Virus record (IMG/VR): IMGVR_UViG_3300025929_000013 | Location: 1-64,000 of that record | Direction: 5' to 3' (one strand) | DNA from: a virus | DNA length: 64,000 nucleotides | Part shown: one piece after another, positions 1 through 64,000 of the stretch | How positions within the stretch are numbered: the first letter of the stretch is position 1 | Layout: each line of letters opens with the position of its first letter | Program-made: the position numbers and the translations under genes | Notes under the pieces: generated by a model | What the model saw: only the letters and a program-made list of their open reading frames with translations | Database searches by the model: none | What the model was told of the DNA's origin: nothing

Positions 1-2
1 TA

Positions 3-599
3 AGCGACCGGACCGAGCGCGAGACCGATGTGCGCAATATGGCGCGCGTCGTGCGCAAGGTCGCCCGGGATATCGCGCAGATTCGGCGCGAAATCGCTGA
101 GGGGCTGGCGCACGATTTCCACTACATCGTGCGCGCATGGGACGCGGCCAAGTCCGCGTACGCGCAGTCCGGCGACTACGAAACCGCCTACTTGGCGTTT
201 CAAGATCTTCGCACGCGCAAAATCCAGGCTCTTCGCTGGGCCGACGCGCTAGAGGCGCGGGCGGTCGCCGGTGAGGTGACCTTGGTTGAGGCGCGCGTAA
301 TCGTCGCCAAGCGTCGCACGCTGGCCAAGCGCGCCAAGCTGACGCCGGTCATCGACGCGCAACGCGCGAAAGCCGCTCGCGAGCGGCCCGAATGGCTGAA
401 GGAAGCGGACGCGCGAGCGGACGTGATCCTGACGGATGACGAGCGTACGGCGCGCGCGGAAGCGGACGCGGCCTTGCGTGAGCAAATGCAGGTGAGCACG
501 GCGCGCGCGGTTTCCTTGGCGCCGGAAGCGATCTTCAAGGCGCCGGTCATGGCCGCGCCGACCGTGGACAGCAAGTACTTCACTCGCGGCACCGACTAG
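3..599 (+). CDS. 5'-truncated helical protein, unknown
   Basis: Not recognised. The frame is open through the left edge (codons in phase from base 3), so the real start lies outside the window and the GTG at 30 may be only an internal codon. About 198 residues are visible. They are rich in Ala, Arg and Glu and look almost wholly helical, with a strongly charged, possibly coiled-coil middle. There is no signal peptide or cysteine cluster. The stop is 9 bases before the next start, so the two genes are probably co-transcribed. Confidence 0.75.
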   Translation, partial: SDRTERETDVRNMARVVRKVARDIAQIRREIAEGLAHDFHYIVRAWDAAKSAYAQSGDYETAYLAFQDLRTRKIQALRWADALEARAVAGEVTLVEARVIVAKRRTLAKRAKLTPVIDAQRAKAARERPEWLKEADARADVILTDDERTARAEADAALREQMQVSTARAVSLAPEAIFKAPVMAAPTVDSKYFTRGTD

Positions 600-608
600 G
601 GGTTGATC

Positions 609-917
609 ATGAGCAGCGTATTCGACGTGCTCACCATCGTAAGCGCGAGCGGCGGCCGGGAACCCGCCCGGCATAGGGACGTCATCGTTCTCCGTACCCG
701 GTTTGAGCCGGACACGGTGGCGCGGGCCGACGCTCGGATCAGCAAGCTTTTCGCTTATCACGCACGCGGCCTCCTGTCGGACGGCGACCTTTACGCGGAG
801 CTCTGCCACGAGTACATGCGGCTTGACGACGAACTGGGATACCCCGTGAACCCCAGGGCGGCGGCCCAGTGTGCCGAAGAAAGAATGACCTGGGGTCCGC
901 TGCCTGAGGAGTACTAG
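609..917 (+). CDS. small hypothetical protein
   Basis: Not recognised. 102 residues from ATG 609, preceded by an AGGGG-type ribosome binding site; a TTG at 603 is in frame but sits too close to that site. The middle is helical and acidic with ARADARIS and LCHEYMRLDDELG segments. It is the last gene before a strong terminator, so it closes the first operon of the window. Confidence 0.75.
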   Translation: MSSVFDVLTIVSASGGREPARHRDVIVLRTRFEPDTVARADARISKLFAYHARGLLSDGDLYAELCHEYMRLDDELGYPVNPRAAAQCAEERMTWGPLPEEY

Positions 918-931
918 GCAGCACACGCCAG

Positions 932-956
932 AGCGCCCCTTTCGAGGGGCGCTTTC
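932..956 (+). terminator. rho-independent terminator
   Basis: Perfect 8-bp stem AGCGCCCC / GGGGCGCT with loop TTTCGA, followed by TTTC. It lies 15 bases after the stop of the preceding gene. Confidence 0.85.
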
Positions 957-977
957 GCGTACCCGCGCTCACTGACG

Positions 978-1031
978 GGCGCCGCTCTCTCCCCACACGC
1001 CTTGCCGCACCAGGGCGTTGAGAGCGGCGCC
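978..1031. repeat. long inverted repeat upstream of a small gene
   Basis: Perfect 12-bp arms GGCGCCGCTCTC (978-989) and GAGAGCGGCGCC (1020-1031). They enclose about 30 bases that contain a smaller 5-bp hairpin (ACGCC / GGCGT). It has no T-run, so it is not a typical terminator. It lies in the probable 5' leader of the gene at 1074 and may be a structured leader or an operator. Confidence 0.6.
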
Positions 1032-1073
1032 TCTCTGTTTGCCCGGACACGCCGAGAAATTGGGAGCTTGATC

Positions 1074-1232
1074 ATGAACCCGGTCGTTTTCAGCACGTCC
1101 ACCGGTGGATACGTCACGCCGATTCGGGGTGACCGCCGGTACGTCAAGGACGAGTTGCGGGCACGGGGACTCGCGGCGGGATTCACGCCCGAGCAGATCG
1201 AATGGGCGATCAAGAAATTCCGCGCCGTCTGA
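1074..1232 (+). CDS. small hypothetical protein
   Basis: Not recognised. 52 residues from ATG 1074, chosen because GGGAG lies 8 bases upstream; in-frame upstream codons run through the inverted repeat and have no ribosome binding site. The sequence ends in a helical FTPEQIEWAIKKF segment. First gene after the terminator and hairpin region, so probably the start of a new transcript. Confidence 0.65.
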   Translation: MNPVVFSTSTGGYVTPIRGDRRYVKDELRARGLAAGFTPEQIEWAIKKFRAV

Positions 1233-1287
1233 CGCGCGGAAAATCCGTGAACGTCGGCCCAGAAAATCCACGACGAGAGGGAGAGTC

Positions 1288-1473
1288 ATGACGTATCGCG
1301 AGGCTATCTGGAATGCACTCTCGGACGCCGCTCGGGAGCGGCTGATGCTTTCCTACATACGCAGGATGCGAGTGAGGGGCCCGCGCTTCTGGACCGTGTC
1401 ACGCGCCTACTGGGAGACGTCCAAGGTCGAGTGGACGCGCATCTACCGCCAGCAGGCGAACGCGCTCAGCTGA
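1288..1473 (+). CDS. small basic hypothetical protein
   Basis: Not recognised. 61 residues from ATG 1288 with GAGAGGGAGAG just upstream. Basic and aromatic (several Arg, Trp and Tyr), likely two helices; no cysteines. A nucleic-acid-binding role is possible from the charge alone, but this is inference. Confidence 0.65.
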   Translation: MTYREAIWNALSDAARERLMLSYIRRMRVRGPRFWTVSRAYWETSKVEWTRIYRQQANALS

Positions 1474-1559
1474 CTTATCCGTGTCCGCCCCGGCTCGAAT
1501 TTCGGGTCCGGGGTCGAATGCGTGTAATTCGGCGCAGACATCGAGACAGGGGAGAGACT

Positions 1560-2090
1560 GTGATCTCGAGTTTCAGCGGCCCGTGCGCGACGTCGGCGCC
1601 GGAAACGCTGGTCAGCAAGCTCGCGGACCGGATCGCCACGCTGGCCGCGTACAACGCGGTCGAGCCGTTCGAGTACACGAGCGCCGTGGCCCTGGCGGAC
1701 CGGCGCGTGTGGTGGGCCAGCAAGCGCAAGGCCGACGCGGAGAAGCGGCTGGCACGGCTGGTCAAGGGCACCGTGAAGTACACGAACCTGTGCAACAAGC
1801 TCTACGGGCAGGACACCGTTCCCACCGGCCCGGGAGTGAACCTCTTCGAGGTCGGCACGCTCGCGTACGTCGAGTCGCCGTCCAGCGACGGCTACGTCCT
1901 GGTGCCGTGCACGGTGGTCAAGGTGACCGAGGACGACGTGCAGGTCAAGATCAACACCGCGCGCTGCGGATACGCGCGGGGCACGCTCGTGAACACGGGG
2001 CACCGGGACGTGATCCCGCGCACGCGGGTCGAAAAGCCCAAGAGCCGCGACTACGTGATCAACCCCGGCTGGATCTGGGCGCAGAGCTGA
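1560..2090 (+). CDS. hypothetical protein with KOW/SH3-like C-terminus
   Basis: Not recognised. 176 residues from GTG 1560, which follows GGGGAGAG closely; the longer upstream frame lacks a start signal. The N-terminal half is helical and Lys-rich. The C-terminal half (about residues 95-155) alternates hydrophobic strands with Gly and Val (LAYVESPSSDGYVLVPCTVV), as in small beta-barrel folds, and ends in a Trp-rich tail. The stop overlaps the next ATG (TGATG), showing translational coupling. Confidence 0.75.
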   Translation: MISSFSGPCATSAPETLVSKLADRIATLAAYNAVEPFEYTSAVALADRRVWWASKRKADAEKRLARLVKGTVKYTNLCNKLYGQDTVPTGPGVNLFEVGTLAYVESPSSDGYVLVPCTVVKVTEDDVQVKINTARCGYARGTLVNTGHRDVIPRTRVEKPKSRDYVINPGWIWAQS

Positions 2091-2284
2091 TGCAGCGCGA
2101 AGGGACGCCGGTCGCCGAAATCAAGGTCGGCGATTCGTTCCGGCACTGGGCGCACGGCATCGTGACCGTGCGCGAAAAGGTCGAGGGGATTGGGCGCATC
2201 CTGCTCAGACTCGACACCGAGACCGGCCACACGGCGGATGCCTACCGGCCGGACGCCCGATTGAGACTGATCAAGGAGGGGTGA
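2090..2284 (+). CDS. small beta-rich hypothetical protein
   Basis: Not recognised. 64 residues; the ATG overlaps the stop of the preceding gene by one base. The pattern VAEIKVGDSFRHWAHGIVTV followed by further strands suggests a small beta-barrel, similar to the C-terminal half of the upstream protein. The two may act together. Confidence 0.7.
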   Translation: MQREGTPVAEIKVGDSFRHWAHGIVTVREKVEGIGRILLRLDTETGHTADAYRPDARLRLIKEG

Positions 2285-2285
2285 C

Positions 2286-2648
2286 ATGGAACCGCCCAAG
2301 TGGCAGCACGGCTTTCGCAGCGTGATCACGATGACGTCCAGCGGCCTGCCGTGGCGCACAAGCGGCAAGCTCTACGTCGACCTGAAAGACCTCATCGAGG
2401 ACCAGATCAGGTTCGTGGGGGTCCAGTTGGAAGTGAGCAACAAGGAGGCCGAGGAAAAGTACTTCGCAAGCGCGTCGTACCTGCCCGGCAAGGAGCCTGA
2501 GTTCGAGGTGGCGCGTTGGAGGTTCACCCGCGAGATGGTGATCTTCAACGCCGATCGGTCGATCGTGATCAAGCGGGACGAGATCGCGTCGTTCAAGATG
2601 ACCCGGCGCGATGACGAGACCAACAAGATCTTCTGGGCGGGGGAGTGA
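2286..2648 (+). CDS. hypothetical protein
   Basis: Not recognised. 120 residues from ATG 2286, with the ribosome binding site AAGGAGGGG in the end of the previous gene. Mixed alpha/beta, charged, without cysteines or membrane segments. Start and stop are both within a few bases of neighbouring genes, so it belongs to the 1.5-4 kb operon. Confidence 0.75.
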   Translation: MEPPKWQHGFRSVITMTSSGLPWRTSGKLYVDLKDLIEDQIRFVGVQLEVSNKEAEEKYFASASYLPGKEPEFEVARWRFTREMVIFNADRSIVIKRDEIASFKMTRRDDETNKIFWAGE

Positions 2649-2650
2649 TC

Positions 2651-2830
2651 ATGCAGGCGCTCGCGGTCGACGACAATACCTGCCTGAGCTACAAGCGGCG
2701 CGAGGTAGCGCGGCTGACCGGAGTCTGGCACGGCAACGAGCCCGCCAGCGTCGTGAAGGACAGATACGCTGCACTCATGGCGGTCGGTGTCCCGGACCAG
2801 GTGGCGGCTCGCCGTCTCGTCGGAATCTGA
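2651..2830 (+). CDS. small hypothetical protein
   Basis: Not recognised. 59 residues from ATG 2651, preceded by GGGGGAG; a GTG at 2645 is in frame but overlaps that site. The middle contains KRREVARLTG, which could be part of a short DNA-binding helix pair, but this is weak. Confidence 0.6.
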   Translation: MQALAVDDNTCLSYKRREVARLTGVWHGNEPASVVKDRYAALMAVGVPDQVAARRLVGI

Positions 2831-2841
2831 TCGGAGTAGCA

Positions 2842-3177
2842 ATGGCCATCGGTGAGTGCCTAGGCACCATCTGGGTGTGCGTCGGCTGCCTGATGATGGA
2901 GGCGAACGGCGAGAATATCGGCGACGGCGGGGACGGAATCCAGCCGCTCGCGATTATCGAGCCGCCGTATTTCCTCACGCTCGGCATGGGCTGGGAGGAC
3001 CACGCGACCGACTGCCTGATCTTCAAGGACAAGAATCGGGGCAACGTCGCGAATATCAAGGGCGGTTACGAATGCGAGTGCGAGACCAACACGTTCTCGA
3101 AATCGCAGTGTGAGGGCTGCGGCTCGTTCCTTGCAGGTGAGCGCCACGCAATGACGCTTTGGAAAAAGGAGGGCTGA
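2842..3177 (+). CDS. conserved actinophage Cys-rich zinc-ribbon-like protein
   Basis: 111 residues from ATG 2842. It has the features of a small protein common in actinophages: CVGCLMMEANGE near the N-terminus, a hydrophobic middle with a conserved His/Asp/Cys stretch (HATDCLIF), then CECETNTFSKSQCEGCGS and a GERHAMTLW end. Cys pairs at about residues 13-16, 78-80 and 89-92 suggest one or two bound zinc ions. The family's role is unknown to me. Stop and next ATG overlap (TGATG), so it is coupled to the downstream gene. Confidence 0.8.
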   Translation: MAIGECLGTIWVCVGCLMMEANGENIGDGGDGIQPLAIIEPPYFLTLGMGWEDHATDCLIFKDKNRGNVANIKGGYECECETNTFSKSQCEGCGSFLAGERHAMTLWKKEG

Positions 3178-3494
3178 TGTATCCGCTCCCGCAATTCCCG
3201 CTGATCAACTTCTACGAGCCGCAAGTCCGGCGCGGCAAGACGAGTAAGACGGGCCGGGTGGACGCCGCGACGTTCAGCCTCTGCCTCGACGAGGACGAGA
3301 TCGGCGAGATCCGCAAGAAGCTGGCCACCGGCCTCTACGACGACGTCACGGTGATCGAGGCGTGCGAGGACGGTCAGGTCCGGCGCCGGTACACGGTCAA
3401 GGACGGCAAGATCGTCTCCGGCGTGCGCTTCAGCCGGATCGACTACGAGTGCCGCCGCCCGTTCCCCATCAACATCCCTGCGGAGGCATCGTGA
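3177..3494 (+). CDS. hypothetical protein
   Basis: Not recognised. 105 residues; ATG 3177 overlaps the preceding stop and has GGAGGG upstream. Begins with a Pro/aromatic segment, then an acidic helix (LDEDEIGEIRKKL) and beta-rich C-terminus. Overlaps the next gene by 4 bases. Confidence 0.7.
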   Translation: MYPLPQFPLINFYEPQVRRGKTSKTGRVDAATFSLCLDEDEIGEIRKKLATGLYDDVTVIEACEDGQVRRRYTVKDGKIVSGVRFSRIDYECRRPFPINIPAEAS

Positions 3495-3952
3495 AGGCCA
3501 CGTACAAGATCGAGCCCTACCTGGACGACGCCATGGGCTACGCGGTGTTGGAGGTGGAGGGGGAGTTCGAGCATGAGCACCCGGTCGATGGCACGGATCT
3601 CGACGACCACACGATCGGCCCGCACGTCTCCGTCACCGGCATGCTGACCTGGCACGAGAACGGCGGGGAGATCGAATTCGAGTCCTACGGGAGCGGCCAC
3701 TTCCACTCGATCGACGAGGGCGCCGCGCTGCTGGAGTCCTTCACGCTCTCCACGGACAGCGGCGTCGGCGCCGACTACTGGGCCGACTGGACACCAGAAC
3801 AGATCGCGTGGCGCGACAAGCACGCGGAGTACGTGGACTCCATGCGGATGTGCGAGGGGGAGGACGACGAGGGCGCCGACAATCCGTGCGGCAAGCCGCA
3901 CCCGGACGGCTGCTATGGCCAGAGCCTCAAGCACCTACGGGCGGACGCCTAG
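3491..3952 (+). CDS. acidic hypothetical protein
   Basis: Not recognised. 153 residues from GTG 3491, overlapping the previous stop. Strongly acidic, with beta-rich N-terminal two-thirds and a C-terminal cysteine pair (about residues 125 and 134) inside a Gly/Pro/His segment. Highly acidic small proteins recur in this region and some may be DNA mimics, but this one shows no family motif. Confidence 0.7.
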   Translation: MKATYKIEPYLDDAMGYAVLEVEGEFEHEHPVDGTDLDDHTIGPHVSVTGMLTWHENGGEIEFESYGSGHFHSIDEGAALLESFTLSTDSGVGADYWADWTPEQIAWRDKHAEYVDSMRMCEGEDDEGADNPCGKPHPDGCYGQSLKHLRADA

Positions 3953-3979
3953 AGCGGTAGGGGAGCGTGTCGGCGCGCG

Positions 3980-4007
3980 TTGATAGGCTCCAACGTCGTC
4001 CTAGAGC
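3980..4007 (+). promoter_or_regulatory. candidate promoter
   Basis: TTGATA (3980-3985), 16-base spacer, TAGAGC (4002-4007), in a 77-base gap before the GTG at 4030. Weak but the gap is unusually large for this operon. Confidence 0.35.
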
Positions 4008-4029
4008 AGTCGAATCGAGAGGATTGATC

Positions 4030-4239
4030 GTGGCAAACGTGCTGGTGAAAGAGGACCTGCCGGACATGGTGTGGTCGGTGCACGTGGACGGCGAGATCAT
4101 CGCGACATTCATGAACGCCGATGAGGGCGTTATCACCTGGTACCCGAGCCACTCGAACGAGCCGGAGTACCTGGACGTCAACACCGCGAGTGCGCGGATC
4201 AAGTCCTACGGCGATGTCACGTGGGCGGAATTCAAATAG
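4030..4239 (+). CDS. small acidic hypothetical protein
   Basis: Not recognised. 69 residues from GTG 4030 with AGAGGATT upstream; the longer frame from 3967 runs through a promoter-like segment. Beta-rich sequence (VWSVHVDGEIIATFM, GVITWYP). Confidence 0.65.
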   Translation: MANVLVKEDLPDMVWSVHVDGEIIATFMNADEGVITWYPSHSNEPEYLDVNTASARIKSYGDVTWAEFK

Positions 4240-4247
4240 GAGGGGCG

Positions 4248-4565
4248 ATGCAGCCGACCACCATGATCACAGTCCAGGTGACCGCGCCCTGGCGCGAGGA
4301 GCCCTACGAAGTCGAATGGACGTTGTACGTCCAGCGGGAGGGCGCCCGGTATTTCTACCGACCTGAGCACATCGGCGATCTCGTGACGACCGTGGGCGAC
4401 TCCCGCCCCGGAGCGCGAGAGTCCGGCATGCGGGAGGTGGTCGCGGTCACCGACCACACGTGCACCGCGCTGACCGGTTGCGACGGCACGTGCGGCCGGG
4501 ACCACCTGTCCGACGAGTGCTGCGTCGAGGAAATCGACCTGCCCGACTACCGCGAGGAGGCCTGA
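4248..4565 (+). CDS. hypothetical protein with C-terminal Cys cluster
   Basis: Not recognised. 105 residues from ATG 4248 behind GGAGGGG. Beta-rich N-terminal half; the C-terminal third has four cysteines (CTALTGCDGTCGRDHLSDECC), which may form a small metal site or disulfides. The stop overlaps the next ATG. Confidence 0.7.
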   Translation: MQPTTMITVQVTAPWREEPYEVEWTLYVQREGARYFYRPEHIGDLVTTVGDSRPGARESGMREVVAVTDHTCTALTGCDGTCGRDHLSDECCVEEIDLPDYREEA

Positions 4566-4843
4566 TGTACGGCGATTACGACCAGATGCGCGCGTGGGCT
4601 CGCGGGGAGGCCAACGGGACCTCGGTCGCGGACGAGTGGGACCGCAGCTGGACCGGCCCGGAACTGGCCGAGACGTTCGATCCGTACGACCCGGATCAGG
4701 CGCAAATCATGCGGGACGTGATCGAGACCGACGCGCGCACCGACCGCGAGATCCGCGAGCGGCAGCTGGTGCGGCGCGTCCAGGCGCTGTCCGCGCGGCT
4801 GGAAGAGATCGACCCGGAATTCGACCCTGACGAGGTGCTGTAG
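4565..4843 (+). CDS. small acidic helical protein
   Basis: Not recognised. 92 residues; ATG overlaps the preceding stop (TGATG). Very acidic, ending in a predicted helix REIRERQLVRRVQALSARL that could be a coiled coil. Its stop overlaps the following GTG. Confidence 0.7.
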   Translation: MYGDYDQMRAWARGEANGTSVADEWDRSWTGPELAETFDPYDPDQAQIMRDVIETDARTDREIRERQLVRRVQALSARLEEIDPEFDPDEVL

Positions 4844-5658
4844 TGGAAATCAAGGAATACACGCCGGACGAGTTCAAGCAGAGCCTCGTCGAGCTGTACG
4901 AGGGTGACCCGGCGGGGCTGGCCACGCTGGTGCTCCAGCTCAACAACTGGCTCAGCCGCGGTATGCGGATCGCCGAGTATCGCAACGGGATGCTCAGCCC
5001 GTCGTCCTACTTCGACCGGCGCTATCTGGGATATGCGGCCGGTGACGAGATGCCGCGCGAGATCCCGGACAGTCAGGGACTGAGCGCACGCTACATCCTG
5101 CACGCAACGGTCTCGGAAACCGGCTGGGTGCTGAACCTGCCCACGGTGCTCGGCGAGCTCAAGATTCCGCGCCCGGCGGTCGCGTATATCAACGCGGGAT
5201 ACGACGTGAACGGGGCCGACCGCAAGGGCTGGGCGATCTACCGGGACCAGAAGTTGATCGAGTTCGTCCCCGAGGTCAGCAACGAGCACGACGCGCGGCT
5301 GAAGGAACTCGGCGCCGACAAGGAATGGGCGACCGGCGAGATCTCGGTGTCCGAGGAGGTGTGGGAGGAGATCACCAACGAGGACAACTGGCCGCCGTCG
5401 GATCCGCACAAATTCTCCAGCCACCGCGCCGAACGGCTCTACGGCGAGACGCTGGAGTCCTTCCAAGACGAGGACCTGGGCGATTCGGACTGGGGCTGGT
5501 TCGCCCTGTTCAAGATCGAGCAGGCGATCCTGAACGTCGACTCGCAGGGGTTCGTCTCGGTCGACGTCTACGAGGACGACACCGAGATGACTCGCCAGTG
5601 GGAAGAGCTCTCCGAGGCGTGGGAGCAGTACAACGACGAGGACGAGGAGGACGCATGA
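4843..5658 (+). CDS. acidic hypothetical protein, 271 aa
   Basis: Not recognised. 271 residues from a GTG that overlaps the preceding stop. The final 60 residues are extremely acidic (EDEEDA tail). It is the longest protein of the 4-7 kb cluster and is coupled to both neighbours. No catalytic motif is visible. Its charge would fit a DNA-mimic or anti-host role, but that is a guess. Confidence 0.75.
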   Translation: MEIKEYTPDEFKQSLVELYEGDPAGLATLVLQLNNWLSRGMRIAEYRNGMLSPSSYFDRRYLGYAAGDEMPREIPDSQGLSARYILHATVSETGWVLNLPTVLGELKIPRPAVAYINAGYDVNGADRKGWAIYRDQKLIEFVPEVSNEHDARLKELGADKEWATGEISVSEEVWEEITNEDNWPPSDPHKFSSHRAERLYGETLESFQDEDLGDSDWGWFALFKIEQAILNVDSQGFVSVDVYEDDTEMTRQWEELSEAWEQYNDEDEEDA

Positions 5659-6095
5659 GCACGAAGATTCTGGGCTGGCCGGAGCCGACCGAAGTCGGCG
5701 GACACATGGTCAAGCGGTCGGACGGCGACCTCAGCAACCGGCGCGCGGTGTTCACCTGCGTGGACTGCGGCCTGAAAGAAACGGGCAGCGTGCTCGCGTT
5801 CGAGATCGGCATCGACGGCTGTCCGATGCGGCCGGAGAGCCTGAATCACATCTCGATCGGCAGCCCGGCCGCGACCGAGGGGATGAGCGCGGAGGAGCGC
5901 GCCCGCGCCTCGGCGGCGCACTGGCTCGACTACGCCAAGCGCATCGGCCTGCCGGTCGACAGCTGGACGGAGGTCTATCACGACCCGTTCGTCTGCGCCC
6001 GCTTCGCCTGGGGCGCGGAGGTCTACGAACTGCGCTACGGCCAGCGCGGTTCGCACGGCTCGAACCACATCCACGCAATCAAGGTCGAGGACTGA
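5655..6095 (+). CDS. hypothetical protein with CxxC motif
   Basis: Not recognised. 146 residues from ATG 5655, overlapping the previous gene by 4 bases. The N-terminal half has FTCVDCGLKET plus a later GCPM, which could be a zinc ribbon. The C-terminal half (from about residue 75) begins MSAEERARASAAHWLDYA and is alpha/beta. The two halves look like separate domains. Confidence 0.7.
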   Translation: MSTKILGWPEPTEVGGHMVKRSDGDLSNRRAVFTCVDCGLKETGSVLAFEIGIDGCPMRPESLNHISIGSPAATEGMSAEERARASAAHWLDYAKRIGLPVDSWTEVYHDPFVCARFAWGAEVYELRYGQRGSHGSNHIHAIKVED

Positions 6096-6096
6096 G

Positions 6097-6495
6097 ATGG
6101 GATACAACAGGGACGCGCTGCTCGCACTGTTCGAGAACGTCACGCCCGACGACGAGGAGCGGGACAAGAGCGAGCTGGCCGAGCTGATCGACGAGCACGG
6201 CTATGACGTGGTCCGCGCGACGATCGAGTACGCCCCGGACGGAGACCCCTCCGTCGAGATCCACGACCTGCGCAGGAACCTGGAAAACCACTACCGGGGC
6301 GCGTACCGCACCTTCGGCGAGTTCGTGCGGCAAGAGAAGGTCGCGTACCTCAGCGGGAAGGCAGAGGAGATCTTCAACGAGCTCGTCGAATACGTGGACT
6401 GGGAGGAGTACAGCGAGCGGCCCGAGTGGTCGGGCTACAGAACGATCAAGCTGGACTCCGACGACGAGTCCGGGCCCGTCTACGTCTTCAGCTAG
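6097..6495 (+). CDS. ArdA-like acidic protein
   Basis: 132 residues. The C-terminal half follows the pattern I associate with ArdA antirestriction proteins: ENHYRGAYRTFGEFVRQ, then an acidic helix, then VDWEEYSERPEWSGYRTIKLD and a final VYVFS. ArdA proteins mimic DNA and block type I restriction enzymes. Two further proteins nearby (6779-7201 and 8284-8697) end in the same way, so this seems to be a small paralogous family. The N-terminal half is not typical of full ArdA, so true function is inferred. Starts one base after the preceding stop. Confidence 0.5.
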   Translation: MGYNRDALLALFENVTPDDEERDKSELAELIDEHGYDVVRATIEYAPDGDPSVEIHDLRRNLENHYRGAYRTFGEFVRQEKVAYLSGKAEEIFNELVEYVDWEEYSERPEWSGYRTIKLDSDDESGPVYVFS

Positions 6496-6508
6496 CGAGG
6501 AGCAAAAC

Positions 6509-6763
6509 GTGAGTGACACGCCTGAGGAAAACACCGAGTGGGTGCGCCAGTGGATCGTCGGCGGCGCCGACAACGAGGCCATGTATCGACAGGCCGTGGA
6601 TATCGCGGAGACCGGCGACAGCGACAAGCTGTGCGACTTCCTTACCCGAATCCTACGCGAGGCGCCGGAGGACACTCCCGCCTTCTACACCAACCGCGAC
6701 ATGAGCGACGCAGACATGGCGTCGGTCAACTGGGACGAGATCCGCGACAGCCTGCTGAACTGA
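6509..6763 (+). CDS. small acidic hypothetical protein
   Basis: Not recognised. 84 residues from GTG 6509 with GCGAGGAG upstream. Acidic and helical, no cysteine pair. Lies between two ArdA-like genes and could be a partner or a derivative of one, although no shared motif is evident. Confidence 0.7.
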   Translation: MSDTPEENTEWVRQWIVGGADNEAMYRQAVDIAETGDSDKLCDFLTRILREAPEDTPAFYTNRDMSDADMASVNWDEIRDSLLN

Positions 6764-6778
6764 GTGACAGAGAGAGCT

Positions 6779-7201
6779 ATGTCTGAGAAATACACGGTCG
6801 CGCAAATCCGCGAAGCGCTGGAGCGCGTCACCGCGCCGGACTACGAGATCGATTACGAGACGGCGCCGCCGCTGGAGGAAGTCCTCTATGAGCTGATCGA
6901 CGAGGGCACGGTGAGCGCGAACGGGCTGCGCGCCGGGCTCCAGTTCATGGAGTCGAACGACGACGGCCCGATGACGGCCACGCAGCTGCCCGATTACTGG
7001 AAGGACCACTACAAGCAGGCCTGGCCCTCCAAGGGCGCGTTCGCCCAGGACGACACCATGCAGTACTACGACGACGACACCGCCGAGGCGATCAAGAAAC
7101 TCGATGAGTGGATCAACTGGGAGGGTCTCGGCGACTCGTACACGTACAGCGATCACACCTTCATCGAGCTGGACGACGAACTCCACGTCTTCGGCCCCTG
7201 A
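6779..7201 (+). CDS. ArdA-like acidic protein (second copy)
   Basis: 140 residues from ATG 6779 with AGAGAG upstream. Very acidic. The end EWINWEGLGDSYTYSDHTF ... ELHVFGP and the middle LPDYWKDHYKQAWPSKGAF match the same ArdA-like pattern as the protein at 6097-6495. A DNA-mimic antirestriction role is inferred. The 47-base gap that follows it is AT-richer than its surroundings. Confidence 0.5.
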   Translation: MSEKYTVAQIREALERVTAPDYEIDYETAPPLEEVLYELIDEGTVSANGLRAGLQFMESNDDGPMTATQLPDYWKDHYKQAWPSKGAFAQDDTMQYYDDDTAEAIKKLDEWINWEGLGDSYTYSDHTFIELDDELHVFGP

Positions 7202-7248
7202 AACACACCACCCACGGCATAAATAACGGCTAATAGAAGGAGGTGCAC

Positions 7249-7809
7249 GTGCGCGAGACCAAGCAGCAGTGGCAGCCCTGGCGTCATTACCGGGTGACCG
7301 AACTCGGCGGCAGCGTGCTGGAAGAGTACTTCACCCTGCCGAAGAACGCGGCGCGCGACACGGGAGCGCTGTTCACCGCACCGGACATCGACGCCGCACA
7401 CATCGGCGCGACCCTGATCCGGCTCGCGGAACTGTGGGGACCGGTGACGATCCGGCCGCTGGCGAAGACGCCCGACAGCATCACCGGCGCCAAAAGTCCG
7501 CACGCCGGGAGCAGGACCGTCGAGCGGCGGTGCAAGGACTCCGGATGCGACCAAACGGCCCACTACAGCTACGTGACCGAGTACGAGCGGCGCGAGCTGG
7601 AGGGGACGCCCTGGCACTGCTCCTCGATGTATCCGCCGTATCCGGACAGCGAGTCCGCCACCCGGCGGCATATCCGGTGCGCGCTGGCCGAGGCGGGCGC
7701 GCCGAATTCAGGGGAGCTGGCGGACGCCGTGCTGCTCGCGATCGGCGCGCAGCTCGACGAGCTGGAGACGTTCTGGCTCGCCCATTACGAGTGCACCAAG
7801 GAGGCCTGA
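7249..7809 (+). CDS. hypothetical protein
   Basis: Not recognised. 186 residues from GTG 7249, chosen over GTG 7243 because the strong GAAGGAGG site ends at 7243. Cysteines and a His occur at the middle (CKDSGCDQTAHYSYV ... WHCSSMYPP), suggesting a metal site. The C-terminal 60 residues look helical. Followed after one base by the next ATG. Confidence 0.75.
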   Translation: MRETKQQWQPWRHYRVTELGGSVLEEYFTLPKNAARDTGALFTAPDIDAAHIGATLIRLAELWGPVTIRPLAKTPDSITGAKSPHAGSRTVERRCKDSGCDQTAHYSYVTEYERRELEGTPWHCSSMYPPYPDSESATRRHIRCALAEAGAPNSGELADAVLLAIGAQLDELETFWLAHYECTKEA

Positions 7810-7810
7810 C

Positions 7811-8272
7811 ATGGGAGCGATCGGAAGCCACAAGCCGGACCCGCGGCTGCACCACCCGGACGGCTCGCATCGCACGACTGCGCGCAGCGCGAACGCCGCC
7901 GAGATGGCCTGGTTCGAGGAGCACGTGAAGGACCATGCGGAGCAGCACGAGATGCAGGCCGAGCAGTGGGCGCTCAGCCGCGCCCAGCTCTCACTGCTGC
8001 CGCAGGGTCACCGGCTCTACACCCGCGTCGTGAAGGTCAACGCCACCGACGGACGCGCGCATGTCATCGTCCGCTACCCGTGGGCGTCCGAGTTCGGGCT
8101 CACGATCCAGTGGGTGAACGTCGACCCGGCTCTGATCAGCTGCGAGCGCAGCCCGGAGGCGGGCGCGTACATCCTCGACGACTCCGGGATCGACGCCGGG
8201 GAGACGATCGTGATGCGCCTGGGCGAGGCGGTCCACGGCGACCGAGGCTACTTCTACCGGTACTCGCTCTAG
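7811..8272 (+). CDS. hypothetical protein
   Basis: Not recognised. 153 residues. The N-terminal third is polar, His-rich and probably disordered or helical. The rest alternates strands (VVKVNATDGRAHVIVRYP) and may form a small beta domain. Confidence 0.7.
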   Translation: MGAIGSHKPDPRLHHPDGSHRTTARSANAAEMAWFEEHVKDHAEQHEMQAEQWALSRAQLSLLPQGHRLYTRVVKVNATDGRAHVIVRYPWASEFGLTIQWVNVDPALISCERSPEAGAYILDDSGIDAGETIVMRLGEAVHGDRGYFYRYSL

Positions 8273-8283
8273 GAGGAATGATC

Positions 8284-8697
8284 ATGCCCGAGCAGGAGTA
8301 CACCGAGGACCAGGTCCACGCGAACTTCGAGAACATCCGCTTCTCGTGGGAGGAGCCGGACGGCGAGTTGGAGGAGGCGATCCTCGCCGTCTACCGGATG
8401 CCGACGGTCAACGAGGACGAGTCCGTCGTCGAGGCCGTGATCGCGTTCATGATGGAACACGAGGGCCCGACCTACACGCCCGAGCTGATCCGCGCGTACG
8501 GCGACCGGTACCAGATCAGCTACAAGGACGCGAATGAGCTCGCGGAGGAGGACCTGCGCAACGTGATCGGCGAGGAGATCGTGCGGTTCTTCACCTACAT
8601 CGATCTCGACCGGCTCGGCGGCGATCTCGTGAGTGACGACGCGACCCACTACTTCGAGCACGGCGGCCGGATCCACTATTTCGGATCCGAGGCCTGA
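8284..8697 (+). CDS. ArdA-like acidic protein (third copy)
   Basis: 137 residues from ATG 8284 behind AGGAGG. Highly acidic. The segment IRAYGDRYQISYKDANELAEE, then FFTYIDLDRLGGDLVSDDA and the ending RIHYFGSEA share the ArdA-like layout seen in the genes at 6097 and 6779. A role in blocking host restriction is inferred from the family. Sequence divergence among the three copies may mean different targets. Confidence 0.5.
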   Translation: MPEQEYTEDQVHANFENIRFSWEEPDGELEEAILAVYRMPTVNEDESVVEAVIAFMMEHEGPTYTPELIRAYGDRYQISYKDANELAEEDLRNVIGEEIVRFFTYIDLDRLGGDLVSDDATHYFEHGGRIHYFGSEA

Positions 8698-8698
8698 C

Positions 8699-8968
8699 AT
8701 GGCCGAGGGAAGGACGCGGATCCGCGTCACGCTGCCCGTGCTGGCCACATTCGAGACGACACTCGACACGGCGGCCCTGCTGCACGTCGGCGACTGTGAC
8801 ATGGCTCTTATCAAGGAGATGTCGCCGCAAGAACTCGGCGCGATGGTTTTCGACCATGAGGATTTCCTCGGGATGACGCCATTTCGCTATGTGGTGAGCG
8901 CCGTCACATCCAGAGTGCATGGGGTCGAGCCGACCGCGCAGATCATCGAGGAGGGAGAAAATGGCTGA
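8699..8968 (+). CDS. small hypothetical protein
   Basis: Not recognised. 89 residues from ATG 8699, which sits right on the preceding stop. Mixed alpha/beta; no cysteine pairs. Overlaps the next gene by 8 bases. Confidence 0.65.
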   Translation: MAEGRTRIRVTLPVLATFETTLDTAALLHVGDCDMALIKEMSPQELGAMVFDHEDFLGMTPFRYVVSAVTSRVHGVEPTAQIIEEGENG

Positions 8969-9248
8969 GTCCACGACGGTCGTCGTGTTCCGCAAGTGGC
9001 GCGACAAGAGCGTGATCGGGGACGGCGTGATCGCCCTGTTCCCCGAGATCGACGACGGGCGCGGGATGTGCTCCTCGTTCGAGCACGTCGGCCAGCACGG
9101 CGCCGCGGACTACGACGGCGTCATCTCACGTACCCGCGCGGCGGATCCGGCGGAGTACGCCGCGCTCAAGGCGGAGCTGGAGGCCGCGCCCTACAACTAC
9201 AAGCTGGATGTCCGCAAACGACGCAACGGGAGGGCCAATGCCTCTTAG
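8961..9248 (+). CDS. small hypothetical protein
   Basis: Not recognised. 95 residues from ATG 8961 with GAGGGAG upstream. Begins with a strand pattern (TTVVVFRKW) and resembles small conserved actinophage proteins in which an early FRKW or FRxF is followed by an ALFP segment. The C-terminus is basic and overlaps the next gene by 11 bases. Confidence 0.65.
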   Translation: MAESTTVVVFRKWRDKSVIGDGVIALFPEIDDGRGMCSSFEHVGQHGAADYDGVISRTRAADPAEYAALKAELEAAPYNYKLDVRKRRNGRANAS

Positions 9249-9615
9249 ATACGACCTGAGCAAGATCGAGGGCTTCGAAGCCCTCTGCTACGTCGACACG
9301 CCCCTGGGACGCGTGCTCAACCCGGTTACCGAGGCATTGATTATCAACGACGTCGGCTACCGCGAAATCACCGCGATGAACTCGGCGGATTTCTTTCATC
9401 GGCACTGCCTGCTCGCGGCCGTCCTCGGCGCGCCGGTCATCAACGGCGACGGCTCCGACTGGTATTTCACGCAGGGCGACGTCAATGCGCATATCGGCCT
9501 GGTGACCAACCACACCCAGCTGACCGACAGCAAGTTCAAGGCGGCCGTCTGGCAGCTGGTGGAGGAGAAGGCCAGGAAGCTGCGCATCCAGCACCGGGTC
9601 AAGGTAGAGGCCTGA
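9238..9615 (+). CDS. hypothetical protein
   Basis: Not recognised. 125 residues from ATG 9238 with GGGAGGG upstream. The sequence is alpha/beta with a hydrophobic middle (FFHRHCLLAAVLGAPV) too polar for a membrane span, and a basic C-terminal helix. Confidence 0.7.
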   Translation: MPLRYDLSKIEGFEALCYVDTPLGRVLNPVTEALIINDVGYREITAMNSADFFHRHCLLAAVLGAPVINGDGSDWYFTQGDVNAHIGLVTNHTQLTDSKFKAAVWQLVEEKARKLRIQHRVKVEA

Positions 9616-9686
9616 CCGTGTTCAGCGCGCGGTCTTCAGACCTCAAGCTGAAGGCCAAGCGGTCCTACACGGAAGGAGAGGAGTAC

Positions 9687-9971
9687 ATGATAATTCTCGG
9701 CATCCCGAAACTCGTCGAGGACGGCGAGTGGCGTATTCCGATGGTCGACCCCGATACCAAGGCGCGTTTCGGGCACGTCACCGCGTGGGAACCGGAAGGC
9801 GGCGATCCCGCTGCGACAACATGGGACGCCTGGCTCACGCTCGACTGCCTCGGGCGGGACGTGCTAGTCGGCAACGGTCTGAGCCACATCAAGGCGTTAC
9901 ATGCGCTGGCCGACGCACACCAGCGTTTCCAGGCCGGTAAGAATCCGGAGACCTTCGAGATCGTCCGCTAG
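9687..9971 (+). CDS. small hypothetical protein
   Basis: Not recognised. 94 residues from ATG 9687, preferred over GTG 9618 because GGAAGGAGAGGAG lies just upstream. Beta-rich N-terminus and a C-terminal helix; no motif. Confidence 0.65.
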   Translation: MIILGIPKLVEDGEWRIPMVDPDTKARFGHVTAWEPEGGDPAATTWDAWLTLDCLGRDVLVGNGLSHIKALHALADAHQRFQAGKNPETFEIVR

Positions 9972-9986
9972 ACAAGGGAGAGCAGC

Positions 9987-10436
9987 ATGAACAGGCCGCC
10001 GGGTATTTACGACGACTGGTTCGAGGACAGCGAGATCGAGGGTCTGCGCTTCCGCGTGGACGTGGCCACGGACGAAGAGACGAATCCCCGGAAGTTCGGC
10101 GACAGCATCACCCCGGAGCAGGTGCGCCGGTGGGAGCAGGGCCTGTGGGAGTTCGTCACCGTCACCGTCGTGCCCGTGTACGGTGACGTGGAGATCGACG
10201 AGTGCGCGGCGTCGCTCGGCGGCGTCGTCTCCGGGTTCTTCGACTCCGGCCAGGAGCGCATCGGCAGGGAGCAGCTGGCCGAATACCCGGTCACCGAGCT
10301 CGTGGACGAGGCCCTGGGCAAGCTGCGCGGTCCCGCCCTGGGATCCGCCGTCGCCGGGTTCCTCCAGGACGCGATCGACGCGCAGGAGGACGCGGACAAG
10401 CTGAAGGAACTCCAGGCCAGCCTGGCGGCGACATGA
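9987..10436 (+). CDS. acidic hypothetical protein
   Basis: Not recognised. 149 residues from ATG 9987 behind AGGGAGAGC. N-terminal beta-rich half, C-terminal acidic helical half ending in a possible coiled coil. Overlaps the next gene by 4 bases. Confidence 0.7.
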   Translation: MNRPPGIYDDWFEDSEIEGLRFRVDVATDEETNPRKFGDSITPEQVRRWEQGLWEFVTVTVVPVYGDVEIDECAASLGGVVSGFFDSGQERIGREQLAEYPVTELVDEALGKLRGPALGSAVAGFLQDAIDAQEDADKLKELQASLAAT

Positions 10437-10717
10437 CCGATAAGCGTCTGAGCGAGCTCAACGAGGAGCAGCGCAGAATCGACGAAGCCCGTGCGGAGCG
10501 CGAGACGCTGCTGGCCGATCCGGAATTCCAGCGCATCCGCGGCCTGTATCAAGACCTCCAGGCCGCCTTGGACGCGCTCGACGAGGCCGGGGAGCGCCCG
10601 GCCGACAGTGACGGATACGCCCTCTACATCGTCGGCAAGTCGTTCTCACTGGACAGCCGGGGCATTTCCGAAAATGACGAGGTCTGGAAGCGCCATATGC
10701 GAAAGGAGCGCACATGA
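10433..10717 (+). CDS. small coiled-coil protein
   Basis: Not recognised. 94 residues; ATG within the end of the previous gene. The first 60 residues form a probable coiled coil (LSELNEEQRRIDEARAERE). Overlaps the downstream gene by 4 bases. Confidence 0.65.
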   Translation: MTDKRLSELNEEQRRIDEARAERETLLADPEFQRIRGLYQDLQAALDALDEAGERPADSDGYALYIVGKSFSLDSRGISENDEVWKRHMRKERT

Positions 10718-11169
10718 GCGAGCTGCACTACACCCACGGTGTCGCGGAAGGCGACGACCCGACGTGCCGCATCGGGGACATCGTGGCGTCCTGGGAGTTC
10801 GGCTACGGCGCCGCGGGCCACGTCTGCGGCATCGATCCGATGGCCCGGGTGCTCGAAGTCATCTGGGACGACGGCCGAGCCAAGGTGTGCACACGCGAGT
10901 GGAAGCACGTGGACAAGCTCGTTTTCCAGTACCACATCGACTCCAGCGAACCGCTGGAGTGCCTCGACGCCCACAAGGGGCCGTGCACCGGCGAGGTCGC
11001 ATACCGGCCGTCCCTGTCTCCCACCGGCAAGATGTTCGCGCGCTGCGACGGGCACTGGGAGCAGCGCGTAGACAAGCAGCAGGAGATCGACGCGCGCTAT
11101 CCTGCGACCCCACCGACGTGGTTCGACCCGGCGTACGCGGGCGAGGTCTGGGACGAAGAGGACTACTGA
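10714..11169 (+). CDS. hypothetical protein with Cys/His cluster
   Basis: Not recognised. 151 residues. N-terminal two-thirds looks like a small beta-barrel (CRIGDIVASWEFGYGAAGHV ... VIWDDGRAKVCTREW). Several cysteines and His are spread through the chain, and a metal site is possible. Coupled on both sides. Confidence 0.7.
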   Translation: MSELHYTHGVAEGDDPTCRIGDIVASWEFGYGAAGHVCGIDPMARVLEVIWDDGRAKVCTREWKHVDKLVFQYHIDSSEPLECLDAHKGPCTGEVAYRPSLSPTGKMFARCDGHWEQRVDKQQEIDARYPATPPTWFDPAYAGEVWDEEDY

Positions 11170-11507
11170 TGTCCGTCGAGAAGCTGGACGTGCGCACCGA
11201 GACCCGGCGCGTCGCGCACTGGACCGTCAAGGATAAACCCGCGCTCGGAAACACCATGGGAACGAAATTCTTCCCGCGTACCGTGACCGCGGTCTGGATC
11301 CGTCACATGGCCGGGCATCCCTGGCTGCGCCCCGACTCGGTGGTGATCAGGGGCCCACTGGTCGGAAGCAAGGGGCAGCCGCTCAAGCACGAGACGCGGC
11401 GGACTTTCCTGTGCGGCGCGCCGGGCCCTTACTGGCCTGACTGGGTGCGCGAGCTGATCCACGAATTCGACCCCGACAAGGAGCCCGACACGAAAGAAGG
11501 GAGCTAA
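11169..11507 (+). CDS. small basic hypothetical protein
   Basis: Not recognised. 112 residues; ATG overlaps the preceding stop. Basic, Trp-rich, with beta-type segments. No motif. Confidence 0.65.
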   Translation: MSVEKLDVRTETRRVAHWTVKDKPALGNTMGTKFFPRTVTAVWIRHMAGHPWLRPDSVVIRGPLVGSKGQPLKHETRRTFLCGAPGPYWPDWVRELIHEFDPDKEPDTKEGS

Positions 11508-11509
11508 GA

Positions 11510-12121
11510 ATGCGCGAACCGTTGACCCCGGGCGAGTTCAAGGAATTCGTCCTCGACATCGCCCATTACCGGCAATGGCTCGATAAGGGTATCTCCTGGC
11601 AGAATTGTGCATTGCGGCGCGGCGGCGGTGTCGCGATCTATGTGCGCGCTGACTTCCCCGTGCGCCTGCTCGCGTTGAACTCGCGCGACGCCTACCGCCT
11701 CGATCTGTACGGGCACAAGCCCGACAAGGCGCGCCCCAAGACCTTGCACCCTTCTTCGGTGGACGTCGTCCCCTTCGCGCACTGCGCGGGCTACCGCGGC
11801 GCGCCGCTGGAGCTGACCGACGCCGAGCGCAAGACGGTGCCGCTCGGAACACGCGGCCCGGTGAACGGGTTCGACGGCGTGGGCTGGCTGGAGCGCCTGT
11901 GCGGGCCGGTGCCGCCCAAGGAGGTGTTCGACCGCACGACGACCCCGCTCGACGTCAAGCGCTACCCCCGCTTCTTTTTCACGGCCGGATACAGTCTCAC
12001 GACCGTCACCCGCTGCGACCACGGATATTTTCTGAATAGCTCCTGCGCCGGATGCGACGCCGACGAGGAGAACCGGCGCGGCGCGTGGGAGGGCGTCGAT
12101 GAGCTCGGCTACACCACCTGA
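11510..12121 (+). CDS. hypothetical protein, 203 aa
   Basis: Not recognised. Starts 2 bases after the previous stop with GGGAGC upstream. Alpha/beta; the C-terminal segment CDHGYFLNSSCAGCDAD could bind a metal. Confidence 0.7.
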   Translation: MREPLTPGEFKEFVLDIAHYRQWLDKGISWQNCALRRGGGVAIYVRADFPVRLLALNSRDAYRLDLYGHKPDKARPKTLHPSSVDVVPFAHCAGYRGAPLELTDAERKTVPLGTRGPVNGFDGVGWLERLCGPVPPKEVFDRTTTPLDVKRYPRFFFTAGYSLTTVTRCDHGYFLNSSCAGCDADEENRRGAWEGVDELGYTT

Positions 12122-12151
12122 CCCGCCCAAGAGAATGGAGGAACCCGCAAC

Positions 12152-12463
12152 GTGAAGACCTACGCGATCGCGGACACGCTGGTCACCGTGGACGAGCTGC
12201 GCCCGAGCGGGCACGCGCTGAAGGGGCGCATCTTCGCCGACCCGAACACGCCGGACGAGCACACGGCGACCTACGAGCACATCATGCCCGGCGACCGGTA
12301 CGACGTCGAGGCGAACCCGCAGCACCCGAGCTATCCGTACGCGGCGAACCGCGGCGGATGCGCCCCCACCCTGCACGGGGCGGTGCGCACGGCCAAGAGG
12401 TGGGCCGACACGTACCTCGCCTCTCCCGACCGCGACAAGACCGACCAGGAGGAATCCGTATGA
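12152..12463 (+). CDS. hypothetical protein
   Basis: Not recognised. 103 residues from GTG 12152, with AATGGAGG about 10 bases upstream. Beta-rich, then a helix at the C-terminus (TAKRWADTYLA). Overlaps the following gene by 4 bases. Confidence 0.65.
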   Translation: MKTYAIADTLVTVDELRPSGHALKGRIFADPNTPDEHTATYEHIMPGDRYDVEANPQHPSYPYAANRGGCAPTLHGAVRTAKRWADTYLASPDRDKTDQEESV

Positions 12464-12873
12464 CCGACACCACCGCGAAGACATTCAGCTGGACCGACGT
12501 ACCGATCCACGTATCGCCCCAGGTCACCTACGACACGGCGACGCCGTACGGGCTCTTCGGATCCCACGCGCCCTGGTTCGACCTGGTCAGCGACTCCACC
12601 GACGGCTCCACGGCGCCGGACGACTGGAAGGTGGTGCTGCGCGAGTACGACCCCGACAACGACGCTCTCCTGCCCACCGAGTACGCGATCACCCACGAGG
12701 TCGTCATCAAGACCCTGATCGAGCTCGCGATGAACTCGGACTACGACCTCGACGACCGCGCGAAGTACCTCGCGCTGGTGATCGACCCCGAAAACTGGGA
12801 CACGCAGTTCGACGTCGAGGACGCCGACCGCATCCTCCAGCACGCCACCTGGGGCTCGGTGAAGTACGACTAA
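12460..12873 (+). CDS. acidic hypothetical protein
   Basis: Not recognised. 137 residues; ATG inside the end of the previous gene with AGGAGG upstream. Acidic and alpha/beta. Last gene before a terminator, so it ends the operon that began near 4 kb. Confidence 0.7.
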   Translation: MTDTTAKTFSWTDVPIHVSPQVTYDTATPYGLFGSHAPWFDLVSDSTDGSTAPDDWKVVLREYDPDNDALLPTEYAITHEVVIKTLIELAMNSDYDLDDRAKYLALVIDPENWDTQFDVEDADRILQHATWGSVKYD

Positions 12874-12891
12874 TCCGCCGCGCAGCTGACA

Positions 12892-12922
12892 GGGCCGTTC
12901 CGTTCGCCGGACGGCCCTTTTT
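12892..12922 (+). terminator. rho-independent terminator
   Basis: Stem GGGCCGT / ACGGCCC extended by CCG / CGG around a bulge, TTCG-type loop, followed by five T. Confidence 0.85.
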
Positions 12923-13011
12923 CGTGCCCTGATACGGGTCACCCATTTGCAGCAGCGCCCTACCGACAGCGGGCGCGGTGTACCGAGAGTAGAAACGAAA
13001 GGGAGGAACCA

Positions 13012-13653
13012 GTGTCCATACAACCGCAGGCGCTCGACCGCGACGCCGCAGACCGCAGCACGCGCACGGCGCCGATCCAAGCGCTGGCCAACACCGTGCT
13101 CAAGCACCTCGGCGACGGCTGGAGCTGGGACGACAGCGCGCAAACCGGCGTCTACCTGGACTTCCACGAGATCTTCCGGGTCCACCTGGAGGACGCGGGC
13201 TACGGCGTCGTGCGCGGCGCAGCGGTGATGCCGAGCAAGTTCATGCCCGCGCTGGGTTTCGAGCTGCTGATCGAGGACGGCGCGGCGGCGATCGCCGCCG
13301 AGATCCGCGGGCCGCTGCTGCGCAAGTACATGGCGGTCACCGAGATCGCGGTCGACCACGTGGAGTCCGGCAAGGCCTGGGAGGACGAGACCCGCGGCGT
13401 GTTCGCGGAGTTCACACAGATCGTCGGCTTCGCGCCCGACATCACCAAGGGCGTCGATCCGGACCTGAACCTGTGCGCCTGGTTCCGTCGCAGCATCGGC
13501 GACTCGTTCCGGCTCTACGCGGCGCCGGGGCAGGGGCCGAACGTGCACATCTACGTGCCCACGATGGACGCCATGCGCAGCTTCGTGCAGACGTGGGCAC
13601 TGCTCAGGCCCCCGGAGCCGGAATCGCACATGGTCGAGGAAGCCCCCGAGTAA
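13012..13653 (+). CDS. hypothetical protein, 213 aa
   Basis: Not recognised. GTG 13012 with GGGAGG upstream. Alpha/beta with a two-domain feel: residues 1-100 and a C-terminal half with YVPTMDAMRSFVQTW. It stands alone between two terminators, so it probably has its own promoter in the 138-base gap before it. In that gap I see a TTGCAG at about 12945 and a small GCGCCC/GGGCGC hairpin, but no convincing -10. Confidence 0.75.
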   Translation: MSIQPQALDRDAADRSTRTAPIQALANTVLKHLGDGWSWDDSAQTGVYLDFHEIFRVHLEDAGYGVVRGAAVMPSKFMPALGFELLIEDGAAAIAAEIRGPLLRKYMAVTEIAVDHVESGKAWEDETRGVFAEFTQIVGFAPDITKGVDPDLNLCAWFRRSIGDSFRLYAAPGQGPNVHIYVPTMDAMRSFVQTWALLRPPEPESHMVEEAPE

Positions 13654-13665
13654 CACCCCTAAGCC

Positions 13666-13708
13666 CAGCGCCCCCGCCTGCCCCACGCTCGCGGGGGCGC
13701 TGCCTTTG
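13666..13708 (+). terminator. rho-independent terminator
   Basis: Perfect 12-bp stem CAGCGCCCCCGC (13666-13677) / GCGGGGGCGCTG (13691-13702), followed by CCTTTG. Confidence 0.85.
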
Positions 13709-13727
13709 TCACCGGAAGGAGGACCCT

Positions 13728-14330
13728 ATGAATCTCGGCGCATTGGTCAAGGAAATCGCCGGGATGTTGGGCAGCAGCTGGCGTCTGAAGAACGCCAACG
13801 GTGTACCGGTCATCACGCACCGGCGCGGCTGGCTCGTGTTCGACGACACCGACGAGAACAAGCTGCACATCACGTTCATGCACTTCGACGGCGGTTCGCA
13901 GTGGTGCGAGATGCCCCACGGACTCGGCATTGGAGAGACGACGCGGCGCATCCGCGAGCAGCTGGTCTACAGGCACCCGGAACCGGCCGACGACGCCGAA
14001 GAACGGCTGCACTGGCATGACGACTGGTGCGCCCTGTTCACGGCATGGGCGCAGGAACAGGACTTCCTCGTCGAATTCACGGCGGACGTGCACGAGGGCC
14101 GAATCCTCTCCCTGCGCGCCGATTTCGGTTCCGACGCCCGGATCGTGAACGGCTACATCGCATGCGCCCGGGACACGGCGTGGGGCTCGATCACAGTCAC
14201 CTACGACAGCTTCCCGGCGAAGGTCGAGCACTTCACCACCAAGGCCGCGATCGTCGAGCGCCTCGGCGTCGTGGAACAGCGCGTCATCGGATACACCCCG
14301 CGCCACGGAGATCGCCGCAAAGCGGCCTGA
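13728..14330 (+). CDS. hypothetical protein, 200 aa
   Basis: Not recognised. ATG 13728 with GGAAGGAGG upstream. Two similar-looking alpha/beta halves (WLVFDDTDENKLHITFMHFD near residue 40 and a later VTYDSFPAKVEHF). First gene after a terminator. Confidence 0.75.
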   Translation: MNLGALVKEIAGMLGSSWRLKNANGVPVITHRRGWLVFDDTDENKLHITFMHFDGGSQWCEMPHGLGIGETTRRIREQLVYRHPEPADDAEERLHWHDDWCALFTAWAQEQDFLVEFTADVHEGRILSLRADFGSDARIVNGYIACARDTAWGSITVTYDSFPAKVEHFTTKAAIVERLGVVEQRVIGYTPRHGDRRKAA

Positions 14331-14344
14331 GAAGGGAGGACCCC

Positions 14345-14764
14345 TTGAACATATACCTGCCCGACAGCGAGCTACCAGCCGACGCCGCGGGATGGTCGCG
14401 CGCCCCGGTGTGGGACTACGACTCCGCATCCGGCTACCAGGGCGAAGACCGCGTCGGGCGCGCGTTCGGCGCGCGGTACGTCAACGTCGAGCGGCAGCGC
14501 AACCTGGACCTGTGCGTGTACGTCGCCATGGCGCGCTTCGAGGACGGCGGCGCGCGCTACAGTGTCGCGCGCACCTACGAGCTGTACGAGCTGCGGCTAC
14601 CGCGCGAGGTCGAAATACCGGTCTCCTGGTCCGGCGACATCGAATACCGGTACCCCGGGAAGATCGACTGCGACAGTGCGATACAACCGCTGGAAGAGGC
14701 CCGTAAGCTCATCCTCGCCGACTTCCGGCAGGACCCCCTGTTCACCCGGTTCGCCGCCCTGTAG
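14345..14764 (+). CDS. hypothetical protein with TTG start
   Basis: Not recognised. 139 residues from TTG 14345, the only in-frame start behind the strong GGGAGG site; a rare start codon for this window. Tyr/Arg-rich, beta-type sequence. Confidence 0.65.
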   Translation: MNIYLPDSELPADAAGWSRAPVWDYDSASGYQGEDRVGRAFGARYVNVERQRNLDLCVYVAMARFEDGGARYSVARTYELYELRLPREVEIPVSWSGDIEYRYPGKIDCDSAIQPLEEARKLILADFRQDPLFTRFAAL

Positions 14765-14771
14765 AGCCCGC

Positions 14772-14803
14772 GGCCGTCAGTCACGCCCCATAGCCTGACG
14801 GCC
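14772..14803 (+). terminator. hairpin, possible terminator
   Basis: Perfect 9-bp stem GGCCGTCAG / CTGACGGCC with a 14-base loop directly after a stop codon. It lacks a T-run, so termination is uncertain. Confidence 0.5.
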
Positions 14804-14835
14804 AAGGGGTCCACAAGGACCAGAAAGGAGGAAAT

Positions 14836-15165
14836 GTGGCCTTCCCGTTTTACCGTGCCGTGGGAACCGGCAAAGCGTGGGCGCGCATACGCGCGTACGC
14901 GACAATCCGGGTAGACGTCGAAATGCTCGCGCAGATATGGCTGGACGGCTCCATCGAGAAGGGGCCCCCGCCAAGTAAGCGTCAGTTCGAGACGTTCGTC
15001 AGCGAGCAGGTACGGATACACGGCGAGCGCCTCCCCGAAAGGGTCGGCTATATCTGGAGCGACGAGGTCGAAGACGGCATGCTGAACGACCAGGATAGGG
15101 TCAAGGAAACGCTCGCGGCCACGATGACCAGAATCCGCGAGCTCTACGGAATCGAGGAGACATGA
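14836..15165 (+). CDS. hypothetical protein
   Basis: Not recognised. 109 residues from GTG 14836 behind AAAGGAGG. Helical and charged; ends 4 bases inside the next gene. Confidence 0.7.
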   Translation: MAFPFYRAVGTGKAWARIRAYATIRVDVEMLAQIWLDGSIEKGPPPSKRQFETFVSEQVRIHGERLPERVGYIWSDEVEDGMLNDQDRVKETLAATMTRIRELYGIEET

Positions 15166-15686
15166 CCGACAAGAAGATGCTGCTGCTGTTCGAGGGATAC
15201 GCCGGGGGACGCTGGGAGGAGTCCGGCGAACAGGAGGTCGTGCCGAACAAGTGGGGGCATCCGCATGATGTCGTGCGCGAGCACCTGGAGCGCCGTGCCG
15301 CGCAGGCCGCGAAAGAGCAAGAGCTCGCGGTGGCCGAGCTGGACAACGCCTTCCGCGTACGCGTGTGGGTCGGCGAGTTCACCGAGATCGACACCATGTG
15401 TTCCCCGCCGGAGCGGTGGCCTGACGCGATGGTCGTCTACCGCAAGCCGGACACCACGCTGCTGGACGCCGCGATGAAGGTGGCGGCCACCAGGTGGCGC
15501 CTCCACACGGACACACCCACGAGCGACATCCCGGCGCGCGGGCTCAGCCGCACCTACTACGACGGCGCGTTCCAGGCGGCCGATGCTGTGTACGCGGCGC
15601 ACCGCGCGCTGAACCCGACCTGGCAGGGGCCGGGGACCGCCGACCTGATCGGGCTGGCCGAGGCACTGCTGCCCGACCACCGATAA
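15162..15686 (+). CDS. hypothetical protein, 174 aa
   Basis: Not recognised. Begins with a hydrophobic MLLLFEGYAGGRW strand, then a helical Ala/Glu-rich part. The segment around residues 60-110 is beta-rich. Overlaps neighbours at both ends. Confidence 0.7.
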   Translation: MTDKKMLLLFEGYAGGRWEESGEQEVVPNKWGHPHDVVREHLERRAAQAAKEQELAVAELDNAFRVRVWVGEFTEIDTMCSPPERWPDAMVVYRKPDTTLLDAAMKVAATRWRLHTDTPTSDIPARGLSRTYYDGAFQAADAVYAAHRALNPTWQGPGTADLIGLAEALLPDHR

Positions 15687-15865
15687 TGGACTATGAGGAG
15701 GCGTACCGCCGGGCGAAGGAACTCGGCGGTCGCGCCGCCACGGCGTATAAGAGCCGCGCCGGATGGGTGCTGATGGACTGGGGCGACAACCTGACGTGGA
15801 TCGTGGTGGACTCGGCTAAGACCAAGGTCCTCGACGATGGCCGGGAGGAAAAGGAGCAAACATGA
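15686..15865 (+). CDS. small hypothetical protein
   Basis: Not recognised. 59 residues; ATG overlaps the preceding stop. Helix then beta hairpin (WVLMDWGDNLTWIVVDS). Ends 4 bases inside the DUF6011 gene, so it is translationally coupled. Confidence 0.65.
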   Translation: MDYEEAYRRAKELGGRAATAYKSRAGWVLMDWGDNLTWIVVDSAKTKVLDDGREEKEQT

Positions 15866-16668
15866 CGGTCCGCGGGCGACTGCGAAACTACGGTGGCGCT
15901 ACCGGCGCGGCGGCGCGCTGGCTGCAAAAAGCCGATCCGGACTACGGCCTTCGTGATGCATGGGAGCGCCTGCCGCTCGACACGCTGGAGCATTTCACCC
16001 GCGCCGCAAAAGCCTGGCTCGGCGACCGTTCGGAGCTGCGGACCTCGACCATCGATAAAGCCAACTACGCCGAGCTGTTCAGATGGTTCCGCGAGCTCAA
16101 GGAGCTACCGCCACTCGACGAGGATCCTCAGCAGCCTGCCGATCTGGGGACGTCCGGCGGCCTCGGTGACCGCGAGGCCGCCATCGAGCAAGCGGTCACG
16201 CAGGCCGAGGAGGGGTACGACGCCGCCGCGCTCAAGCCGCGCATGGTGAAGATCCCCGGCCTCGGCCGCTCGGTGCAAGTGCGCGAGGAACCGCCTGCGC
16301 CGAAGAAAATCAACTCGCGGGCGCACATGATGCTCGACGGCTTCCCGGCGGGCCGGTACGCAGTCGAGATCGACGGGGTCACACACTGCCTCTGGTTCAA
16401 GTACAACGCGAAGACCTGCATGGAGGAGACGCGCTACCGCAAGGACGGCAAGTGGGTCTCGACCATGTGGTTCAACGAGCTGCGGGCCGCCATTAAAGCC
16501 ATCAAGGAGGACCCGTTCGCTGCGGCGGTCCGCTTCGGTCGGGAGACCGGCCACTGCTCCTCCTGCGGACGTAAATTAACCCGCGACAGTTCGCTCGCGG
16601 TCGGCCAGGGCCCGGACTGCGAGGCCCAAGAGCTGCACAGGGCACTACTAAAGGAGCTCTTCGGATGA
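15862..16668 (+). CDS. DUF6011-domain protein
   Basis: 268 residues. The last 40 residues match the phage DUF6011 pattern: FGRETGHCSSCGRKLTRDSS followed by a Gly-rich GQGPDC. The three cysteines (about residues 234, 237 and 252) probably bind zinc. The middle (about 150-215) is beta-rich. The N-terminal 90 residues are helical. The family is common in actinophages and of unknown role. ATG overlaps the previous gene; the stop overlaps the next. Confidence 0.75.
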   Translation: MTVRGRLRNYGGATGAAARWLQKADPDYGLRDAWERLPLDTLEHFTRAAKAWLGDRSELRTSTIDKANYAELFRWFRELKELPPLDEDPQQPADLGTSGGLGDREAAIEQAVTQAEEGYDAAALKPRMVKIPGLGRSVQVREEPPAPKKINSRAHMMLDGFPAGRYAVEIDGVTHCLWFKYNAKTCMEETRYRKDGKWVSTMWFNELRAAIKAIKEDPFAAAVRFGRETGHCSSCGRKLTRDSSLAVGQGPDCEAQELHRALLKELFG

Positions 16669-17198
16669 CCGAGCGCGTAATCAACTACACCTTCAAGGAC
16701 CGCGAGGCGGCGGCCCGTGAATTCGGCCACCTCGCCACCTGGTACTCCCAGATCATCCGCAAGGGCCTGTCCACGGTCAGGCTCAACGAGCAGCTGCTCT
16801 GGAAGGACCCCGGTTTCCTCGTCGAGGCCTACGACGACTTGACCCATGTGCACAGCCAGATGCGCGAGCTGACGGAGGCGCACCTGGCCAACTGGCTCTA
16901 CGCGACCTGGCCGGAGCGCTTCGACGCGGAGATCACCGCGGATATCAAGGCCGTGCTCACCCTGATCTCGCACACGGCGGCGGAGATCGGCTTCGCCTGC
17001 CACGTGGCCGGTGAATACGTCGAGAAGCAGATGCGCGACGCGCCGCGGGAGGCGCGCATGCCCTATGCCCAGAAGGTGGCATGGGCGGTCTACCGCGCGA
17101 CGCACGTTGACCGGGACAAGGGCTACGCGGACGACGGCGTGGTGTACCTGGACGTGATCGCCGACAAGATCTCGAAGGGCGCAGTGGAGACGCTGTGA
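16665..17198 (+). CDS. helical hypothetical protein
   Basis: Not recognised. 177 residues, nearly all helical, without membrane segments or cysteine pairs. Overlaps both neighbours by 4 bases. Confidence 0.7.
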   Translation: MTERVINYTFKDREAAAREFGHLATWYSQIIRKGLSTVRLNEQLLWKDPGFLVEAYDDLTHVHSQMRELTEAHLANWLYATWPERFDAEITADIKAVLTLISHTAAEIGFACHVAGEYVEKQMRDAPREARMPYAQKVAWAVYRATHVDRDKGYADDGVVYLDVIADKISKGAVETL

Positions 17199-17533
17199 CG
17201 ACCGAGTGGGAGCAGCTCGAACGCACCGAGACGATCGTACGCACGGTCACCGCGACCTATCGTGCCCCCGAGGGCGTCGAGCCGATGCTCAAGCACCGAG
17301 CGAAGAAAATCCTCTTCCAGCCCACGAAGGTGATCGTCAGGCTCCAGTTCACGCCCACCGGCTCGACTGTGTACGTCACCGTCTCGGGGCCGGATCTGCG
17401 CGACCTGCCTTACGGGCACAACGATCCGGCAATGGCGTTCTTCGACGCCGACTCCCTGGACGCCGCGGGGCCAGAGCTGGACTGGCTGAAAAATGGCGTC
17501 GCCGACCTGATCATCGACGAGCACAACGACTAG
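17195..17533 (+). CDS. hypothetical protein
   Basis: Not recognised. 112 residues from GTG 17195. Beta-rich middle (VIVRLQFTPTGSTVYVTVSG) and acidic C-terminus. Confidence 0.7.
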   Translation: MTTEWEQLERTETIVRTVTATYRAPEGVEPMLKHRAKKILFQPTKVIVRLQFTPTGSTVYVTVSGPDLRDLPYGHNDPAMAFFDADSLDAAGPELDWLKNGVADLIIDEHND

Positions 17534-17544
17534 AGGAAGAGCGC

Positions 17545-17832
17545 ATGCCCCGCAAGCCGCAACGTCCGGTGATCAGGGAGAGTCTGATCCCGGACACGAT
17601 CCTGACAAATCCTGACCTCGTGGAACGCATGGCCCAGCTCGACGCGCTCCCGAAACAGGCCGCGGCGGCGAAATACGAGATCCTCTACCGGCTGCTCGAT
17701 GAAGAGGGCGGCGCCGGTACACCGGGGGCTATTGCGGCCGTCGCGCGGCGCACCGGATATACCACCGAGACGCTGGCCAAGTGGTTCGAGCGGCACAACC
17801 CCCCGCCGCCGGATGTCACCCGTTCGGCCTAA
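17545..17832 (+). CDS. possible small helix-turn-helix protein
   Basis: 95 residues from ATG 17545 with AGAGGAAGAG upstream. Basic N-terminus and a segment at about residues 60-82 (AIAAVARRTGYTTETLAKW) with the spacing of a helix-turn-helix. It could be a small DNA-binding regulator. Its final codons and stop lie within a copy of the CACCCGTTCGGCC motif described elsewhere. Confidence 0.6.
   Translation: MPRKPQRPVIRESLIPDTILTNPDLVERMAQLDALPKQAAAAKYEILYRLLDEEGGAGTPGAIAAVARRTGYTTETLAKWFERHNPPPPDVTRSA
17817..17829 (-). promoter_or_regulatory. recurrent motif GGCCGAACGGGTG, copy 1
   Basis: CACCCGTTCGGCC on the plus strand, at the end of the upstream gene and about 85 bases before the ParB-like gene. 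Near-identical copies occur at 23139, 24430, 26628, 31775 and 62971, mostly between genes. A regulatory role is inferred from the repetition. Confidence 0.45.
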
Positions 17833-17914
17833 CGCCCTGCCGCCGCTCTTGCGTCGATCGTAGGCTGCGAACACAGACGTTTGCACCCATCAGCACGACC
17901 GAAAGCGATCACGC

Positions 17915-19228
17915 ATGCCCACAAGCAACGACGTCAAGAAGGACACGAAGAAACTCATAGACGAGATCAGCCAGGCGATCGGCTGGCGCGTCGTCGACAT
18001 GACCAACGGCCATTACCAGGTCGTCAACCCGGACGGCGACTCTGTCACCACCAGCGGTACGCCCGGCCAGCAAAGCACCCTGCTCAGGTTCCGGGACGAC
18101 CTCAAAAAACATCTCGGCTGGGACGCGGCGAAAGAGAAGAGGCGGCGGCAGGCGGAGGCGAAGTTGCGCCTTGAGGCCGACAGGGCGAAGAACGACGCGG
18201 TGATGGCGAAGGCTGTCGCCGAGGCGAAAGAGCGCCACTGCGCAGAAATGGAACGCCTCAAGCAGACGCAACGCCCCGGCACGAAACTGCCCAACGGCGA
18301 GGTCGTCGACTACATCAGCAAACCGGTATTCTTCACCCGCATCGACGCGATCGCGGCATTGGAGACCAAGGGCAGGTGCGACTGCAACCTGCGCGCGCTG
18401 AGCGAGACCAACATCACCCGCCTGTTCGAGCCGATGCACGAGGGCGATTGGATGTACATGCCACACGGCCTGGACGTGTGCATCCACGGCAACTACGGCG
18501 ACGGCGCCCACCGTCTCGAAGCGCTCAAGCGGATGAGCGACGAAGAACTCATTGAGCTGTACGGCGAACCCGGCCTGTGGTTCAGGGTCACCTACGGTGT
18601 GCCGCCGGAAGTGCTCGACAACACCGACATGGGCAAGGCGCGCAGCCATGCCGACGTACTGATGCAGCACGGGTACAAGAGGAACCCGAAGGAGGTCGCC
18701 GCCGCGCTGAACATCCTGATCGCCTACGACGCGGGCACCCCCTGGCGACACTGGAGCCGCAAGGTCATCACCCACCGGCAGCGGCTTCGCGCTCTCAAGG
18801 GCGAGTATGCGGCGCTAGTCGCGCCCGGCAGCGAGAACACGATCATGACCGACGCGCTGAGGCTGCACAAAAGCAGGATGAAGATGACCCTGACCAGCGC
18901 CCTGGTCTTCTGCTTCCTGATCCAGCGCGAGGTGCCCTACCCGGTGTGGAATGCGTTCCTCACGCCGCTTCTTACGCTCAAGGACTTCGAGGACGACGAC
19001 CCGCGCGGCGCCCTCTACACCAACCTCATCAAGAAGGACCGCAAGCCGACCGAAGCGCGCCAGGGGATCCGAGAGCTCGGCATGGCGCTCAAGACCTGGA
19101 ACAAGTGGGCGACCGGGGAGCGCCAGGAGCTGGCGACGTTCAAGAAGACCGAGCCGATGCCGCGGATTTCAAAGATCACGCGCGAGATCCCGGCCCTCGC
19201 CAGCCTCAATACGCCGTTCAACGGCTAA
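17915..19228 (+). CDS. ParB/DGQHR-like phage protein
   Basis: 437 residues. The N-terminal 120 residues hold a charged coiled-coil-like segment (KEKRRRQAEAKLRLEADRAKN is split over about 80-105). The middle has the layout of ParB-like 'DGQHR' proteins: a helical segment ending EPMHEGDWMYM, then GDGAHRLEALKRM, then VTYGVPPEVLDNTDMGKARS. Those proteins use such domains to bind DNA or nucleotide; some are phage nucleases or repressors. The C-terminal half is helical and unknown. Stands alone between the HTH-like gene and a terminator. Confidence 0.55.
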   Translation: MPTSNDVKKDTKKLIDEISQAIGWRVVDMTNGHYQVVNPDGDSVTTSGTPGQQSTLLRFRDDLKKHLGWDAAKEKRRRQAEAKLRLEADRAKNDAVMAKAVAEAKERHCAEMERLKQTQRPGTKLPNGEVVDYISKPVFFTRIDAIAALETKGRCDCNLRALSETNITRLFEPMHEGDWMYMPHGLDVCIHGNYGDGAHRLEALKRMSDEELIELYGEPGLWFRVTYGVPPEVLDNTDMGKARSHADVLMQHGYKRNPKEVAAALNILIAYDAGTPWRHWSRKVITHRQRLRALKGEYAALVAPGSENTIMTDALRLHKSRMKMTLTSALVFCFLIQREVPYPVWNAFLTPLLTLKDFEDDDPRGALYTNLIKKDRKPTEARQGIRELGMALKTWNKWATGERQELATFKKTEPMPRISKITREIPALASLNTPFNG

Positions 19229-19242
19229 CGACCACCCGCACA

Positions 19243-19268
19243 GGCGCCCTGAATTTCGGGGCGCTTTG
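19243..19268 (+). terminator. rho-independent terminator
   Basis: Stem GCGCCC / GGGCGC with loop TGAATTTCG-type, then TTTGT, 15 bases after the stop. Confidence 0.75.
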
Positions 19269-19293
19269 TGCTGTCCGGACAAGGAGGAAAGGT

Positions 19294-20193
19294 ATGGATA
19301 AACAGCAGCAGCTTCTGAGTGAGCTCCCCGAGCAGCTGCGGGAGCCGACGCGGGCGGCGCTCTCCCGCCTGAGCAAGAGCTCGGTCCGGGTCTACGCGGG
19401 CGACATCCTGCACTGGCTCGGCTACTGCGCAGCGAAAAAGATCGAGCTGCTCACGCCGACCCGGCCTCAGGTCGACCTCTACTGCGCGGCGCTGTCGAAG
19501 GGCCTCAAACCGGCGACCGTCAACCGGCACATGTCCGCGATCTCCGCCTGGTTCTCGTACCTCGTCGAGTGCGAGATCGCCGAGCGCAACCCGTTCAAGG
19601 GCCCCAAGCGCCCGCGCGTGGACAAGACCACCTCCACGACCCCGTGGCTGAGCCGGGAGGAGTGCAAAAGGCTGCTGGAGGCGGCCGAGGCGCAAACCGG
19701 GCCCCAGGCGCAGCGCGACGCCGCGATCATGTGGCTGCTGGTGACCGAAGGCGTGCGTGTCGCGGAGGTCGCCGAGCTCATGCAGAGCAGCCTTCGCGTG
19801 ACCGGCGGCCAGCGTGTGATCCGCGTGCGCGGCAAGGGCAACGTCATGGAGGACCGGGCGCTGCCGGGCAGGCTCGCGGCGCAGCTCGACGCCTACCTCG
19901 CGGCGCACCCGCACACCGGCCACCTGTTCGTGACCAGCACGGGCAACAAGCTGAGCCCCAGCTACATCTCCAAGCTGGTCGCCCGGTTCGCCAACGCCGC
20001 CGGGCTGCCGAACCCGCAGCAGTACACCGCGCACTCGCTGCGGCACACCTCCGCCACCATCGCCAAAGCAGAGGGCGCCACGGAGGAGGAGATCAGCAAG
20101 GGGTTGGGTCACTCCAGCCTCGAAACGACCCGCGGATATCTGCACAATCCGGCGGATGACCCCGCGCACCGCGTCGAGCAGGCGCTGCGCTAA
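19294..20193 (+). CDS. tyrosine recombinase (XerC/D-like integrase)
   Basis: 299 residues from ATG 19294 with AAGGAGG upstream. The N-terminal SAM-like core-binding domain covers about residues 15-105. The catalytic domain has the full set: R155 in EGVRVAEV, K181 in VRGKGN, H247 and R250 in HSLRHTS, H273 in LGHSSLETT and nucleophile Y282. It joins DNA by site-specific strand exchange, as phage integrases and Xer dimer resolvases do. The length and sequence are XerC/D-like rather than phage-lambda-like. With a large serine recombinase also present at 32.7 kb, this enzyme may resolve genome multimers, excise, or belong to an older integration module. It has its own terminator upstream. Confidence 0.9.
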   Translation: MDKQQQLLSELPEQLREPTRAALSRLSKSSVRVYAGDILHWLGYCAAKKIELLTPTRPQVDLYCAALSKGLKPATVNRHMSAISAWFSYLVECEIAERNPFKGPKRPRVDKTTSTTPWLSREECKRLLEAAEAQTGPQAQRDAAIMWLLVTEGVRVAEVAELMQSSLRVTGGQRVIRVRGKGNVMEDRALPGRLAAQLDAYLAAHPHTGHLFVTSTGNKLSPSYISKLVARFANAAGLPNPQQYTAHSLRHTSATIAKAEGATEEEISKGLGHSSLETTRGYLHNPADDPAHRVEQALR

Positions 20194-20214
20194 CCACAAC
20201 ACAAGGAGAACAGC

Positions 20215-20808
20215 GTGGAACACCGTTCCAGCGACGACATGCCGGAGCCTGGCCCGGCGCCCTTCTACCCGCAGTACGGCGCGACACCCCCGCCACCGCC
20301 GCGCAAGCGGCACACCGGCCGCTGGGTGGTCGGATCACTGTTCCTGCTCATCATCCTCGTCGCCCTCGTCACGGCGCTCGGGGGCACGAAGCAGGACAGC
20401 CCGGCCGCGGTGAGCACCACCTCGGCGCCGCCCGCACTGATCAGTCCCGCCGCGGGCGACGTGGCCAGCCAGGCGCCCGTCAGCGTCGCTCCGCCGAGCC
20501 CGACGCCGCCCGCCACGCAGGTGGTGCTCACGTTCACCGGCGACGGCACCAAGACCTCGAAGACGTTCACCACCGGCGACGACTGGTCGATCAAGTACAC
20601 CTTCGACTGCTCGACGTTCGGCAGCGCAGGCAACTTCCAGGTCTACACCTACACCGGCGGCAGCATGTCCGGCATACCCGTCAACGAACTGAAGAACAGC
20701 GGCAACGACACCACCTACCAGCACAACGACAGCGGCATGCACTACCTGGAGGTCAACTCCGAATGCGGCTGGACGGTCACCGTCACCGACGGCGACTCCG
20801 GCCAGTAG
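20215..20808 (+). CDS. membrane-anchored secreted protein
   Basis: 197 residues from GTG 20215 with AAGGAGA upstream. A Pro-rich cytoplasmic tail (about 1-33), one transmembrane segment (about 37-57, WVVGSLFLLIILVALVTAL), a Ser/Thr/Pro-rich linker to about residue 100, and an extracellular beta-rich domain with two cysteines (about 141 and 181) that may form a disulfide. This layout is typical of actinobacterial cell-surface proteins. In a phage it may change the host surface, for example to exclude superinfection, but that is inference. Confidence 0.75.
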   Translation: MEHRSSDDMPEPGPAPFYPQYGATPPPPPRKRHTGRWVVGSLFLLIILVALVTALGGTKQDSPAAVSTTSAPPALISPAAGDVASQAPVSVAPPSPTPPATQVVLTFTGDGTKTSKTFTTGDDWSIKYTFDCSTFGSAGNFQVYTYTGGSMSGIPVNELKNSGNDTTYQHNDSGMHYLEVNSECGWTVTVTDGDSGQ

Positions 20809-20819
20809 CGTCCACGGCG

Positions 20820-20849
20820 GCGCCCCCGGTGAATTTCCCGCCGGGGCGC
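20820..20849 (+). terminator. hairpin terminator
   Basis: Stem GCGCCCC / GGGGCGC extended by GG/CC past one bulged C. No clear T-run but lies 12 bases after a stop. Confidence 0.6.
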
Positions 20850-20912
20850 ATCGCTGTCGGCGGCGCGCGATAACCTCGCCACATATTCGAAACTCACAAG
20901 GAGAAGACGCCG

Positions 20913-21224
20913 ATGCACGCGTACATGCGCATCGAATACACCAAGGACGCGGCAAACGCGAAGCCGGAAGTCCTGCACGCCGCGCCGTTCAACTTCGCGG
21001 AGACCCACCTCATCTACGCCGCCCACGCATACCTGCGCGCGTACATGCCCAAGGAGGACGGCCTCGACCCGGCCGACGTGCGCCTCTATGTGTGGACGGC
21101 CGACCCCAGAGAGGCACCGGTCGAGGAGGAGCTGCTGCACGAGGACGCGATCCTGATCGTCCCGGCCACCCTCGTCACCGCGGAGCCGGACCTCGGCGAG
21201 ATGTATGACAACCCGTACCCGTAA
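20913..21224 (+). CDS. hypothetical protein
   Basis: Not recognised. 103 residues from ATG 20913 with AAGGAGAAG upstream. Mixed alpha/beta, acidic at the C-terminus. First gene of a five-gene unit. Confidence 0.7.
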   Translation: MHAYMRIEYTKDAANAKPEVLHAAPFNFAETHLIYAAHAYLRAYMPKEDGLDPADVRLYVWTADPREAPVEEELLHEDAILIVPATLVTAEPDLGEMYDNPYP

Positions 21225-21233
21225 ATCGTCGAC

Positions 21234-21632
21234 ATGCTCCGCAAGGGCAGCTTCACCGAGGTCACCTCGCATCACGTGAACGTGCACGAAGACCTCACGG
21301 CGAAAACGTTCTTCTGGTACGGCTGGGGAGGTCTCGGAGGTCCCACGACCGGCGGCGAGACCGAGGAGTTCATGTGGCGTATGCAGGCGCACTCCGAGGG
21401 CTGGGACGCCGCGCACGATCCGAGCGCCGAGTGGAAGTACAACGTCGACAAGATCCGTGCCTCCGGCAATGAGGGCATCAAGGCCCAGCTCGAAACGGTG
21501 CTGGAGACCTACTACGAGAAGGCCCGAAACAACCCGGACCGGCAGAAGCTCAACAACAGGTACCGCGCGATGATCGGCGCCCTGCGCGCCGCGCTCGACA
21601 CCGCCGCCGCGGACAACGCCAAGGAGGACTGA
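21234..21632 (+). CDS. hypothetical protein
   Basis: Not recognised. 132 residues from ATG 21234; no strong ribosome binding site, so re-initiation from the previous gene is likely. Gly/Trp-rich loop (FFWYGWGGLGGPTTGG) near residue 30, then long helices. Stop overlaps next ATG. Confidence 0.65.
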   Translation: MLRKGSFTEVTSHHVNVHEDLTAKTFFWYGWGGLGGPTTGGETEEFMWRMQAHSEGWDAAHDPSAEWKYNVDKIRASGNEGIKAQLETVLETYYEKARNNPDRQKLNNRYRAMIGALRAALDTAAADNAKED

Positions 21633-22054
21633 TGGCCGAGACCGACTGGCCGAGTCTCGACGAGATCGGCCCGAACCCCGATCCGAACCTCTGGTTCATC
21701 AGGGAGATGATCGCGTCCGGGCTGCGCCTGTACTACTCCGAGGCCGACTACGGTGAGGGCAAGCACACCTTCGAGGTCGTCGAGAACATCCACCCCCAGG
21801 ACGGCGCCACCTTCTACCTCGTGCCGGTCAACTATGGCCAGCAGGCGGTCGGCGTCCACTTGGACCGCGCCGAGGCCGAAGCCCAGTACCGTAACGATGT
21901 GCTGGGTCTGCTGGACAACTGCGAGCCCGGCGAGGGCGCAGTCTCCGTGGACGTGAATAACTGGGGCCTGCCGCAGGCCGCGGACGCGAGGCTCCGCAAG
22001 CGCGTGGACCAGATCAACAACCCGGCCAGTAACGAGGAGGACAGCGAGAGCTGA
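21632..22054 (+). CDS. acidic hypothetical protein
   Basis: Not recognised. 140 residues; ATG overlaps the preceding stop with AAGGAGG upstream. Acidic, alpha/beta; the stop overlaps the next start. Confidence 0.7.
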   Translation: MAETDWPSLDEIGPNPDPNLWFIREMIASGLRLYYSEADYGEGKHTFEVVENIHPQDGATFYLVPVNYGQQAVGVHLDRAEAEAQYRNDVLGLLDNCEPGEGAVSVDVNNWGLPQAADARLRKRVDQINNPASNEEDSES

Positions 22055-22527
22055 TGCCCACACGCATTACCTGGAGGAGGGCAAAAACGCGTCGCCCCGA
22101 GTTCAAAGGTCTGGTCGGAGGAGTCACGCTCTTCCAAATCTGGCAAGAACCAGCGGACAAGCGCTGGTCCCTGCTGTCCGACCTCGGGAATTTCCCTGTT
22201 GAAAAACGCACTTTCGACACCGAAGCCGAAGCACGAGACAAGTGTGAGCGCACCCTGTCCTACTTCGTCCAAACGATCGGTGCCAAGTTCGTCACGCGCG
22301 TTCTCACCTGGAGCCCGACCAAGGAAGTCGACGGACAGTTCTTCACCGACGGCTACGTGGGGGACATGGTGTACTTCACACTGCGCACCCTCAACGGCTT
22401 CGGCGGACCGGTGTGGCTCGACGCCAAGATCAAGAAGTACGGCCCCGGTGTCGAGTGCGCGTCCTGGGGCAACGCCAAGAAGCTGGCCGCCGAACGTCTC
22501 AACCCCACTACAGAGAAAGAGTCCTGA
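22054..22527 (+). CDS. hypothetical protein with N-terminal ITW motif
   Basis: Not recognised. 157 residues. Begins MPTRITW; two later proteins (25276-25698 and 25695-26123) also start with an ITW segment followed by a similar strand-rich region, so the three may be distant paralogues. Stop overlaps next ATG. Confidence 0.7.
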   Translation: MPTRITWRRAKTRRPEFKGLVGGVTLFQIWQEPADKRWSLLSDLGNFPVEKRTFDTEAEARDKCERTLSYFVQTIGAKFVTRVLTWSPTKEVDGQFFTDGYVGDMVYFTLRTLNGFGGPVWLDAKIKKYGPGVECASWGNAKKLAAERLNPTTEKES

Positions 22528-22853
22528 TGGACCCGGTAACCCTGGCCACCGGTGCGGGCCTGCTGCTGTCCGGCGGCGTCCTGGACCGTCTCATACGCCC
22601 GCGTAAACACCAGCGCAAGGCAGTCTGCGGCTGCGAGCACCACCTTGCGCTGCACGCCGACGGCGGCATCGGACCGTGCCAGTATCTGGACGTCATCCAA
22701 GACCTGCGCGACGAACCGATGCTGGACCCGAAGAATCAGGTAATAACCAAGTCCGGAAGCGGCAACGTGCGCACCCACGAGGTCACCGTGATCGTCGACA
22801 AGATCCCGTGTCCGTGCACCGGGTACGTTGCCAAATATTCGCCGACCGGCTGA
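22527..22853 (+). CDS. possible membrane-associated Cys-rich protein
   Basis: Not recognised. 108 residues. A short hydrophobic N-terminus (about 3-20) precedes a basic stretch; the rest has VCGCEHH, GPCQY and a CPCTG, a likely zinc-binding set. Last gene before a 400-base non-coding stretch. Confidence 0.65.
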   Translation: MDPVTLATGAGLLLSGGVLDRLIRPRKHQRKAVCGCEHHLALHADGGIGPCQYLDVIQDLRDEPMLDPKNQVITKSGSGNVRTHEVTVIVDKIPCPCTGYVAKYSPTG

Positions 22854-22956
22854 CAGGTCCCCAGCGGCCGTGTAGTGTCCTGGTCGTGGGCGCGGCCTCA
22901 TTGCGTGAGAAACGTCGCCGCGAGGTGAATGGTCGAACCAGTCTCCGCGCCCACCT

Positions 22957-22983
22957 TGCTCCCCGCGCAGGCAGGGGTGGTCC
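22957..22983 (+). CRISPR. lone type I-E-like CRISPR repeat with degenerate flanking copies
   Basis: The segment starts TTGCTCCCCGCGCAGG and ends CAGGGGTGGTCC. Its CCCC/GGGG stem and GGTCC end fit the 28-29-base type I-E repeats typical of actinomycetes. Weak flanking copies can be seen: one ending GAATGGTC at 22934 and one with a CTCCG/CGGAG stem near 23005-23030. It lies in a 407-base gap (22854-23260) with no gene. Phage-borne lone repeats are known as RNA anti-CRISPRs or mini-arrays; which applies here cannot be told. Apart from this and the motif at 23139 I see nothing else in the gap. Confidence 0.55.
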
Positions 22984-23138
22984 GTTCCTGTGAATGGACA
23001 ACATGTTGGCTCCGCATACACGGAGGTGGCGGCCTTTCGGGGCCGAGATTCGCAACTCTGTGTTGTACGTGGGTTGCTCAGCGACAGGGCCTGGGTCTCC
23101 GGATCCGGGCCTTATCGCTTTTCCGAATGCGTGCAGCT

Positions 23139-23159
23139 CACCCGTTCGGCCTAGCGCGC
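23139..23159 (-). promoter_or_regulatory. recurrent motif, copy 2 (inverted relative to copy 3)
   Basis: The 21 bases here are the exact reverse complement of 24422-24442 (core GGCCGAACGGGTG preceded by GCGCGCTA). The inverted pair flanks the DUF7873 gene and the permuted tRNA genes. Confidence 0.5.
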
Positions 23160-23260
23160 CAAATCTTCTGGAGTTCGCCGTAGCGCCCCTGGTAGATCTG
23201 CATACGTCACCACGTACGCCGGTCGCCGGGGGCGTTTCGGCATTTCAGGAGGAAACCAGC

Positions 23261-23992
23261 ATGACCAGACTCAGCCAGATCATCGCGGTCGAGAGGGGCG
23301 CGAAGGGCAAGGCCCTGGCCCGGCTCACCGCCGCCCATCACGCCGTCCAGAAGGCGCCCCTGCTCTCCGGGCTCTCGCGCACCTACCAGCCCAAGGACGA
23401 GGACGGCGACACCCTGCCGTCAGAGTCCACGAAGGTGCAGCTCAAGGTCGAGCAGGCGATCGAGGGGATCGTCGAGGACCTCACCCGCCTGTTCGACGTG
23501 ACCGCGACCAAGGACTGGACCAACTGCGTCGCGCGGGCCGACGTGAAGGTCGGCGACACCGTCCTGATCGAGGGCGCGCCGGTGACCTACCTGCTGTTCC
23601 TGGAGAAGCAGCTGGTCGACCTGAACGTCTTCGTGCGCAAGCTGCCGGTACTCGACCCCGCCGAGTCCTGGAGCCACGACCCCACGAGCGACACGTGGAA
23701 GACCGAGCCGGTCCAGACGGTCAAGACCAAGAAGGTCCCGCGCAACCACGTCAAGGCCGAGGCCACCGACCGGCACCCGGCGCAGGTCGAGATCTACCAC
23801 GAGGACATCCAGGTCGGCACCTGGACGACGGTGAAGTTCTCCGGCGCGCTGCCGCAGGTGCGCGTCAACGAGCTGCTGCACCGTGTCGAGACGCTCCAGG
23901 CCGCGGTGAAGTTCGCCCGCGAGGAGGCGAACGGGACGGTGGTCACCGACCAGAAGCCCGGCGAAGTTGTTCTCGACTACCTCTTCAGCTAA
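23261..23992 (+). CDS. DUF7873 family protein
   Basis: 243 residues from ATG 23261 with AGGAGG upstream. I recognise the sequence layout of a conserved actinobacterial/actinophage family: N-terminal LSQIIAVERGAK, then KAPLLSGLSRTYQPKDEDG, RLFDVTATKDWTNC, LLFLEKQLVDL, PVLDPAESW, TKKVPRNHVKAEATDRHPAQ and a final GEVVLDYLF. The family has no known enzymatic role. It is probably cytoplasmic; no signal or metal motif. It stands alone between a long non-coding gap and the tRNA region. Confidence 0.8.
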   Translation: MTRLSQIIAVERGAKGKALARLTAAHHAVQKAPLLSGLSRTYQPKDEDGDTLPSESTKVQLKVEQAIEGIVEDLTRLFDVTATKDWTNCVARADVKVGDTVLIEGAPVTYLLFLEKQLVDLNVFVRKLPVLDPAESWSHDPTSDTWKTEPVQTVKTKKVPRNHVKAEATDRHPAQVEIYHEDIQVGTWTTVKFSGALPQVRVNELLHRVETLQAAVKFAREEANGTVVTDQKPGEVVLDYLFS

Positions 23993-24042
23993 GATCGCTC
24001 GCGAGCACAGACTCAAGCTGATCCCTGAGATTCAGCACTGCC

Positions 24043-24116
24043 CGGCGAAAGTGGAGGTTCAACCCCTCCCTTGGGCGCCATCGGGCCCGAGTAGCCCAAT
24101 TGGTAGAGGCACGTCG
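24043..24116 (+). tRNA. candidate permuted tRNA gene 1 (3' half before 5' half)
   Basis: The 3' half comes first: CGGCG, variable AAAGT, T-arm GGAGG-TTCAACC-CCTCC, acceptor CTTGGGC, discriminator G and encoded CCA (24043-24080). After only TCGG, the 5' half follows: acceptor GCCCGAG, TA, D-arm GCC...GGC, A, CGTCG (24085-24116). Acceptor strands pair over 7 bp (one G-U) and CGTCG pairs with CGGCG. No conventional partner for either half exists nearby. The anticodon loop falls at the break and the bases there do not give a normal U33, so the anticodon cannot be read. Processing would need joining within the anticodon loop. Confidence 0.65.
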
Positions 24117-24191
24117 GGCGCACGCAGACTCAGATTATTGCTCTAGATTCACGTATTGCAGCCGATCGCCGGATCGACCGGCCGTTGACGG

Positions 24192-24272
24192 TGAATGCCA
24201 GGGTTCCCGGTTCGAGCCCGGGGCCGCGCGCCACTCATGCGCGGCTAGCTCAATAGGCAGAGCACGGTACTT
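24192..24272 (+). tRNA. candidate permuted tRNA gene 2, possibly tRNA-Gln(UUG)
   Basis: 3' half first: TGAATGCCA, GGGTT, T-arm CCCGG-TTCGAGC-CCGGG, acceptor GCCGCGC, G and CCA (24192-24233). After CTCAT comes the 5' half: acceptor GCGCGGC (perfect 7-bp match), TA, D-arm GCTC...GAGC, A, CGGTA, CTT (24239-24272). Joining CTT to TGAA would give a normal 7-base loop with anticodon UUG. Flanking segments GGCCGTTGA (24180-24188) and TCAACGGCC (24281-24289) pair perfectly over 9 bp and would hold the two ends together. The region 24284-24372 then folds into a series of small hairpins. Identity is tentative because G1-C72 is unusual for tRNA-Gln. Confidence 0.65.
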
Positions 24273-24378
24273 CAGAGTGATCAACGGCCTTAAACGCCGT
24301 CGGCGTGACCATATAGCTGCTTCGTCAGCTGTCTGCTGAAAACAGATCAGCAAGTGACTGTTAATCACTGACACAGGG

Positions 24379-24405
24379 GCCCCACGGATGGCTACTCCGT
24401 GGGGC
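24379..24405 (+). terminator. terminator-like hairpin after the tRNA region
   Basis: Perfect 10-bp stem GCCCCACGGA / TCCGTGGGGC with a 7-base loop. No strong T-run follows (TCCGCC). Confidence 0.65.
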
Positions 24406-24421
24406 TCCGCCATGTTCGGGT

Positions 24422-24471
24422 GCGCGCTAGGCCGAACGGGTGACACCGCTACTCTCGCTGGGAACATGTTC
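24422..24471 (+). promoter_or_regulatory. operator/promoter region: motif copy 3 plus palindrome GAACATGTTC
   Basis: GGCCGAACGGGTG (24430-24442), a TACTCT possible -10 (24450-24455) and the perfect palindrome GAACATGTTC (24462-24471) lie just before the membrane-protein operon. The same motif-palindrome pair recurs at 26628-26670 before the TnpB-like gene. Confidence 0.5.
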
Positions 24472-24533
24472 GACCGGCTCATAGCATTTATCCCCGAGCG
24501 GCCCGAAGCCGCTTTCACCCCGAGGAGTACTGC

Positions 24534-24989
24534 GTGCTCAAGCGTCCGTTCAAGCCGAGCCGAGCGTACCCACACCCGTGGTGCCCGGTCGCCCATCTCA
24601 TCCCGGCGCCCGCTGCGTTTTTCGCACTCGGACGGCTCATATCCGCCGGGGTCTCCTTCGTCGCGGTCCTCGGCGTGGTGGGGGCGTTCATCGTTCTCGT
24701 CGCGCTCGTCCTGCGGCGGGAGTTCGCCATCCGCGCCGCGGACAAGGAACACGGAATCATCGTGCACGAGGACTGGGCGTTCTGCGCAGCCCTCGCAGAC
24801 ATACTGTTTATCGTCGCGACGTACGCCCTGCTCTGGGCCGTGCTGACAACACCCAAGCCGCTACAACCGGAAACCTGGAGCACCACGGACCTCGTCATCA
24901 GCCTGTTCGCCGGGGGGGTGACCGTCTTCGACTGGTACACGCACCGAAAGGCCGTGCAGCGCGCCCCCATGCCGACGGCCGAGACATGA
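24534..24989 (+). CDS. multi-pass membrane protein
   Basis: Not recognised. 151 residues from GTG 24534 behind CGAGGAG. About three or four hydrophobic segments: residues 24-62 (possibly two spans), 83-105 and 117-135, with a short basic C-terminal tail. It heads a six-gene operon of small proteins ending at 26619. A role in membrane or superinfection control is possible but unproven. Confidence 0.7.
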   Translation: MLKRPFKPSRAYPHPWCPVAHLIPAPAAFFALGRLISAGVSFVAVLGVVGAFIVLVALVLRREFAIRAADKEHGIIVHEDWAFCAALADILFIVATYALLWAVLTTPKPLQPETWSTTDLVISLFAGGVTVFDWYTHRKAVQRAPMPTAET

Positions 24990-25279
24990 GCAAGGGCCGC
25001 AAGCTGATCCAGGAGCACCACGGCATGCCGCCCGCGCCGGAAGGCGCCACGGCGCTGCTCATCGTCTCCCCGTCCTACACCCACTGCGGGCACTGCGGCG
25101 GCCGGGCCTTTCCCACCCAGCTCTCACACCAGACGCTCGCCGGACCCGGCAGGTCGGGACGCCCCGGCTGCGGCGCCGTGTTCACCGGCATCACCACCCG
25201 ATACGCCGACATCACCAACGACGATCTGCGGGGCGTGCGCGACGACCTGCCGATCGTGAGGAAGGAACCGCCTCCATGA
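24986..25279 (+). CDS. small zinc-ribbon-like protein
   Basis: Not recognised. 97 residues. CGHCGG near residue 34 and a later GCG suggest a zinc site. Overlaps its neighbours by 4 bases on both sides. Confidence 0.65.
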   Translation: MSKGRKLIQEHHGMPPAPEGATALLIVSPSYTHCGHCGGRAFPTQLSHQTLAGPGRSGRPGCGAVFTGITTRYADITNDDLRGVRDDLPIVRKEPPP

Positions 25280-25698
25280 GCATGATCACCTGGAAGGGCA
25301 ACCTCGCCGTCGATGCCCGTCTGGAAGGCTTCATGGGCACCGCGCGTGTCGCGTCCATCAGACCCGACAACGGGGGCCTGCTCGTCGCATACACGCGCGG
25401 TCTGCAACCCGAGGTCCTCCCGGCCGCGAGCGTGAAGGAGGCCAAGCTCCTGGGCGACGAGTCGATGCGCGATTTCATGCTCGATATCCGCGTACGCCGC
25501 TACACCCCCGACGAGCTCGTGATCGTGCAGGCGATGCTCGACAACAAGGGCGAAGGTGCCGAGGCCCTGTGGATACGCCTGGCCCAGCTCTGGACACAGC
25601 AGCACTTCGACAACCAGAGGCTCATCGCCAACATCAAGGCCCGCCTCGCCGAGCTCCAGGCCGACCTCGCCCGCAGCCCGGAAAACGTGACCGCATGA
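25276..25698 (+). CDS. ITW-family hypothetical protein 1
   Basis: Not recognised. 140 residues with N-terminus MSMITWKGNLAVDARLEG. Shares its N-terminal layout (ITW, then a strand-rich part, then YTRGL / YTNGL near residue 40) with the following gene, so the pair is probably a tandem duplication. The C-terminal half is helical. Confidence 0.7.
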   Translation: MSMITWKGNLAVDARLEGFMGTARVASIRPDNGGLLVAYTRGLQPEVLPAASVKEAKLLGDESMRDFMLDIRVRRYTPDELVIVQAMLDNKGEGAEALWIRLAQLWTQQHFDNQRLIANIKARLAELQADLARSPENVTA

Positions 25699-26123
25699 GC
25701 CGGATCACCTGGACGCCCGACAAGACCCTGAAGACCCGTGTCGTCGGCACGATCAACGAGGCCGTCGTCGCCCGGATCCTCACGATCGACGGCACGGAAT
25801 ACAGCCTCTGCTATACCAACGGTCTGCACGCCGGATTCGCCGACTTCACGACGTTCGAGGCCGCGCAAGAGGCGGCCGAGGAGCTAATCAACGCCTTCCT
25901 GGAGAAGATCGACGCGGACTTCCTGCCCGACGACGTCGTAGCGCTCATCAAGGACCTGCGCGCGGCCGGAAAGAACATACCGGGGCCCGCGGCGTGCGCG
26001 CGCGGCGAGAACGACCGGATGTGGGGCAGGGCCGTCCAACGCGCGAGCTACGGTACGTACCAGGCGCCCGCAGAACCCTCGGGCCCCATAGCCGACCCTG
26101 CGCCGAAAAAAGACACGCCATGA
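25695..26123 (+). CDS. ITW-family hypothetical protein 2
   Basis: Not recognised. 142 residues starting MSRITWTPDKTLKTRVVG. Paralogue of the preceding protein over about 60 residues; the C-terminal tail is Pro-rich and probably disordered. ATG lies in the end of the previous gene. Confidence 0.7.
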   Translation: MSRITWTPDKTLKTRVVGTINEAVVARILTIDGTEYSLCYTNGLHAGFADFTTFEAAQEAAEELINAFLEKIDADFLPDDVVALIKDLRAAGKNIPGPAACARGENDRMWGRAVQRASYGTYQAPAEPSGPIADPAPKKDTP

Positions 26124-26272
26124 GGTGGTGGCCGCGCTGCCGCTACTGCAACAAACCGGTGCGCTGGCGGCACCTGCTGCACATGTTCTGCTACCACGGC
26201 ACGACGACGCACTACAGGTGCGAGCGCAAGATGCGGCGTGACGTGTTCGGCGTCCCCGAAGGCATGAGATGA
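26120..26272 (+). CDS. small Cys/His/Trp-rich protein
   Basis: Not recognised. 50 residues: CRYCNKP, several His and later FCYH and RCERK make a probable zinc finger. Strongly basic, so nucleic-acid binding is plausible. ATG overlaps the preceding gene and the stop overlaps the next. Confidence 0.6.
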   Translation: MRWWPRCRYCNKPVRWRHLLHMFCYHGTTTHYRCERKMRRDVFGVPEGMR

Positions 26273-26619
26273 CAGAACCCGCACAACCGCCCGCGCGGCC
26301 TCTCGTGGTCATCCCGATCAAGACCCGCAAGCCCGAGAAGTGGCGCTGGCACGATCTGGAGACCGGCGAGATCTGGCGCTGGCACGACGGGTGCTTCAAA
26401 CGGGAGCCGCCGTGGCCGAGCGCCGACTACGCCACCCAATGGCAGGTGCTGATCGGCTACGCCCAGCAGACCCGCGACGACGGCGAGAAAATCGAGCCCG
26501 CCGAGCTGCTTGAGCTGCTCGTCGAGCTGCGCCGCGAGGCCCTTCGGCCTGTCAAAGAGTGGATGGACGGGGTCGTTGACGGCTCAACGAATACGGATTC
26601 GAGCACGTCGCAGGGCTGA
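26269..26619 (+). CDS. hypothetical protein, 116 aa
   Basis: Not recognised. Contains a repeated W-R-W-H-D motif (KWRWHDLETGEIWRWHD, about residues 24-40). The C-terminal half is helical with a Ser/Thr-rich end. Last gene of the operon before the TnpB-like gene. Confidence 0.7.
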   Translation: MTEPAQPPARPLVVIPIKTRKPEKWRWHDLETGEIWRWHDGCFKREPPWPSADYATQWQVLIGYAQQTRDDGEKIEPAELLELLVELRREALRPVKEWMDGVVDGSTNTDSSTSQG

Positions 26620-26627
26620 GCGTTACT

Positions 26628-26670
26628 CCGAACGGGTTAACTGCTTCTCAGGCTGTACACGAACATGTTC
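26628..26670 (+). promoter_or_regulatory. operator/promoter region: motif copy 4 plus palindrome GAACATGTTC
   Basis: CCGAACGGGTTA (26628-26639), a variant of the recurrent motif, is followed 21 bases later by the perfect palindrome GAACATGTTC (26661-26670). Same arrangement as at 24422-24471. It probably controls the TnpB-like gene. A TGTACA just before the palindrome may be the -10. Confidence 0.45.
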
Positions 26671-26694
26671 CAGCGGGTAATGTCTTCCCCGCAG

Positions 26695-26802
26695 CACCCG
26701 GAAGGAAATCAGCCGGGTGATATGCAACCCGCCTGCGCGCACAGGCCACCATCTGTGTTTCCAGCTCAGGCGGGTCATATTCCTCGCAAGCCCTTGAGAG
26801 GG
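26695..26802 (+). ncRNA. structured 5' leader of the TnpB-like gene
   Basis: Three stacked elements: a hairpin CACCCGG / CCGGGTG (26695-26719); a long-range helix ACCCGCCTG (26727-26735) / CAGGCGGGT (26767-26775) enclosing a CACAG / CTGTG hairpin; and a CCCT-TGAG-AGGG hairpin (26791-26802) that covers the gene's GAGGGGG ribosome binding site. It may be a translational switch, a leader, or a tracr-like RNA. I found no clear match to the array repeat in it. Confidence 0.55.
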
Positions 26803-26810
26803 GGTGCAGC

Positions 26811-29036
26811 ATGCCCATCATCAGCCCTGGAAATCAGGAGTCGAACGCCGACGGCGCCATCGAGCTTCGGATCGCCGCGGATATCGATGAGACGACAGGC
26901 TGCACCTTCTCCGCCACGGGCCTGCCCGACGGGCTCGAATTCGAACGCAAGAAGTTCGAGGATGACGAGGAGCACACCTGGCAGACCGGCCGCATCATCG
27001 GAACTCCCAAGCGCGCCGGGATTTACCAGGTCACGGTCACCGCGATCGACAAGGCCGGAACCAAGACGACCGCGTCCTTCGTGTGGACCGTCTGCGCCAT
27101 GCGGGCGTACAGATTCGCACTGGACCTAAGCGACCCGCAGATCACGGCCATGCAGCAGCACGCGGGCACCGCGCGGTGGGCCTACAACAAGGCGCTGGAA
27201 GCCAAGGTCAACGCCCACAGGGCGTACACCGAACGGCTCAAGGCCCTGCTCGCCTCTGGACTGACGCCACAGCAGGCGAAGGCCCAGATGAAAAAGGAGA
27301 GCGCGGCGCTCAAGGCGCAGACCGCGATCTGGGAGCACCACCGCCAGTGCCTGACCGCCATGAACCTGGGCAGGGCACTGCCCGCCAAAACACCGCGCGG
27401 ACCGCAGGAACTGATCGACGACCTCGCCGCGATCCGGGCGATGGTGCCCGACGGCGTCGACCCCGCGCTGCTCACCCTGGTGGGCAACTGGAAGGGACAG
27501 CCGCCCACGGCGCTGTGCTGGGCGCGCGACCGCCACGAGGCACGCCAGAAGTGGATTAAAACCCACCTCGTCATGGCGCGCCAGACCGTCACGCACCTCA
27601 AGCAGCAACTGTTCGACCTCGGCGACACGATCCCCAACATGATCGAGAACCTGGCGAACTGGCGCAACACACGCGACCTTCCCAAGGAAGAGGGCGGCTC
27701 GCCGTGGTGGCAGGAGGTCAGCTCCTACGTGTTCTCCGGCGGCATGGGCCGCGCGGACGCCGCGTGGAGCAACTGGCTCAAGTCCCTCAGCGGACAGCGC
27801 GCCGGTAAAGCCGTCGGATACCCGCGGTTCAAGAAGCGCGGCCAGTGCGCCGACTCGTTCCCGCTCTTCCACGACGTCACCAATCCATCGATACGCATCG
27901 AGGGATACCGGCACCTGCGCCTGCCGAATATCGGAGAGGTGCGCGTCCACAACTCCGGGCACCGCTCCGGTACACGCAACCGCGTCACCGCGACCAACGC
28001 GAAGGGCGTCAAGCGCACCGTCAGCGGCCAGAGCAAGGGCCGCCTCGGTTCGACCAAGCGCCTGGTGCGCATGATCGAGCGCGGCGACGCGATCGTGCAG
28101 TCCGTGACCGTCGTGCGCGGCGGACACCGCTGGTATGCCAATGTCCTGGTCAAGCTCACCCCTGAGGCGATGCGCCAGCGTGAAATGGTGGCGCGCGCCC
28201 ATCAGAAGGTCTCCAAGAAGCGCGCCCAGGGCCGCGGGAACGTCGGCGTCGAGTGGGGTGTGCGCACCCTGGCCACCCTCTCGAACGGGGAATCGTTCGC
28301 GAACCCCAAGCCGGGCAAGAAGAACCAGCGACGCCTGCGCGTCGCGTCCCAGAAGGTCAGCCGCAAACCGCACAAGCGCGGCCAGCCGATCTCCGCGAAC
28401 CGCGCGGCGGCGATCCGCCAGCTCGGCAGGGTCCACCACGAGATCGCCGAGACGCGCAAGGGCAACCACCACCAGATCTCCGCCGCGATCTCGCTCGGCT
28501 ACCGCGGCGTCGCCGTACGGGGCCTGGACGTGAAGTCCATGACCAAGTCAGCGAAGGGCACGGTCGAAAAGCCCGGCAAGCACGTGAAGGTCAAGTCGAC
28601 CTTCAACCGCGCGGCCCTGGACGCGGCGCCGGGCATGCTGCAAAACCAGATCAGCTACAAGACAACCCAGTACGGCGCGAAATTCGGGGTCGCCCCGAAG
28701 GACCTGCCGTCCAGCCAAACCTGCTCAGCGTGTGGGTGGCGAGATCCAAGCATCCCCCTGACGCAGATGACCTTCCGGTGCGGAAACGTAGAGTGCGGCA
28801 AGAAAATCGACCGCGAGGTCAACGCCGCACGCAACATCCGCAACTCAGTATTTCCCGTGGCCTCAGACAGTGGGGACACGTTAAACGCCTGCGTAGATGG
28901 CATAGGACCCCCGGGCAGCCGAGGGCAGCCGTCGCCAAAACAGGAAGACCCCGAGCCCCATCCCCCACCGGAGGATGGACCCGCGGAGGGTCATTCCGGG
29001 GAAGCGATTCCCCGGCGTTCTCACACCCCGGGCTGA
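26811..29036 (+). CDS. TnpB/Cas12-like protein, Ig-domain fusion, RuvC residues altered
   Basis: 741 residues. Residues 17-94 look like a 'putative Ig' (He_PIG) fold: FSATGLPDGLEF, GTPKRAGIYQVTVTA. From M97 (RAYRFALDLSD) the chain is TnpB/IS605-OrfB-like, with KAVGYPRFKKRG, the SRK...RR...LGRVHHEI helix and a C-terminal zinc ribbon (C638, C641, C657, C662). In active TnpB/Cas12 nucleases the three RuvC acidic residues sit in GVDxG, VVEDLN and DRDVNAA; here they read GVEWG (E481), VAVRGLD (R570) and DREVNAA (E669). The glutamate-to-arginine change in particular should abolish cleavage, so an RNA-guided DNA binder is more likely than a nuclease. A CRISPR-like array starts 45 bases after the stop. 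No tnpA or transposon ends are seen. Confidence 0.8.
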   Translation: MPIISPGNQESNADGAIELRIAADIDETTGCTFSATGLPDGLEFERKKFEDDEEHTWQTGRIIGTPKRAGIYQVTVTAIDKAGTKTTASFVWTVCAMRAYRFALDLSDPQITAMQQHAGTARWAYNKALEAKVNAHRAYTERLKALLASGLTPQQAKAQMKKESAALKAQTAIWEHHRQCLTAMNLGRALPAKTPRGPQELIDDLAAIRAMVPDGVDPALLTLVGNWKGQPPTALCWARDRHEARQKWIKTHLVMARQTVTHLKQQLFDLGDTIPNMIENLANWRNTRDLPKEEGGSPWWQEVSSYVFSGGMGRADAAWSNWLKSLSGQRAGKAVGYPRFKKRGQCADSFPLFHDVTNPSIRIEGYRHLRLPNIGEVRVHNSGHRSGTRNRVTATNAKGVKRTVSGQSKGRLGSTKRLVRMIERGDAIVQSVTVVRGGHRWYANVLVKLTPEAMRQREMVARAHQKVSKKRAQGRGNVGVEWGVRTLATLSNGESFANPKPGKKNQRRLRVASQKVSRKPHKRGQPISANRAAAIRQLGRVHHEIAETRKGNHHQISAAISLGYRGVAVRGLDVKSMTKSAKGTVEKPGKHVKVKSTFNRAALDAAPGMLQNQISYKTTQYGAKFGVAPKDLPSSQTCSACGWRDPSIPLTQMTFRCGNVECGKKIDREVNAARNIRNSVFPVASDSGDTLNACVDGIGPPGSRGQPSPKQEDPEPHPPPEDGPAEGHSGEAIPRRSHTPG

Positions 29037-29047
29037 TTGAAAAATCA
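28996..29047 (+). ncRNA. omega-RNA-like hairpins at the 3' end of the TnpB-like gene
   Basis: CCGGGGAA-GCGA-TTCCCCGG (28996-29015, GNRA tetraloop, 8 bp) is followed by TGATT-GAAA-AATCA (29034-29047). TnpB guide RNAs (omega RNAs) are normally encoded across the end of tnpB and its downstream flank, so this is where a scaffold would be expected. A TTGAAA (29037-29042) with CATACG 17 bases on could also be a weak promoter for the array. Both are inferences. Confidence 0.4.
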
Positions 29048-29080
29048 ACAGTGGATGCGCATACGCGCAGGTCGCACAGT

Positions 29081-30529
29081 GTGCGCCCCGCGGGCGTGTG
29101 GAATGGTCGCACGCTCCACCGGTGGTGAGGGACGTGAGTACGTGCGCCCCGCGGGCGTGTGGAATGGTCCGCACCGTTCCTCGACCACGCATGGGTCGCG
29201 CCGTGCGCCCCGCGGGCGTGTGGAATGGTCGTAGTGCAGTACGGCGAAACAGCCCGCTAGAGCGTGCGCCCCGCGGGCGTGTGGAGCGGTCGACGGCGTC
29301 AGTGCGGTGGCATACATAGTGGCGCTGCGCCCCGCGGACGCGTGAGACGGTCATCGGTAAGCTGACTTCCCAGAGCGCGTGAAATGGGCGCCCCGCGGAG
29401 CGTGGAACGGTCGCAAGGATGCTTACTCGGCTCCTACTGAAGGCCGTGTGCCTTGCGGGCGCGTGAGACGGTCCATCCACCCAGATGACGAGCGAGCAGA
29501 AGCCCAGGTGCGTGGAATGGTTCGGGGACTCCAATTGGTAGGAGCCAACAAGGGTTTCCCCCGCGGGCGCGTGAGACGGTCGTGACGGCAGTCGTTATGG
29601 CACAGAGTCCGCATAGGCGCGTGGGATGGTCTCAGACTCACGTATTACAGCCAGGCCGCGCAGCGGAGTGCGCCCCGCGCACACGTGAGGCGGTTCTGAC
29701 GCAGGGCGTTGAGTCACCCCGTGCACACAGAGAACGGTCCGCCTGGTGGGCGGTGGCATGAGTTGGGAAATTATGTGCCCCGCAGATGCGTGAGACGGTC
29801 GGGTCGAATGTCCATGGTTGTGGCGCAGGTCGCACAGGGTGCGCCCCGCGAGCGCGTGGGACGGTCGTGAAAATACCAGCAGGGCTTTGACCGAGGGCAG
29901 TGCGCCCCGCGGGCGCGAGGAATGGTCGACCCGTCTGGGCTGCTGTCCGTGGACAGCAGCGTGCAGCCCGCGGGCGCGTGGGTCGGTCTGAGTCAGGAGG
30001 CCACGATGGACGCTGTCGGCGGTGCGCCCCGCGGGCACGTGGGTCGGTCGTTTGAGTCCGAAGGAACCGCCCGATGAACGTCGTGCGCCCCGCGAGCGCG
30101 TGGGTCGGTCGGATCTACATGGACCAACCGTACAGACGGAGCGGTGCGCCCCGTGGGCGCGTGGAACGGTCGTGGCCCGGTCGCGTAGGCGGCGCAGGTC
30201 GCACAGGGTGCGCCCCGCGGGCGCGAGAAATGGTCGGTTACGTACGACAGGTCACCCATCAACAGCAGGTGCGCCCCGCGGGCGCGAGAAATGGTCGTGG
30301 TGTAGGGTGCCCGCACTCGAACACTGCGAGTGCACCCCGCGGGCGCGAGAAATGGTCGGAAGAGCTCTCGGTTGATACTGTCCCCCTGCGTCTGCGCACC
30401 TCGGGTATGCGCGGGACGGTCAGAGTGCCAGTGAAAGTTCTCGTCAACGTTCTGATGCTCCCCGCGGGCATGTGGAACGGTCCAGGTATGCTGCTGGTCA
30501 GATACACCCCGTGCACACCGGGAACGGTC
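29081..30529 (+). CRISPR. CRISPR-like array, ordered part (about 25 repeats)
   Basis: 28-base repeats that start GTGCGCCCCGCGGGCG and end TGGAATGGTC, mostly every 61 bases with 33-base spacers. Repeats 1-3 (29081, 29142, 29203) are identical; from repeat 4 (29264) on they drift, as expected at the leader-distal end of a CRISPR array. Other starts: 29325, 29385, 29446, 29554, 29668, 29773, 29839, 29900, 29961, 30022, 30083, 30144, 30208, 30269, 30330, 30394, 30455. Length, period, the GTGC-CCCCGCG start and the GGTC end recall actinobacterial type I-E repeats. No cas3/cascade or cas1/cas2 genes lie in the window. Spacers differ from each other, except for a shared end before repeats 1, 14 and 20. 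Confidence 0.85.
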
Positions 30530-30557
30530 TGGTGCATTACCAGTCAAGCAGTACGCC

Positions 30558-31329
30558 GGTGCGCGCAGAAAACGGTCGCCCTGGAAAGCTGCGGTGTGCG
30601 CGGAACGGTCGGCCCTGCTCTCTCAGTCGCGCAGAACGGTCAGCCTGGTACATGTACCACCGCGCTAGGGAACGGTCGGGAGCAGCGCGTGCCCGGGAAC
30701 GGTCCATGTCCATGATGTCGGTGAGATGAAGGACGGTCAGGTCCTATCGGGCGGGCTGAGAACGGTCGGAAAAGAATGTACGGGCGCAGCGGTGGATGAT
30801 GCTCCTCGCTCATCCACCGGCGAACGGTCTCCCCCGAAGTGTGCGGTCTACATGCCGCGGATGCGCAGAACGGTCCGCTTCCCGAGAGAAAGCGCAGAAC
30901 GGTCAAGGCTGGTTAGCTCCGGGCGCGAGAACGGTCTGGGCTCAGAATAAGGGTGCGCAGAACGGTCCAGTGTGAATGACGGTCAAGTGTCTGCCAGGGG
31001 CCAGCATGTGAAGAACGGTCATACGCCTGAAGAACGGTCATACGCCTTTGAGTACGAACGCATCCCAGGGGCGACGGTCGATGACCATGGCCTGCGGTGA
31101 ACGGTCCGGAGAGACCCCGGTGCCGAGCGGTCCAAGAAGTGGTGAACGGTCCAGGTCTGTGTCGGGCGAACGGTCCTTGAGCCATTCGAACCCGGCGCCG
31201 GGAGAACGGTCATCCAAGTATGCCGAGCACGGTCTGACAGTCACAGCTACGCGCGTAGAACGGCCTAGTTGTCGGCGGGGCAAGAGAACGGTCCAGGTCT
31301 CCCGAGATCATCAAGGCGCTACAATGGTC
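30558..31329 (+). CRISPR. CRISPR-like array, reduced part (8-base GAACGGTC units)
   Basis: The array continues but only the repeat's 3' end is kept: about 25 copies of (G)AACGGTC, often as GCGCAGAACGGTC or GAGAACGGTC, at variable spacing of about 17-62 bases (for example ending at 30577, 30610, 30641, 30677, 30704, 30767, 30936, 31020, 31039, 31106, 31151, 31211, 31293). The hairpin half of the repeat is lost. The kept part corresponds in position to the 5' handle of a type I-E crRNA. No ORF here looks real. A 9-bp hairpin GGTGGATGA / TCATCCACC lies at 30791-30818. Confidence 0.7.
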
Positions 31330-31395
31330 ATGGTGCGGGGCATGGTGCCCGGGGAGATCCCGTGGACGGGTTCATGAAACACCCTGCACCCTCGA

Positions 31396-31470
31396 TGCGG
31401 GGTAGCGCAGCTCGGTAGCGCGCTGGGCTCATATCCCAGAGGTCGCTCGGTTCAAATCCGGCCCCCGCTA
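31396..31470 (+). tRNA. tRNA-Met(CAT), initiator-like
   Basis: Complete cloverleaf: acceptor TGCGGGG / CCCCGCT with an unpaired first base pair (T1-T72), D-arm GCGC/GCGC, anticodon arm CTGGG-CTCATAT-CCCAG, T-loop TTCAAAT, discriminator A; CCA not encoded. Three G-C pairs next to the anticodon loop and a mismatch at 1-72 are hallmarks of bacterial initiator tRNA, so this may be a phage tRNA-fMet. An elongator or tRNA-Ile2 role cannot be excluded. Confidence 0.85.
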
Positions 31471-31478
31471 CAGCAACA

Positions 31479-31514
31479 GCCCCCTCCTATCACCGGGTAG
31501 GAGGGGGCTTCTCT
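31479..31514 (+). terminator. rho-independent terminator
   Basis: Perfect 11-bp stem GCCCCCTCCTA / TAGGAGGGGGC, loop TCACCGGG, then TTCTCT. It lies right behind the tRNA and just before the convergent minus-strand gene. Confidence 0.9.
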
Positions 31515-31518
31515 GCGT

Positions 31519-31734
31519 TTACGGCTCGACGCCGGTCAGAGCCTGCACCTGGGCGACCGTGATGCCCTCACGACTCAGCGCCTTGAGCCGCGCGATCCGC
31601 AGCTCGTCACGCACGCGCTCCTTCTTGAGCCGCTGGAACTCCACCATCGACCGCAGCATCATCGGCAGGCAGACCGGGAGCGCTACGAGGAACAGGCTCA
31701 GGCAGACGAGCAGCATCACGGTGGGCCAAGACAT
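31519..31734 (-). CDS. small single-pass membrane protein
   Basis: Not recognised. 71 residues from the ATG at 31734; the longer frame upstream overlaps the divergent gene and is unlikely. Residues 5-27 (VMLLVCLSLFLVALPVCLPMML) form a membrane helix, followed by a basic coiled-coil-like tail (EFQRLKKERVRDELRIARLKAL). Divergent from the gene at 31840, with about 105 bases between them. Confidence 0.6.
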   Translation of the reverse strand: MSWPTVMLLVCLSLFLVALPVCLPMMLRSMVEFQRLKKERVRDELRIARLKALSREGITVAQVQALTGVEP

Positions 31735-31774
31735 ACAGCAAGTGTAGTGACGAACACAGGCGCCGGGGAGAGTG

Positions 31775-31788
31775 GGCCGAACGGATGA
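31775..31788 (+). promoter_or_regulatory. recurrent motif, copy 5
   Basis: GGCCGAACGGATGA between divergent genes (starts at 31734 minus and 31840 plus). One base differs from the core GGCCGAACGGGTGA. Confidence 0.4.
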
Positions 31789-31839
31789 CCCTGACAGAGA
31801 CAGTGGAGATCCACGAGACGGTCCGCCTAGCGTGTGATC

Positions 31840-32256
31840 ATGGATATTACACAGGCCCAGACCTGGGCAGACATCGCCGAGATCGAATTTCCCAAGGAGC
31901 TGAAGCTCATGGGGCTCCCGCCGCGGGAGCGCCCGAGGCCCGACCTTCCAGCGGTGCTGGAGACGGTCGACCTGATCTTCAAGAACCGCGAGAAGGAGCC
32001 CGACTGGACCACCACGGTTCACCTCGCTGCGTGGCTCGCTCCGAAGTTCGGTATGACGAGCAGGGATTCCGAGATCCAGGAAGCGCTTGCCAAGATCCGC
32101 TCACCTGAGCGGGACGGTGCGTTCACCGCGATGGCGATGGAGACGATGCTGAAGATTCACTTCGGCTACCACCTCATCGCGTTCATCCGGGAGAACGGGT
32201 TCGCAGACCTGCGCGCCTTGATCGAAGCCACGGAGCTCGACCCGACAACCCCCTGA
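31840..32256 (+). CDS. helical hypothetical protein
   Basis: Not recognised. 138 residues from ATG 31840 (GTG 31834 also in frame); no strong ribosome binding site, so the start is uncertain. Helical, no cysteines or membrane spans. Single-gene unit ending in a terminator. Confidence 0.65.
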   Translation: MDITQAQTWADIAEIEFPKELKLMGLPPRERPRPDLPAVLETVDLIFKNREKEPDWTTTVHLAAWLAPKFGMTSRDSEIQEALAKIRSPERDGAFTAMAMETMLKIHFGYHLIAFIRENGFADLRALIEATELDPTTP

Positions 32257-32268
32257 TAGCAGCAAGAG

Positions 32269-32302
32269 GCCCCCGTCCTCTGGTGTGCGGCGGGGGCTTC
32301 TC
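32269..32302 (+). terminator. rho-independent terminator
   Basis: Stem GCCCCCG / CGGGGGC (32269-32275 / 32291-32297), followed by TTCTCT, the same tail as the terminator at 31479. Confidence 0.8.
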
Positions 32303-32360
32303 TGCGTTTGCGGCGAGCCTCCTGGCATCGCCACTTCGGTAGCTGCCATAGTTCAGCTTC

Positions 32361-32843
32361 ATGCCAAGCCTTCCACCGGAGTCCACGCAAGACCGGCTCG
32401 TCCGCCGTATAAAGTCCGCCACTGGCGTTGACTGCACGATCTTCGACGGGCGCACCGTGGCACTTGACGAGCGTGAGCTCTACCATCTCCTGTCCGTGCT
32501 GGCCTGTGATGCCGAAGATCCCAAGAGCGCCGCCCTACTGGCAAAACTGCTGCCCATGCCACAAGCTACAGGTCAACGGCCTGGGGATGTGTGTGTGTTT
32601 GACACCACATCGCGAACGCGGTGTACTCTCAAACACGTACATCCGCGATCTAGGGAGAGCGTGTGGCATGCCCCCTGTAGATACACCGCTAAGAAGACCA
32701 GCTCGATGCAAGCGCGCCATCATCTACGTACGTGTATCCAAGGCACGCGAGGTGATGTACAGCCCCGAGCAGCAGATCATGCGCTGCGAGCAGTACGCCA
32801 AGCAGCACAACATCCAGATCGTCGACATCGTGCGGGACCTTAA
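32361..32843 (+). pseudogene. possible small ORF, cut off by the integrase promoter
   Basis: The frame starts MPSLPPESTQDRLVRRI and its first about 75 residues look protein-like (helical, acidic). From about 32590 it runs through the integrase promoter and then 175 bases of the integrase gene in another frame, where its composition changes. It could be a short gene damaged when the integrase module arrived, or chance. There is no ribosome binding site. Confidence 0.35.
32593..32634 (+). promoter_or_regulatory. integrase promoter with nested palindromic operator
   Basis: TTGACA (32597-32602), 17 bases, TGTACT (32620-32625). It is covered by nested inverted repeats: GTGTTTGA (32593-32600) / TCAAACAC (32627-32634), ACACC / GGTGT and CGCG-AA-CGCG. 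This looks like a repressor operator for the recombinase gene. Confidence 0.6.
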
Positions 32844-34356
32844 CCTCAGCGGCCGGACCTTCGAGAAGCGCAAGGTCATCGAGATCATCGAGCGCATCCA
32901 GAACGGTGAGGCCGAGATCGTCCTGGTGTGGAAGTACAGCCGCTTCGGACGATCGAAACTGAAGAACGCGGTGCACATCGTCCTGGTGGAAAAGGCTGGC
33001 GGCCAAGTGATCAGTGCCACCGAGGGTGGCAATGAGAAGACCAACGTCGGACGCCTGAACCGCAACATCATCATGTCTGTGGACGAGTTCTACTCCGGCG
33101 TGATGGGCGACACGTGGAAGGACACCCACGAGCGGCGTCGCAACAGCGGTCTCCCGCACACCGGTAAACCCCGTCTGGGGTACATGCGCTGTCCGAAGTG
33201 CGAACGAGACGAGGAAAACCCGACCAAGTACAAACCCTGCGAGTGCGGCGGCGTTTTCGTCCCCGATCCTGAGCGCGCGTGGGCGGTCAAGGAGGTATAC
33301 ACGCGTTTCACCGAAGGTGAGGGGCTACGCAAGGTCATTGCCGATGTAGCCTCCCGCGGAGTCACCACGACTGTTGACGGGGCGCCTCTTACGTGGGGGC
33401 ACTGGACCACCGCGCTCGACTCCGGATTCGCGGCCGGTTGGCTGCGCGCAAAGAGCGAGGAGGCCAAGGAGGAGAACCCCAATGGGCGGCGCATCGACGA
33501 TTACGACGTCTGGGTTAAAGGTAAGCACGATGCGCTGATCTCCGAGGAAATCTGGCAAAAATACAGGAAGCGCCGCATGGCGCGTGAGCGACTCCCCCCG
33601 AAGGCTCGCGAGCCCAAGCACTCCCTAAGTGGTTTCATCCGGTGTGGCGGTCGCAATTCCGATGGGGAACTATGCCTGCGCGTGATGACTGCGGCGAGGG
33701 GTGGCCGTAAAGGCGAGAAATACGTAGTTTTTCGGTGTCCCGTCCACGCCGACACCGGCGCATGTACCGGAAGCTCGATCGGCCTGATCACGACCGAGAA
33801 GATCGTACGCCGGTGGATCCGAGACAACGCGAAGGATGACGGTCGACGCCAGCGTGCACTCGACGAGATGCTTACGTCCGAACAAAACGCAGGCGAGCTT
33901 AGGCATGCACGCGCCCGCGTGGCGCAGCTAGATGAGAAGCGAACGAAACTCGCAAGCGGTTGGGCCTCTGGGCTTCTGAAAGATGATCTCTACCGAACGC
34001 TCTCGGAAGAGCTCGACGTCGAACTTGATGTGGCGCATGCCACTGTGGCGAAGTTGGAAAGGGCAACCACCCGCATCGAGCTGGGCCCAGAGGTTTTCCT
34101 GCCCATCGCGGAGCAATGGGATGGCCTTCCACCCGCAGCTAAAAACGAAGCTCTGCAACATGTGGTCGACCACATTATTTCGATTCCGATGCCCGGACGC
34201 GCCCGTACTATGGCACGCGTTGTCGGACTTGGTGAGGCGTATGACTATGCATTGCCATCCCGCGGTGTATCGCGTGTCCGGGCGCGGCGCAATGCCTCTC
34301 TCGCCAAGACGCACCAGAACGCGTCCCAATCCGGAGTGACGCCAGGCGAGGAGTAG
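32668..34356 (+). CDS. large serine recombinase (integrase)
   Basis: 562 residues from ATG 32668 with AGGGAGAG 8 bases upstream; the frame extends further upstream only through the promoter. Resolvase domain at about residues 15-150 with nucleophile S24 (IIYVRVS), QIMRCEQYA and WKYSRFGRS. Then the 'recombinase' domain (about 190-300: GKPRLGYMRCPKC, an extra Cys cluster CPKCERDEEN...CECGG), the zinc ribbon domain (about 310-370: GFIRCGG...CLRV...FRCPVHADTGACTG), a coiled coil (about 400-450) and a basic C-terminal tail. Such enzymes integrate phage DNA between attP and attB. attP should lie beside the gene, most likely in the 340-base non-coding stretch after it, but I cannot identify it. Cys/His at about 175-192 is an unusual insertion. 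Confidence 0.9.
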   Translation: MPPVDTPLRRPARCKRAIIYVRVSKAREVMYSPEQQIMRCEQYAKQHNIQIVDIVRDLNLSGRTFEKRKVIEIIERIQNGEAEIVLVWKYSRFGRSKLKNAVHIVLVEKAGGQVISATEGGNEKTNVGRLNRNIIMSVDEFYSGVMGDTWKDTHERRRNSGLPHTGKPRLGYMRCPKCERDEENPTKYKPCECGGVFVPDPERAWAVKEVYTRFTEGEGLRKVIADVASRGVTTTVDGAPLTWGHWTTALDSGFAAGWLRAKSEEAKEENPNGRRIDDYDVWVKGKHDALISEEIWQKYRKRRMARERLPPKAREPKHSLSGFIRCGGRNSDGELCLRVMTAARGGRKGEKYVVFRCPVHADTGACTGSSIGLITTEKIVRRWIRDNAKDDGRRQRALDEMLTSEQNAGELRHARARVAQLDEKRTKLASGWASGLLKDDLYRTLSEELDVELDVAHATVAKLERATTRIELGPEVFLPIAEQWDGLPPAAKNEALQHVVDHIISIPMPGRARTMARVVGLGEAYDYALPSRGVSRVRARRNASLAKTHQNASQSGVTPGEE

Positions 34357-34370
34357 AAGGTCTCGATCAG

Positions 34371-34410
34371 GCGCCCGGACTTATCCCCGTCGGTGGGTCC
34401 GGGCGCTTCG
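34371..34410 (+). terminator. rho-independent terminator
   Basis: Perfect 10-bp stem GCGCCCGGAC / GTCCGGGCGC with a 16-base loop, then TTCGTCG, 14 bases after the integrase stop. The rest of the 34411-34630 gap holds no convincing gene; it has an A7 run at 34514-34520. Confidence 0.8.
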
Positions 34411-34632
34411 TCGTAGGTCAGCTCGTCCATCGCCCTCTGCCTTCGTCGCGGTCTGCGACGTTCCCCTGGGGGCGGGGCGATTCGTTGTCCATCCTGCACT
34501 GCGTCGGCGCGTCAAAAAAAGCGTTCTGAGCTGTGGGTTTGATGGGTTGACATGTGGGTGCGGGGTTCGGGGGATAGGGCGTGAGCTGCGGCGCGCTGGG
34601 GTGCAGGGTCACCCGGATGGGCTAGTGCCCTG

Positions 34633-34661
34633 TTGACAGGGCGTCAGGCGGCTCAAGATCG
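34633..34661 (+). promoter_or_regulatory. candidate promoter
   Basis: TTGACA (34633-34638) within a GCCCTG-TTGA-CAGGGC hairpin; a weak -10 (AAGATC) 16 bases on. Upstream of the gene at 34701. Confidence 0.35.
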
Positions 34662-34700
34662 GGTGTGCGCTATCCGAATTTTCTGCTCAGGAAGAGAACC

Positions 34701-36467
34701 ATGACCGATGTGGATACACGCGACCCTGCGATCGTCGAGCTGGCCCGGAAATTGTTGACGGGGGCGGCGAAGATCAAGGGGGCGTCCGTCTACCGGTTCG
34801 ACCTTCAGGGTTTCGTCTCGGACGGCGCAGCGGCGTTTCCGGACCAGCCCGGCGATGTCCTGCTGGACGAGAGGGAGGGCGTCGGGAAGGCGATCAAGCG
34901 GCTGATGGTGCTGGCGGTGCGCCGCGGGACGCAGGAGATCCAGGACGTCGCGACGGTGTCGTGCGTGCTGCGCGTGCCGCACAAGACGGGTGTGTGGCTG
35001 CTGCATGCGGCGACCGGGGAGCCGTGGACGGTGGAGCTGGCGCAGCAGCTGCTGGAGGCGTGCTGTGTGCGTCCGGATCTGGCCATGGACATCACCCAGG
35101 CGGTCCCCTTCGGCCGGGTGGGCGTTATCCACGGGCGCGGGGACCTGGAACGGATGACGACGGTCGCCTCGGGGTTCCACCGGACGATCGGAATCCTGGC
35201 GCACGCCCCGACGCGCGTGGTGGTGCGCCAGCACGAGCGGCTGCTTTCGCCGTACGCGATGCGGTACCGGGGGATGCTGTGCATCGCGGTGCACGACGAT
35301 CCTTCGGGGCGGGTGCGGAAATATTACGGCGAGCAGACCTTCACCGACCTGTTCAATAGAACCCACCACGTGGCGATGCCACCGCTGGGCGGGATGCGGG
35401 TGATGCTGCCGCTGGAGTATCCGCGCTCTGCGATCCCGCCGGATCTGCCAGTCACGCTGGACAAGCGGGAGGCGGCGGATGACAAGACGGTCGCCGCGTG
35501 GCTGGAGCGCTGCGCCGCGCTGATGCTGCATCCGGCGCATGCGCCGGACCCTGATGCGCACAAAATCGTCAAGGACTTCGAGCCGCGATTCGCGCGGGAC
35601 ATCGCCGCGGACACGACGGTCTCGGTGTTCCAGGAGCTGGTGGACACCCGGCAGCGGGAGGCGGAGCTGCGGGACAAGCTGAAGGGTTTCATCGCGGCGG
35701 GCGACGAGCTGCGCGCGCATGCGCACCAGACGCAGGAGATGTGGGAGGCGGAGCAGCGCAAGAACGCCGAGAAGGACAGGGAGATACGCGGCCTGCGCGC
35801 CGAGCTGGCCACGACGCGCGCGCAGCTTGCCGAGGCGCGGGCGGCAGACGGCGGCGGGCAGGAGCACGTGGCCGCGGTGACCGGGGAGCGGGACCGGGCG
35901 CGCGCCCTGCTGGCCGAGCGCGTGGAGGATCTGGAGGTCCTGCGCGAGACGCTGACGACGCTCAAGACCCGTCCGGAGGCGGTGGTGCCGCGCGAGTGGC
36001 GCCAGCTGTTCCCGTTCGCGGGGATCTTCACGTACGTGGACGTGCCGGACTGGGCGGTCAGACCGGCGTACGGGGTGCTTGACCGGGGCCAGGAGTCGCT
36101 GGGGTGGCTGGTGCGCGCGTGGACGGTGCTCACGAAGTTGGACGAGTACGCGGCGGCGAAGATCGAGGGCGGCGCGGGCGGGGTGTGCGCGAATTTCCGC
36201 ACGTATGTGACCGAGTTCCCGGCGAGCGGGGTCACGCCGCGCCATGTGGTGCTGGGGGAGTCCGAGGCCGTGAGCAAGCATCCTCAGCTGCGCGGGATGC
36301 GCACGTTCGACACTCCGATGGGGCCGCGGTTCTTCTCGGAGCACGTGGCGATCGGGTCGGGGGCTCCTCCGGCGCCGCGCCTGTACTACTACGACGCGGT
36401 GCGGGAGATCGGGAAGGTCCTGGTGGCTTACATCGGGCCGCATTTGAAGAACACGCTGACGAATTAG
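34701..36467 (+). CDS. large coiled-coil protein, unknown
   Basis: Not recognised. 588 residues from ATG 34701 with AGGAAGAG upstream. Residues 1-270 are alpha/beta; about 300-420 form a long coiled coil (QREAELRDKLKGF ... EDLEVLRETLTTL); the C-terminal 150 residues are aromatic and alpha/beta (LFPFAGIFTYVDVPDW, PRLYYYDAVREIG). No nucleotide-binding or membrane motif. It resembles host chromosomal proteins more than phage genes in length and composition, so it may be cargo next to the integrase. Confidence 0.75.
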   Translation: MTDVDTRDPAIVELARKLLTGAAKIKGASVYRFDLQGFVSDGAAAFPDQPGDVLLDEREGVGKAIKRLMVLAVRRGTQEIQDVATVSCVLRVPHKTGVWLLHAATGEPWTVELAQQLLEACCVRPDLAMDITQAVPFGRVGVIHGRGDLERMTTVASGFHRTIGILAHAPTRVVVRQHERLLSPYAMRYRGMLCIAVHDDPSGRVRKYYGEQTFTDLFNRTHHVAMPPLGGMRVMLPLEYPRSAIPPDLPVTLDKREAADDKTVAAWLERCAALMLHPAHAPDPDAHKIVKDFEPRFARDIAADTTVSVFQELVDTRQREAELRDKLKGFIAAGDELRAHAHQTQEMWEAEQRKNAEKDREIRGLRAELATTRAQLAEARAADGGGQEHVAAVTGERDRARALLAERVEDLEVLRETLTTLKTRPEAVVPREWRQLFPFAGIFTYVDVPDWAVRPAYGVLDRGQESLGWLVRAWTVLTKLDEYAAAKIEGGAGGVCANFRTYVTEFPASGVTPRHVVLGESEAVSKHPQLRGMRTFDTPMGPRFFSEHVAIGSGAPPAPRLYYYDAVREIGKVLVAYIGPHLKNTLTN

Positions 36468-36475
36468 GAAGTGCG

Positions 36476-36670
36476 ATGGGCTCTGGTCATTGGATCCACA
36501 TCGCCGTGGCGGTGGGCAGCGCGGCGATCAGCGGTGGGTGCACGGCGTATTTCGTGCGCCGTGGCAGCCGCAGGTATGTCAACCGCGAGCATTTCAGCTC
36601 GCCGTTCGTTGTCGAGGAGGACGTCGAGGGGGACGACGACGAACCGAGGGGCGCGCACCGTCATGTATGA
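36476..36670 (+). CDS. small membrane protein
   Basis: Not recognised. 64 residues; one N-terminal membrane segment (about 6-26, WIHIAVAVGSAAISGGCTAYF), then a basic and finally acidic tail. Starts 8 bases after the coiled-coil gene, so co-transcribed with it. Confidence 0.6.
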   Translation: MGSGHWIHIAVAVGSAAISGGCTAYFVRRGSRRYVNREHFSSPFVVEEDVEGDDDEPRGAHRHV

Positions 36671-36744
36671 GGTGTGCCCGCGGCGGGGTTGGGAATATAC
36701 GCTGCGGCGCTGGCAGCCGCACCGACACGCGTGAGGGGTTTTCC

Positions 36745-37059
36745 GTGAGCGACAGGCCGGTCAGCTACACCGTGCACCCCTACCTGGAGCGCAACTCCGG
36801 CAGCCCCTATGTGCTGCCGGAGTTCGAGCGCATCGTGTCGGGGCATCCGCTCGACCGCTGTGAGACGGAGGCGGGGGTGGTGCGGCTGGTGCGCTATACC
36901 CCGCCGGGTTGCGAGGTGTTCCGTTTCGCGGTGCACACGGTGCTGCGCGACGGTCGGGCCACGGCGACCAGTTATAGGCTGCTGGCCGGGGCGCGGGTGG
37001 ATTATGACGGCGCTGTGGTGGTGCTGGGTGGGCAGGGGGCGCAGGCGCAGGAGGCCTGA
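36745..37059 (+). CDS. small hypothetical protein
   Basis: Not recognised. 104 residues from GTG 36745, preceded by GAGGGG. Beta-rich, with a Gly/Ala-rich C-terminal tail. Last rightward gene before two convergent terminators. Confidence 0.65.
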   Translation: MSDRPVSYTVHPYLERNSGSPYVLPEFERIVSGHPLDRCETEAGVVRLVRYTPPGCEVFRFAVHTVLRDGRATATSYRLLAGARVDYDGAVVVLGGQGAQAQEA

Positions 37060-37066
37060 CGTGCGT

Positions 37067-37143
37067 CAGCCCCGCGTCACGATTCTCCGCGCGAGAGACA
37101 TTTGATGCGGGGCTGGTGCGGGCACCCGTCCCCGGGACGGTGC
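37067..37143. terminator. back-to-back hairpins between convergent operons
   Basis: CAGCCCCGC (37067-37075) / GCGGGGCTG (37107-37115), then GCACC...GGTGC (37122-37143) with a GTCC/GGAC core. They separate the rightward operon from the leftward tail genes and probably stop transcription from both sides. Confidence 0.65.
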
Positions 37144-37209
37144 TTGGCGGCCAGCCTAGTCAGGCGTGCGGGATTCTTGCGGCGTTCGCGGATTTTTCCC
37201 CGGTGCGGC

Positions 37210-39480
37210 TTAGGCGGTCTTCGCGGTGCGCCCGCCGAGCAGGGCGATGGTGTTGCTGGCGCTGGCCGCGCTCCAGGTGAACGCGATGGCCAGGGTGCGC
37301 GCGACGTTGGAGACCACGGTGATCGGGCCGGTGGCGGTGGCGATGTAGCTCTGGGCGGAGCCGGTGGTGGTGTTGGTCACCAGGCGCAGGATGAAGGTGG
37401 CCAGGACCGAGGTGGGGGAGCGGAAGTTGAGCAGCAGCTCGTATTCGTAGGGGGCGTTGGTGATGCCGCTGGTGGCGGTGATCGCGGGGATGGACACCAG
37501 TCCGGTCGCCGCCCAGAAGACCGCGAACGCCAGGGTGGGGGTGCCGGTGACGCTGTAGACGCCGTTGCCCTTCATGACGTAGACCGAGCCGTTGTAGGGC
37601 TCGTTCGCAGGCACGGTGTAGGAGTGCAGCGTCGTGGTGGTGGTGGTGTTGGAGATCGTGGCGGTGGAGTTGACGGGGGCGTTGTCGTTGAGGTTCGGGG
37701 TGTTGCCCGCGTAGAGGGTGCCGGTGTTCGCCTGCGCGTTGGTGACCTGGACGGCGCCGGTCTGGGTGCCGTAGTTGATCAGGGCGCCGGTGGGGGCGGT
37801 GCCCCAGGTGCCGGTGATGTTCTGGGCGACGACGGTGTTGCCGGAGGTGGGGGCGTTGATCGTGATGCCGTTGGCGACCGTGGCGGTGCCGCCGTTGGAC
37901 AGGGTGACGTCGTCCAGGGTGCCGAACTGGGGGCCGAAGACGATCAGGTCCTGGGCGGTGGAGTAGCCGCCGGTGAATCCGCCGCTGTAGCAGTACAGGT
38001 GCTTGGCATAGACGTCGCGGCTGTTGGCGTCCACGCTCAGGTGGGGGCCGCCGTTGATGTTCGAGGACTCCATCTTGCAGTCGGTGATGAAGATGGAGTT
38101 GGGTCCGGCGCTGTTGCCCAGGCCCTGGGCGACCCAGACGGCGCCGGTATGAAATGCCTCCAGGCGGCATCCGTGCAGGTAGAAATTGTTCACGGTGTCG
38201 GTGGAGTTGCCGAAGCCGGAAGCGGCGGCGCTGTTGCGCAGGTAGAAGACCGGGGTGCTCGCGTTCGCCGTGGTGGAGCCGCAGCTCTCGGCCACGATGT
38301 TGTACGCCCGTGAATCCCAGCACTCCGCGGTGTCGCAGACGATGTCCAAGTTGGAGGTGACGAACACGTCGCGCAGCAAGATGTTGTCGGCGTAGTAGCA
38401 CTGGAAGACCAGGCCGCTCTGCCCGTTGCCGTTGACGCCAAGGGATTCCACGGTGCAGTAGCGGCAGTGGGTGGCGCCGGTCAGGTCGGATGCGGGGCCG
38501 GAGAGCTGGATGAGGGCTCCGTTGGCGGTCTTTTTCAGCGTCGAGGCGCGCGCGCCCGCGCCGACCAGGCGCACGCCGGTCATCCCGAGCAGGGAGATGC
38601 CGACCGAGGGGCTGCCGGTGGGGGTGACGACGTAGATCCCCTCTGGGAAATAGACCACACCGCCGCCCGCGGTGTGGCAGGCGTTGATCGCGGCCTGGAT
38701 CGCGGCGGTGTCGTCGGTCGAGCCGTCGCCCTTGGCGCCGTAGACCTTGACGTTGAACCAGTCGCTCACCCCGCGCGCGCTGACGGTCGCCGTGGAGGGG
38801 ATCGCGATGCCGCCGGTGAAGGTCTTCAGGCCCGCCGCGGACTGCGCGCTGGTCAGGTCGAGGAAGTTCTGGGTGGTGCTGCCGGTGCCGCCGTTGGCCA
38901 GGGACAGCGGGACGCTCGCGGTGGCCAGGGCGCTCAGCCCCAGGTTGGTGCGGGCGGTCGCCGCGGTGGCAGTGAGTTCGCTCAGGTCGTTGGCGGTGAG
39001 CAGGAAGTTCGGGGCGGTAAGGCCGCCGCTGAACGTCACCGCGCCGGAGAAGGTGTTGATTCCCGTCCAGGTGTTGTTCAGCGCCAGGCCGCCGTAGCCG
39101 GGCGCGACGATTCCCGAGGGGATCACGGCGGGGGAGCCGTCGAGGTTGGGGACGGGGGTGAGGCTGGAGAGGTCCGCGGTCATACCGAGGCTGTGCGGGA
39201 CGTAGATCGGGTAGGTGCGGGTGCCGCGGATGTTCTCGATGACCGTGTAGTACCAGCCCACCGGTAGCAGGGCACTGTTGTCGGTGCATATCAGGGTCAC
39301 GCTGAAATGTCCGCTTGAGTCCAGCGTCGCGGTGACCGGCGTCGCGTACATGATCGCGTTGGCCGGGTCCACGAGCTCGGGCGGCGGGGTGAAGCTGATG
39401 TTCCCGCTCAGGGCCACGCCAGTGGAGTCCAGAAAAGTCCCGGTCAGGGTGATCGTGTTGATATTGCTGGGCAGCGGCAT
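37210..39480 (-). CDS. tail spike/fibre with pectate-lyase-like beta-helix
   Basis: 756 residues. Residues 1-125 form a module shared with the next two genes (MPLP...NTITLTGTFLDS, LVDPA...STDNSA-type, PVGWYYTV, PHSLG, PGYGGLAL), probably the part that attaches to the virion. About 160-235 has short collar repeats (TAATARTNLGLS, ANGGTGSTTQ). At 248-275, VYGAKGDGSTDDTAAIQAAI is the classical start of a phage pectate-lyase-like beta-helix, which runs to about residue 560. The C-terminal 190 residues are a beta-sandwich-like receptor-binding or trimerisation end. Such spikes bind and often degrade surface polysaccharide. SD AGGAGG precedes the ATG on the minus strand. Confidence 0.85.
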   Translation of the reverse strand: MPLPSNINTITLTGTFLDSTGVALSGNISFTPPPELVDPANAIMYATPVTATLDSSGHFSVTLICTDNSALLPVGWYYTVIENIRGTRTYPIYVPHSLGMTADLSSLTPVPNLDGSPAVIPSGIVAPGYGGLALNNTWTGINTFSGAVTFSGGLTAPNFLLTANDLSELTATAATARTNLGLSALATASVPLSLANGGTGSTTQNFLDLTSAQSAAGLKTFTGGIAIPSTATVSARGVSDWFNVKVYGAKGDGSTDDTAAIQAAINACHTAGGGVVYFPEGIYVVTPTGSPSVGISLLGMTGVRLVGAGARASTLKKTANGALIQLSGPASDLTGATHCRYCTVESLGVNGNGQSGLVFQCYYADNILLRDVFVTSNLDIVCDTAECWDSRAYNIVAESCGSTTANASTPVFYLRNSAAASGFGNSTDTVNNFYLHGCRLEAFHTGAVWVAQGLGNSAGPNSIFITDCKMESSNINGGPHLSVDANSRDVYAKHLYCYSGGFTGGYSTAQDLIVFGPQFGTLDDVTLSNGGTATVANGITINAPTSGNTVVAQNITGTWGTAPTGALINYGTQTGAVQVTNAQANTGTLYAGNTPNLNDNAPVNSTATISNTTTTTTLHSYTVPANEPYNGSVYVMKGNGVYSVTGTPTLAFAVFWAATGLVSIPAITATSGITNAPYEYELLLNFRSPTSVLATFILRLVTNTTTGSAQSYIATATGPITVVSNVARTLAIAFTWSAASASNTIALLGGRTAKTA

Positions 39481-39492
39481 GAACGGCCTCCT

Positions 39493-39520
39493 CGCCTACA
39501 CAGCAAGCCTAGAATCTCAA
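39493..39520 (-). promoter_or_regulatory. candidate promoter before tail spike gene
   Basis: Minus strand: TTGAGA, 16 bases starting TTCTAGG, TAGGCG. A similar element (TTGTGATTCTACGG) precedes the gene at 42056. The shared TTGWGATTCTASG core suggests a late-gene promoter. Confidence 0.4.
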
Positions 39521-39538
39521 GACCTTCCTATATGAGGG

Positions 39539-41707
39539 TCAGCCGCCGAGCGTCGTCCAGGACCAGGAGGGGGCCACCGAGTAGGTCAGGGTGATCGTCT
39601 TGCCCGAGGGCACGATGAACGTCCCCGAGGTCAGCAGCTTGTTCGCGCCGTCGATCGCGATCTGGGTGACGGTGCCGCCCGCGACCGTGACCTCCGCGTG
39701 GCGCCAGAAGGGGTTCTGCAACGGGGTGCCGCTGGAGGGAATCGCCGGGGCGGTCACGGCGCCGATCGCCATGTCGAGGTTGATGACCTCCAGGCCCAGC
39801 GGCCCGTTGGCCACCAGGACCGAGGTCGGGTCGGTGGAGAGCGCGGCGGCCAGGGAGTTGCCGTCGCCGCCGTTGGAGCCGAGCCCGATGCGCCCGATGC
39901 TGGGGGTGGCACCCACGTCGTGGATGATGTGGCCGCCACCCCACTCGATGTCGCAGACGTCGATGTTCAATTTGTTCATGGCCCCGGCCAGGACGATCGG
40001 CTGCTGACAGCCCTCGATGGAGAGGTAACTGAAGTGGCTTCGGTGGGGGAAGCCGCTGGAGGACCAGGACACCAGGCCGTCGAAGCAGTCGATGATGCGC
40101 ACGCTTTCGGCCTGGACGTGCTCATAGACGATCAGGCCATAGACCATGCCCTCGACGCTGAAATAGCCGATGTTGCAGTTGTCATTGTTATTAGCTACGG
40201 GCATTGCCAAACCGAAAGACCAGTTCGCGGGCGGCACGGCGGGAGCACCGGTGACCAATGAAGTGGCCAGGACACCGGCGTTAGGGACGTTGGCCTCGCC
40301 GATGCAGCGGAAGTCGAACCCGCAGCAGTTGAAGTCAGAGATCTCCACGCCGATGCCGTCCACGACCACGAGCAGGTTGTCCCAGGTGGAAGGCGGGTCG
40401 CCCTTGTAGTGGAACGTCGGGCCGCCGATCACGGATACCTCGCCGCTGACGGGGATCGTGTCGCCCGCGTTGTACGTACTGCGCAGCACGGTACCGGCGC
40501 GCTGCGGGGTGGTCTGGTGCCAGTGGTACAAAGCTGTCTGGTCGGTGGTGCCCTGGAAGACCAGGATCCCCTTCTGGGCCGTCTCCGCGATCACCGGCAG
40601 GGGGATCAGGGCATTGCCCTGGGTGGCGCCGCCGGTGGTGGGGTTGCCCGCCAGCAGATAGGTCTTCGGATCGAACAACACCTTGGCGTATCCGTGGGCG
40701 GACAGGTAGGTGCCCGCGGCGGTGACGGCGGCGTTGATCGCGGCGGTGTCGTCGGTCGTGTTGTCCCCGGCGGCGCCGTAGTCGGCGACGTGGAATTCCC
40801 AGGGCTGGTGGGGGTGGCGGTGCCCGGCGTCGGCGAGCTTGTTGACGGCCCCGGCCGCGGGTGTGCCGGTGGGCTGGAAATCGGCGGCGGTGGCGTCGAC
40901 ATCCAGGACCGCGCTCGTCCCGAGACCCAGCTGGGTGCGCGCGCCCGCGGCGGTCGCGGCGTTGGTGCCGCCCTGCGCGAGAGGCAGCGGGGAGCCGAGG
41001 TGGGTGGCGGTGACGGTGGGGCTGCCCAGGGTGCCGCCCAGATCCCCGCCGATCTGCACGCCGCCGGTGGTGGGCGTCGCCCAGGTGGCCGCACTGGTGG
41101 AGGTGGCGGTGAGGACCTGTCCGGTGGCCGGGGTGCCGGAGACGGCGACGCCCTTGACGGCGGAGACCGTGGGGCCGGGGTAGGTGCCGCTCAGATCGCC
41201 GCTGGCGCTTGATCCGGTGGCCAGGTACCCGGACAGCGTGACGGGTCCTGAGAAGACCGTGGTGCCGGTGTAGGTGTTGCTGCCGGACCAGGTCTGGCTG
41301 TAGGCCAGGCCCCCGTATCCCGGCGCGACGACGCCGGACGGGATGATCGCGGGCACGCCGGTGACCGAGGGGATCGGGGTGACGGTGGAGAAGTCGACGC
41401 TGCTGCCCAGGGTGTGCGGCAGGAAGACCTGGTAGATGCGGGGCGCGGCGCCCGCGATGCGCTCGGTCACCGTGTAGGACCAGCCCACCGGGACCAGCGG
41501 CGGATTATCCGTGCACACCAGGGAGACGGAGAACGAGCCGGTCGAGTCCAGGTTCGCGCTGACCGGGCGCGAATAGATCACCGAGCTGCCCGGGTCGACC
41601 AGCACCGGCGGCGGCGCGAAGGTGATCGAGCCCTGCGAGGGGTTGTCGAAGCTGTCCAGGAACGTTCCGTGGACGGTGATGTAGACGATCCCCCCGGGCA
41701 GCGGCAT
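39539..41707 (-). CDS. second tail spike/fibre with beta-helix
   Basis: 722 residues. Same N-terminal module as its neighbour (residues 1-132), then a collagen-like/adaptor part with GDLSGTYPGPT and GGDLGGTLGSP repeats, KLADAGHRHPHQP, and at about 305-335 VADYGAAGDNTTDDTAAINAAV opening a pectate-lyase-like beta-helix. The remaining sequence differs from the first spike, so the two probably recognise or cleave different glycans. It follows the short module gene with only 4 bases between, so both are likely one transcript. Confidence 0.85.
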   Translation of the reverse strand: MPLPGGIVYITVHGTFLDSFDNPSQGSITFAPPPVLVDPGSSVIYSRPVSANLDSTGSFSVSLVCTDNPPLVPVGWSYTVTERIAGAAPRIYQVFLPHTLGSSVDFSTVTPIPSVTGVPAIIPSGVVAPGYGGLAYSQTWSGSNTYTGTTVFSGPVTLSGYLATGSSASGDLSGTYPGPTVSAVKGVAVSGTPATGQVLTATSTSAATWATPTTGGVQIGGDLGGTLGSPTVTATHLGSPLPLAQGGTNAATAAGARTQLGLGTSAVLDVDATAADFQPTGTPAAGAVNKLADAGHRHPHQPWEFHVADYGAAGDNTTDDTAAINAAVTAAGTYLSAHGYAKVLFDPKTYLLAGNPTTGGATQGNALIPLPVIAETAQKGILVFQGTTDQTALYHWHQTTPQRAGTVLRSTYNAGDTIPVSGEVSVIGGPTFHYKGDPPSTWDNLLVVVDGIGVEISDFNCCGFDFRCIGEANVPNAGVLATSLVTGAPAVPPANWSFGLAMPVANNNDNCNIGYFSVEGMVYGLIVYEHVQAESVRIIDCFDGLVSWSSSGFPHRSHFSYLSIEGCQQPIVLAGAMNKLNIDVCDIEWGGGHIIHDVGATPSIGRIGLGSNGGDGNSLAAALSTDPTSVLVANGPLGLEVINLDMAIGAVTAPAIPSSGTPLQNPFWRHAEVTVAGGTVTQIAIDGANKLLTSGTFIVPSGKTITLTYSVAPSWSWTTLGG

Positions 41708-41711
41708 GGCG

Positions 41712-42056
41712 CTAGACCTGCGAGGCCGGGGCGATGGTGGACAGGTCCACCGTGGAGCCGAGGGTGTGCGGCAGAGTCAGCGGGTAGCTTCTCAGGCCCC
41801 GGACATTCTCTGTGACGATGTACACCCAGCCCTGCGGCGCCAGGTTCGCGTTGTCCGTACATGGAAGTACGACGCTGAAGTGGCCGTTGGAGTCGAGCTG
41901 CTCGGTGATGGGGCCGGGCGAGAGGAACGTGGTCCCGGCGACGTCGATCAGCTCGGCGGGGGGTGTGAAGGTGACGCTGCCGGACATCGCGACGCCGTTG
42001 AAATCAACGTACGTGCCGGTGACCGTGATCGTGTTGATGTTGCCGGGAAGCGGCAT
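41712..42056 (-). CDS. stand-alone tail-spike N-terminal module
   Basis: 114 residues from the second of two ATGs (42056, spaced correctly from GAGAGGG; the paralogues also start MPLP). It contains only the first about 110 residues of the spike module (MPLPGNINTITVTGTYVDF to PHTLGSTVDLSTIAP) and then stops. It could be an adaptor, a truncated spike, or a spare anchor. It is the first gene of the three-gene spike operon. Confidence 0.8.
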   Translation of the reverse strand: MPLPGNINTITVTGTYVDFNGVAMSGSVTFTPPAELIDVAGTTFLSPGPITEQLDSNGHFSVVLPCTDNANLAPQGWVYIVTENVRGLRSYPLTLPHTLGSTVDLSTIAPASQV

Positions 42057-42078
42057 GGCCATGCCCTCTCGCCTGTGA

Positions 42079-42104
42079 TCGCTACGTCAACCGTAGAATC
42101 ACAA
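42079..42104 (-). promoter_or_regulatory. candidate promoter before spike operon
   Basis: Minus strand TTGTGA, 14 bases, TAGCGA; shares the TTGWGATTCTASG core with 39493-39520. Confidence 0.4.
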
Positions 42105-42142
42105 GTGCTTACAATGAGAGGGCTCCGGGCGGAGACGACGAA

Positions 42143-42180
42143 GCCCCCCGCTACCCGGGTGGATCGGGCGGCAGGGGGGC
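42143..42180 (-). terminator. terminator of the DUF397/XRE unit
   Basis: GCCCCCC (42143-42149) / GGGGGGC (42174-42180) on the plus strand; read on the minus strand it is followed by TTCGTCG. Confidence 0.7.
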
Positions 42181-42197
42181 CTCAGTGCGTTACAGCG

Positions 42198-42395
42198 CTA
42201 CAGCTGCACGGGGATCCATTCGCCGGTGCGCGCCGCGTCAAGAGCCGCTTCCCACTCGCGGCGGGTGAACTTGAGCACGGGGCCGTGGGGGTCCTTGGTG
42301 TCGCAGACCTCGAAACCGTCGGGCGTCTCGCGCACCGCTACGCAGTCGCCACCGTTGTCACCGCTCTTGGCGGGTTTCATCCATTGGCCTTGCAT
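42198..42395 (-). CDS. DUF397 protein
   Basis: 65 residues with the DUF397 pattern: WMKPAKSGDNGGDCVAVRE, VCDTKDPHGPVLKFTRREWEAAL. In Streptomyces, DUF397 genes sit beside XRE/DUF5753 regulators in whiJ-like loci and act with them; several pairs behave like regulator-partner or toxin-antitoxin pairs. The ATG overlaps the stop of the XRE gene (TGATG), so both are made together. Confidence 0.85.
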   Translation of the reverse strand: MQGQWMKPAKSGDNGGDCVAVRETPDGFEVCDTKDPHGPVLKFTRREWEAALDAARTGEWIPVQL

Positions 42396-43243
42396 CAGTT
42401 GGCCGTCTCCTTGATCCGTCGTTCGATGAACTTGAGTGATTCCGCTTCGGACAGCGCCTCCTGAGTGACCCTGCCGATCACGCGCCTGGCCTGGGTGACC
42501 TCCAAATCTCCGTCATGCTTGATGTACCCGAATGTCGTCTCGGTGTACACGACCGCGGGGCCGCCGCTGTGGAATTCGAGGAGCTGCACCTGCCAGAACA
42601 CCACCGGTGTGTCGAGCGTGACCACCCGGATGCTGACGTTGGGCAGCTCGACCACCTCCCGCAGGTACTTGAGCTGCGTGTGGAACACCGGCTGGCCGCC
42701 GTACGGCTTGCGCAGTGCGGCCTCTCCGATGACGGCTCGCAGCTCCAATGGCTCCGGCTCGGTGAGCCTGCGCTGCCGCAGCATGCGCACGGTGATCAGT
42801 GCCTGGACGCGGTCCGGATCGGTGACCATGGCGCTGCCCGCGTAGAGGCCGCGCGCATAGTCCGTTGTCTGGAGCTGGCCCGGGATGAGAACCGGCTGGA
42901 TCGTACTCAGGCGCTGTGCTTCGTTCTCGTAGCCGATGTACTCCTGGTGCCGGGCCCCGATCTCCCCGCCGAAGCGTTCCCACCAGGCGTCCGTACGCGT
43001 GGCGATCGCCATCTCGCACAGGCGCTCGGTCTCCACTTGCGCAACCCCGTAGAGCGCACACAGCTTTACCACGTCCCGAGGCTCGACCTGAACCTCGCCG
43101 CGCTCGATGCGTTGCAGCTTCACCCTTCCGAACCCGACAATATTGGCCGCCGCCTCGATCGACAGGTTGTCCGGGTGCTGCTTGCGCAGCTCGACAAGCC
43201 GCCTGGCGACCTGCTCTTGCGTCCACGAAGCGCTAAAGGCCAT
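42395..43243 (-). CDS. XRE-family regulator with DUF5753 (WhiJ-like)
   Basis: 282 residues from the ATG at 43243 with GGGAGG upstream; the frame extends further but without a ribosome binding site. Residues 10-66 are a Cro/CI-type helix-turn-helix (QVARRLVELRKQ, SIEAAANIVGFGRVKLQRIERGE). Residues 90-270 are a DUF5753 domain (PVLIPGQLQTTDYARGLY, RMLRQRRLTEPEP, VFWQVQLLEFHSGGPAVVYTET). WhiJ-like regulators control development in Streptomyces. On a phage it may maintain lysogeny or steer host differentiation. It is divergent from the ATPase gene and a palindrome lies between them. Confidence 0.85.
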   Translation of the reverse strand: MAFSASWTQEQVARRLVELRKQHPDNLSIEAAANIVGFGRVKLQRIERGEVQVEPRDVVKLCALYGVAQVETERLCEMAIATRTDAWWERFGGEIGARHQEYIGYENEAQRLSTIQPVLIPGQLQTTDYARGLYAGSAMVTDPDRVQALITVRMLRQRRLTEPEPLELRAVIGEAALRKPYGGQPVFHTQLKYLREVVELPNVSIRVVTLDTPVVFWQVQLLEFHSGGPAVVYTETTFGYIKHDGDLEVTQARRVIGRVTQEALSEAESLKFIERRIKETAN

Positions 43244-43299
43244 GTGGCCTCCCTTCCCGAGAACATCATGCCCGGTGGAAGCGCGCTGTGTTGGTAACG

Positions 43300-43340
43300 A
43301 ATGTATTACGACGCGAACTAGTTCTTGCACATGTTCTGCG
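43300..43340. promoter_or_regulatory. divergent operator/promoter of the whiJ-like locus
   Basis: Contains a TAATAC -10-like hexamer on the minus strand (about 43304-43309), the palindrome GAACTAGTTC (43315-43324) and, on the plus strand, TTGCAC followed by CATGTTC. GAACTAGTTC resembles GAACATGTTC found upstream of the membrane operon and the TnpB-like gene, so one regulator may act at all three. Confidence 0.45.
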
Positions 43341-43469
43341 ACAGGGCCACTCTCGTCTTAGCAGCTGACGGTGAGTCACGAAGTGACAGCTCGTAGCGTA
43401 CAACGTGGACCGCCAGTGCACCCGCAAATGCAGCATCTCGTGCACACCGGCATCCCCTGGGACGAGATC

Positions 43470-43931
43470 ATGAGCGCTGTAACCGTCGTGGAAGCTTTCG
43501 ACACCCGTGTCAGCCGGGCTGACGCCTCCGCAGACATTTCACTCCCCGTACGCCAGAGATCCACCGGCGAGCTGGCCCGGCGTCACACCGAGGCGTGGCT
43601 CGCGGAGTGGGACCTGAGCGAGTGCGCCGACGTCGTCAAGACGATCATCGGCGAACTGATCCAGAACGTGGTCAAACACACCGACAGCGCGCTGGTCACC
43701 GTCGTCCTGGCCTGGCATACAAACGACCACCGCCTATTGATCACAGTCGGCGACACCGGTAGGGCGATGCCCGGGACGCATGGTCCGTGGGTGCGCCGCT
43801 GCGGTGCGACCGCCGAGTTCGGGCGAGGGCTTGCGCTTGTCGCTGACTTAACCGAGCAAGCCTGGTTCAAGGCCAAACCGGACGCCGGGCTCAACCGCTA
43901 TGCCCTGCTCAACCTGGACGGGCCGTCATGA
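43470..43931 (+). CDS. ATP-binding protein, anti-sigma-factor type (HATPase_c_2)
   Basis: 153 residues from ATG 43470 (GGGACGAG upstream; a GTG at 43371 is in frame but lacks a site). Bergerat-fold motifs: N-box ELIQNVVKHT, G1 GDTGRAMPG, G2 EFGRGLALVADL. This family (RsbW/SpoIIAB-like) is very common in Streptomyces, and members often sit beside DUF397 and XRE/DUF5753 genes. It might bind a sigma factor or act with the WhiJ-like regulator. Overlaps the next gene by 4 bases. Confidence 0.8.
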   Translation: MSAVTVVEAFDTRVSRADASADISLPVRQRSTGELARRHTEAWLAEWDLSECADVVKTIIGELIQNVVKHTDSALVTVVLAWHTNDHRLLITVGDTGRAMPGTHGPWVRRCGATAEFGRGLALVADLTEQAWFKAKPDAGLNRYALLNLDGPS

Positions 43932-44494
43932 CATCACACGATCACACCGCGTACGACCCCACCGTGCACGACTACGCCGAGCGCGTCTACGACCTCGCGG
44001 AGAAGCTCAAGGCTCTGCGCGACATGTCGCAGAGCTTGGGCGATGAGATGAACGCCAACGCGCGCCAGCAGTCACTGGCACTGCTGCACTCCGCGATAGG
44101 TCCGTGGCTGGACCGGGCGCCCATCGCCCACCTGCTCAACACCGCGTTCGCGATCCTGATCTACGCCGCGCACAACCACGAGCCGCCCGGCCCGGCGACC
44201 CGAGAGGCCGTCAAGTACCTTCAGCGCAACATGCGGGAACTGCCCGACGGTGAGAAACGCATGCTGGGCGTCACGGAGTTCGAAGCGTCGCATCCGGAGC
44301 CCCCGAAGCCGCTCGCGCTCACACCCCGCGGGCTACCGCGCCGCCCGGTACGCAACGCGCTCGAAAACACCGTGGACATCCGAGCGCACGGCGGCCTGCG
44401 TCTCGCACAGCCGGGCGACGCGGGTGACCTCGCGCGATTGGCCGAGGAGATCGACGCGTTCAACGCGATGCCGCCGGTGTCCCGAGCGGGCTAA
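43928..44494 (+). CDS. hypothetical protein of the whiJ-like island
   Basis: Not recognised. 188 residues; helical, with a basic Pro/Arg-rich middle (PRGLPRRPVRNALENTVD). Coupled to the ATPase gene by a 4-base overlap, so probably part of the same regulatory module. Followed by two hairpins. Confidence 0.7.
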   Translation: MTSHDHTAYDPTVHDYAERVYDLAEKLKALRDMSQSLGDEMNANARQQSLALLHSAIGPWLDRAPIAHLLNTAFAILIYAAHNHEPPGPATREAVKYLQRNMRELPDGEKRMLGVTEFEASHPEPPKPLALTPRGLPRRPVRNALENTVDIRAHGGLRLAQPGDAGDLARLAEEIDAFNAMPPVSRAG

Positions 44495-44682
44495 TCCGCT
44501 CCCCCTAGACCGGGCCCCCTCCCCGCGGTGTGCCGCATCCACGCCGTTGGGGAGGGGAGGCCCACCAAGCCGCCGTCCGCGTATGCTCCCACCCCCTGCT
44601 GCGCGGGCGGCCCCCTTAGACCTCGCCGAGACGATCTCTTCGGCGTTGCCGGGCTTCTTACGCTGATCCGCCCGGTCCGGCC

Positions 44683-44724
44683 GCCCCGTGTGCTACCACC
44701 AGTTGGCGCACGGGGCGCCTTTTT
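44683..44724 (+). terminator. rho-independent terminator
   Basis: GCCCCGTG (44683-44690) / CACGGGGC (44709-44716), then GCCTTTTT. A further G/C-rich hairpin lies at about 44513-44563. Together they fill the 44495-44748 gap. Confidence 0.85.
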
Positions 44725-44748
44725 CATGTCCGGGCGCGCCGAAGATAG

Positions 44749-46224
44749 TTACTCGCTCTCCTCCGGCAGGACCTCGGCGTCCAGGATGCCGAGCTGCTCG
44801 TAGACGGTCGGCACGGGGGGCGGCGGGGCGATCGCGGGGGGCGGGGATCCGAACATGCGCGAGAGGAATCCGGTCTCCGCGCCGCTGGCCGCGCCGCGCT
44901 GGCTGACCTTGATCGTGAAGCCCGAGGTGTTCATGTCGCTGCGCAGCTTCAGCAGCCTGCTGATATTCGCGCGGCCCCGCACCGTGCGGGAGTGGTCGCC
45001 CCCGCCCAGCAGCTCCTCCTCCCAGCGTTCGCGCAGGTAGTCGGCGGTTTCGTGCTCCAGGATCAGCCGCAGCAGGGCGTCGAGCTGCTCCTCGGTGGAC
45101 AGGTCGACCGGCACGTCGTACGCGCAGGCCGCCTTGGGTTCGTACTTGGGGCACACGTCTTTGACGTAGCAGGTGTCGCAGGCTCTTAGGGTGCCGCCGG
45201 TGTTGCGCAGCAGGGGCAGTTCGCGGATCTCGCGGGCGCCGTCCTCGTCGGTGCGCTCGTGCGCGAACTTCTCGACGCCGATGCCGGGAAGCGGCTCGAC
45301 GGGGCGCTGGCGGGGGCCTGTAGTAACTATCGGGTTCCGCGCCCCAGGGGGGTCGATCTCAACATCGTCCGGGTCGTTTTCCGTGTTCTGCCCGCAAGGC
45401 GTTTCGGGGGTGATGGTTACTTTGTTGACGGCTTCGAGCTGCTTGGTCCATGCCCACAGGGATACCTTCAGTACCTCTGCGGTGTCGTCCTCCAGCACGG
45501 CCTGGGCGTCGAAACCGGCCATCTCAATCTCGGTTCGGTGCCGCCGACGCGCGACGTCCTTCTGCCGGGAGTGGTAGCGGCGCAGCTCCCCGCGGCTCCA
45601 CACGACGGTGTCGCCGTATTGCGAGGGGCTGAGCCATGAGGTGGAGTGCACGCTGTACCAGGGGATGGCGGCCATCACCGACGGCTTGGTCATCGCCAGT
45701 CCGAAGAGCTTGACCCCGTCGCGCGCGAGGGAGACCAGGGTGGGGGTGAGGTCTCTGCCTTCGAGTTCGACGGCGGCCAGGGCGATGTTGCGGTGCCGCT
45801 CGGCCATGAGCATCAGCTCGGCGAGCCCGTCCTGGGGGTGCCAGACGGCGACCGCCTTGTCCCCCGCCAGATCCCTCAGGGTGTCGCGGTGGCTCCTAAG
45901 AAGCGCAGGGCCCAGGGCGAGGGCGTCCATCTCCAGGACGTAGTCGACGGCGCCGGTGTTGTAGCCCACGAAGTCCTCGTAGCGCTCCACCAGTTCGCGC
46001 AGCTCGCTCTCGCCGGGGGGCGTGGGGGAGTTGTTGAGGCTGTAGGCGCCGGAGTCCAGCAGGATATTCTGGCCCGCGTCGAAATGCTCTGCGATGAGCC
46101 ACGGCTTGGTGAATTTGACCTTGCGCGCCAGCCCGATGTAGCTCATCGCGACGTCGGGGATTTCCTGGTCGGCCAATAGCCGCCGCCAGGCGGAGACCTC
46201 AGCGCCCGCGAACCAGAGCCTCAT
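44749..46224 (-). CDS. DpdA/TGT-like protein with C-terminal Cys domain
   Basis: 491 residues from the ATG at 46224. The N-terminal 260 residues (MRLWFAGAEVSAWRRLL, ILLDSGAYSLNN, VAVWHPQDGLAEL, KLFGLAMTKPSVM) resemble phage proteins annotated as queuine/7-deazaguanine transglycosylase-like (DpdA-like TIM barrels). Such enzymes exchange guanine for a deazaguanine in DNA or tRNA. Residues about 360-400 hold CDTCYVKDVCPKYEPKAAC, a four-Cys metal site seen in actinophage packaging-region proteins, and the end is a Pro-rich tail. I see no deazaguanine synthesis genes here, so the enzymatic role is tentative. Confidence 0.5.
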   Translation of the reverse strand: MRLWFAGAEVSAWRRLLADQEIPDVAMSYIGLARKVKFTKPWLIAEHFDAGQNILLDSGAYSLNNSPTPPGESELRELVERYEDFVGYNTGAVDYVLEMDALALGPALLRSHRDTLRDLAGDKAVAVWHPQDGLAELMLMAERHRNIALAAVELEGRDLTPTLVSLARDGVKLFGLAMTKPSVMAAIPWYSVHSTSWLSPSQYGDTVVWSRGELRRYHSRQKDVARRRHRTEIEMAGFDAQAVLEDDTAEVLKVSLWAWTKQLEAVNKVTITPETPCGQNTENDPDDVEIDPPGARNPIVTTGPRQRPVEPLPGIGVEKFAHERTDEDGAREIRELPLLRNTGGTLRACDTCYVKDVCPKYEPKAACAYDVPVDLSTEEQLDALLRLILEHETADYLRERWEEELLGGGDHSRTVRGRANISRLLKLRSDMNTSGFTIKVSQRGAASGAETGFLSRMFGSPPPAIAPPPPVPTVYEQLGILDAEVLPEESE

Positions 46225-46226
46225 GA

Positions 46227-46646
46227 TCAGTCTCCGGTGGAGGTGCCCAGGATCCGCCACGGCGTGGCTGGCGGCGCCGCGGTGATCCAGAAATTCGTCG
46301 CGATCGTCGGGTTACGCAGCAGCGCCTCCCACGCAGTGACCAGGGCCGTGTTGGAGAGGCTGGTGGCGACTTCGTAGTTCACCCGCGCCTGCTGCGGCGC
46401 AGGAGGGCGCCCCAGCTCGAAGTCGAGGCACCGTTCGAACTCCTCGTTCCATTTCTCCTTGTGTTCGGCCGCCTCGAACGCCTCCGGGTCGGCCAGCGCG
46501 ACGTCGAAGATCGCGGCCAGTTTGCGGGCGACGCAGTCGCAGGCGCAGGTCGCCTCGGTGTACGGGGAGTCGCAGCAGGCGCAGACATCGCCGCAGGTCT
46601 CGACGCCGCGCGCGCAGTCGCAGTCTTCCAGGGTCGTCGCGGTCAT
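46227..46646 (-). CDS. Cys-rich N-terminus protein
   Basis: Not recognised. 139 residues; the first 40 hold nine cysteines (CDCARGVETCGDVCACC...), likely one or two metal clusters. The rest is helical. It ends 2 bases before the DpdA-like gene and may act with it. Confidence 0.7.
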   Translation of the reverse strand: MTATTLEDCDCARGVETCGDVCACCDSPYTEATCACDCVARKLAAIFDVALADPEAFEAAEHKEKWNEEFERCLDFELGRPPAPQQARVNYEVATSLSNTALVTAWEALLRNPTIATNFWITAAPPATPWRILGTSTGD

Positions 46647-47126
46647 CTATTCCTCCGTGGCTTTGGCGGCGCGCGCCATGGCGGACAGGTCGCGCTGGCG
46701 GTCCACCTCAGCCTCCAGCAGGTCCCAGGCGCTCGGGGTGGCGTTGAAGTCCGGGCGCCAGTGCGGGCGGGCGAAGGACGGCGACAGGAACGGCAGCACG
46801 GTGAATCCGTCGGCGAACGCGTGCGCGCAGCGGCGGGTGTCGGCGTCGATGACGAGGTCCAGGACGCCGGTGGTGCGCAGGGCGCCGAGGGTGCGCCGCA
46901 GTGTGCCGTCGCGCTGGTCCAGGCCGTGGATCTGGGTCAGCGTGATGTACCCGGGCAGCGCGTTGTATTTGAGCCAGTCCTCCAGCAGCTTGTCGCGCTG
47001 TTCGCTCAGCAGGTGCAGGCGGTGTTCCACCTCGACCAAGGCCTTATAGAGGCCGGTTCCGGCGGGGATGGGGGCCTCCGACGAGGGCGCCTTCATGACG
47101 CCCTCGACGACCATCGCGATATTCAT
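46647..47126 (-). CDS. helical hypothetical protein
   Basis: Not recognised. 159 residues, helical, with a coiled-coil-like region at about 28-50. Stop lies directly before the next ATG (46646), so they are coupled. Confidence 0.7.
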   Translation of the reverse strand: MNIAMVVEGVMKAPSSEAPIPAGTGLYKALVEVEHRLHLLSEQRDKLLEDWLKYNALPGYITLTQIHGLDQRDGTLRRTLGALRTTGVLDLVIDADTRRCAHAFADGFTVLPFLSPSFARPHWRPDFNATPSAWDLLEAEVDRQRDLSAMARAAKATEE

Positions 47127-47130
47127 GCGT

Positions 47131-47523
47131 CTAGTTCAGGCCGAGCTCGGTGGCCAGCTGCGCGTCGGCGGCCTGGCGCTGCATGGCGGCGGCGGTCTGC
47201 ATGGAGGTGGCCACGATGCCCTGGATGAGCATGGAGTCGTGGATGCGCTCGCGCACATACCCGCAGGCCATGAGCATTTCCTGGATGCTGGCCGGGTGCT
47301 GCGGGGAGTACTTGGCCAGCGCGGCGAGGTCCTGGATGGCGACGGCGACGCCGGGCTCGGTGACGACGACGAGGAACGCGGTGGGCACGCTCTGCCCGGC
47401 GGGGGTGCCGGTGGACTCGGCCAGCGCCTCCAGGTCGCGCCGGTCGCGCTCGCTCAGGCGCTCGAAGCGGGGGCTGCCGTTGGATCCGCCGCCGAGGGGG
47501 ACGGCGCCCTGGGTGTTGGGCAT
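47131..47523 (-). CDS. hypothetical protein
   Basis: Not recognised. 130 residues from the ATG at 47523 with AGGAGC upstream on the minus strand. Gly-rich N-terminus, then helices with many Ala and Met near the C-terminus. Confidence 0.7.
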   Translation of the reverse strand: MPNTQGAVPLGGGSNGSPRFERLSERDRRDLEALAESTGTPAGQSVPTAFLVVVTEPGVAVAIQDLAALAKYSPQHPASIQEMLMACGYVRERIHDSMLIQGIVATSMQTAAAMQRQAADAQLATELGLN

Positions 47524-47533
47524 GGGGATGCTC

Positions 47534-48034
47534 CTAGTTGTAGAGCCCTGCCTTGCGGCGGGCTGCTTCGACAACGAGTGAATGAACGGGGCAGAATTCG
47601 CAGAGATATCTGCTCAGCGAGCTGCGGAATTTGCCCATGCCCAGCTCTTTGCGCTCCTGCTGCGTGGCGGGCGTCAGCTTCTTGCGATCAGATTTGTATT
47701 CGTTGCACGCCGGGTTGCGGTGGTGCGCGGCCCAGCAGGCGAGGGCGTCCTCGGTGAAGGTGTCCCGCGTGGTGTAGAACTCCGGGTCCAGGCCCGTGTG
47801 TCCGCTGGCCTCGCGGATGCGCGCGACGATCGCCTCACGGGCGCAGGGGGAGTCCCAGAACCGCTTCTCGACCAGGTAGGTCAGGCCCTTGTGCGTCAGG
47901 CCGCTGCGCTCGGTGTGCCGGGTTTCTATCAGGTGCGCGAGGACTTCGTCCTGCTCAGGCGGCCCTTCATAGTCGGGCAGAGGCTCGACCGTGAGACAGT
48001 CGTCGCACCGCAGCAGCCTGATGTTCTCAGCCAT
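47534..48034 (-). CDS. actinophage conserved protein with Cys pairs
   Basis: 166 residues. CDDCLTVEPLP near the N-terminus and LCEFCPVHSLVVEAARRKAG at the end form a likely zinc site; the middle has CWAAHHRNPACNEYKSDRKKL. The layout looks like a small protein common near structural genes of large Streptomyces phages. Role unknown to me. The 83-base gap behind it holds an inverted repeat CCGAGGG / CCCTCGG (48042-48078). Confidence 0.7.
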   Translation of the reverse strand: MAENIRLLRCDDCLTVEPLPDYEGPPEQDEVLAHLIETRHTERSGLTHKGLTYLVEKRFWDSPCAREAIVARIREASGHTGLDPEFYTTRDTFTEDALACWAAHHRNPACNEYKSDRKKLTPATQQERKELGMGKFRSSLSRYLCEFCPVHSLVVEAARRKAGLYN

Positions 48035-48117
48035 GTGTCATCCGAGGGTCGCGAAAGAGAGCGGCGACATTCCCTCGGAGACGGGGCGATTCGAGATCCA
48101 CTCTAGCAGCGGTACGG

Positions 48118-49227
48118 CTATGCGGCGGCGGTCAGCTGACCCCAGGTCACCGGGCCGATCACACCGTCCTGCGCGATCTTGCGCGCGCCCTGGAAGCGCT
48201 TGGTCGCGGCGGCGGTGTGCGGGCCGTAGACGCCGTCGATCCCGGCGGGGTCGAAGCCGAGCAGCCAGAGCATGGCCTGGGCGCGCTGCACGTGGGCGCC
48301 CTGGCTCCCGCTGGCCAGGATGAGGCCGGGGTAGTGCAGATCGACACGGTGGGCGCCGAGGCAGCCCCAGGTGATCGGGCCGACGACGCCGTCCACGGCC
48401 AGGTCCCAGGCGCCCTGCGCGTGCTGCACGGCGGCCAGGGTGCGGAAGCCGAACTGCCCGTCGATGCCCTGGCTGTCATAGCCCAGGGCCGAGAGCAGAC
48501 TCTGTGCGGCGCGCACGTCGTCGCCGCCCATGCCGATGCTCAGGGTGCGGTGCACGCCGGTGGTGTTGGGCACGGCGTCGGTGACCGGCTCGCCGAGCAT
48601 GGCCGCGAACTCGGCCGCGGTGCCGCGGTAGGCGTTGAAGTCGACCTTCTGGCCCTGCTCATTGGCGGCGTCGGTGTACTGCCACAGCGCCGGTGTCATG
48701 CCGCCGTAGGGATTCCAGCCCACGCCGCCGTCTCCGCCGTCCGCCTCGTACTGGGACAGGCCCGTGCCCGCGGCGCCGGGGTAGTTGGAGGAGATCAGGA
48801 ACATCCCGCGATCGCGCAGGGGCTTCAGGTCGACCGAGCCCCAGTACTGCTGCCAGTACCATTTGGGCAGGTAGAGCAGCTTGATGCGCAGGCCGCGGGC
48901 GTGGGCCTCGTCGATGATGTTGCAGACCAGTGCGAGGCTGGGGGCCTTGCCTGCCACGACCTCCACGTCCAGCATGCCCGGCAGGCTCTTGTCCCCGACG
49001 TGGTTGGCCATGTTCTGGGCCTGGGCTGCGGCGGAGTCGGCGACCGTGGCGAAGTGGTACCAGATGCCCGGCCTGCCCGCCTTGGTGACCTGCGCCATCC
49101 ACGCCGGGTAGAACGGATCTACGTAAGACGCGCCCTGCGTCGCCTTGACCAGGTAGAAGTCGCCGTCCGGCAGGGGCAGTACGAGTCCCTGCTGGTAGCT
49201 GGCGATGTCCGGTCCGCGCAGTGTCAT
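48118..49227 (-). CDS. endolysin: GH25-type lysozyme with two peptidoglycan-binding domains
   Basis: 369 residues from the ATG at 49227. Residues 3-205 are a GH25-like muramidase: GPDIASYQQG (D7), FYLVKATQG, GIWYHFAT, GMLDVEVV (D87 and E89, probable catalytic pair), and LWQYTD near the end. Residues 225-290 and 300-369 are two PG_binding_1 domains (GYDSQGIDGQFGFRTLAAV, DGVVGPITWG; GFDPAGIDGVYGPHTAAA, DGVIGPVTWG). It should cut the glycan of the host wall at lysis. No signal peptide, so it relies on a holin; the next gene upstream in the operon encodes a small two-span membrane protein. Confidence 0.9.
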   Translation of the reverse strand: MTLRGPDIASYQQGLVLPLPDGDFYLVKATQGASYVDPFYPAWMAQVTKAGRPGIWYHFATVADSAAAQAQNMANHVGDKSLPGMLDVEVVAGKAPSLALVCNIIDEAHARGLRIKLLYLPKWYWQQYWGSVDLKPLRDRGMFLISSNYPGAAGTGLSQYEADGGDGGVGWNPYGGMTPALWQYTDAANEQGQKVDFNAYRGTAAEFAAMLGEPVTDAVPNTTGVHRTLSIGMGGDDVRAAQSLLSALGYDSQGIDGQFGFRTLAAVQHAQGAWDLAVDGVVGPITWGCLGAHRVDLHYPGLILASGSQGAHVQRAQAMLWLLGFDPAGIDGVYGPHTAAATKRFQGARKIAQDGVIGPVTWGQLTAAA

Positions 49228-49297
49228 GACAAACCCCCGGGCTTGTTCGAGTCTTTTCATCCATGCTCGAACGATTTCCCGGGGGTCTGTTAGGTGC

Positions 49298-49474
49298 TTA
49301 TTGCGGCGGGCGCCGGATACTCCAGCCGGTGCCGACGCCGAGCAGGTGCACCGCGAGGCAGAAGAGGCCAGCGAGCGCGAGGCTCAGCGGGCTGAACCAG
49401 GCGTTGGTCGACGTGCCGCTGCCGTTGATGATGAACGCGACGGCGAACAGGATCGCTGCGATCAGTCCGAACAT
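49298..49474 (-). CDS. small two-span membrane protein, candidate holin
   Basis: 58 residues from ATG 49474 to TAA 49298. Starts MFGLIAAILFAVAFIINGSG and continues WFSPLSLALAGLFCLAVHLL, so two hydrophobic helices at about 3-18 and 28-47 with a short basic tail. Similar small proteins are frequent next to lysins in Streptomyces phages. The position 70 bases before the endolysin gene in the same operon supports a holin role, by inference only. Confidence 0.65.
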   Translation of the reverse strand: MFGLIAAILFAVAFIINGSGTSTNAWFSPLSLALAGLFCLAVHLLGVGTGWSIRRPPQ

Positions 49475-49476
49475 GC

Positions 49477-49722
49477 TCAGCCCCAGGGGTCGGCGGGCGG
49501 GGTGGCGCAGTACGCCTGGGTGCGCACCGGGCCGCGGGTGGGGGCCTGCTTGACCTCGGCCTCGTGGATGCCGAAATATAGGTCGTGCAGGTCGCTACGG
49601 GATTCCTGGGTCATGGCGTCAACCTGGAGGCCGCCGCGGTCGCGCACGACCTTCTTGTAGGTCCCGTCGGTCAATCCGCTGTCGAGCTCGCGGTTCATCG
49701 AGCGCAGCTGGGGCAGTCCCAT
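49477..49722 (-). CDS. small hypothetical protein
   Basis: Not recognised. 81 residues from the ATG at 49722. Charged, mixed; ends 2 bases before the candidate holin gene. Confidence 0.65.
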   Translation of the reverse strand: MGLPQLRSMNRELDSGLTDGTYKKVVRDRGGLQVDAMTQESRSDLHDLYFGIHEAEVKQAPTRGPVRTQAYCATPPADPWG

Positions 49723-49723
49723 C

Positions 49724-49960
49724 TCACGCCCCCTTTCCAGGAGAGCCGGGGGCCGCGGGGACCTTGGGTGCGGCGGGCATGCGGGTGGCGATCGCGTGCT
49801 CCCCGGCGGCGACCTTGAACGTGGAGGCCTGCGAGACCGCGGCGGTGCTCGCCTGCTTGGCCCGGGGCCTATGGGTATGAATGGCGAAAGCACCGTTGTC
49901 ACCGTTGCCTGTGTGGCGCGCGTCGAACGTCCCCTTCGGATGCGGCTTGACAGCCATCAC
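49724..49960 (-). CDS. small basic Ala/Pro-rich protein
   Basis: Not recognised. 78 residues, low complexity at the C-terminus (PAAPKVPAAPGSPG), His/Lys/Arg-rich N-terminus. Probably disordered. Overlaps the gene upstream by 4 bases. Confidence 0.6.
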   Translation of the reverse strand: MMAVKPHPKGTFDARHTGNGDNGAFAIHTHRPRAKQASTAAVSQASTFKVAAGEHAIATRMPAAPKVPAAPGSPGKGA

Positions 49961-50262
49961 ATCACCCCCAGGGTCGGGTAGCTAGTGCCGCTGTATCCGG
50001 CCTGCGAGCCGGTGTAGTCCACGCGCGGCAGCGGGAACTTGGAGTCCACCGCGAGCACGTCCGCGATGGTCGGCTGCTGGCACGGGCCGTATCCGAAGCG
50101 GGGCGGCGCGGGCTTGCCGATGTTCGCGATCGGCGGGCGGATCGCCTCGATCGCCGCGGTCGAGAGCCTGGCCTGGCCGCTCAGTGCGCGGCTGACCTGG
50201 TTCTCCTGCAAGCTCTGCCACGGCTTGGTGGTGTCGTAGACCGTATTCGAGTTCTGCATCAC
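49957..50262 (-). CDS. small hypothetical protein
   Basis: Not recognised. 101 residues (a second Met at 50259 is also possible). Polar, Pro/Ser/Gln-rich, few predicted helices; a minor virion protein is possible from its position, without direct evidence. Confidence 0.65.
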   Translation of the reverse strand: MMQNSNTVYDTTKPWQSLQENQVSRALSGQARLSTAAIEAIRPPIANIGKPAPPRFGYGPCQQPTIADVLAVDSKFPLPRVDYTGSQAGYSGTSYPTLGVM

Positions 50263-50790
50263 TTAGCTCCACGCCGGTCGCAGGTGCGCGAGCTGCGCGA
50301 CCCGCCTGGGATTGGTCTGGCCGAGGGCGTTGGGGTCCTCGGGGTAGCTCACCTGCTTCATCCGGTACATCTCGGCCGGGCTGGCGGCCGGGACCTTGCC
50401 CAGGTGCGCCAGGCGCTCGACCTCGTTGCCGTGCGCGGTCCAGCGCTCGCCGCCGCGCTGCTGGGCCTCGATGCCGGACATCAGGTTCAGCTCGGGACGC
50501 CAGAAATAGTCGTTGAGGTCAATGCGCTCACCCTTGTGCACGCCGCGCTGGTACTGGCGCTGGGTCAGGCGACCCTGCACGTTGAGCATCACCCGGTCCT
50601 GGCGCCGGTCTATCAGGGTACCGATATAACCGTCTGGATACTGTGCCTGGGGGGCGCGGCCGGTCTGCATCATGCGCCGGGCGTCCTGGATGGAGCGCCC
50701 GCCGATCAGCGGCACGCCGCCGTTGGCGTTCTGGACGACAGAGCCCTGCTGACCCACGCCCATCGGCGGGTTGTACATCCAGTTCGGCAT
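50263..50790 (-). CDS. hypothetical protein, 175 aa
   Basis: Not recognised. Gln/Gly/Asn-rich N-terminus (NPPMGVGQQGSVVQNANGG) and Arg-rich middle (LIDRRQDRVMLNV, RLTQRQYQRGVHKG). Stop abuts the next start. A structural role is plausible given its neighbours but not shown. Confidence 0.7.
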   Translation of the reverse strand: MPNWMYNPPMGVGQQGSVVQNANGGVPLIGGRSIQDARRMMQTGRAPQAQYPDGYIGTLIDRRQDRVMLNVQGRLTQRQYQRGVHKGERIDLNDYFWRPELNLMSGIEAQQRGGERWTAHGNEVERLAHLGKVPAASPAEMYRMKQVSYPEDPNALGQTNPRRVAQLAHLRPAWS

Positions 50791-50801
50791 GGGTCACCCC
50801 C

Positions 50802-50975
50802 TTACATCGAGGACTTGCGGGCCGCCTGGTCGGCGGTCGGCATGGGGCTGATCGGCGAGGCGCCCGGGGCAGGTGCCGGATGAGCGCGCACGCCCGGCTG
50901 GCCCTGTGCGGCGAGCGAGGTGGAGAACTGGTGCGGGCTGATCGGCGCGGCGCCGGAGGTGTCGTAGCCGGACAT
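50802..50975 (-). CDS. small Ser/Pro-rich protein
   Basis: Not recognised. 57 residues; start overlaps the stop of the preceding gene (TGATG). Repeats PISP segments; probably disordered. Confidence 0.6.
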   Translation of the reverse strand: MSGYDTSGAAPISPHQFSTSLAAQGQPGVRAHPAPAPGASPISPMPTADQAARKSSM

Positions 50976-51301
50976 CAGTTCGGCTCCGGACCGAGGCCGT
51001 CGAACCCGGCGCGCCAGGTGTCCTTCTGGCCGTGGCTGGAGGGCAGCATGTAGACGTTGCGGCCCAGGCCCTCGGCGGGGGCGGGGTAGGCGCGGGTGGC
51101 GGTGACCACGTTGCAGGCGCCGGAGGTCTCCTTGGTCTGGGAGCGGCGGCCGACCGGCTGGCGGGTGGGGTCCTTGGTCTTGCCCGAGCCCTTCTTGGGC
51201 ACGAGGGTGCCGCCCTTGACCCCGACGGCGCGCGAGGACGTGGCGTCCGAGGTGCCGATCAAGGGCCCCATCGGCGAGATCTCGTTGCGGCTCTTGGCCA
51301 T
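50975..51301 (-). CDS. small basic hypothetical protein
   Basis: Not recognised. 108 residues, Lys/Arg/Gly-rich N-terminal half (KGGTLVPKKGSGKTKDPTRQ), polar C-terminal half. It may bind nucleic acid. First gene after a likely promoter at 51361, so it probably heads the leftward operon that runs to the lysis genes. Confidence 0.65.
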   Translation of the reverse strand: MAKSRNEISPMGPLIGTSDATSSRAVGVKGGTLVPKKGSGKTKDPTRQPVGRRSQTKETSGACNVVTATRAYPAPAEGLGRNVYMLPSSHGQKDTWRAGFDGLGPEPN

Positions 51302-51360
51302 GGACGTGCCTCCGACATGAGCGGCCTAAGTGCGAGCGGGTGACGATCGGCCCTGCCCAC

Positions 51361-51366
51361 AGTATA
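51361..51366 (-). promoter_or_regulatory. candidate promoter (-10 TATACT)
   Basis: TATACT on the minus strand in a 78-base gap, with the start of the next gene 60 bases downstream. The -35 is weak (CACGGC at 17 bases). Confidence 0.4.
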
Positions 51367-51379
51367 AAGACGTGGATGC

Positions 51380-51697
51380 CTAAGCCGTGAGTGAGGCTTC
51401 GCGGCGGCGATCGCTGCCCCAGCCCCCGCCCACGGCCTCCACCCGGAAGCTCAGGGCGCTGACGCTGCCCTCGGCGACCTGCGCGTCGGTGAACGCGATC
51501 GTGGTGATCACTGTGAGGCCCCGCTGGGCGAGGTAGCCCTGGGCGATGGGCACGGACTTCGCAGCCTGGTTCACGGCGCTCGGCCCGATGGCGCGCATCT
51601 CGACGGTGCGCCCGTCGGCCAGGGCGTGCGCGACCGCGCTGCCCAGCTCGACGGCGGGGGTTCCGCTCTTGACGCGGAAGACGCGCGGCGCGGCCAT
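51380..51697 (-). CDS. SpoVS family protein
   Basis: 105 residues with the SpoVS layout: FRVKSGTPAVELGSAVAHAL, VEMRAIGPSAVNQAAKSV, PIAQGYLAQRGLTVIT, IAFTDAQV and a closing strand FRVEAVG. SpoVS is a small Alba-like protein that affects sporulation in Bacillus and is widespread in sporulating or filamentous bacteria. In Streptomyces phages it may modify host development or bind nucleic acid. It fits with the WhiB-like and WhiJ-like genes in this window. Confidence 0.85.
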   Translation of the reverse strand: MAAPRVFRVKSGTPAVELGSAVAHALADGRTVEMRAIGPSAVNQAAKSVPIAQGYLAQRGLTVITTIAFTDAQVAEGSVSALSFRVEAVGGGWGSDRRREASLTA

Positions 51698-51711
51698 GGT
51701 GCTCCAAATCC

Positions 51712-51746
51712 GGTACTTCAGATACGAGTCCTTGTACTGAAGGTAC
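51712..51746. repeat. inverted repeat before spoVS-like gene
   Basis: GGTACTTCAG / CTGAAGGTAC with one bulged base and a 15-base loop, in the 5' leader of the SpoVS-like gene (minus strand). A regulatory hairpin or operator is possible. Confidence 0.45.
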
Positions 51747-51766
51747 GGCCGGGCCCTGCGGCGGTG

Positions 51767-52351
51767 TTACGCCGCCCGCGCGGTGCGCTTCATCTCGGTG
51801 TGCGGCGTGAGGGTCTGGCGCATGCGCACGTCGCGCGGCTCGTCGCCGCGGGTGGACATCGCCTTGGCGATACGGGCGAGCACGTAGGCGTCGGCGGCGT
51901 TATCGGCCTGCGCCTTGGTCATCTCCTTGGCGAAGTCGATGCCCCACAGGCCCTTGACGGAGGCGATGACGATGTCCTTGGGCGCGCGCCCGGTGCCGGA
52001 GACGAACTTCTTGAGCGTGGGCGGAGGCACGAGGGTGGGGTAGCACACGGGGGAGTCCAGGGTCATGCGCAGCACGGTCTTGACCACCGCGCCCAGCTCC
52101 CCGGCCTCCTCGCGCCCGTGGCTGGCGCCGTAGGCGTAGCCCTCCATGCACACGTGGGCGACGTAGTAGCCGTGGCGGGTGTGGGTGATCTGCTCGGTCA
52201 GCCAGCGGCCGATCGCGTTGAGCCGGTCGACGCCGCTGCCATAGCTGCCCGGGGGGAACGCGGTGACCGTGGTGGTGTGCCCGTGAGGCCGCAGGATGCT
52301 CAGGCCGAATCCGCTGTAAGACTGGTCGATGCCGATCCAGCACTCGCTCAC
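51767..52351 (-). CDS. RuvC-like Holliday junction resolvase
   Basis: 194 residues from a GTG overlapping the preceding stop. RNase H-fold motifs: WIGIDQSYSGFGL (D9), HVCMEGYAYG (E70) and QADNAADAYVLA (D150, D154). Such phage enzymes cut branched DNA before packaging or during recombination. It should work with RecA and the PDDEXK nuclease nearby. Confidence 0.8.
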   Translation of the reverse strand: MSECWIGIDQSYSGFGLSILRPHGHTTTVTAFPPGSYGSGVDRLNAIGRWLTEQITHTRHGYYVAHVCMEGYAYGASHGREEAGELGAVVKTVLRMTLDSPVCYPTLVPPPTLKKFVSGTGRAPKDIVIASVKGLWGIDFAKEMTKAQADNAADAYVLARIAKAMSTRGDEPRDVRMRQTLTPHTEMKRTARAA

Positions 52352-52653
52352 GGCACGTCCCGGAATTTGGAGACGCTGTGGACGCGCATGTACAGCTCCG
52401 GTCCGAAGCGGCTTTCGACCGTGTCGAAATACACCTCGAAGCGCACCACACGGCGCCCGAGCAGGCCCGCGCTCTCGTAGGAATGGCTGAGCATGCGCCC
52501 CAGGCTGTAGCGCAGGGCGTCGGGCACGCCGAACCGGTCTATGCGGTCGTCGAGGAACTCGGACGGAAAGACCTCGCGGCACACCATCAGCCCGTGGGGA
52601 TCATCCTTCTCGGGCATGCGCACGGTGTCGTCGGGCACGATCACGGGTTCCAC
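52348..52653 (-). CDS. hypothetical protein
   Basis: Not recognised. 101 residues from a GTG start. Alpha/beta, with a strand-helix pattern at the C-terminus (VVRFEVYFDTVES). Coupled to the RuvC-like gene (4-base overlap). Confidence 0.7.
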   Translation of the reverse strand: MEPVIVPDDTVRMPEKDDPHGLMVCREVFPSEFLDDRIDRFGVPDALRYSLGRMLSHSYESAGLLGRRVVRFEVYFDTVESRFGPELYMRVHSVSKFRDVP

Positions 52654-53113
52654 CTTCCGGTCCGGGTTTCTCTGTCGTGTCGTGCGGTGCGCCGGGTCAG
52701 CTCCCGGGAGACGACGGCGCCGCTGCGTTCGGCGTTGTCGCGCGCCACGGCGGCGAATCCGCGGCTGGCGCGCACGAACTGGTGCTCGCCGTCTAGCTGC
52801 TCCACGGCCGCGTCCGAGAGGGCGGCGGCCTTCTGGGCGGCGACCGTGCGCAACTCCGGACGGCGCAGGGACGCGGCGGCCCTCTCCCGGTTCAGCGCCG
52901 TCTCCAGATCCTTCTCGTCGCTCTCGTATCGGCGGCGACCGCGGCGGCGAACGCCGTCCAGGCGCCGTAGACCACCAGCAGGCGCATCAGCTCGTCGTCG
53001 GACAGCTCGGTGATGTCCTGCGGCAGCTCGGGCATGTCGCCGTCGGGCTCGACCGGCAGGCGCAGGCCGCGGTTCTCCACCGCGCGCGCGGCTCTGCGGG
53101 TGACCGGCCTCAC
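52641..53113 (-). pseudogene. coiled-coil protein split by an apparent -1 frameshift
   Basis: The frame from GTG 53113 encodes LSDDELMRLLVVYGAWT... and stops at 52892. The overlapping -1 frame continues as YESDEKDLETALNRE...LRTVAAQ...ERSGAVVSRELTRR and ends at 52641. Together they have the layout of one actinophage protein (LSDEEL..., then a long coiled coil, then VSRELTRR). The second part has no start codon or ribosome binding site of its own except a TTG at 52853. There is no obvious slippery sequence, so it may be a mutation, a sequence error or an unusual programmed shift (near 52940). Confidence 0.6.
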
Positions 53114-54018
53114 GTGAGGGCCTCGCAGTCGCGGCACGCGCCGGGGAAGCGGCACGCCGGATCGGGTCCGACGCCGTCCAGAGCCAGCTTGATCTGCGCG
53201 GCGCCGGTCAGGATCGGTTTGATCAAGCTCTTGTCGTACTTGACGGAGAATTCCTTCGCGTCCTGCGACAGCTTGGAGTCGTAGAGGTAGACCATGCGGT
53301 CGACCGGGATTCCCATGGTGCGCGCGAGGTAGAGGTAGATCTGGCCCTGGCGCAGGTGCGCGACGAACGGCTTGTGGATCGCGTCCCACAGGCCCTTGAG
53401 GTCCAGGACCGTGCCGCGGGGGGTGTCGTAGGTGTGCCGCTCCAGCAGGGCGGGGTCGGCGTAGCGCACGGTGCCCTCGCCGACCGTCTTGATCTCCACC
53501 AGGCAGTGGCGCTCGGGCACGTATCCGTCGGTGCGCCCCTCGATCATCAGGTCGGGGTCTTGCAGGGGCAGCTCGTCGTAGACCAGCAGCGCGCTGCCGC
53601 AGTCGCACCATTTCGGGGCGCGCGCGTAGAAGCGCGACTCGCACGCCAGGCAGCGCCAGTAGCCCTCCAGCAGGCTCATCTGGGTCATCCAGCGCTGCCA
53701 GCGGGCGTGCGCGTCGTGTCCGTAGGTGAAGACGGCCTCGCGGGAGAAGGTCTGGCGCTCGCGGGTGCTCACGCTGCCGCGCAGACGCTCAAGGTTGGCG
53801 CGGGGGCACCAGCCGGTGCGGCAGATGTCGCTGGGATGTAGAGCGTGAGGGTTGCGCTCGGGGTCGGGCTTGCGGGCCGCGTCGAGGACGTGGGCGCGGA
53901 TGTCGGCGAGCAGGACGGTGGGGATTTTTCGGTTGGCGAGAAGCTCGGCGAGGCCGCGGGCGCCCCCCGTCGGCGCCGCTTTCGCCGTGTTGGTGCGGTG
54001 GGGGGTCGCCATTGCCAT
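53110..54018 (-). CDS. Cas4-like PD-(D/E)XK exonuclease
   Basis: 302 residues from the ATG at 54018 (alternative Met at 54012). Catalytic motif: D164 in EGRTDGYV and E175-x-K177 in LVEIKTV. Likely Fe-S ligands: C66 or C71 early (DICRTGWC) and C289, C295, C298 at the end (CRFPGACRDC). A further Cys set (CLAC...CDC, 123-140) may bind zinc. Cas4-like/RecB-type nucleases resect DNA ends in phage recombination; true Cas4 proteins also shape CRISPR spacers. Given the array in this genome, either role deserves attention. Confidence 0.8.
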   Translation of the reverse strand: MAMATPHRTNTAKAAPTGGARGLAELLANRKIPTVLLADIRAHVLDAARKPDPERNPHALHPSDICRTGWCPRANLERLRGSVSTRERQTFSREAVFTYGHDAHARWQRWMTQMSLLEGYWRCLACESRFYARAPKWCDCGSALLVYDELPLQDPDLMIEGRTDGYVPERHCLVEIKTVGEGTVRYADPALLERHTYDTPRGTVLDLKGLWDAIHKPFVAHLRQGQIYLYLARTMGIPVDRMVYLYDSKLSQDAKEFSVKYDKSLIKPILTGAAQIKLALDGVGPDPACRFPGACRDCEALT

Positions 54019-54311
54019 TTCTCCGGCTCGTCGGGGTTCTCGCGTTTGATCGCCTTGCGGTCGTGCTGCTGGAGCCCGCCCCACACACCCCAGGACTCGT
54101 TGTTGAGGATCGCTCGCTTCAGGCAGCGCTGGCGCATGGGGCACACCGGGCCGCCGGAGTCGCCGTTGCAGATCGCCATGGCCTGGGGGGCGGAGTCGAA
54201 CCAGGGGTCCGCGCCGAAACGGGGGCGAGGGAATTTGCGGCACAGGGCCTCGCGCAGCGGGTCGTCGCCGCGCGACCAGTCCACCGCGCGATCCCTGGAC
54301 ATCAACACCAT
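53769..54311 (-). CDS. WhiB-like transcription factor
   Basis: 180 residues from ATG 54311 (TAATG overlap). Four cysteines for the Fe-S cluster (C24, C48, C57, C63) and the signature SWGVWGG (73-79) followed by HDRKAIKR. The second-third cysteine spacing is longer than in classical WhiB (eight residues, NGDSGGPV, in place of two). The last about 80 residues overlap the nuclease gene in another frame; the RRKRRRR stretch there could serve as the basic DNA-binding tail. WhiB-like proteins bind the main sigma factor and control development; phage copies can repress host whiB genes. Confidence 0.8.
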   Translation of the reverse strand: MVLMSRDRAVDWSRGDDPLREALCRKFPRPRFGADPWFDSAPQAMAICNGDSGGPVCPMRQRCLKRAILNNESWGVWGGLQQHDRKAIKRENPDEPEKWQWRPPTAPTRRKRRRRGAPAASPSFSPTEKSPPSCSPTSAPTSSTRPASPTPSATLTLYIPATSAAPAGAPAPTLSVCAAA

Positions 54312-54619
54312 TACCCGCCCCCTGTCAGTTCGAGGAAGTGGTCCTTGGTGATCACCGCGTACTCGCGGCCCGCGAGGTCGACCATGACCACCGGCTCGCG
54401 CCCGTCGAGCAGCGCCTGGCGCTCGACCGTCTCCAGCACGTCGCGGCGCAGGCTGAAGCTGCGCGACGCGGTCGTCTTGTACTCGAAGGAGTGGTAGCGG
54501 TTGCGCGCGTCGTTCTTCGCGACCCAGCCGTTGCCGGAGCCGGGCGTCAGGGTGCTGCCGGTCTCGCGGGCGCCGTTGCGCTCCTGCTTGCGGCTGCGCC
54601 GCTGTCCCGGGGTGCTCAT
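54311..54619 (-). CDS. PDDEXK nuclease, Holliday-junction-resolvase-like
   Basis: 102 residues from the ATG at 54619. Matches the short Hjc-like PDDEXK pattern of phage nucleases: GSGNGWVAKNDARNRYHSFEYK with D37, E46 and K48 as probable catalytic residues, then SFSLRRDVLETVERQALLDGREPVVMVD and EYAVITKDHFLEL. It may resolve branched DNA alongside the RuvC-like enzyme. Basic N-terminal tail. Its stop overlaps the WhiB start. Confidence 0.65.
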   Translation of the reverse strand: MSTPGQRRSRKQERNGARETGSTLTPGSGNGWVAKNDARNRYHSFEYKTTASRSFSLRRDVLETVERQALLDGREPVVMVDLAGREYAVITKDHFLELTGGG

Positions 54620-54933
54620 GCCTCGATCCACTTTCCGCCGGTGATCCAGCCGTGGTTGCCGCAGTGCGGGCACAGCAGCGAGGGCACGACCGTGAGCGGG
54701 TCCTGGCACACCAGCTCGTGCTTGGAGCGCGCCAGGTGCCCGGGGACGTTGGTGAACCCGATCCACCCGCCGCACCAGTGCTCGTCGGCGGCGTTCCAGT
54801 GCCAGGTCATCAGGCCGACGCGGGCGGCGGTGCCGGACTGGGTCTCCCAGTCGGCGTACTGATCGTCCCCGAGCGGAAAGACGCTCTCGTTGCCGGGCCA
54901 TGTGGTCGGCGGCGTGTCGTGTTCCCTGATCAT
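54616..54933 (-). CDS. zinc-ribbon protein (DUF6527-like)
   Basis: 105 residues. The C-terminus QDPLTVVPSLLCPHCGNHGWITGGKW follows a common phage pattern (PLTxxPSLxCxxCxxHGxIxxGxW) resembling DUF6527. C88, C91 and His93 probably bind zinc. N-terminal half Trp-rich. ATGA overlaps on both ends. Confidence 0.65.
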   Translation of the reverse strand: MIREHDTPPTTWPGNESVFPLGDDQYADWETQSGTAARVGLMTWHWNAADEHWCGGWIGFTNVPGHLARSKHELVCQDPLTVVPSLLCPHCGNHGWITGGKWIEA

Positions 54934-55319
54934 CGCGCCACCGCCTCGGGTGCGTCGGCCGCGGTCAGGTGCACCGGGCGCAGGCCGTCGGGGTGGTCGG
55001 TCAGGGTGTCGCGTGCGATGCGCAGCCCGTCCTGGTAGGCGCTCCAGCGCTGTCCCAGGCCCGGATCGGCGCGCTCCATCTCGGCGTAGCGCCCGGCGGC
55101 CTCGTACTCCCGGCACAGCGCGGTGACCGCGCCGTGGTAGCGCGAGCGCAGCGCCTGGAGCTCGTCGACCAGATAGCCGATCTCGTCGTTGTCGTGGCTC
55201 CAGCCGCGTTCGGCGTCCAGCAGCGCGGTGACGACCTCGGCCAGCGACGGGTACGCGGGCGAATCCGGGGAGGTGTTGCGCAGGCGGTAGGTCAGGCGGC
55301 GCAGGTCGTTCAGGCTCAT
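54930..55319 (-). CDS. helical hypothetical protein
   Basis: Not recognised. 129 residues from ATG 55319, overlapping the lipoprotein-like gene's stop. Almost fully helical with possible coiled coil; no motif. Confidence 0.7.
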   Translation of the reverse strand: MSLNDLRRLTYRLRNTSPDSPAYPSLAEVVTALLDAERGWSHDNDEIGYLVDELQALRSRYHGAVTALCREYEAAGRYAEMERADPGLGQRWSAYQDGLRIARDTLTDHPDGLRPVHLTAADAPEAVAR

Positions 55320-55606
55320 CGCGCGCCCCCCGTGCAGCGCGGGTCGTTCGCGACCACCGCGATGCCGCCGTAGGGGCTGTCGTTGTGGTAAATGGTGTAC
55401 ACCATGTCGGGGCCGTCGCATTTGCGCGACCAGTTGCTAAAGCCGTCGGGCATGTTGCCGACGGTCGCCGGGCTGTCGTTCTGCACGCGGGTGCGCTGGG
55501 CGTCGTTGTACGGCTGCTGTGCCTTGTTCGAGCAGGCGACCGCGGTCGACAGGACGGTGCACACGACGCCGATCGCGCCGACAATGAGCGTGGTCTTGGG
55601 GATCAT
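55316..55606 (-). CDS. small lipoprotein-like secreted protein
   Basis: 96 residues. A membrane/signal segment (about 5-24, TTLIVGAIGVVCTVLSTAVA) ends at C25; the site AVAC is a poor but possible lipobox. The mature part has MPDGFSNWSRKCDGPDMVYT and NDSPYGGIAVVANDPRC, a pattern I associate with small actinophage/actinobacterial lipoproteins. It may sit on the outer face of the membrane, perhaps for superinfection exclusion (inference). Confidence 0.65.
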   Translation of the reverse strand: MIPKTTLIVGAIGVVCTVLSTAVACSNKAQQPYNDAQRTRVQNDSPATVGNMPDGFSNWSRKCDGPDMVYTIYHNDSPYGGIAVVANDPRCTGGAR

Positions 55607-56646
55607 CGGGTTCCCTCCGGGAAGGCGCGGGTCAGGATCTGCTTGCGCAGCTGCTCCTGGGCGGTCAGGTCGCCGCGCAGCAGGTCGACGAGCGCGTCCT
55701 TGCCCTTCACCCGTACACCGGTGACCGTGTAGTAGGCCCCGGACCGCTCGATCGCCTCGTAGAGCACGCCCATGGTCACCAGCTCCTTGACCTCGTCGTA
55801 CTCGCCCTGGCGAAAGCCCAGCAGCGGGGCGTCATCGAAATAAAAATCGATGGTTGCGATGCGGTGCGGCGCCGCGCTCTTGTTCTTGATCGTCCTGGCT
55901 TTGATCGTCTGGCCGACACGGGCGGCGCCCTTGCCGGGGCGCGTCTCGTCGATGTACTCCGCCCGCGCCACCTCGACCCGCGCGTAATACGCGTAGTTCT
56001 TTGCGTTTCCGCCCGGTGATGTACGGGGGGTGCCCTGGGGGGAGTAGCCGCCGATCTTGTCGCGCCACTGGTTGATGATCAGCCCGAGCAGCGGGCGCTC
56101 CGTGCCGGTCATGGCCCTGGCCGTGGATGTTCCGGCCTTGCGAAAGAATTTCCCGGTCAGGCGCGCGCCGAGGGCCACCTGGAGCTCGTCGATGCCCTTC
56201 TCCTCCTCCTGGTCGGGGATCAGGGCGGGGTAGGAGTCCAGGACGATGGTGTCCACGGCGCGGGAGGCGGCGGCCTCCAGCATCGCCGAGTAGGCCTCTT
56301 CCATCGAGTTGGTGGGGTGCAGCAGGACCCTGTGGTTGTCCACGCCGAGAGCGGCGGCCCAGGCCTCGTCGTATCCCTCGGCGGCGACCCACCAGCAGGT
56401 GAATGCGGGGTCGACGCGCTGGTTCTCGGCGATGGTCTTGAGGACGACGGCGGTCTTGCCGGAGCTTTCCTGGCCGATGACCTCGGTCCACTGGTTGCCC
56501 GGCCAGCCGCCGCCCAGGGCGATGTCCAGGGACAGGGAGCCGCTGGGGAAGCGGGGGGCCGCGGGGACGTCGGCGGCCAGGACGAGGGTGTTCTCGCCGT
56601 ACTTCTTGTTGATCTTCGCGATCAGAGCGGTGACGACCGGGTCCAT
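55603..56646 (-). CDS. recA: RecA-like recombinase
   Basis: 347 residues from ATG 56646. Motifs: Walker A GQESSGKT (58-65), Walker B DTIVLDSYPAL (D137), and the L1/L2 region around QWRDKIGGYSPQGTPRTSPGGNA. The core from 35 to 260 fits RecA; the C-terminal part differs from bacterial RecA, as is common in phage copies. It should form filaments on ssDNA and drive strand exchange in phage replication and repair, together with the polymerase, Cas4-like nuclease and resolvases encoded beside it. A 107-base gap before the next upstream gene may hold its promoter. Confidence 0.85.
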   Translation of the reverse strand: MDPVVTALIAKINKKYGENTLVLAADVPAAPRFPSGSLSLDIALGGGWPGNQWTEVIGQESSGKTAVVLKTIAENQRVDPAFTCWWVAAEGYDEAWAAALGVDNHRVLLHPTNSMEEAYSAMLEAAASRAVDTIVLDSYPALIPDQEEEKGIDELQVALGARLTGKFFRKAGTSTARAMTGTERPLLGLIINQWRDKIGGYSPQGTPRTSPGGNAKNYAYYARVEVARAEYIDETRPGKGAARVGQTIKARTIKNKSAAPHRIATIDFYFDDAPLLGFRQGEYDEVKELVTMGVLYEAIERSGAYYTVTGVRVKGKDALVDLLRGDLTAQEQLRKQILTRAFPEGTR

Positions 56647-56753
56647 GCCTTCTCCGAATCAGAGTTCGAGGAAGGCGTTTCGGCTGCGTACAGGGCCGAC
56701 GATCCCGGTGTTACGATGCGCTGCGACGATAGTGTACTGCGCCGGGGGCTAGT

Positions 56754-57137
56754 TCACTTGATCCGGCCGATGATCTGTTGCGGCCGGTAGCCGCCCTCCT
56801 TGTTGACCTGCCGGGAGGGCGTGGCGGCGGTGCGGTCGGTGGAGACCATGCCGGAGGTCGTGTGCAGCACCGGGTAGCCGCAGGTGTAGCAGCGCGGTTT
56901 GGTCTCCGGGGTGGGCTTGAAGTAGTCGCCGGAGGTGCACGCCGGGCAGCGGTCGACCAGGCTCGCGGACTGCGCCTGGCGCGGCGCCGGAGGGGGCTCC
57001 TCGCTCTGCTGCGGCACCGGCGCAGCGGGCGCTGGCGGGGCGAGTGGGCGCGGCGCCCACCAGGCGTCGAGCGGGGCCTGGTCGCGCGCGGGTGCGGGCG
57101 GGGTGGCGGCGCCGACGGCGCGTTCCCAGAAGCCCAT
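56754..57137 (-). CDS. Pro-rich zinc-ribbon protein
   Basis: Not recognised. 127 residues; start overlaps the stop of the small zinc gene upstream. Residues 10-60 are Pro/Ala-rich and probably disordered; CPACTSGDYF and CYTCGYP (about 66-90) form a zinc ribbon. Confidence 0.7.
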   Translation of the reverse strand: MGFWERAVGAATPPAPARDQAPLDAWWAPRPLAPPAPAAPVPQQSEEPPPAPRQAQSASLVDRCPACTSGDYFKPTPETKPRCYTCGYPVLHTTSGMVSTDRTAATPSRQVNKEGGYRPQQIIGRIK

Positions 57138-57301
57138 CAGGTTCCCTCCTTCTCGCGTTCGCCCTCCACGGGCCTGGTGTCGAAGAATCCTGCATCGCAG
57201 TACTCGCCACCGCCGCGAGGGAAATGGCAGGACAGGAATCCGTTCTTCTTGATCGGCGTGGACTGCCCGCACAGGGGACAAGTGCCTCGGGGGCGCCTCA
57301 T
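57137..57301 (-). CDS. small zinc-finger protein
   Basis: 54 residues, read directly from the sequence: starts MRRPRGTCPLCGQSTPIKK, then FLSCHF and EYCDAGFFDT. The four cysteines could bind one zinc. Both ends overlap neighbours (ATG overlaps the previous stop, TGA overlaps the next ATG), which supports that it is real although short. Confidence 0.7.
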   Translation of the reverse strand: MRRPRGTCPLCGQSTPIKKNGFLSCHFPRGGGEYCDAGFFDTRPVEGEREKEGT

Positions 57302-57651
57302 CACTCGCCCCACGCGACCCAGTCGTCCAGCAGGGAGATGCGGCGCAGCCGCTCATACTTCTCGGCGGTGCTGTGCCCGTCCCACACGGCATCGGCGTTG
57401 TGGCGCACGTGGACGAACAGTGGCCAGTCGGCGGGTGCGATGTGCCAGGTGAGCTGGCCCGCGGGGCTGTAGACGTACACCACGCGCCAGCCGGGGTTGT
57501 CCGCGTCGTCGGCCCATTCGCTGGGCCAGCCGCGGGTGAGCAGGGCGACGAGTTCGGCGCGTTCGCGGTAGACGGCGTTGAGAGAGGCCAGGGCCTTGTT
57601 GCGCTCGGCCTCAAGCTTCGTGAGCTGCACGTAGGCTTCGGGGATGTCCAT
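57301..57651 (-). CDS. hypothetical protein
   Basis: Not recognised. 116 residues. N-terminal coiled-coil-like helix (AYVQLTKLEAERNKALASL), Trp-rich strand region, then a helix. Coupled to the zinc-finger gene. Confidence 0.7.
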   Translation of the reverse strand: MDIPEAYVQLTKLEAERNKALASLNAVYRERAELVALLTRGWPSEWADDADNPGWRVVYVYSPAGQLTWHIAPADWPLFVHVRHNADAVWDGHSTAEKYERLRRISLLDDWVAWGE

Positions 57652-57652
57652 C

Positions 57653-57946
57653 TCAATCCCATTCCACCGTGTGGTCGTCGATGGTTGTGATGTGCCGCTC
57701 CTGCGGCGGATGCCCGAGGGTGCGCACGCAGCGGTGCTCGCGGAAGCCGTGGGCGTCGTGGGAGCGCAGCTGCACCTCGCAGATCTCGCGCGTCGGTTTG
57801 ATCCGGAACTCGACGTCGGTGATCCTGTTGGTGCCGTAGCCGATGTGCACCCCGGCGTCCTCGTCCACGTCCATCCACTGGTGGGTGTGGCCGTTCTTGC
57901 CGAGCGTGTAGCGCCACTGATAGACGACCGGCGGTTCGTCGCTCAC
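57653..57946 (-). CDS. hypothetical protein with His/Cys residues
   Basis: Not recognised. 97 residues from a GTG. Beta-rich; several His and two Cys in the second half (ICEVQLRSHDAHGFREHRC). Overlaps the gene upstream by 4 bases. Confidence 0.65.
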   Translation of the reverse strand: MSDEPPVVYQWRYTLGKNGHTHQWMDVDEDAGVHIGYGTNRITDVEFRIKPTREICEVQLRSHDAHGFREHRCVRTLGHPPQERHITTIDDHTVEWD

Positions 57947-58119
57947 GAGGTCAGCTCCTTGCGCAGCTTCGCCGTGATCTCGGCCAGCAGCTTCCAGGCC
58001 ATGTCGCGCTGCTGCTCGGTGACGTCCTCGCGCCGCTGGTACTCCATCAGGGCGTCGCGCAGCACGCGCGTCTCCTCGATGTCCGGCAAGATCTGGATGT
58101 AACGCCGTCTAGGGTGCAT
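57943..58119 (-). CDS. small helical protein
   Basis: Not recognised. 58 residues from ATG 58119, behind CGGAGAA; longer frames run into the polymerase gene. Two charged helices. Starts 11 bases after the polymerase stop. Confidence 0.6.
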   Translation of the reverse strand: MHPRRRYIQILPDIEETRVLRDALMEYQRREDVTEQQRDMAWKLLAEITAKLRKELTS

Positions 58120-58130
58120 GGGTTCTCCGG

Positions 58131-60065
58131 TTATTTCGCTTCGGCCCAGCTGTCGCAGACGACGAGGTCGCTGGTCAGGGGCAAGTTGATCAGTTTCTGG
58201 ATGTCGGGGCCGAGCATCGCCTCGCGCACGATCGCGGCGCATTCCTCGGCCAGCGGGGCGGGGGTCTCGGTGACCAGCTCGTCGTGCACGGTCAGCACCA
58301 GGCGCATCCCGGAGTGCAGCTGCCGGTGCAGGCGCACCATGGCGAGCTTGATCAGGTCCCCAGCGGAGCCCTGGATCAGGGAGTTGACGGCCTGGCGTTC
58401 GGCCAGGGCGCGCAGCTCGCTGTTGCGATAGCGGATCTCCGGCAGGCGCCGGTGGCGCCCGAGCAGGGTCACGATGTGCGGGTCCGGACGCGAGCGGCAG
58501 GTGCGGATCACGCTCTCGCGGAACCTGTAGATCTCCGGGAACTGGCGGCGGTGCACTTCGAGCACGCGCTTGGCCTCGGCGAGGGGGATCTTCGCCATCG
58601 CGGCCACGCGCGCGGGTCCGGCGCCGAACACGATCGCGAAGGCGATGGCCTTGGCGACCTGGCGCATGTCCTTGGTGACCTGCTCGGCGGTGACGCCGAA
58701 CACCTGCATCGCGGTCGCCGTGTGCGCGTCGATGCCCGCCCAGAAACCCTCGTACAGGGCCCCCATCCCGAGGTAGTGAGCGAGGATGCGCAGCTCGATC
58801 TGGCCGTAGTCGGCAACCACCAGGCGGTAGCCCTCGGTCGCGGTGAACAGGGAGCGCACCTGTCTGGCCAGCTTCTCCCCGGGACGCGGCACGTTCTGGA
58901 GGTTCGGGTCGCGCGAGGAGAATCTGCCGGTGCGCGTCCCATACTGCACGAAATCGGTGTGGATACGGTCATTGATGAGGACCCCGGGCTTGTCGTCGGT
59001 GCCGAGGTAGGAGCGCACGTAGGTGGTGTCGATCCGCTCCAGCTCCTGGTACGCCTCCAGGGCCTGCACGACCGGCTGGTCCGCGTAGGGCTCCAGGGCC
59101 TCGGAGCTGGTGGAGTAGTCGCTGATGGTCAGCTTCGCGCCGAGTTTCGCCTTGGCCTCGCCGCCCTTGGTGGGCAGCAGGGGTTTAAGGCCCAGGCCTC
59201 CTTCGGCGGGCTTGGCGTAGAGCAGCTGCTGTTTCTGCGGCACGCTGTTCAGGTTGAAGATTCTTCCGGCGGCGGCGTAGAGGTTCTCGCGGGCGTTGTC
59301 CAGTACCGGGGTGATCTCGTCGGCCAGTCTCTGAAGGGCCGCGGTGTCCACATGGGCGCCGTCGCGGCGCATGTGCGCGACGACTTCAAGGACCTGCATC
59401 TCCAGGTCCATCAGCTCGTCGAACCCCTGCGCGCTCAGTGCCTTGGCGACGCGGCGATAGAGCAGCCAGTCGTAGCGGGCGTCGAAGAACCCGTAGCGTC
59501 CGACGGCGGAGATGGAGTGGCGCTCGACCGCCTTGCCGGTCTCCTCGCGGTCGTAGGTCACCCCGTACGTATTGGTGATCAGGTCCTTGAGTCTCTTGGA
59601 GCGCAGGTTCTCGTCCAGGATCCAGACGCCCACGATGGTGTCGTGGTAGGGGGGCGCGGGGATCGCCGGGAGGTGCTTGGCGACGGAGACCAGGTCGATC
59701 GTGGCGTTGTGCGCGATCTTCGTGCGGCCGGACGCCATCAGGGGGGCCAGGGCCTCGAACACGCGCTCGCGTTCCAGCTGTTTGGGCGGGGCGTCCCAGA
59801 GCGGGGGGTGGGTGACGAATTTCCCGGTGGCGCGGTCCTTGCGGCGCACCGCGGGGGCCAGCAGGGTGTCGCCGTTGGGGTGGCCGAACGGGATCGAGCA
59901 GGCGAACCCGTAGGTGGCCAGGGAGATCCAGGTGACCTCGTTGTAGACCGGGTGCCCGCGCCTGGGGCCGGTGGACTCGATGTCGAACGCGAACGCGTCG
60001 GCGGCCTCAAGGCGCGCCACGGTGTCACGCAGTTGTTCTTCGGTGAGCACGAGCGCGGGGAACAC
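58131..60065 (-). CDS. polA: DNA polymerase I (family A) with 3'-5' exonuclease
   Basis: 644 residues. Exonuclease domain: AFDIESTG (D28, E30). Polymerase motifs: A at about 416-426 (VVADYGQIELR, D419), B at 468-481 (RQVAKAIAFAIVFG), C at 594-596 (VHDELV). No 5' nuclease domain, as in phage T7-like and actinophage enzymes. Motif B differs from the usual RRxAKxxNFGxxYG: the Asn-Phe-Gly core is Ala-Phe-Ala and the final Tyr is Phe; motif A has Gly instead of Ser. It is the replicative polymerase of the phage. Downstream: small genes; upstream: a possible ssDNA-binding protein. Confidence 0.95.
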   Translation of the reverse strand: MFPALVLTEEQLRDTVARLEAADAFAFDIESTGPRRGHPVYNEVTWISLATYGFACSIPFGHPNGDTLLAPAVRRKDRATGKFVTHPPLWDAPPKQLERERVFEALAPLMASGRTKIAHNATIDLVSVAKHLPAIPAPPYHDTIVGVWILDENLRSKRLKDLITNTYGVTYDREETGKAVERHSISAVGRYGFFDARYDWLLYRRVAKALSAQGFDELMDLEMQVLEVVAHMRRDGAHVDTAALQRLADEITPVLDNARENLYAAAGRIFNLNSVPQKQQLLYAKPAEGGLGLKPLLPTKGGEAKAKLGAKLTISDYSTSSEALEPYADQPVVQALEAYQELERIDTTYVRSYLGTDDKPGVLINDRIHTDFVQYGTRTGRFSSRDPNLQNVPRPGEKLARQVRSLFTATEGYRLVVADYGQIELRILAHYLGMGALYEGFWAGIDAHTATAMQVFGVTAEQVTKDMRQVAKAIAFAIVFGAGPARVAAMAKIPLAEAKRVLEVHRRQFPEIYRFRESVIRTCRSRPDPHIVTLLGRHRRLPEIRYRNSELRALAERQAVNSLIQGSAGDLIKLAMVRLHRQLHSGMRLVLTVHDELVTETPAPLAEECAAIVREAMLGPDIQKLINLPLTSDLVVCDSWAEAK

Positions 60066-60150
60066 GAGCGGACTCCGAGTGGTGTGGAGCGACGCCCCCG
60101 CCGGGGTGTGGATGCGGACACTCGTCCGGCGGGGGCGTCAGATCGGGGTG

Positions 60151-60834
60151 CTATTTGGTGAGCTCGGCGACCAGCTCGCGCAGCTCCTCGACGGTGGGGA
60201 TGTCCTCGACCGAGGAGCCGATCTCGTAGGCCTGCGCGCGGAACTCGGCGAGCTGCTCGTCGCTCAGGGCGGTGATGTCCCAGTCGTCCTTCAGGTCGCG
60301 CATCTTGATGACCTCGGCCTGGTATTCGGTGTTGGTGCCCTTGCCGGTGGCGTGGATCGCGACGTACAGCCGGGGGTCGTCCAGGCCCTCGAACCGGCGG
60401 TCACCGGCGATGCCCTCCAGCTTGCGCGCCAGGCGTGCTCCGGCCTGGATGTATTCGAAGCTGGGGTTCTCCGGGTCCGCGAAGCTCACGACGTTGAAGC
60501 ACACCGCCATGGCGGCGGGCTGGTCTCCGAACGGATCGCAGAGCGGACAGTCGCCGGACAGGTGCCGGTAGCTCTTGCGCCCGGTCTTCTCGATCCAGTG
60601 GCTTCGATAGCTGTCGAACGGTTCGGCATCCAAGAACTTGACGACAATCGGCTCTTCGCCGTCGGTGAATTTCAGGGGCCGCGCGAACCCGCCGCCCTCG
60701 GCCAGGGTGCTCTTCATCCCGCCCCATCCGCCGGATCCGCCGCCGCTGGGGCGCTTGGCGGGTGCGGTGTTACGGCGGCCCGGGGTCTCCTGCGGTTCAG
60801 CCTCGGGCAGTGCGCGGCGGCGCTTGGTTTCCAT
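60151..60834 (-). CDS. possible ssDNA-binding protein
   Basis: 227 residues from the ATG at 60834 with AGGAGA upstream. Basic, Gly-rich N-terminal tail (about 1-45), a core with SGDCPLCDPFGDQPAAMAVCFNVV (zinc-type cysteines) and an acidic C-terminal end (VEELRELVAELTK). This layout resembles gp32-type SSBs and actinophage proteins encoded next to polymerase genes. Role inferred from architecture and position 86 bases before polA. Confidence 0.5.
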   Translation of the reverse strand: METKRRRALPEAEPQETPGRRNTAPAKRPSGGGSGGWGGMKSTLAEGGGFARPLKFTDGEEPIVVKFLDAEPFDSYRSHWIEKTGRKSYRHLSGDCPLCDPFGDQPAAMAVCFNVVSFADPENPSFEYIQAGARLARKLEGIAGDRRFEGLDDPRLYVAIHATGKGTNTEYQAEVIKMRDLKDDWDITALSDEQLAEFRAQAYEIGSSVEDIPTVEELRELVAELTK

Positions 60835-61069
60835 GTGATCTCCTGCTCAGCGCGGGATGGGCGTGAAGCACCGAGTTGTCCTCGGTGGTAAGGCCCTGAT
60901 AGCGCTCGCGTTCCGGCCGAAGCAGGCGATCGATGGCGTTGCGGAAGTACTCGACGGGGTCCACGTCCCCGTCTTCGAAGTCAGCTGTCACCGTGGCCGA
61001 ATATTCGGCCCATTCATAGGAGCCCAGGTTCACGTGCTCGGTGACCGTGCGCGTGATCTGGATCTTCAC
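60797..61069 (-). CDS. small hypothetical protein
   Basis: Not recognised. 90 residues; the first 70 look real (beta-rich, then helix), the last dozen overlap the SSB-like gene. Starts within the preceding gene's end. Confidence 0.65.
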   Translation of the reverse strand: MKIQITRTVTEHVNLGSYEWAEYSATVTADFEDGDVDPVEYFRNAIDRLLRPERERYQGLTTEDNSVLHAHPALSRRSHGNQAPPRTARG

Positions 61070-61551
61070 TGGTCCGCCTTGGCGGCCTGGGCCTCGGCGT
61101 TGGCGGTGCGCACGAACAGCTCGTAGATGCGCGCGCGGAAGTTGGTCTTGTGGATGTTGCGGCCGTGGGGGCTCAGGACCCCCTCCTCCCGCGCTATCTC
61201 GATCATCGCCTCGATCAGCGCGCGGGAATAAAGGCGCTGCCTTCCGCGCACGTCGGTGGACGGCGAGCGCCAGAAGGTGACCGGCAGGATGCCGTCCTGC
61301 TCCCAGCGCCGCACGGTGGTGACCTTGCGGTTAAGGGCCTTGGCCAAGGCGCCGATCGGAAAGAACTCGACCGTCTTGCCGCGCACCATGTACTTGCGCG
61401 GGTAGGAGTCCCAGCGCTCGCGGGAGGCGACGGGGGCGGCCAGCTCGGTCGGGCGCGAGGCCACGATCTGGCGGTTGGTGCCGGGGTACAGCCCGGTTTC
61501 CGGGTCGGGCGTGCGGATGAACGGGCCACCGGCGCAAGAGCTCTTGGTCAC
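61066..61551 (-). CDS. MerR/excisionase-like DNA-binding protein
   Basis: 161 residues from GTG 61551. A MerR-type helix-turn-helix at about 75-130: FPIGALAKALNRKVTTVRRW, EQDGILPVTFWRS, YSRALIEAMIEI. Could regulate transcription or act in replication initiation or excision. Coupled to neighbours by 4-base overlaps. Confidence 0.65.
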   Translation of the reverse strand: MTKSSCAGGPFIRTPDPETGLYPGTNRQIVASRPTELAAPVASRERWDSYPRKYMVRGKTVEFFPIGALAKALNRKVTTVRRWEQDGILPVTFWRSPSTDVRGRQRLYSRALIEAMIEIAREEGVLSPHGRNIHKTNFRARIYELFVRTANAEAQAAKADQ

Positions 61552-61997
61552 AGCGCCTCCGCCTCCGGCTTGAACGCCCAGCTGACCCGGGTGTCGAACA
61601 GGTCGTCGATCTCGCGCTCGGTCAGCAGGCCCTGCTGGTAGAGGACGTAGAGCTCGTCCTGATCGAAGGTGGGCCTCGCCGGGAACAGCCGACCGACCAC
61701 GCCCTTGGCCATGGCCAGGGCCTCGGCGCGCTCCTCGTTGACCAGGCGTGAGACGCGCCGCTCGCGCTTGATGCCCTCGTAGCGGCGCCCGGCGTACTCG
61801 AAGGGGCGCCCGATCGCCAGGCGCAGGTGCCCGGACTCGTCGCTCTCGCCGTAGCGCTCGACGTCCGCGCTGATGTCGTCTCGCAATTGGTTGAGCTGGC
61901 TCGTGAGGCGGTCGACCTGGGCCTTGAGATAGACCCACATTTTCAGCTTCTCGGTAAGCTCCTTACCCGGCACCGTGCCGGGGTCGTCACACTGCAT
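61548..61997 (-). CDS. coiled-coil hypothetical protein
   Basis: Not recognised. 149 residues from ATG 61997 (GTG 62012 is in frame but worse placed relative to GGAGAC). Residues 15-50 form a coiled coil; then a basic beta-rich segment (FEYAGRRYEGIKRERRV). The 198-base gap upstream (61998-62195) has a CGGTCT-GAGA-AGACCG hairpin inside a GATAG/CTATC stem (62033-62066) but no gene. Confidence 0.65.
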   Translation of the reverse strand: MQCDDPGTVPGKELTEKLKMWVYLKAQVDRLTSQLNQLRDDISADVERYGESDESGHLRLAIGRPFEYAGRRYEGIKRERRVSRLVNEERAEALAMAKGVVGRLFPARPTFDQDELYVLYQQGLLTEREIDDLFDTRVSWAFKPEAEAL

Positions 61998-62195
61998 CAC
62001 AGATGTCTCCACGGTTGTATCCGCGCAGCCTGATAGAAGCGGTCTGAGAAGACCGTGCTGCTATCGGGGGAACTGCTAGCGACCGTAGGTCCACCCGGCC
62101 AAGAAGCCAAGGGTTGGCGCACTGCAAGTGACTATGGATTTGATGTGGTCAACTAATCGACCAATTGTTGGGGGGACGCACCCTCATCTGGACGT

Positions 62196-62813
62196 TTAAG
62201 CGGTGGCCTGGCGGTAAATGTTGCGCAGGCTTCCCTCGGAGCGCTCCAGGCCGCGCTCGGTGAGCCAGGGGGCGGCGATCTGGCGCGCGAAGGCGACGCC
62301 GGTTGCGTTCGGGTTGGCCGCGTACGCGACGGCGAGCTTCTCCAGCTCCTGGCGCACGGCGCTGCGCGGCTTCGTGGCACCCTTGGCGCGGGCGGGCTTG
62401 GTCTTCGTCGCGGGCTTCACCTCGGGCTCCTCGCGGTGCGCCGAGAAGTGCGACAGCAGGGTGTTGACGACGAAGGCGGCGCTGGGCAGCACGGCGACGA
62501 AGTATCCGACCAGGTCGTGCACGGGTGCGTCGAACAGGTTCGCCGCGAGGGAGATGCCGCAGAAGAGGGCGAACACGAACCACGCGAGCATGCGCACGCC
62601 GCCGGACAGGGTGCGGTCCAGGACCTTGCGCAGGGCGTACACGGTGACCGCGTCGACCGCGACGGGGTAGAGGTCGGCCTGCCACTGGCCCTGTCCGGCG
62701 CGCAGGGCCAGGTCCCTGATGTGGCTGAAGCTCAGGGCGCCGGTCACGACGGCCAGGAACACGGTCGCGCCGTGCTCGGCGATTTTCTGCGTGATCTCGC
62801 TCAGCCAGCGCAT
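62196..62813 (-). CDS. DUF2637 (plasmid spread-type) membrane protein
   Basis: 205 residues from the second of two ATGs (62813), with GGTGGGG upstream. Transmembrane segments at about 13-32, 45-65, 72-93 and 101-123; signature ALSFSHIRDLALRAGQGQW and LYPVAVDAVTVYAL matches DUF2637, known from Streptomyces plasmids and integrative elements. A Lys/Arg/Pro linker then leads to a C-terminal helix-turn-helix-like domain (about 150-205). This hints at a plasmid-like lifestyle or at gene exchange with plasmids. Confidence 0.75.
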   Translation of the reverse strand: MRWLSEITQKIAEHGATVFLAVVTGALSFSHIRDLALRAGQGQWQADLYPVAVDAVTVYALRKVLDRTLSGGVRMLAWFVFALFCGISLAANLFDAPVHDLVGYFVAVLPSAAFVVNTLLSHFSAHREEPEVKPATKTKPARAKGATKPRSAVRQELEKLAVAYAANPNATGVAFARQIAAPWLTERGLERSEGSLRNIYRQATA

Positions 62814-62857
62814 CATTTCCCCACCCGATTCCCTGAATCAGTGCACCGTATTTCGAC

Positions 62858-62886
62858 AGGGTAGGAGAGTGCTGCGCATTGTGCAA
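62858..62886 (-). promoter_or_regulatory. promoter for the DUF2637 gene
   Basis: On the minus strand TTGCAC (62886-62881), 17-base spacer, TACCCT (62863-62858), 45 bases before the start. Confidence 0.55.
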
Positions 62887-62965
62887 ACTATTCTACCGCT
62901 TGTGAACTTGTGCACCCTGTGTGGGATCGTGGTGTGTGCACATCTGGGCGGTTCGTGCACGCACG

Positions 62966-64000
62966 TCATTCACCCGTTCGGCCCCACGCCGGTGTGCGTG
63001 ATGCGTGCAGGTGTGCGGTGAGTGATCCGCGTTTGTGCGTGCGCTTGTGTGCACGGTCGTCGACCGAGGCGAGCATGACCTGTTGTGCACCGAGCATCCG
63101 TGCATGCACGTGCTCCTCGATGCTGTGCACGGTGACCATGTCGTCCACGTGCACGGTGCGGTGCACCGAGGATGCACGGGTGTGCCGGGTGCAGCGCTGC
63201 ATCCATGCACCCACCCCGCCGGGCGCGTCGTAGTTGATCACGTGGGAGGCGACGGGCAGGTCGACGCCGCTGCCCCCGGCGTCCGTGCTCAGGAACACCC
63301 GGCACGTGAAGCTGGTGCAGAAGCGGGCCACGGCCGCGGCGCGGGCCGCCGCGTCAAGCTCTCCGTGGTACAGGACGCTCTGATAGGCCCCCAGGGCTTC
63401 TTGCAGCAGCGGGAGCATCTCACGGAACGCGGTGAACACCACGACCTTGTGGGAGGGCTCGACGAGGGCTGCGTCGACCAGCTGGAGCAGGACGTCGAGC
63501 TTCTCCCCGCCCGCCTGCTCGGGAATCGCGCCCGCGTCGACCAGCTTGCGGGCGTAGGCGCTGCCGATGCCCTTGCCCTTGCCCTTGCCCGCGCTGCGGT
63601 GTTTGGCCGCGGAGACGTGCAGCAACCGCGGGTCGCACAGCAGCAGCCGCGCGGCGAGCATGCACGCGCTGACCCGGCCGAGCGCCGCGCTGCCGTGCTG
63701 TGCACCGCCCGCGTACAGTGCGGCGACGTCCACGTGCGCACGACCCTCGTCGCGGGCACGCTCCAGTGCATGCTCCAGGTCGCGTTCGATACGTGCATAC
63801 ACCGCGCGGGTGTGCACACCCAGATGCACCGGGACCGTACGGTGCACGACGGCGGGCATGCACGCGGCCACGTCCGGATCGTGCACGGTGCGCCGGTGCA
63901 TCGCCGGGGCGAGCGTGTCGTGCATGACGTCGAGGTTCCGGTAGGCCACGGGGCGCCCGTACTCGTTGCGCACGACGTAGGCGCGGTCGTATAGGTCCCA
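62966..64000 (-). CDS. SNF2-type helicase, C-terminal part (gene continues beyond window)
   Basis: The frame is open to base 64000 (residues WDLYDRAYVV precede the first in-window start), so the N-terminal ATPase half lies outside. Visible: NLDVMHDTLAPAMHRRT, a spacer region, then the second RecA-like domain: KVVVFTAFREMLPLL (motif IV), LYHGELD, FLSTDAGGSGVDL (motif V), and MQRCTRHTRASSVHRTV, a changed motif VI (usually QRxGRxxRxGQ). It should move on DNA in replication or recombination. Unusually rich in His and Val because the DNA is dense in GTGCAC. Transcribed leftwards as the first gene of the replication operon seen here. Confidence 0.8.
   Translation of the reverse strand, partial: WDLYDRAYVVRNEYGRPVAYRNLDVMHDTLAPAMHRRTVHDPDVAACMPAVVHRTVPVHLGVHTRAVYARIERDLEHALERARDEGRAHVDVAALYAGGAQHGSAALGRVSACMLAARLLLCDPRLLHVSAAKHRSAGKGKGKGIGSAYARKLVDAGAIPEQAGGEKLDVLLQLVDAALVEPSHKVVVFTAFREMLPLLQEALGAYQSVLYHGELDAAARAAAVARFCTSFTCRVFLSTDAGGSGVDLPVASHVINYDAPGGVGAWMQRCTRHTRASSVHRTVHVDDMVTVHSIEEHVHARMLGAQQVMLASVDDRAHKRTHKRGSLTAHLHASRTPAWGRTGE
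62971..62983 (-). promoter_or_regulatory. recurrent motif, copy 6
   Basis: GGCCGAACGGGTG on the minus strand, overlapping the last codons of the helicase gene, upstream of the DUF2637 promoter. Confidence 0.4.

What the first reader, a model, noticed from the sequence alone, without database searches (positions are those of the whole stretch)
26811..31329. Catalytically altered TnpB/Cas12-like protein coupled to a CRISPR-like array on a phage
Seen: a TnpB-like protein with zinc ribbon directly followed by about 50 repeat units, no transposase, no adaptation genes. The RuvC positions read E481, R570 and E669 instead of D, E and D. Known: TnpB/Cas12 need all three for cleavage; dead TnpB-derived repressors (TldR) and the non-cleaving Cas12m exist. 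Inference: an RNA-guided, non-cutting repressor encoded by the phage, using a dedicated array to silence host or rival-phage genes.
Basis: partly seen in the sequence, partly recalled or inferred. Interest (0 to 1): 0.95.

Follow-up and report, generated by a model that had tools for sequence, protein, structure and literature searches.

The report
Non-cutting phage Cas12n with trimmed guides
A virus of Streptomyces-like bacteria carries an RNA-guided protein of the Cas12n family whose DNA-cutting site has been replaced by a different, conserved set of residues, together with about 50 guide units whose repeats have worn down to the bare 8 letters needed to load a guide; it looks like a natural 'bind but do not cut' CRISPR used by a phage.

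Summary
ORF 26811-29036 (741 aa) is a V-U4/Cas12n-family effector (PADLOC Cas12u4 E=4e-147; closest solved structure RdCas12n). Its RuvC triad reads E481-R570-E669 where 41 of 58 aligned relatives have D-E-D. It is followed by a tracrRNA-like region and 50 repeat units. The record has no Cas1 and no Y1 transposase.

New here: (1) A second, divergent phage (L111, 46% local identity) has the same E-R-E triad with a regular 61-nt array plus Cas1 and Cas2 genes. E-R-E is therefore an inherited, retained state. The pair groups with 12 relatives, none of which keeps D-E-D. (2) Repeat and anti-repeat covary across 25 arrays (0 of 2000 permutations as good). (3) In the window's distal array only the last 8 nt (GAACGGTC) survive: the anti-repeat-pairing stretch plus a 3-nt tail. 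An unrelated phage array (L014) with a D-E-D effector shows the same trimming to 9 nt. This is what selection for guide function without adaptation would leave.

Best reading: a binding-only Cas12n CRISPR, descended from an adaptation-competent system, interfering with other mobile elements. Cleavage loss and binding are inferred. No guide target was found, so the host- or rival-silencing role is untested.

The parts
26811..29036 (+). Cas12n/V-U4-family effector, 741 aa, non-canonical RuvC triad E-R-E
   Evidence: Cas12u4 E=4.4e-147; RdCas12n 9j09 E=7e-56
26823..27092 (+). N-terminal He_PIG (Ig-like) domain, aa 5-94, absent from all compared relatives; an AGGGGG-type ribosome-binding site precedes ATG 26811, none is apparent before the in-frame ATG at 27099
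28251..28253 (+). codon E481 (RuvC-I, normally D)
28518..28520 (+). codon R570 (RuvC-II, normally E)
28815..28817 (+). codon E669 (RuvC-III, normally D)
28632..28838 (+). TNB zinc ribbon with four Cys (C638, C641, C657, C662), intact
28870..29030 (+). tracrRNA-like region overlapping the 3' end of the gene (conserved GAAGAC motif, hairpins), as in relatives; boundaries approximate
28996..29015 (+). hairpin CCGGGGAAGCGATTCCCCGG conserved in position across the family
29016..29022 (+). anti-repeat CGTTCTC, pairs with GAGAACG of the array units
29065..29079 (+). leader end GCGCAGGTCGCACAG (also inside the array at 29823-29837 and 30192-30206)
29081..30482 (+). proximal array, units 1-24: about 28-nt repeat GTGCGCCCCGCGGGCGYGTGGAAYGGTC, mostly 61-nt period
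30483..31329 (+). distal array, units 25-50: repeat reduced to GAACGGTC, 17-62-nt spacing
31396..31471 (+). tRNA-Met (CAT) directly after the array, followed by a GC-rich inverted repeat at about 31480-31507

Best explanation
It is a phage-borne CRISPR of the V-U4/Cas12n kind whose effector has become a binding-only protein. The 3' end of the gene gives a tracrRNA whose anti-repeat (CGTTCTC) pairs with the end of each crRNA repeat (GAGAACG). The loaded protein binds matching DNA and, lacking a metal-binding RuvC site, blocks it (transcription or replication roadblock) instead of cutting. Its ancestor was adaptation-competent, as its sister in phage L111 with Cas1 and Cas2 still appears to be. 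This phage lost the adaptation genes, after which the part of the repeat needed only for spacer integration decayed and only the guide-loading part was kept. The most likely use is interference with other phages or mobile elements during co-infection or lysogeny. Shown by sequence: family, triad, the sister with the same triad, covariation, selective retention of the 8-nt core, absence of Cas1. Inferred: loss of cleavage, DNA binding, blocking, and the identity of targets.
For: Family: (AcCas12n species locus L059, 45-47% identical). Triad confirmed by alignment and shared with L111, a separate 202-kb phage contig; E-R-E pair SH-aLRT 100, and all 14 rows of the containing clade lack D-E-D. L111 has Cas1 (PF01867) and Cas2 (PF09707, CT1978 type) after a regular 8-unit array. 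Repeat:anti-repeat pairing across 25 arrays: mean 7.68 bp against 5.63 permuted, 0 of 2000 permutations as high. Distal units: 1.07-1.92 bits per position over the last 8 nt, near zero beyond about -14; the core pairs with the anti-repeat (mean 4.7 consecutive bp against 0.95 at random sites). Same trimming in L014. Known precedents for binding-only interference: Cas12m, including H-D-D and N-D-D triads (PMC11013384) and phage TldR with guides as short as 6 nt (PMC13418256).
Against: No target was found for any guide. No expression data. L014 has a D-E-D effector with the same trimmed array, so trimming is not a sign of a dead effector. A D-to-E change at one metal-binding position can leave some activity in some enzymes, so inactivity rests mainly on R570. 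Conservation around R570 is not above the protein average. The computed fold of the tracr region alone is not unusually stable (z -0.8).
Confidence: 0.66

Rival explanations
1. A TldR-like, RNA-guided regulator of host genes: the phage uses a fixed set of guides to silence defined host genes.
For: Phage TldRs exist and silence host flagellin (PMC13418256). The clade contains array-less D-E-H relatives with one conserved guide. No adaptation genes here.
Against: About 50 different guides, none with a credible match in 394 Streptomyces genomes; the sister phage has an array and Cas1-Cas2, which fits changing targets.
Confidence: 0.15
2. A decaying remnant: a captured Cas12n locus that is dead in protein and array.
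For: All three catalytic residues changed, irregular spacing, mutated repeats, no adaptation genes, no targets.
Against: The 741-aa frame and zinc ribbon are intact. E-R-E is shared with a 46%-identical protein in another phage. Units 25-50 keep the 8-nt core while the rest of the repeat is lost, which neutral decay would not do. The anti-repeat matches the core.
Confidence: 0.12
3. An altered but still active nuclease, or one that cuts RNA or single-stranded DNA, using E-R-E.
For: E-R-E is conserved in two divergent proteins, so the residues probably do something.
Against: Arginine cannot take the metal-binding role of the RuvC-II glutamate (established chemistry); the neighbouring clade has also lost the third acid (H, T, R); natural Cas12m variants with altered triads bind without cutting.
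Confidence: 0.05
4. The array serves the host's type I-E system as a decoy or donor of crRNAs (RNA-based anti-CRISPR).
For: Proximal repeats have the 28 + 33 nt, 61-nt format of type I-E arrays.
Against: Distal units lack the I-E-like repeat and keep exactly the part that pairs with this locus's own tracrRNA; Cas12n arrays of this family generally have the 61-nt format.
Confidence: 0.02

Closest known systems
Cas12n (V-U4, C2c9), e.g. AcCas12n of Actinomadura craniellae and RdCas12n (PDB 9j09)
   Same: Sequence family, zinc ribbon, tracrRNA inside the 3' part of the gene transcript, adjacent array with 61-nt period, Actinobacterial range
   Different: Known Cas12n cut dsDNA with an intact site; here E-R-E. 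Adds an Ig-like domain. Carried by a phage. Half the array has only 8-nt repeats
Cas12m (V-U1, subtype V-M)
   Same: Expected mode: binding without cutting; natural non-canonical triads (H-D-D, N-D-D)
   Different: Different Cas12 family; tracrRNA-less; mostly on plasmids; acidic residues kept at RuvC-II and III
TldR (TnpB-like nuclease-dead repressors)
   Same: TnpB lineage, nuclease-dead, phage-encoded
   Different: TldR uses a single dedicated guide for a host gene; here a 50-unit array and split tracr/cr RNAs
Virus-borne mini-CRISPR arrays
   Same: Virus-encoded guides in a virus lacking cas adaptation genes
   Different: Those borrow the host effector; here the effector is encoded alongside

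Membership tests
Cas12n / V-U4 | Sequence match to the family | tested here: met
   PADLOC Cas12u4 E=4.4e-147; best PDB sequence hit RdCas12n E=7e-56; groups within the Actinobacterial Cas12n tree
Cas12n / V-U4 | CRISPR array directly downstream with 61-nt period | tested here: met
   Proximal half met; distal half deviates to about 8-nt repeats
Cas12n / V-U4 | tracrRNA with anti-repeat at the 3' end of the gene | tested here: met
   Position conserved and pairing covaries; transcription not tested
Cas12n / V-U4 | Intact RuvC D-E-D nuclease site | tested here: not met
   E-R-E; hence filed as a non-canonical, presumably non-cutting variant, not as a Cas12n nuclease
Cas12n / V-U4 | 5'-AAN PAM | not testable with these tools
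   No protospacers found
TldR | Inactive RuvC in a TnpB lineage | tested here: met
   Triad replaced; inactivity itself inferred
TldR | Single adjacent guide RNA targeting a host gene | tested here: not met
   50-unit array; no host target found
Cas12m | Sequence match to Cas12m / Cas12u1 | tested here: not met
   Cas12u1 not among the listed matches of the window protein, Cas12u4 far best
IS200/IS605 TnpB transposon | TnpA (Y1) in the element | tested here: not met
   No Y1_Tnp in the record
Complete adaptive CRISPR | Cas1 and Cas2 | tested here: not met
   Cas1 absent from the window phage by profile, Cas2 by tblastn only; both present in sister phage L111

The most novel reading that the evidence does not exclude
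A distinct phage-specific class of CRISPR: E-R-E Cas12n effectors that bind without cutting, with an arginine possibly taking the place of the catalytic metals between two glutamates as a salt-bridge lock. They can be adaptation-competent (L111 with its own Cas1-Cas2). In phages that lose adaptation the array is compacted by selection to crRNA-sized units with 8-9-nt repeats, a general minimal-array format also reached independently in phage L014.
Probability: 0.45. Interest if true: 0.9.

Novelty: new variant of a known kind. Interest (0 to 1): 0.8.

Why it matters
It would be a natural CRISPRi carried by a phage within the Cas12 family thought to be closest to TnpB. It would show that nuclease loss happened again in Cas12n, independently of Cas12m, Cas12k and TldR. 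The eroded arrays show by natural selection which repeat letters are needed to load a guide (8-9 nt) and which only serve spacer acquisition; that can be tested directly and is useful for compact multi-guide arrays. The L111 locus makes testable whether a non-cutting effector can support adaptive immunity for a virus.

Tried and rejected
Searches with the window protein alone missed its relatives (peptide patterns from unconserved parts); alignments fixed this. Exact repeat search in viral contigs: none. Guide targets: own genome at chance level; phages and plasmids only E of about 0.6 or worse; 394 Streptomyces genomes gave many weak hits that cluster on GC-rich repeat parts and span repeat borders, so they were not taken as targets; other Cas12n phages, nothing convincing; L111 spacers, none convincing. 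A codon pattern for VEWGVRT found no further E-R-E member. A search of 395 actinomycete genomes with the two E-R-E proteins at E<=1e-80 was too strict to mean anything. Rejected: that the array trimming follows from the dead effector (L014 is D-E-D); that the system came with the phage backbone (phage L015 has a related terminase, 64%, and polymerase, 47%, but a D-E-D Cas12n from another part of the tree). The conserved guide of the D-E-H relatives first looked as if it had a nearby target in G780, which turned out to be a second copy of the RNA end.

Full report
What was checked. The window is bases 1-64000 of a 108,847-bp virus record. Its polymerase is about 48% identical to those of BRock-like Streptomyces phages, and it carries tail, endolysin, UvsX-like and integrase genes. 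The ORF at 26811-29036 is intact. It holds a He_PIG Ig-like domain (aa 5-94), the OrfB N-terminal helix-turn-helix, an OrfB_IS605 core and a TNB zinc ribbon.

Family. PADLOC's Cas12u4 (V-U4) model is the best match, E=4e-147. The best sequence match among solved structures is 9j09, the RdCas12n-sgRNA-DNA complex. The genome scan recovered the Actinomadura craniellae Cas12n locus (L059) at 45-47% identity, followed 21 nt after the stop by a 61-nt-period array. A review describes Cas12n as cutting dsDNA, with a tracrRNA located inside its mRNA and an AAN PAM (PMC11641405).

Active site. Both a pairwise alignment with RdCas12n and family alignments place E481, R570 and E669 exactly where D, E and D stand. 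Among 58 aligned proteins 41 are D-E-D, 10 D-E-H, 2 D-E-A, one each D-E-T, D-E-R and D-P-D, and two E-R-E. The second E-R-E protein is L111 from a separate 202-kb phage contig, 46% identical over the best segment. The two form a clade with support 100, next to 12 proteins that all lack the third acid, support 98. So loss of the canonical site is old in this lineage, and E-R-E has been kept through large divergence. Local identity around E669 is among the highest in the protein, around E481 above average, around R570 below average. The idea that R570 sits as a salt bridge between the two glutamates is inference.

The sister locus. L111 reads Cas12n(E-R-E), tracr region, eight regular units (GTCTGGCCCGCGAGCGCACGGGAAGATCT, 61-62-nt spacing), then Cas1 (PF01867) and Cas2 (PF09707, the CT1978 type of I-E systems). 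One neighbouring gene is shared with the window phage, 32% over 136 aa. A presumably non-cutting effector next to its own adaptation genes on a phage is unusual; I found no report of it in the library searched, which lacks most subscription papers.

The RNA parts. In the family the tracr region has a conserved GAAGAC motif and a hairpin followed directly by the anti-repeat. For 25 loci the anti-repeat of each locus pairs with its own repeat over 7.68 bp on average, against 5.63 when partners are permuted, and none of 2000 permutations reached the observed value. The pairs change together: CGCTCCC/GGGAGCG in L059, CATCCCCT/AGGGGATG in L030, ACACCCCT/AGGGGTGT in L014, CGTTCTC/GAGAACG in the window. 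Anti-repeat and repeat stretches were transcribed by hand, so stretch choice is a possible bias; the permutation used the same stretches.

The array. There are 50 units. In units 1-24 the 28-nt repeat is recognisable. In units 25-50 only GAACGGTC remains at 1.07-1.92 bits per position, while positions before about -14 carry almost none. This core is the anti-repeat partner (GAGAACG) plus GTC. Spacing drops from 61 to a median near 31 nt, the size of a short repeat stub plus a guide of about 22 nt. L014, a 155-kb phage contig with a D-E-D Cas12n, shows the same: 23 units against a shuffle mean of 1.07, maximum 5, with the distal half keeping only GGGTGTTCC. Trimming to the guide-loading core thus arose in two distant phage loci, in neither of which Cas1 was found. 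The simplest account: without adaptation, selection no longer keeps the part of the repeat that serves integration. Age of the units as the cause of the gradient is inference. A 19-nt tandem duplication at 31020-31047 shows that units can also multiply locally.

Targets. None credible: own genome at chance level, phages, plasmids, 394 Streptomyces genomes, other Cas12n phages. L111 spacers also lack clear matches.

Judgement. Membership: a Cas12n-family protein by sequence, array and tracrRNA, but the nuclease feature was tested and not met, so it is filed as a non-canonical, presumably non-cutting variant. Works like: Cas12m-type binding interference (PMC11013384), less like TldR (PMC13418256). 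Cutting, binding and silencing were not tested.

Noticed in passing
L003 5839, L004 5828, L025 6819, L027 6902, L028 6876, L029 7007: Array-less D-E-H relatives in Streptomyces and Kitasatospora end in GGGACGATC-like scaffolds followed by nearly the same 16-nt guide (GTGTTCTGG-AGATCG) and then diverge: possible single-guide, TldR-like repressors. No target identified; one apparent target was a second RNA-end copy.
   Followed up: partly
L014 7440-8520: Phage contig with D-E-D Cas12n and an array trimmed distally to 9-nt repeats, the same format as in the window.
   Followed up: yes
L111 5965-9644: Phage contig with E-R-E Cas12n, regular array, Cas1 and Cas2.
   Followed up: yes
L181 5080-7175: Phage contig with a 61-nt array and Cas1e-Cas2e but no Cas12n found in the record; it encodes a protein starting like the window's MTRLSQIIAVE protein within ORF 22994-23992.
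   Followed up: partly
29065-29079, 29823-29837, 30192-30206: The leader end GCGCAGGTCGCACAG recurs twice inside the array just before a repeat, as if array starts had been duplicated or fused.
   Followed up: no
26823-27092: Ig-like (He_PIG) domain in frame at the N-terminus of the effector, absent from relatives and with no other copy in the phage; such domains are usual on virion surfaces.
   Followed up: partly
31396-31507: tRNA-Met (CAT), the only tRNA in the window, directly follows the array, then a GC-rich inverted repeat: possible 3' processing of the array transcript.
   Followed up: no
18577-20193 and 32428-34356: Both a tyrosine-type and a large serine-type integrase match on the same phage.
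   Followed up: no
44749-46260 (-): Queuine tRNA-ribosyltransferase-like gene (phrog_887), possibly DNA or tRNA base modification.
   Followed up: no
L052, L057 (Embleya hyalina): Two further Cas12n-like proteins with A at RuvC-III in another part of the tree: a second possible loss of the site.
   Followed up: no
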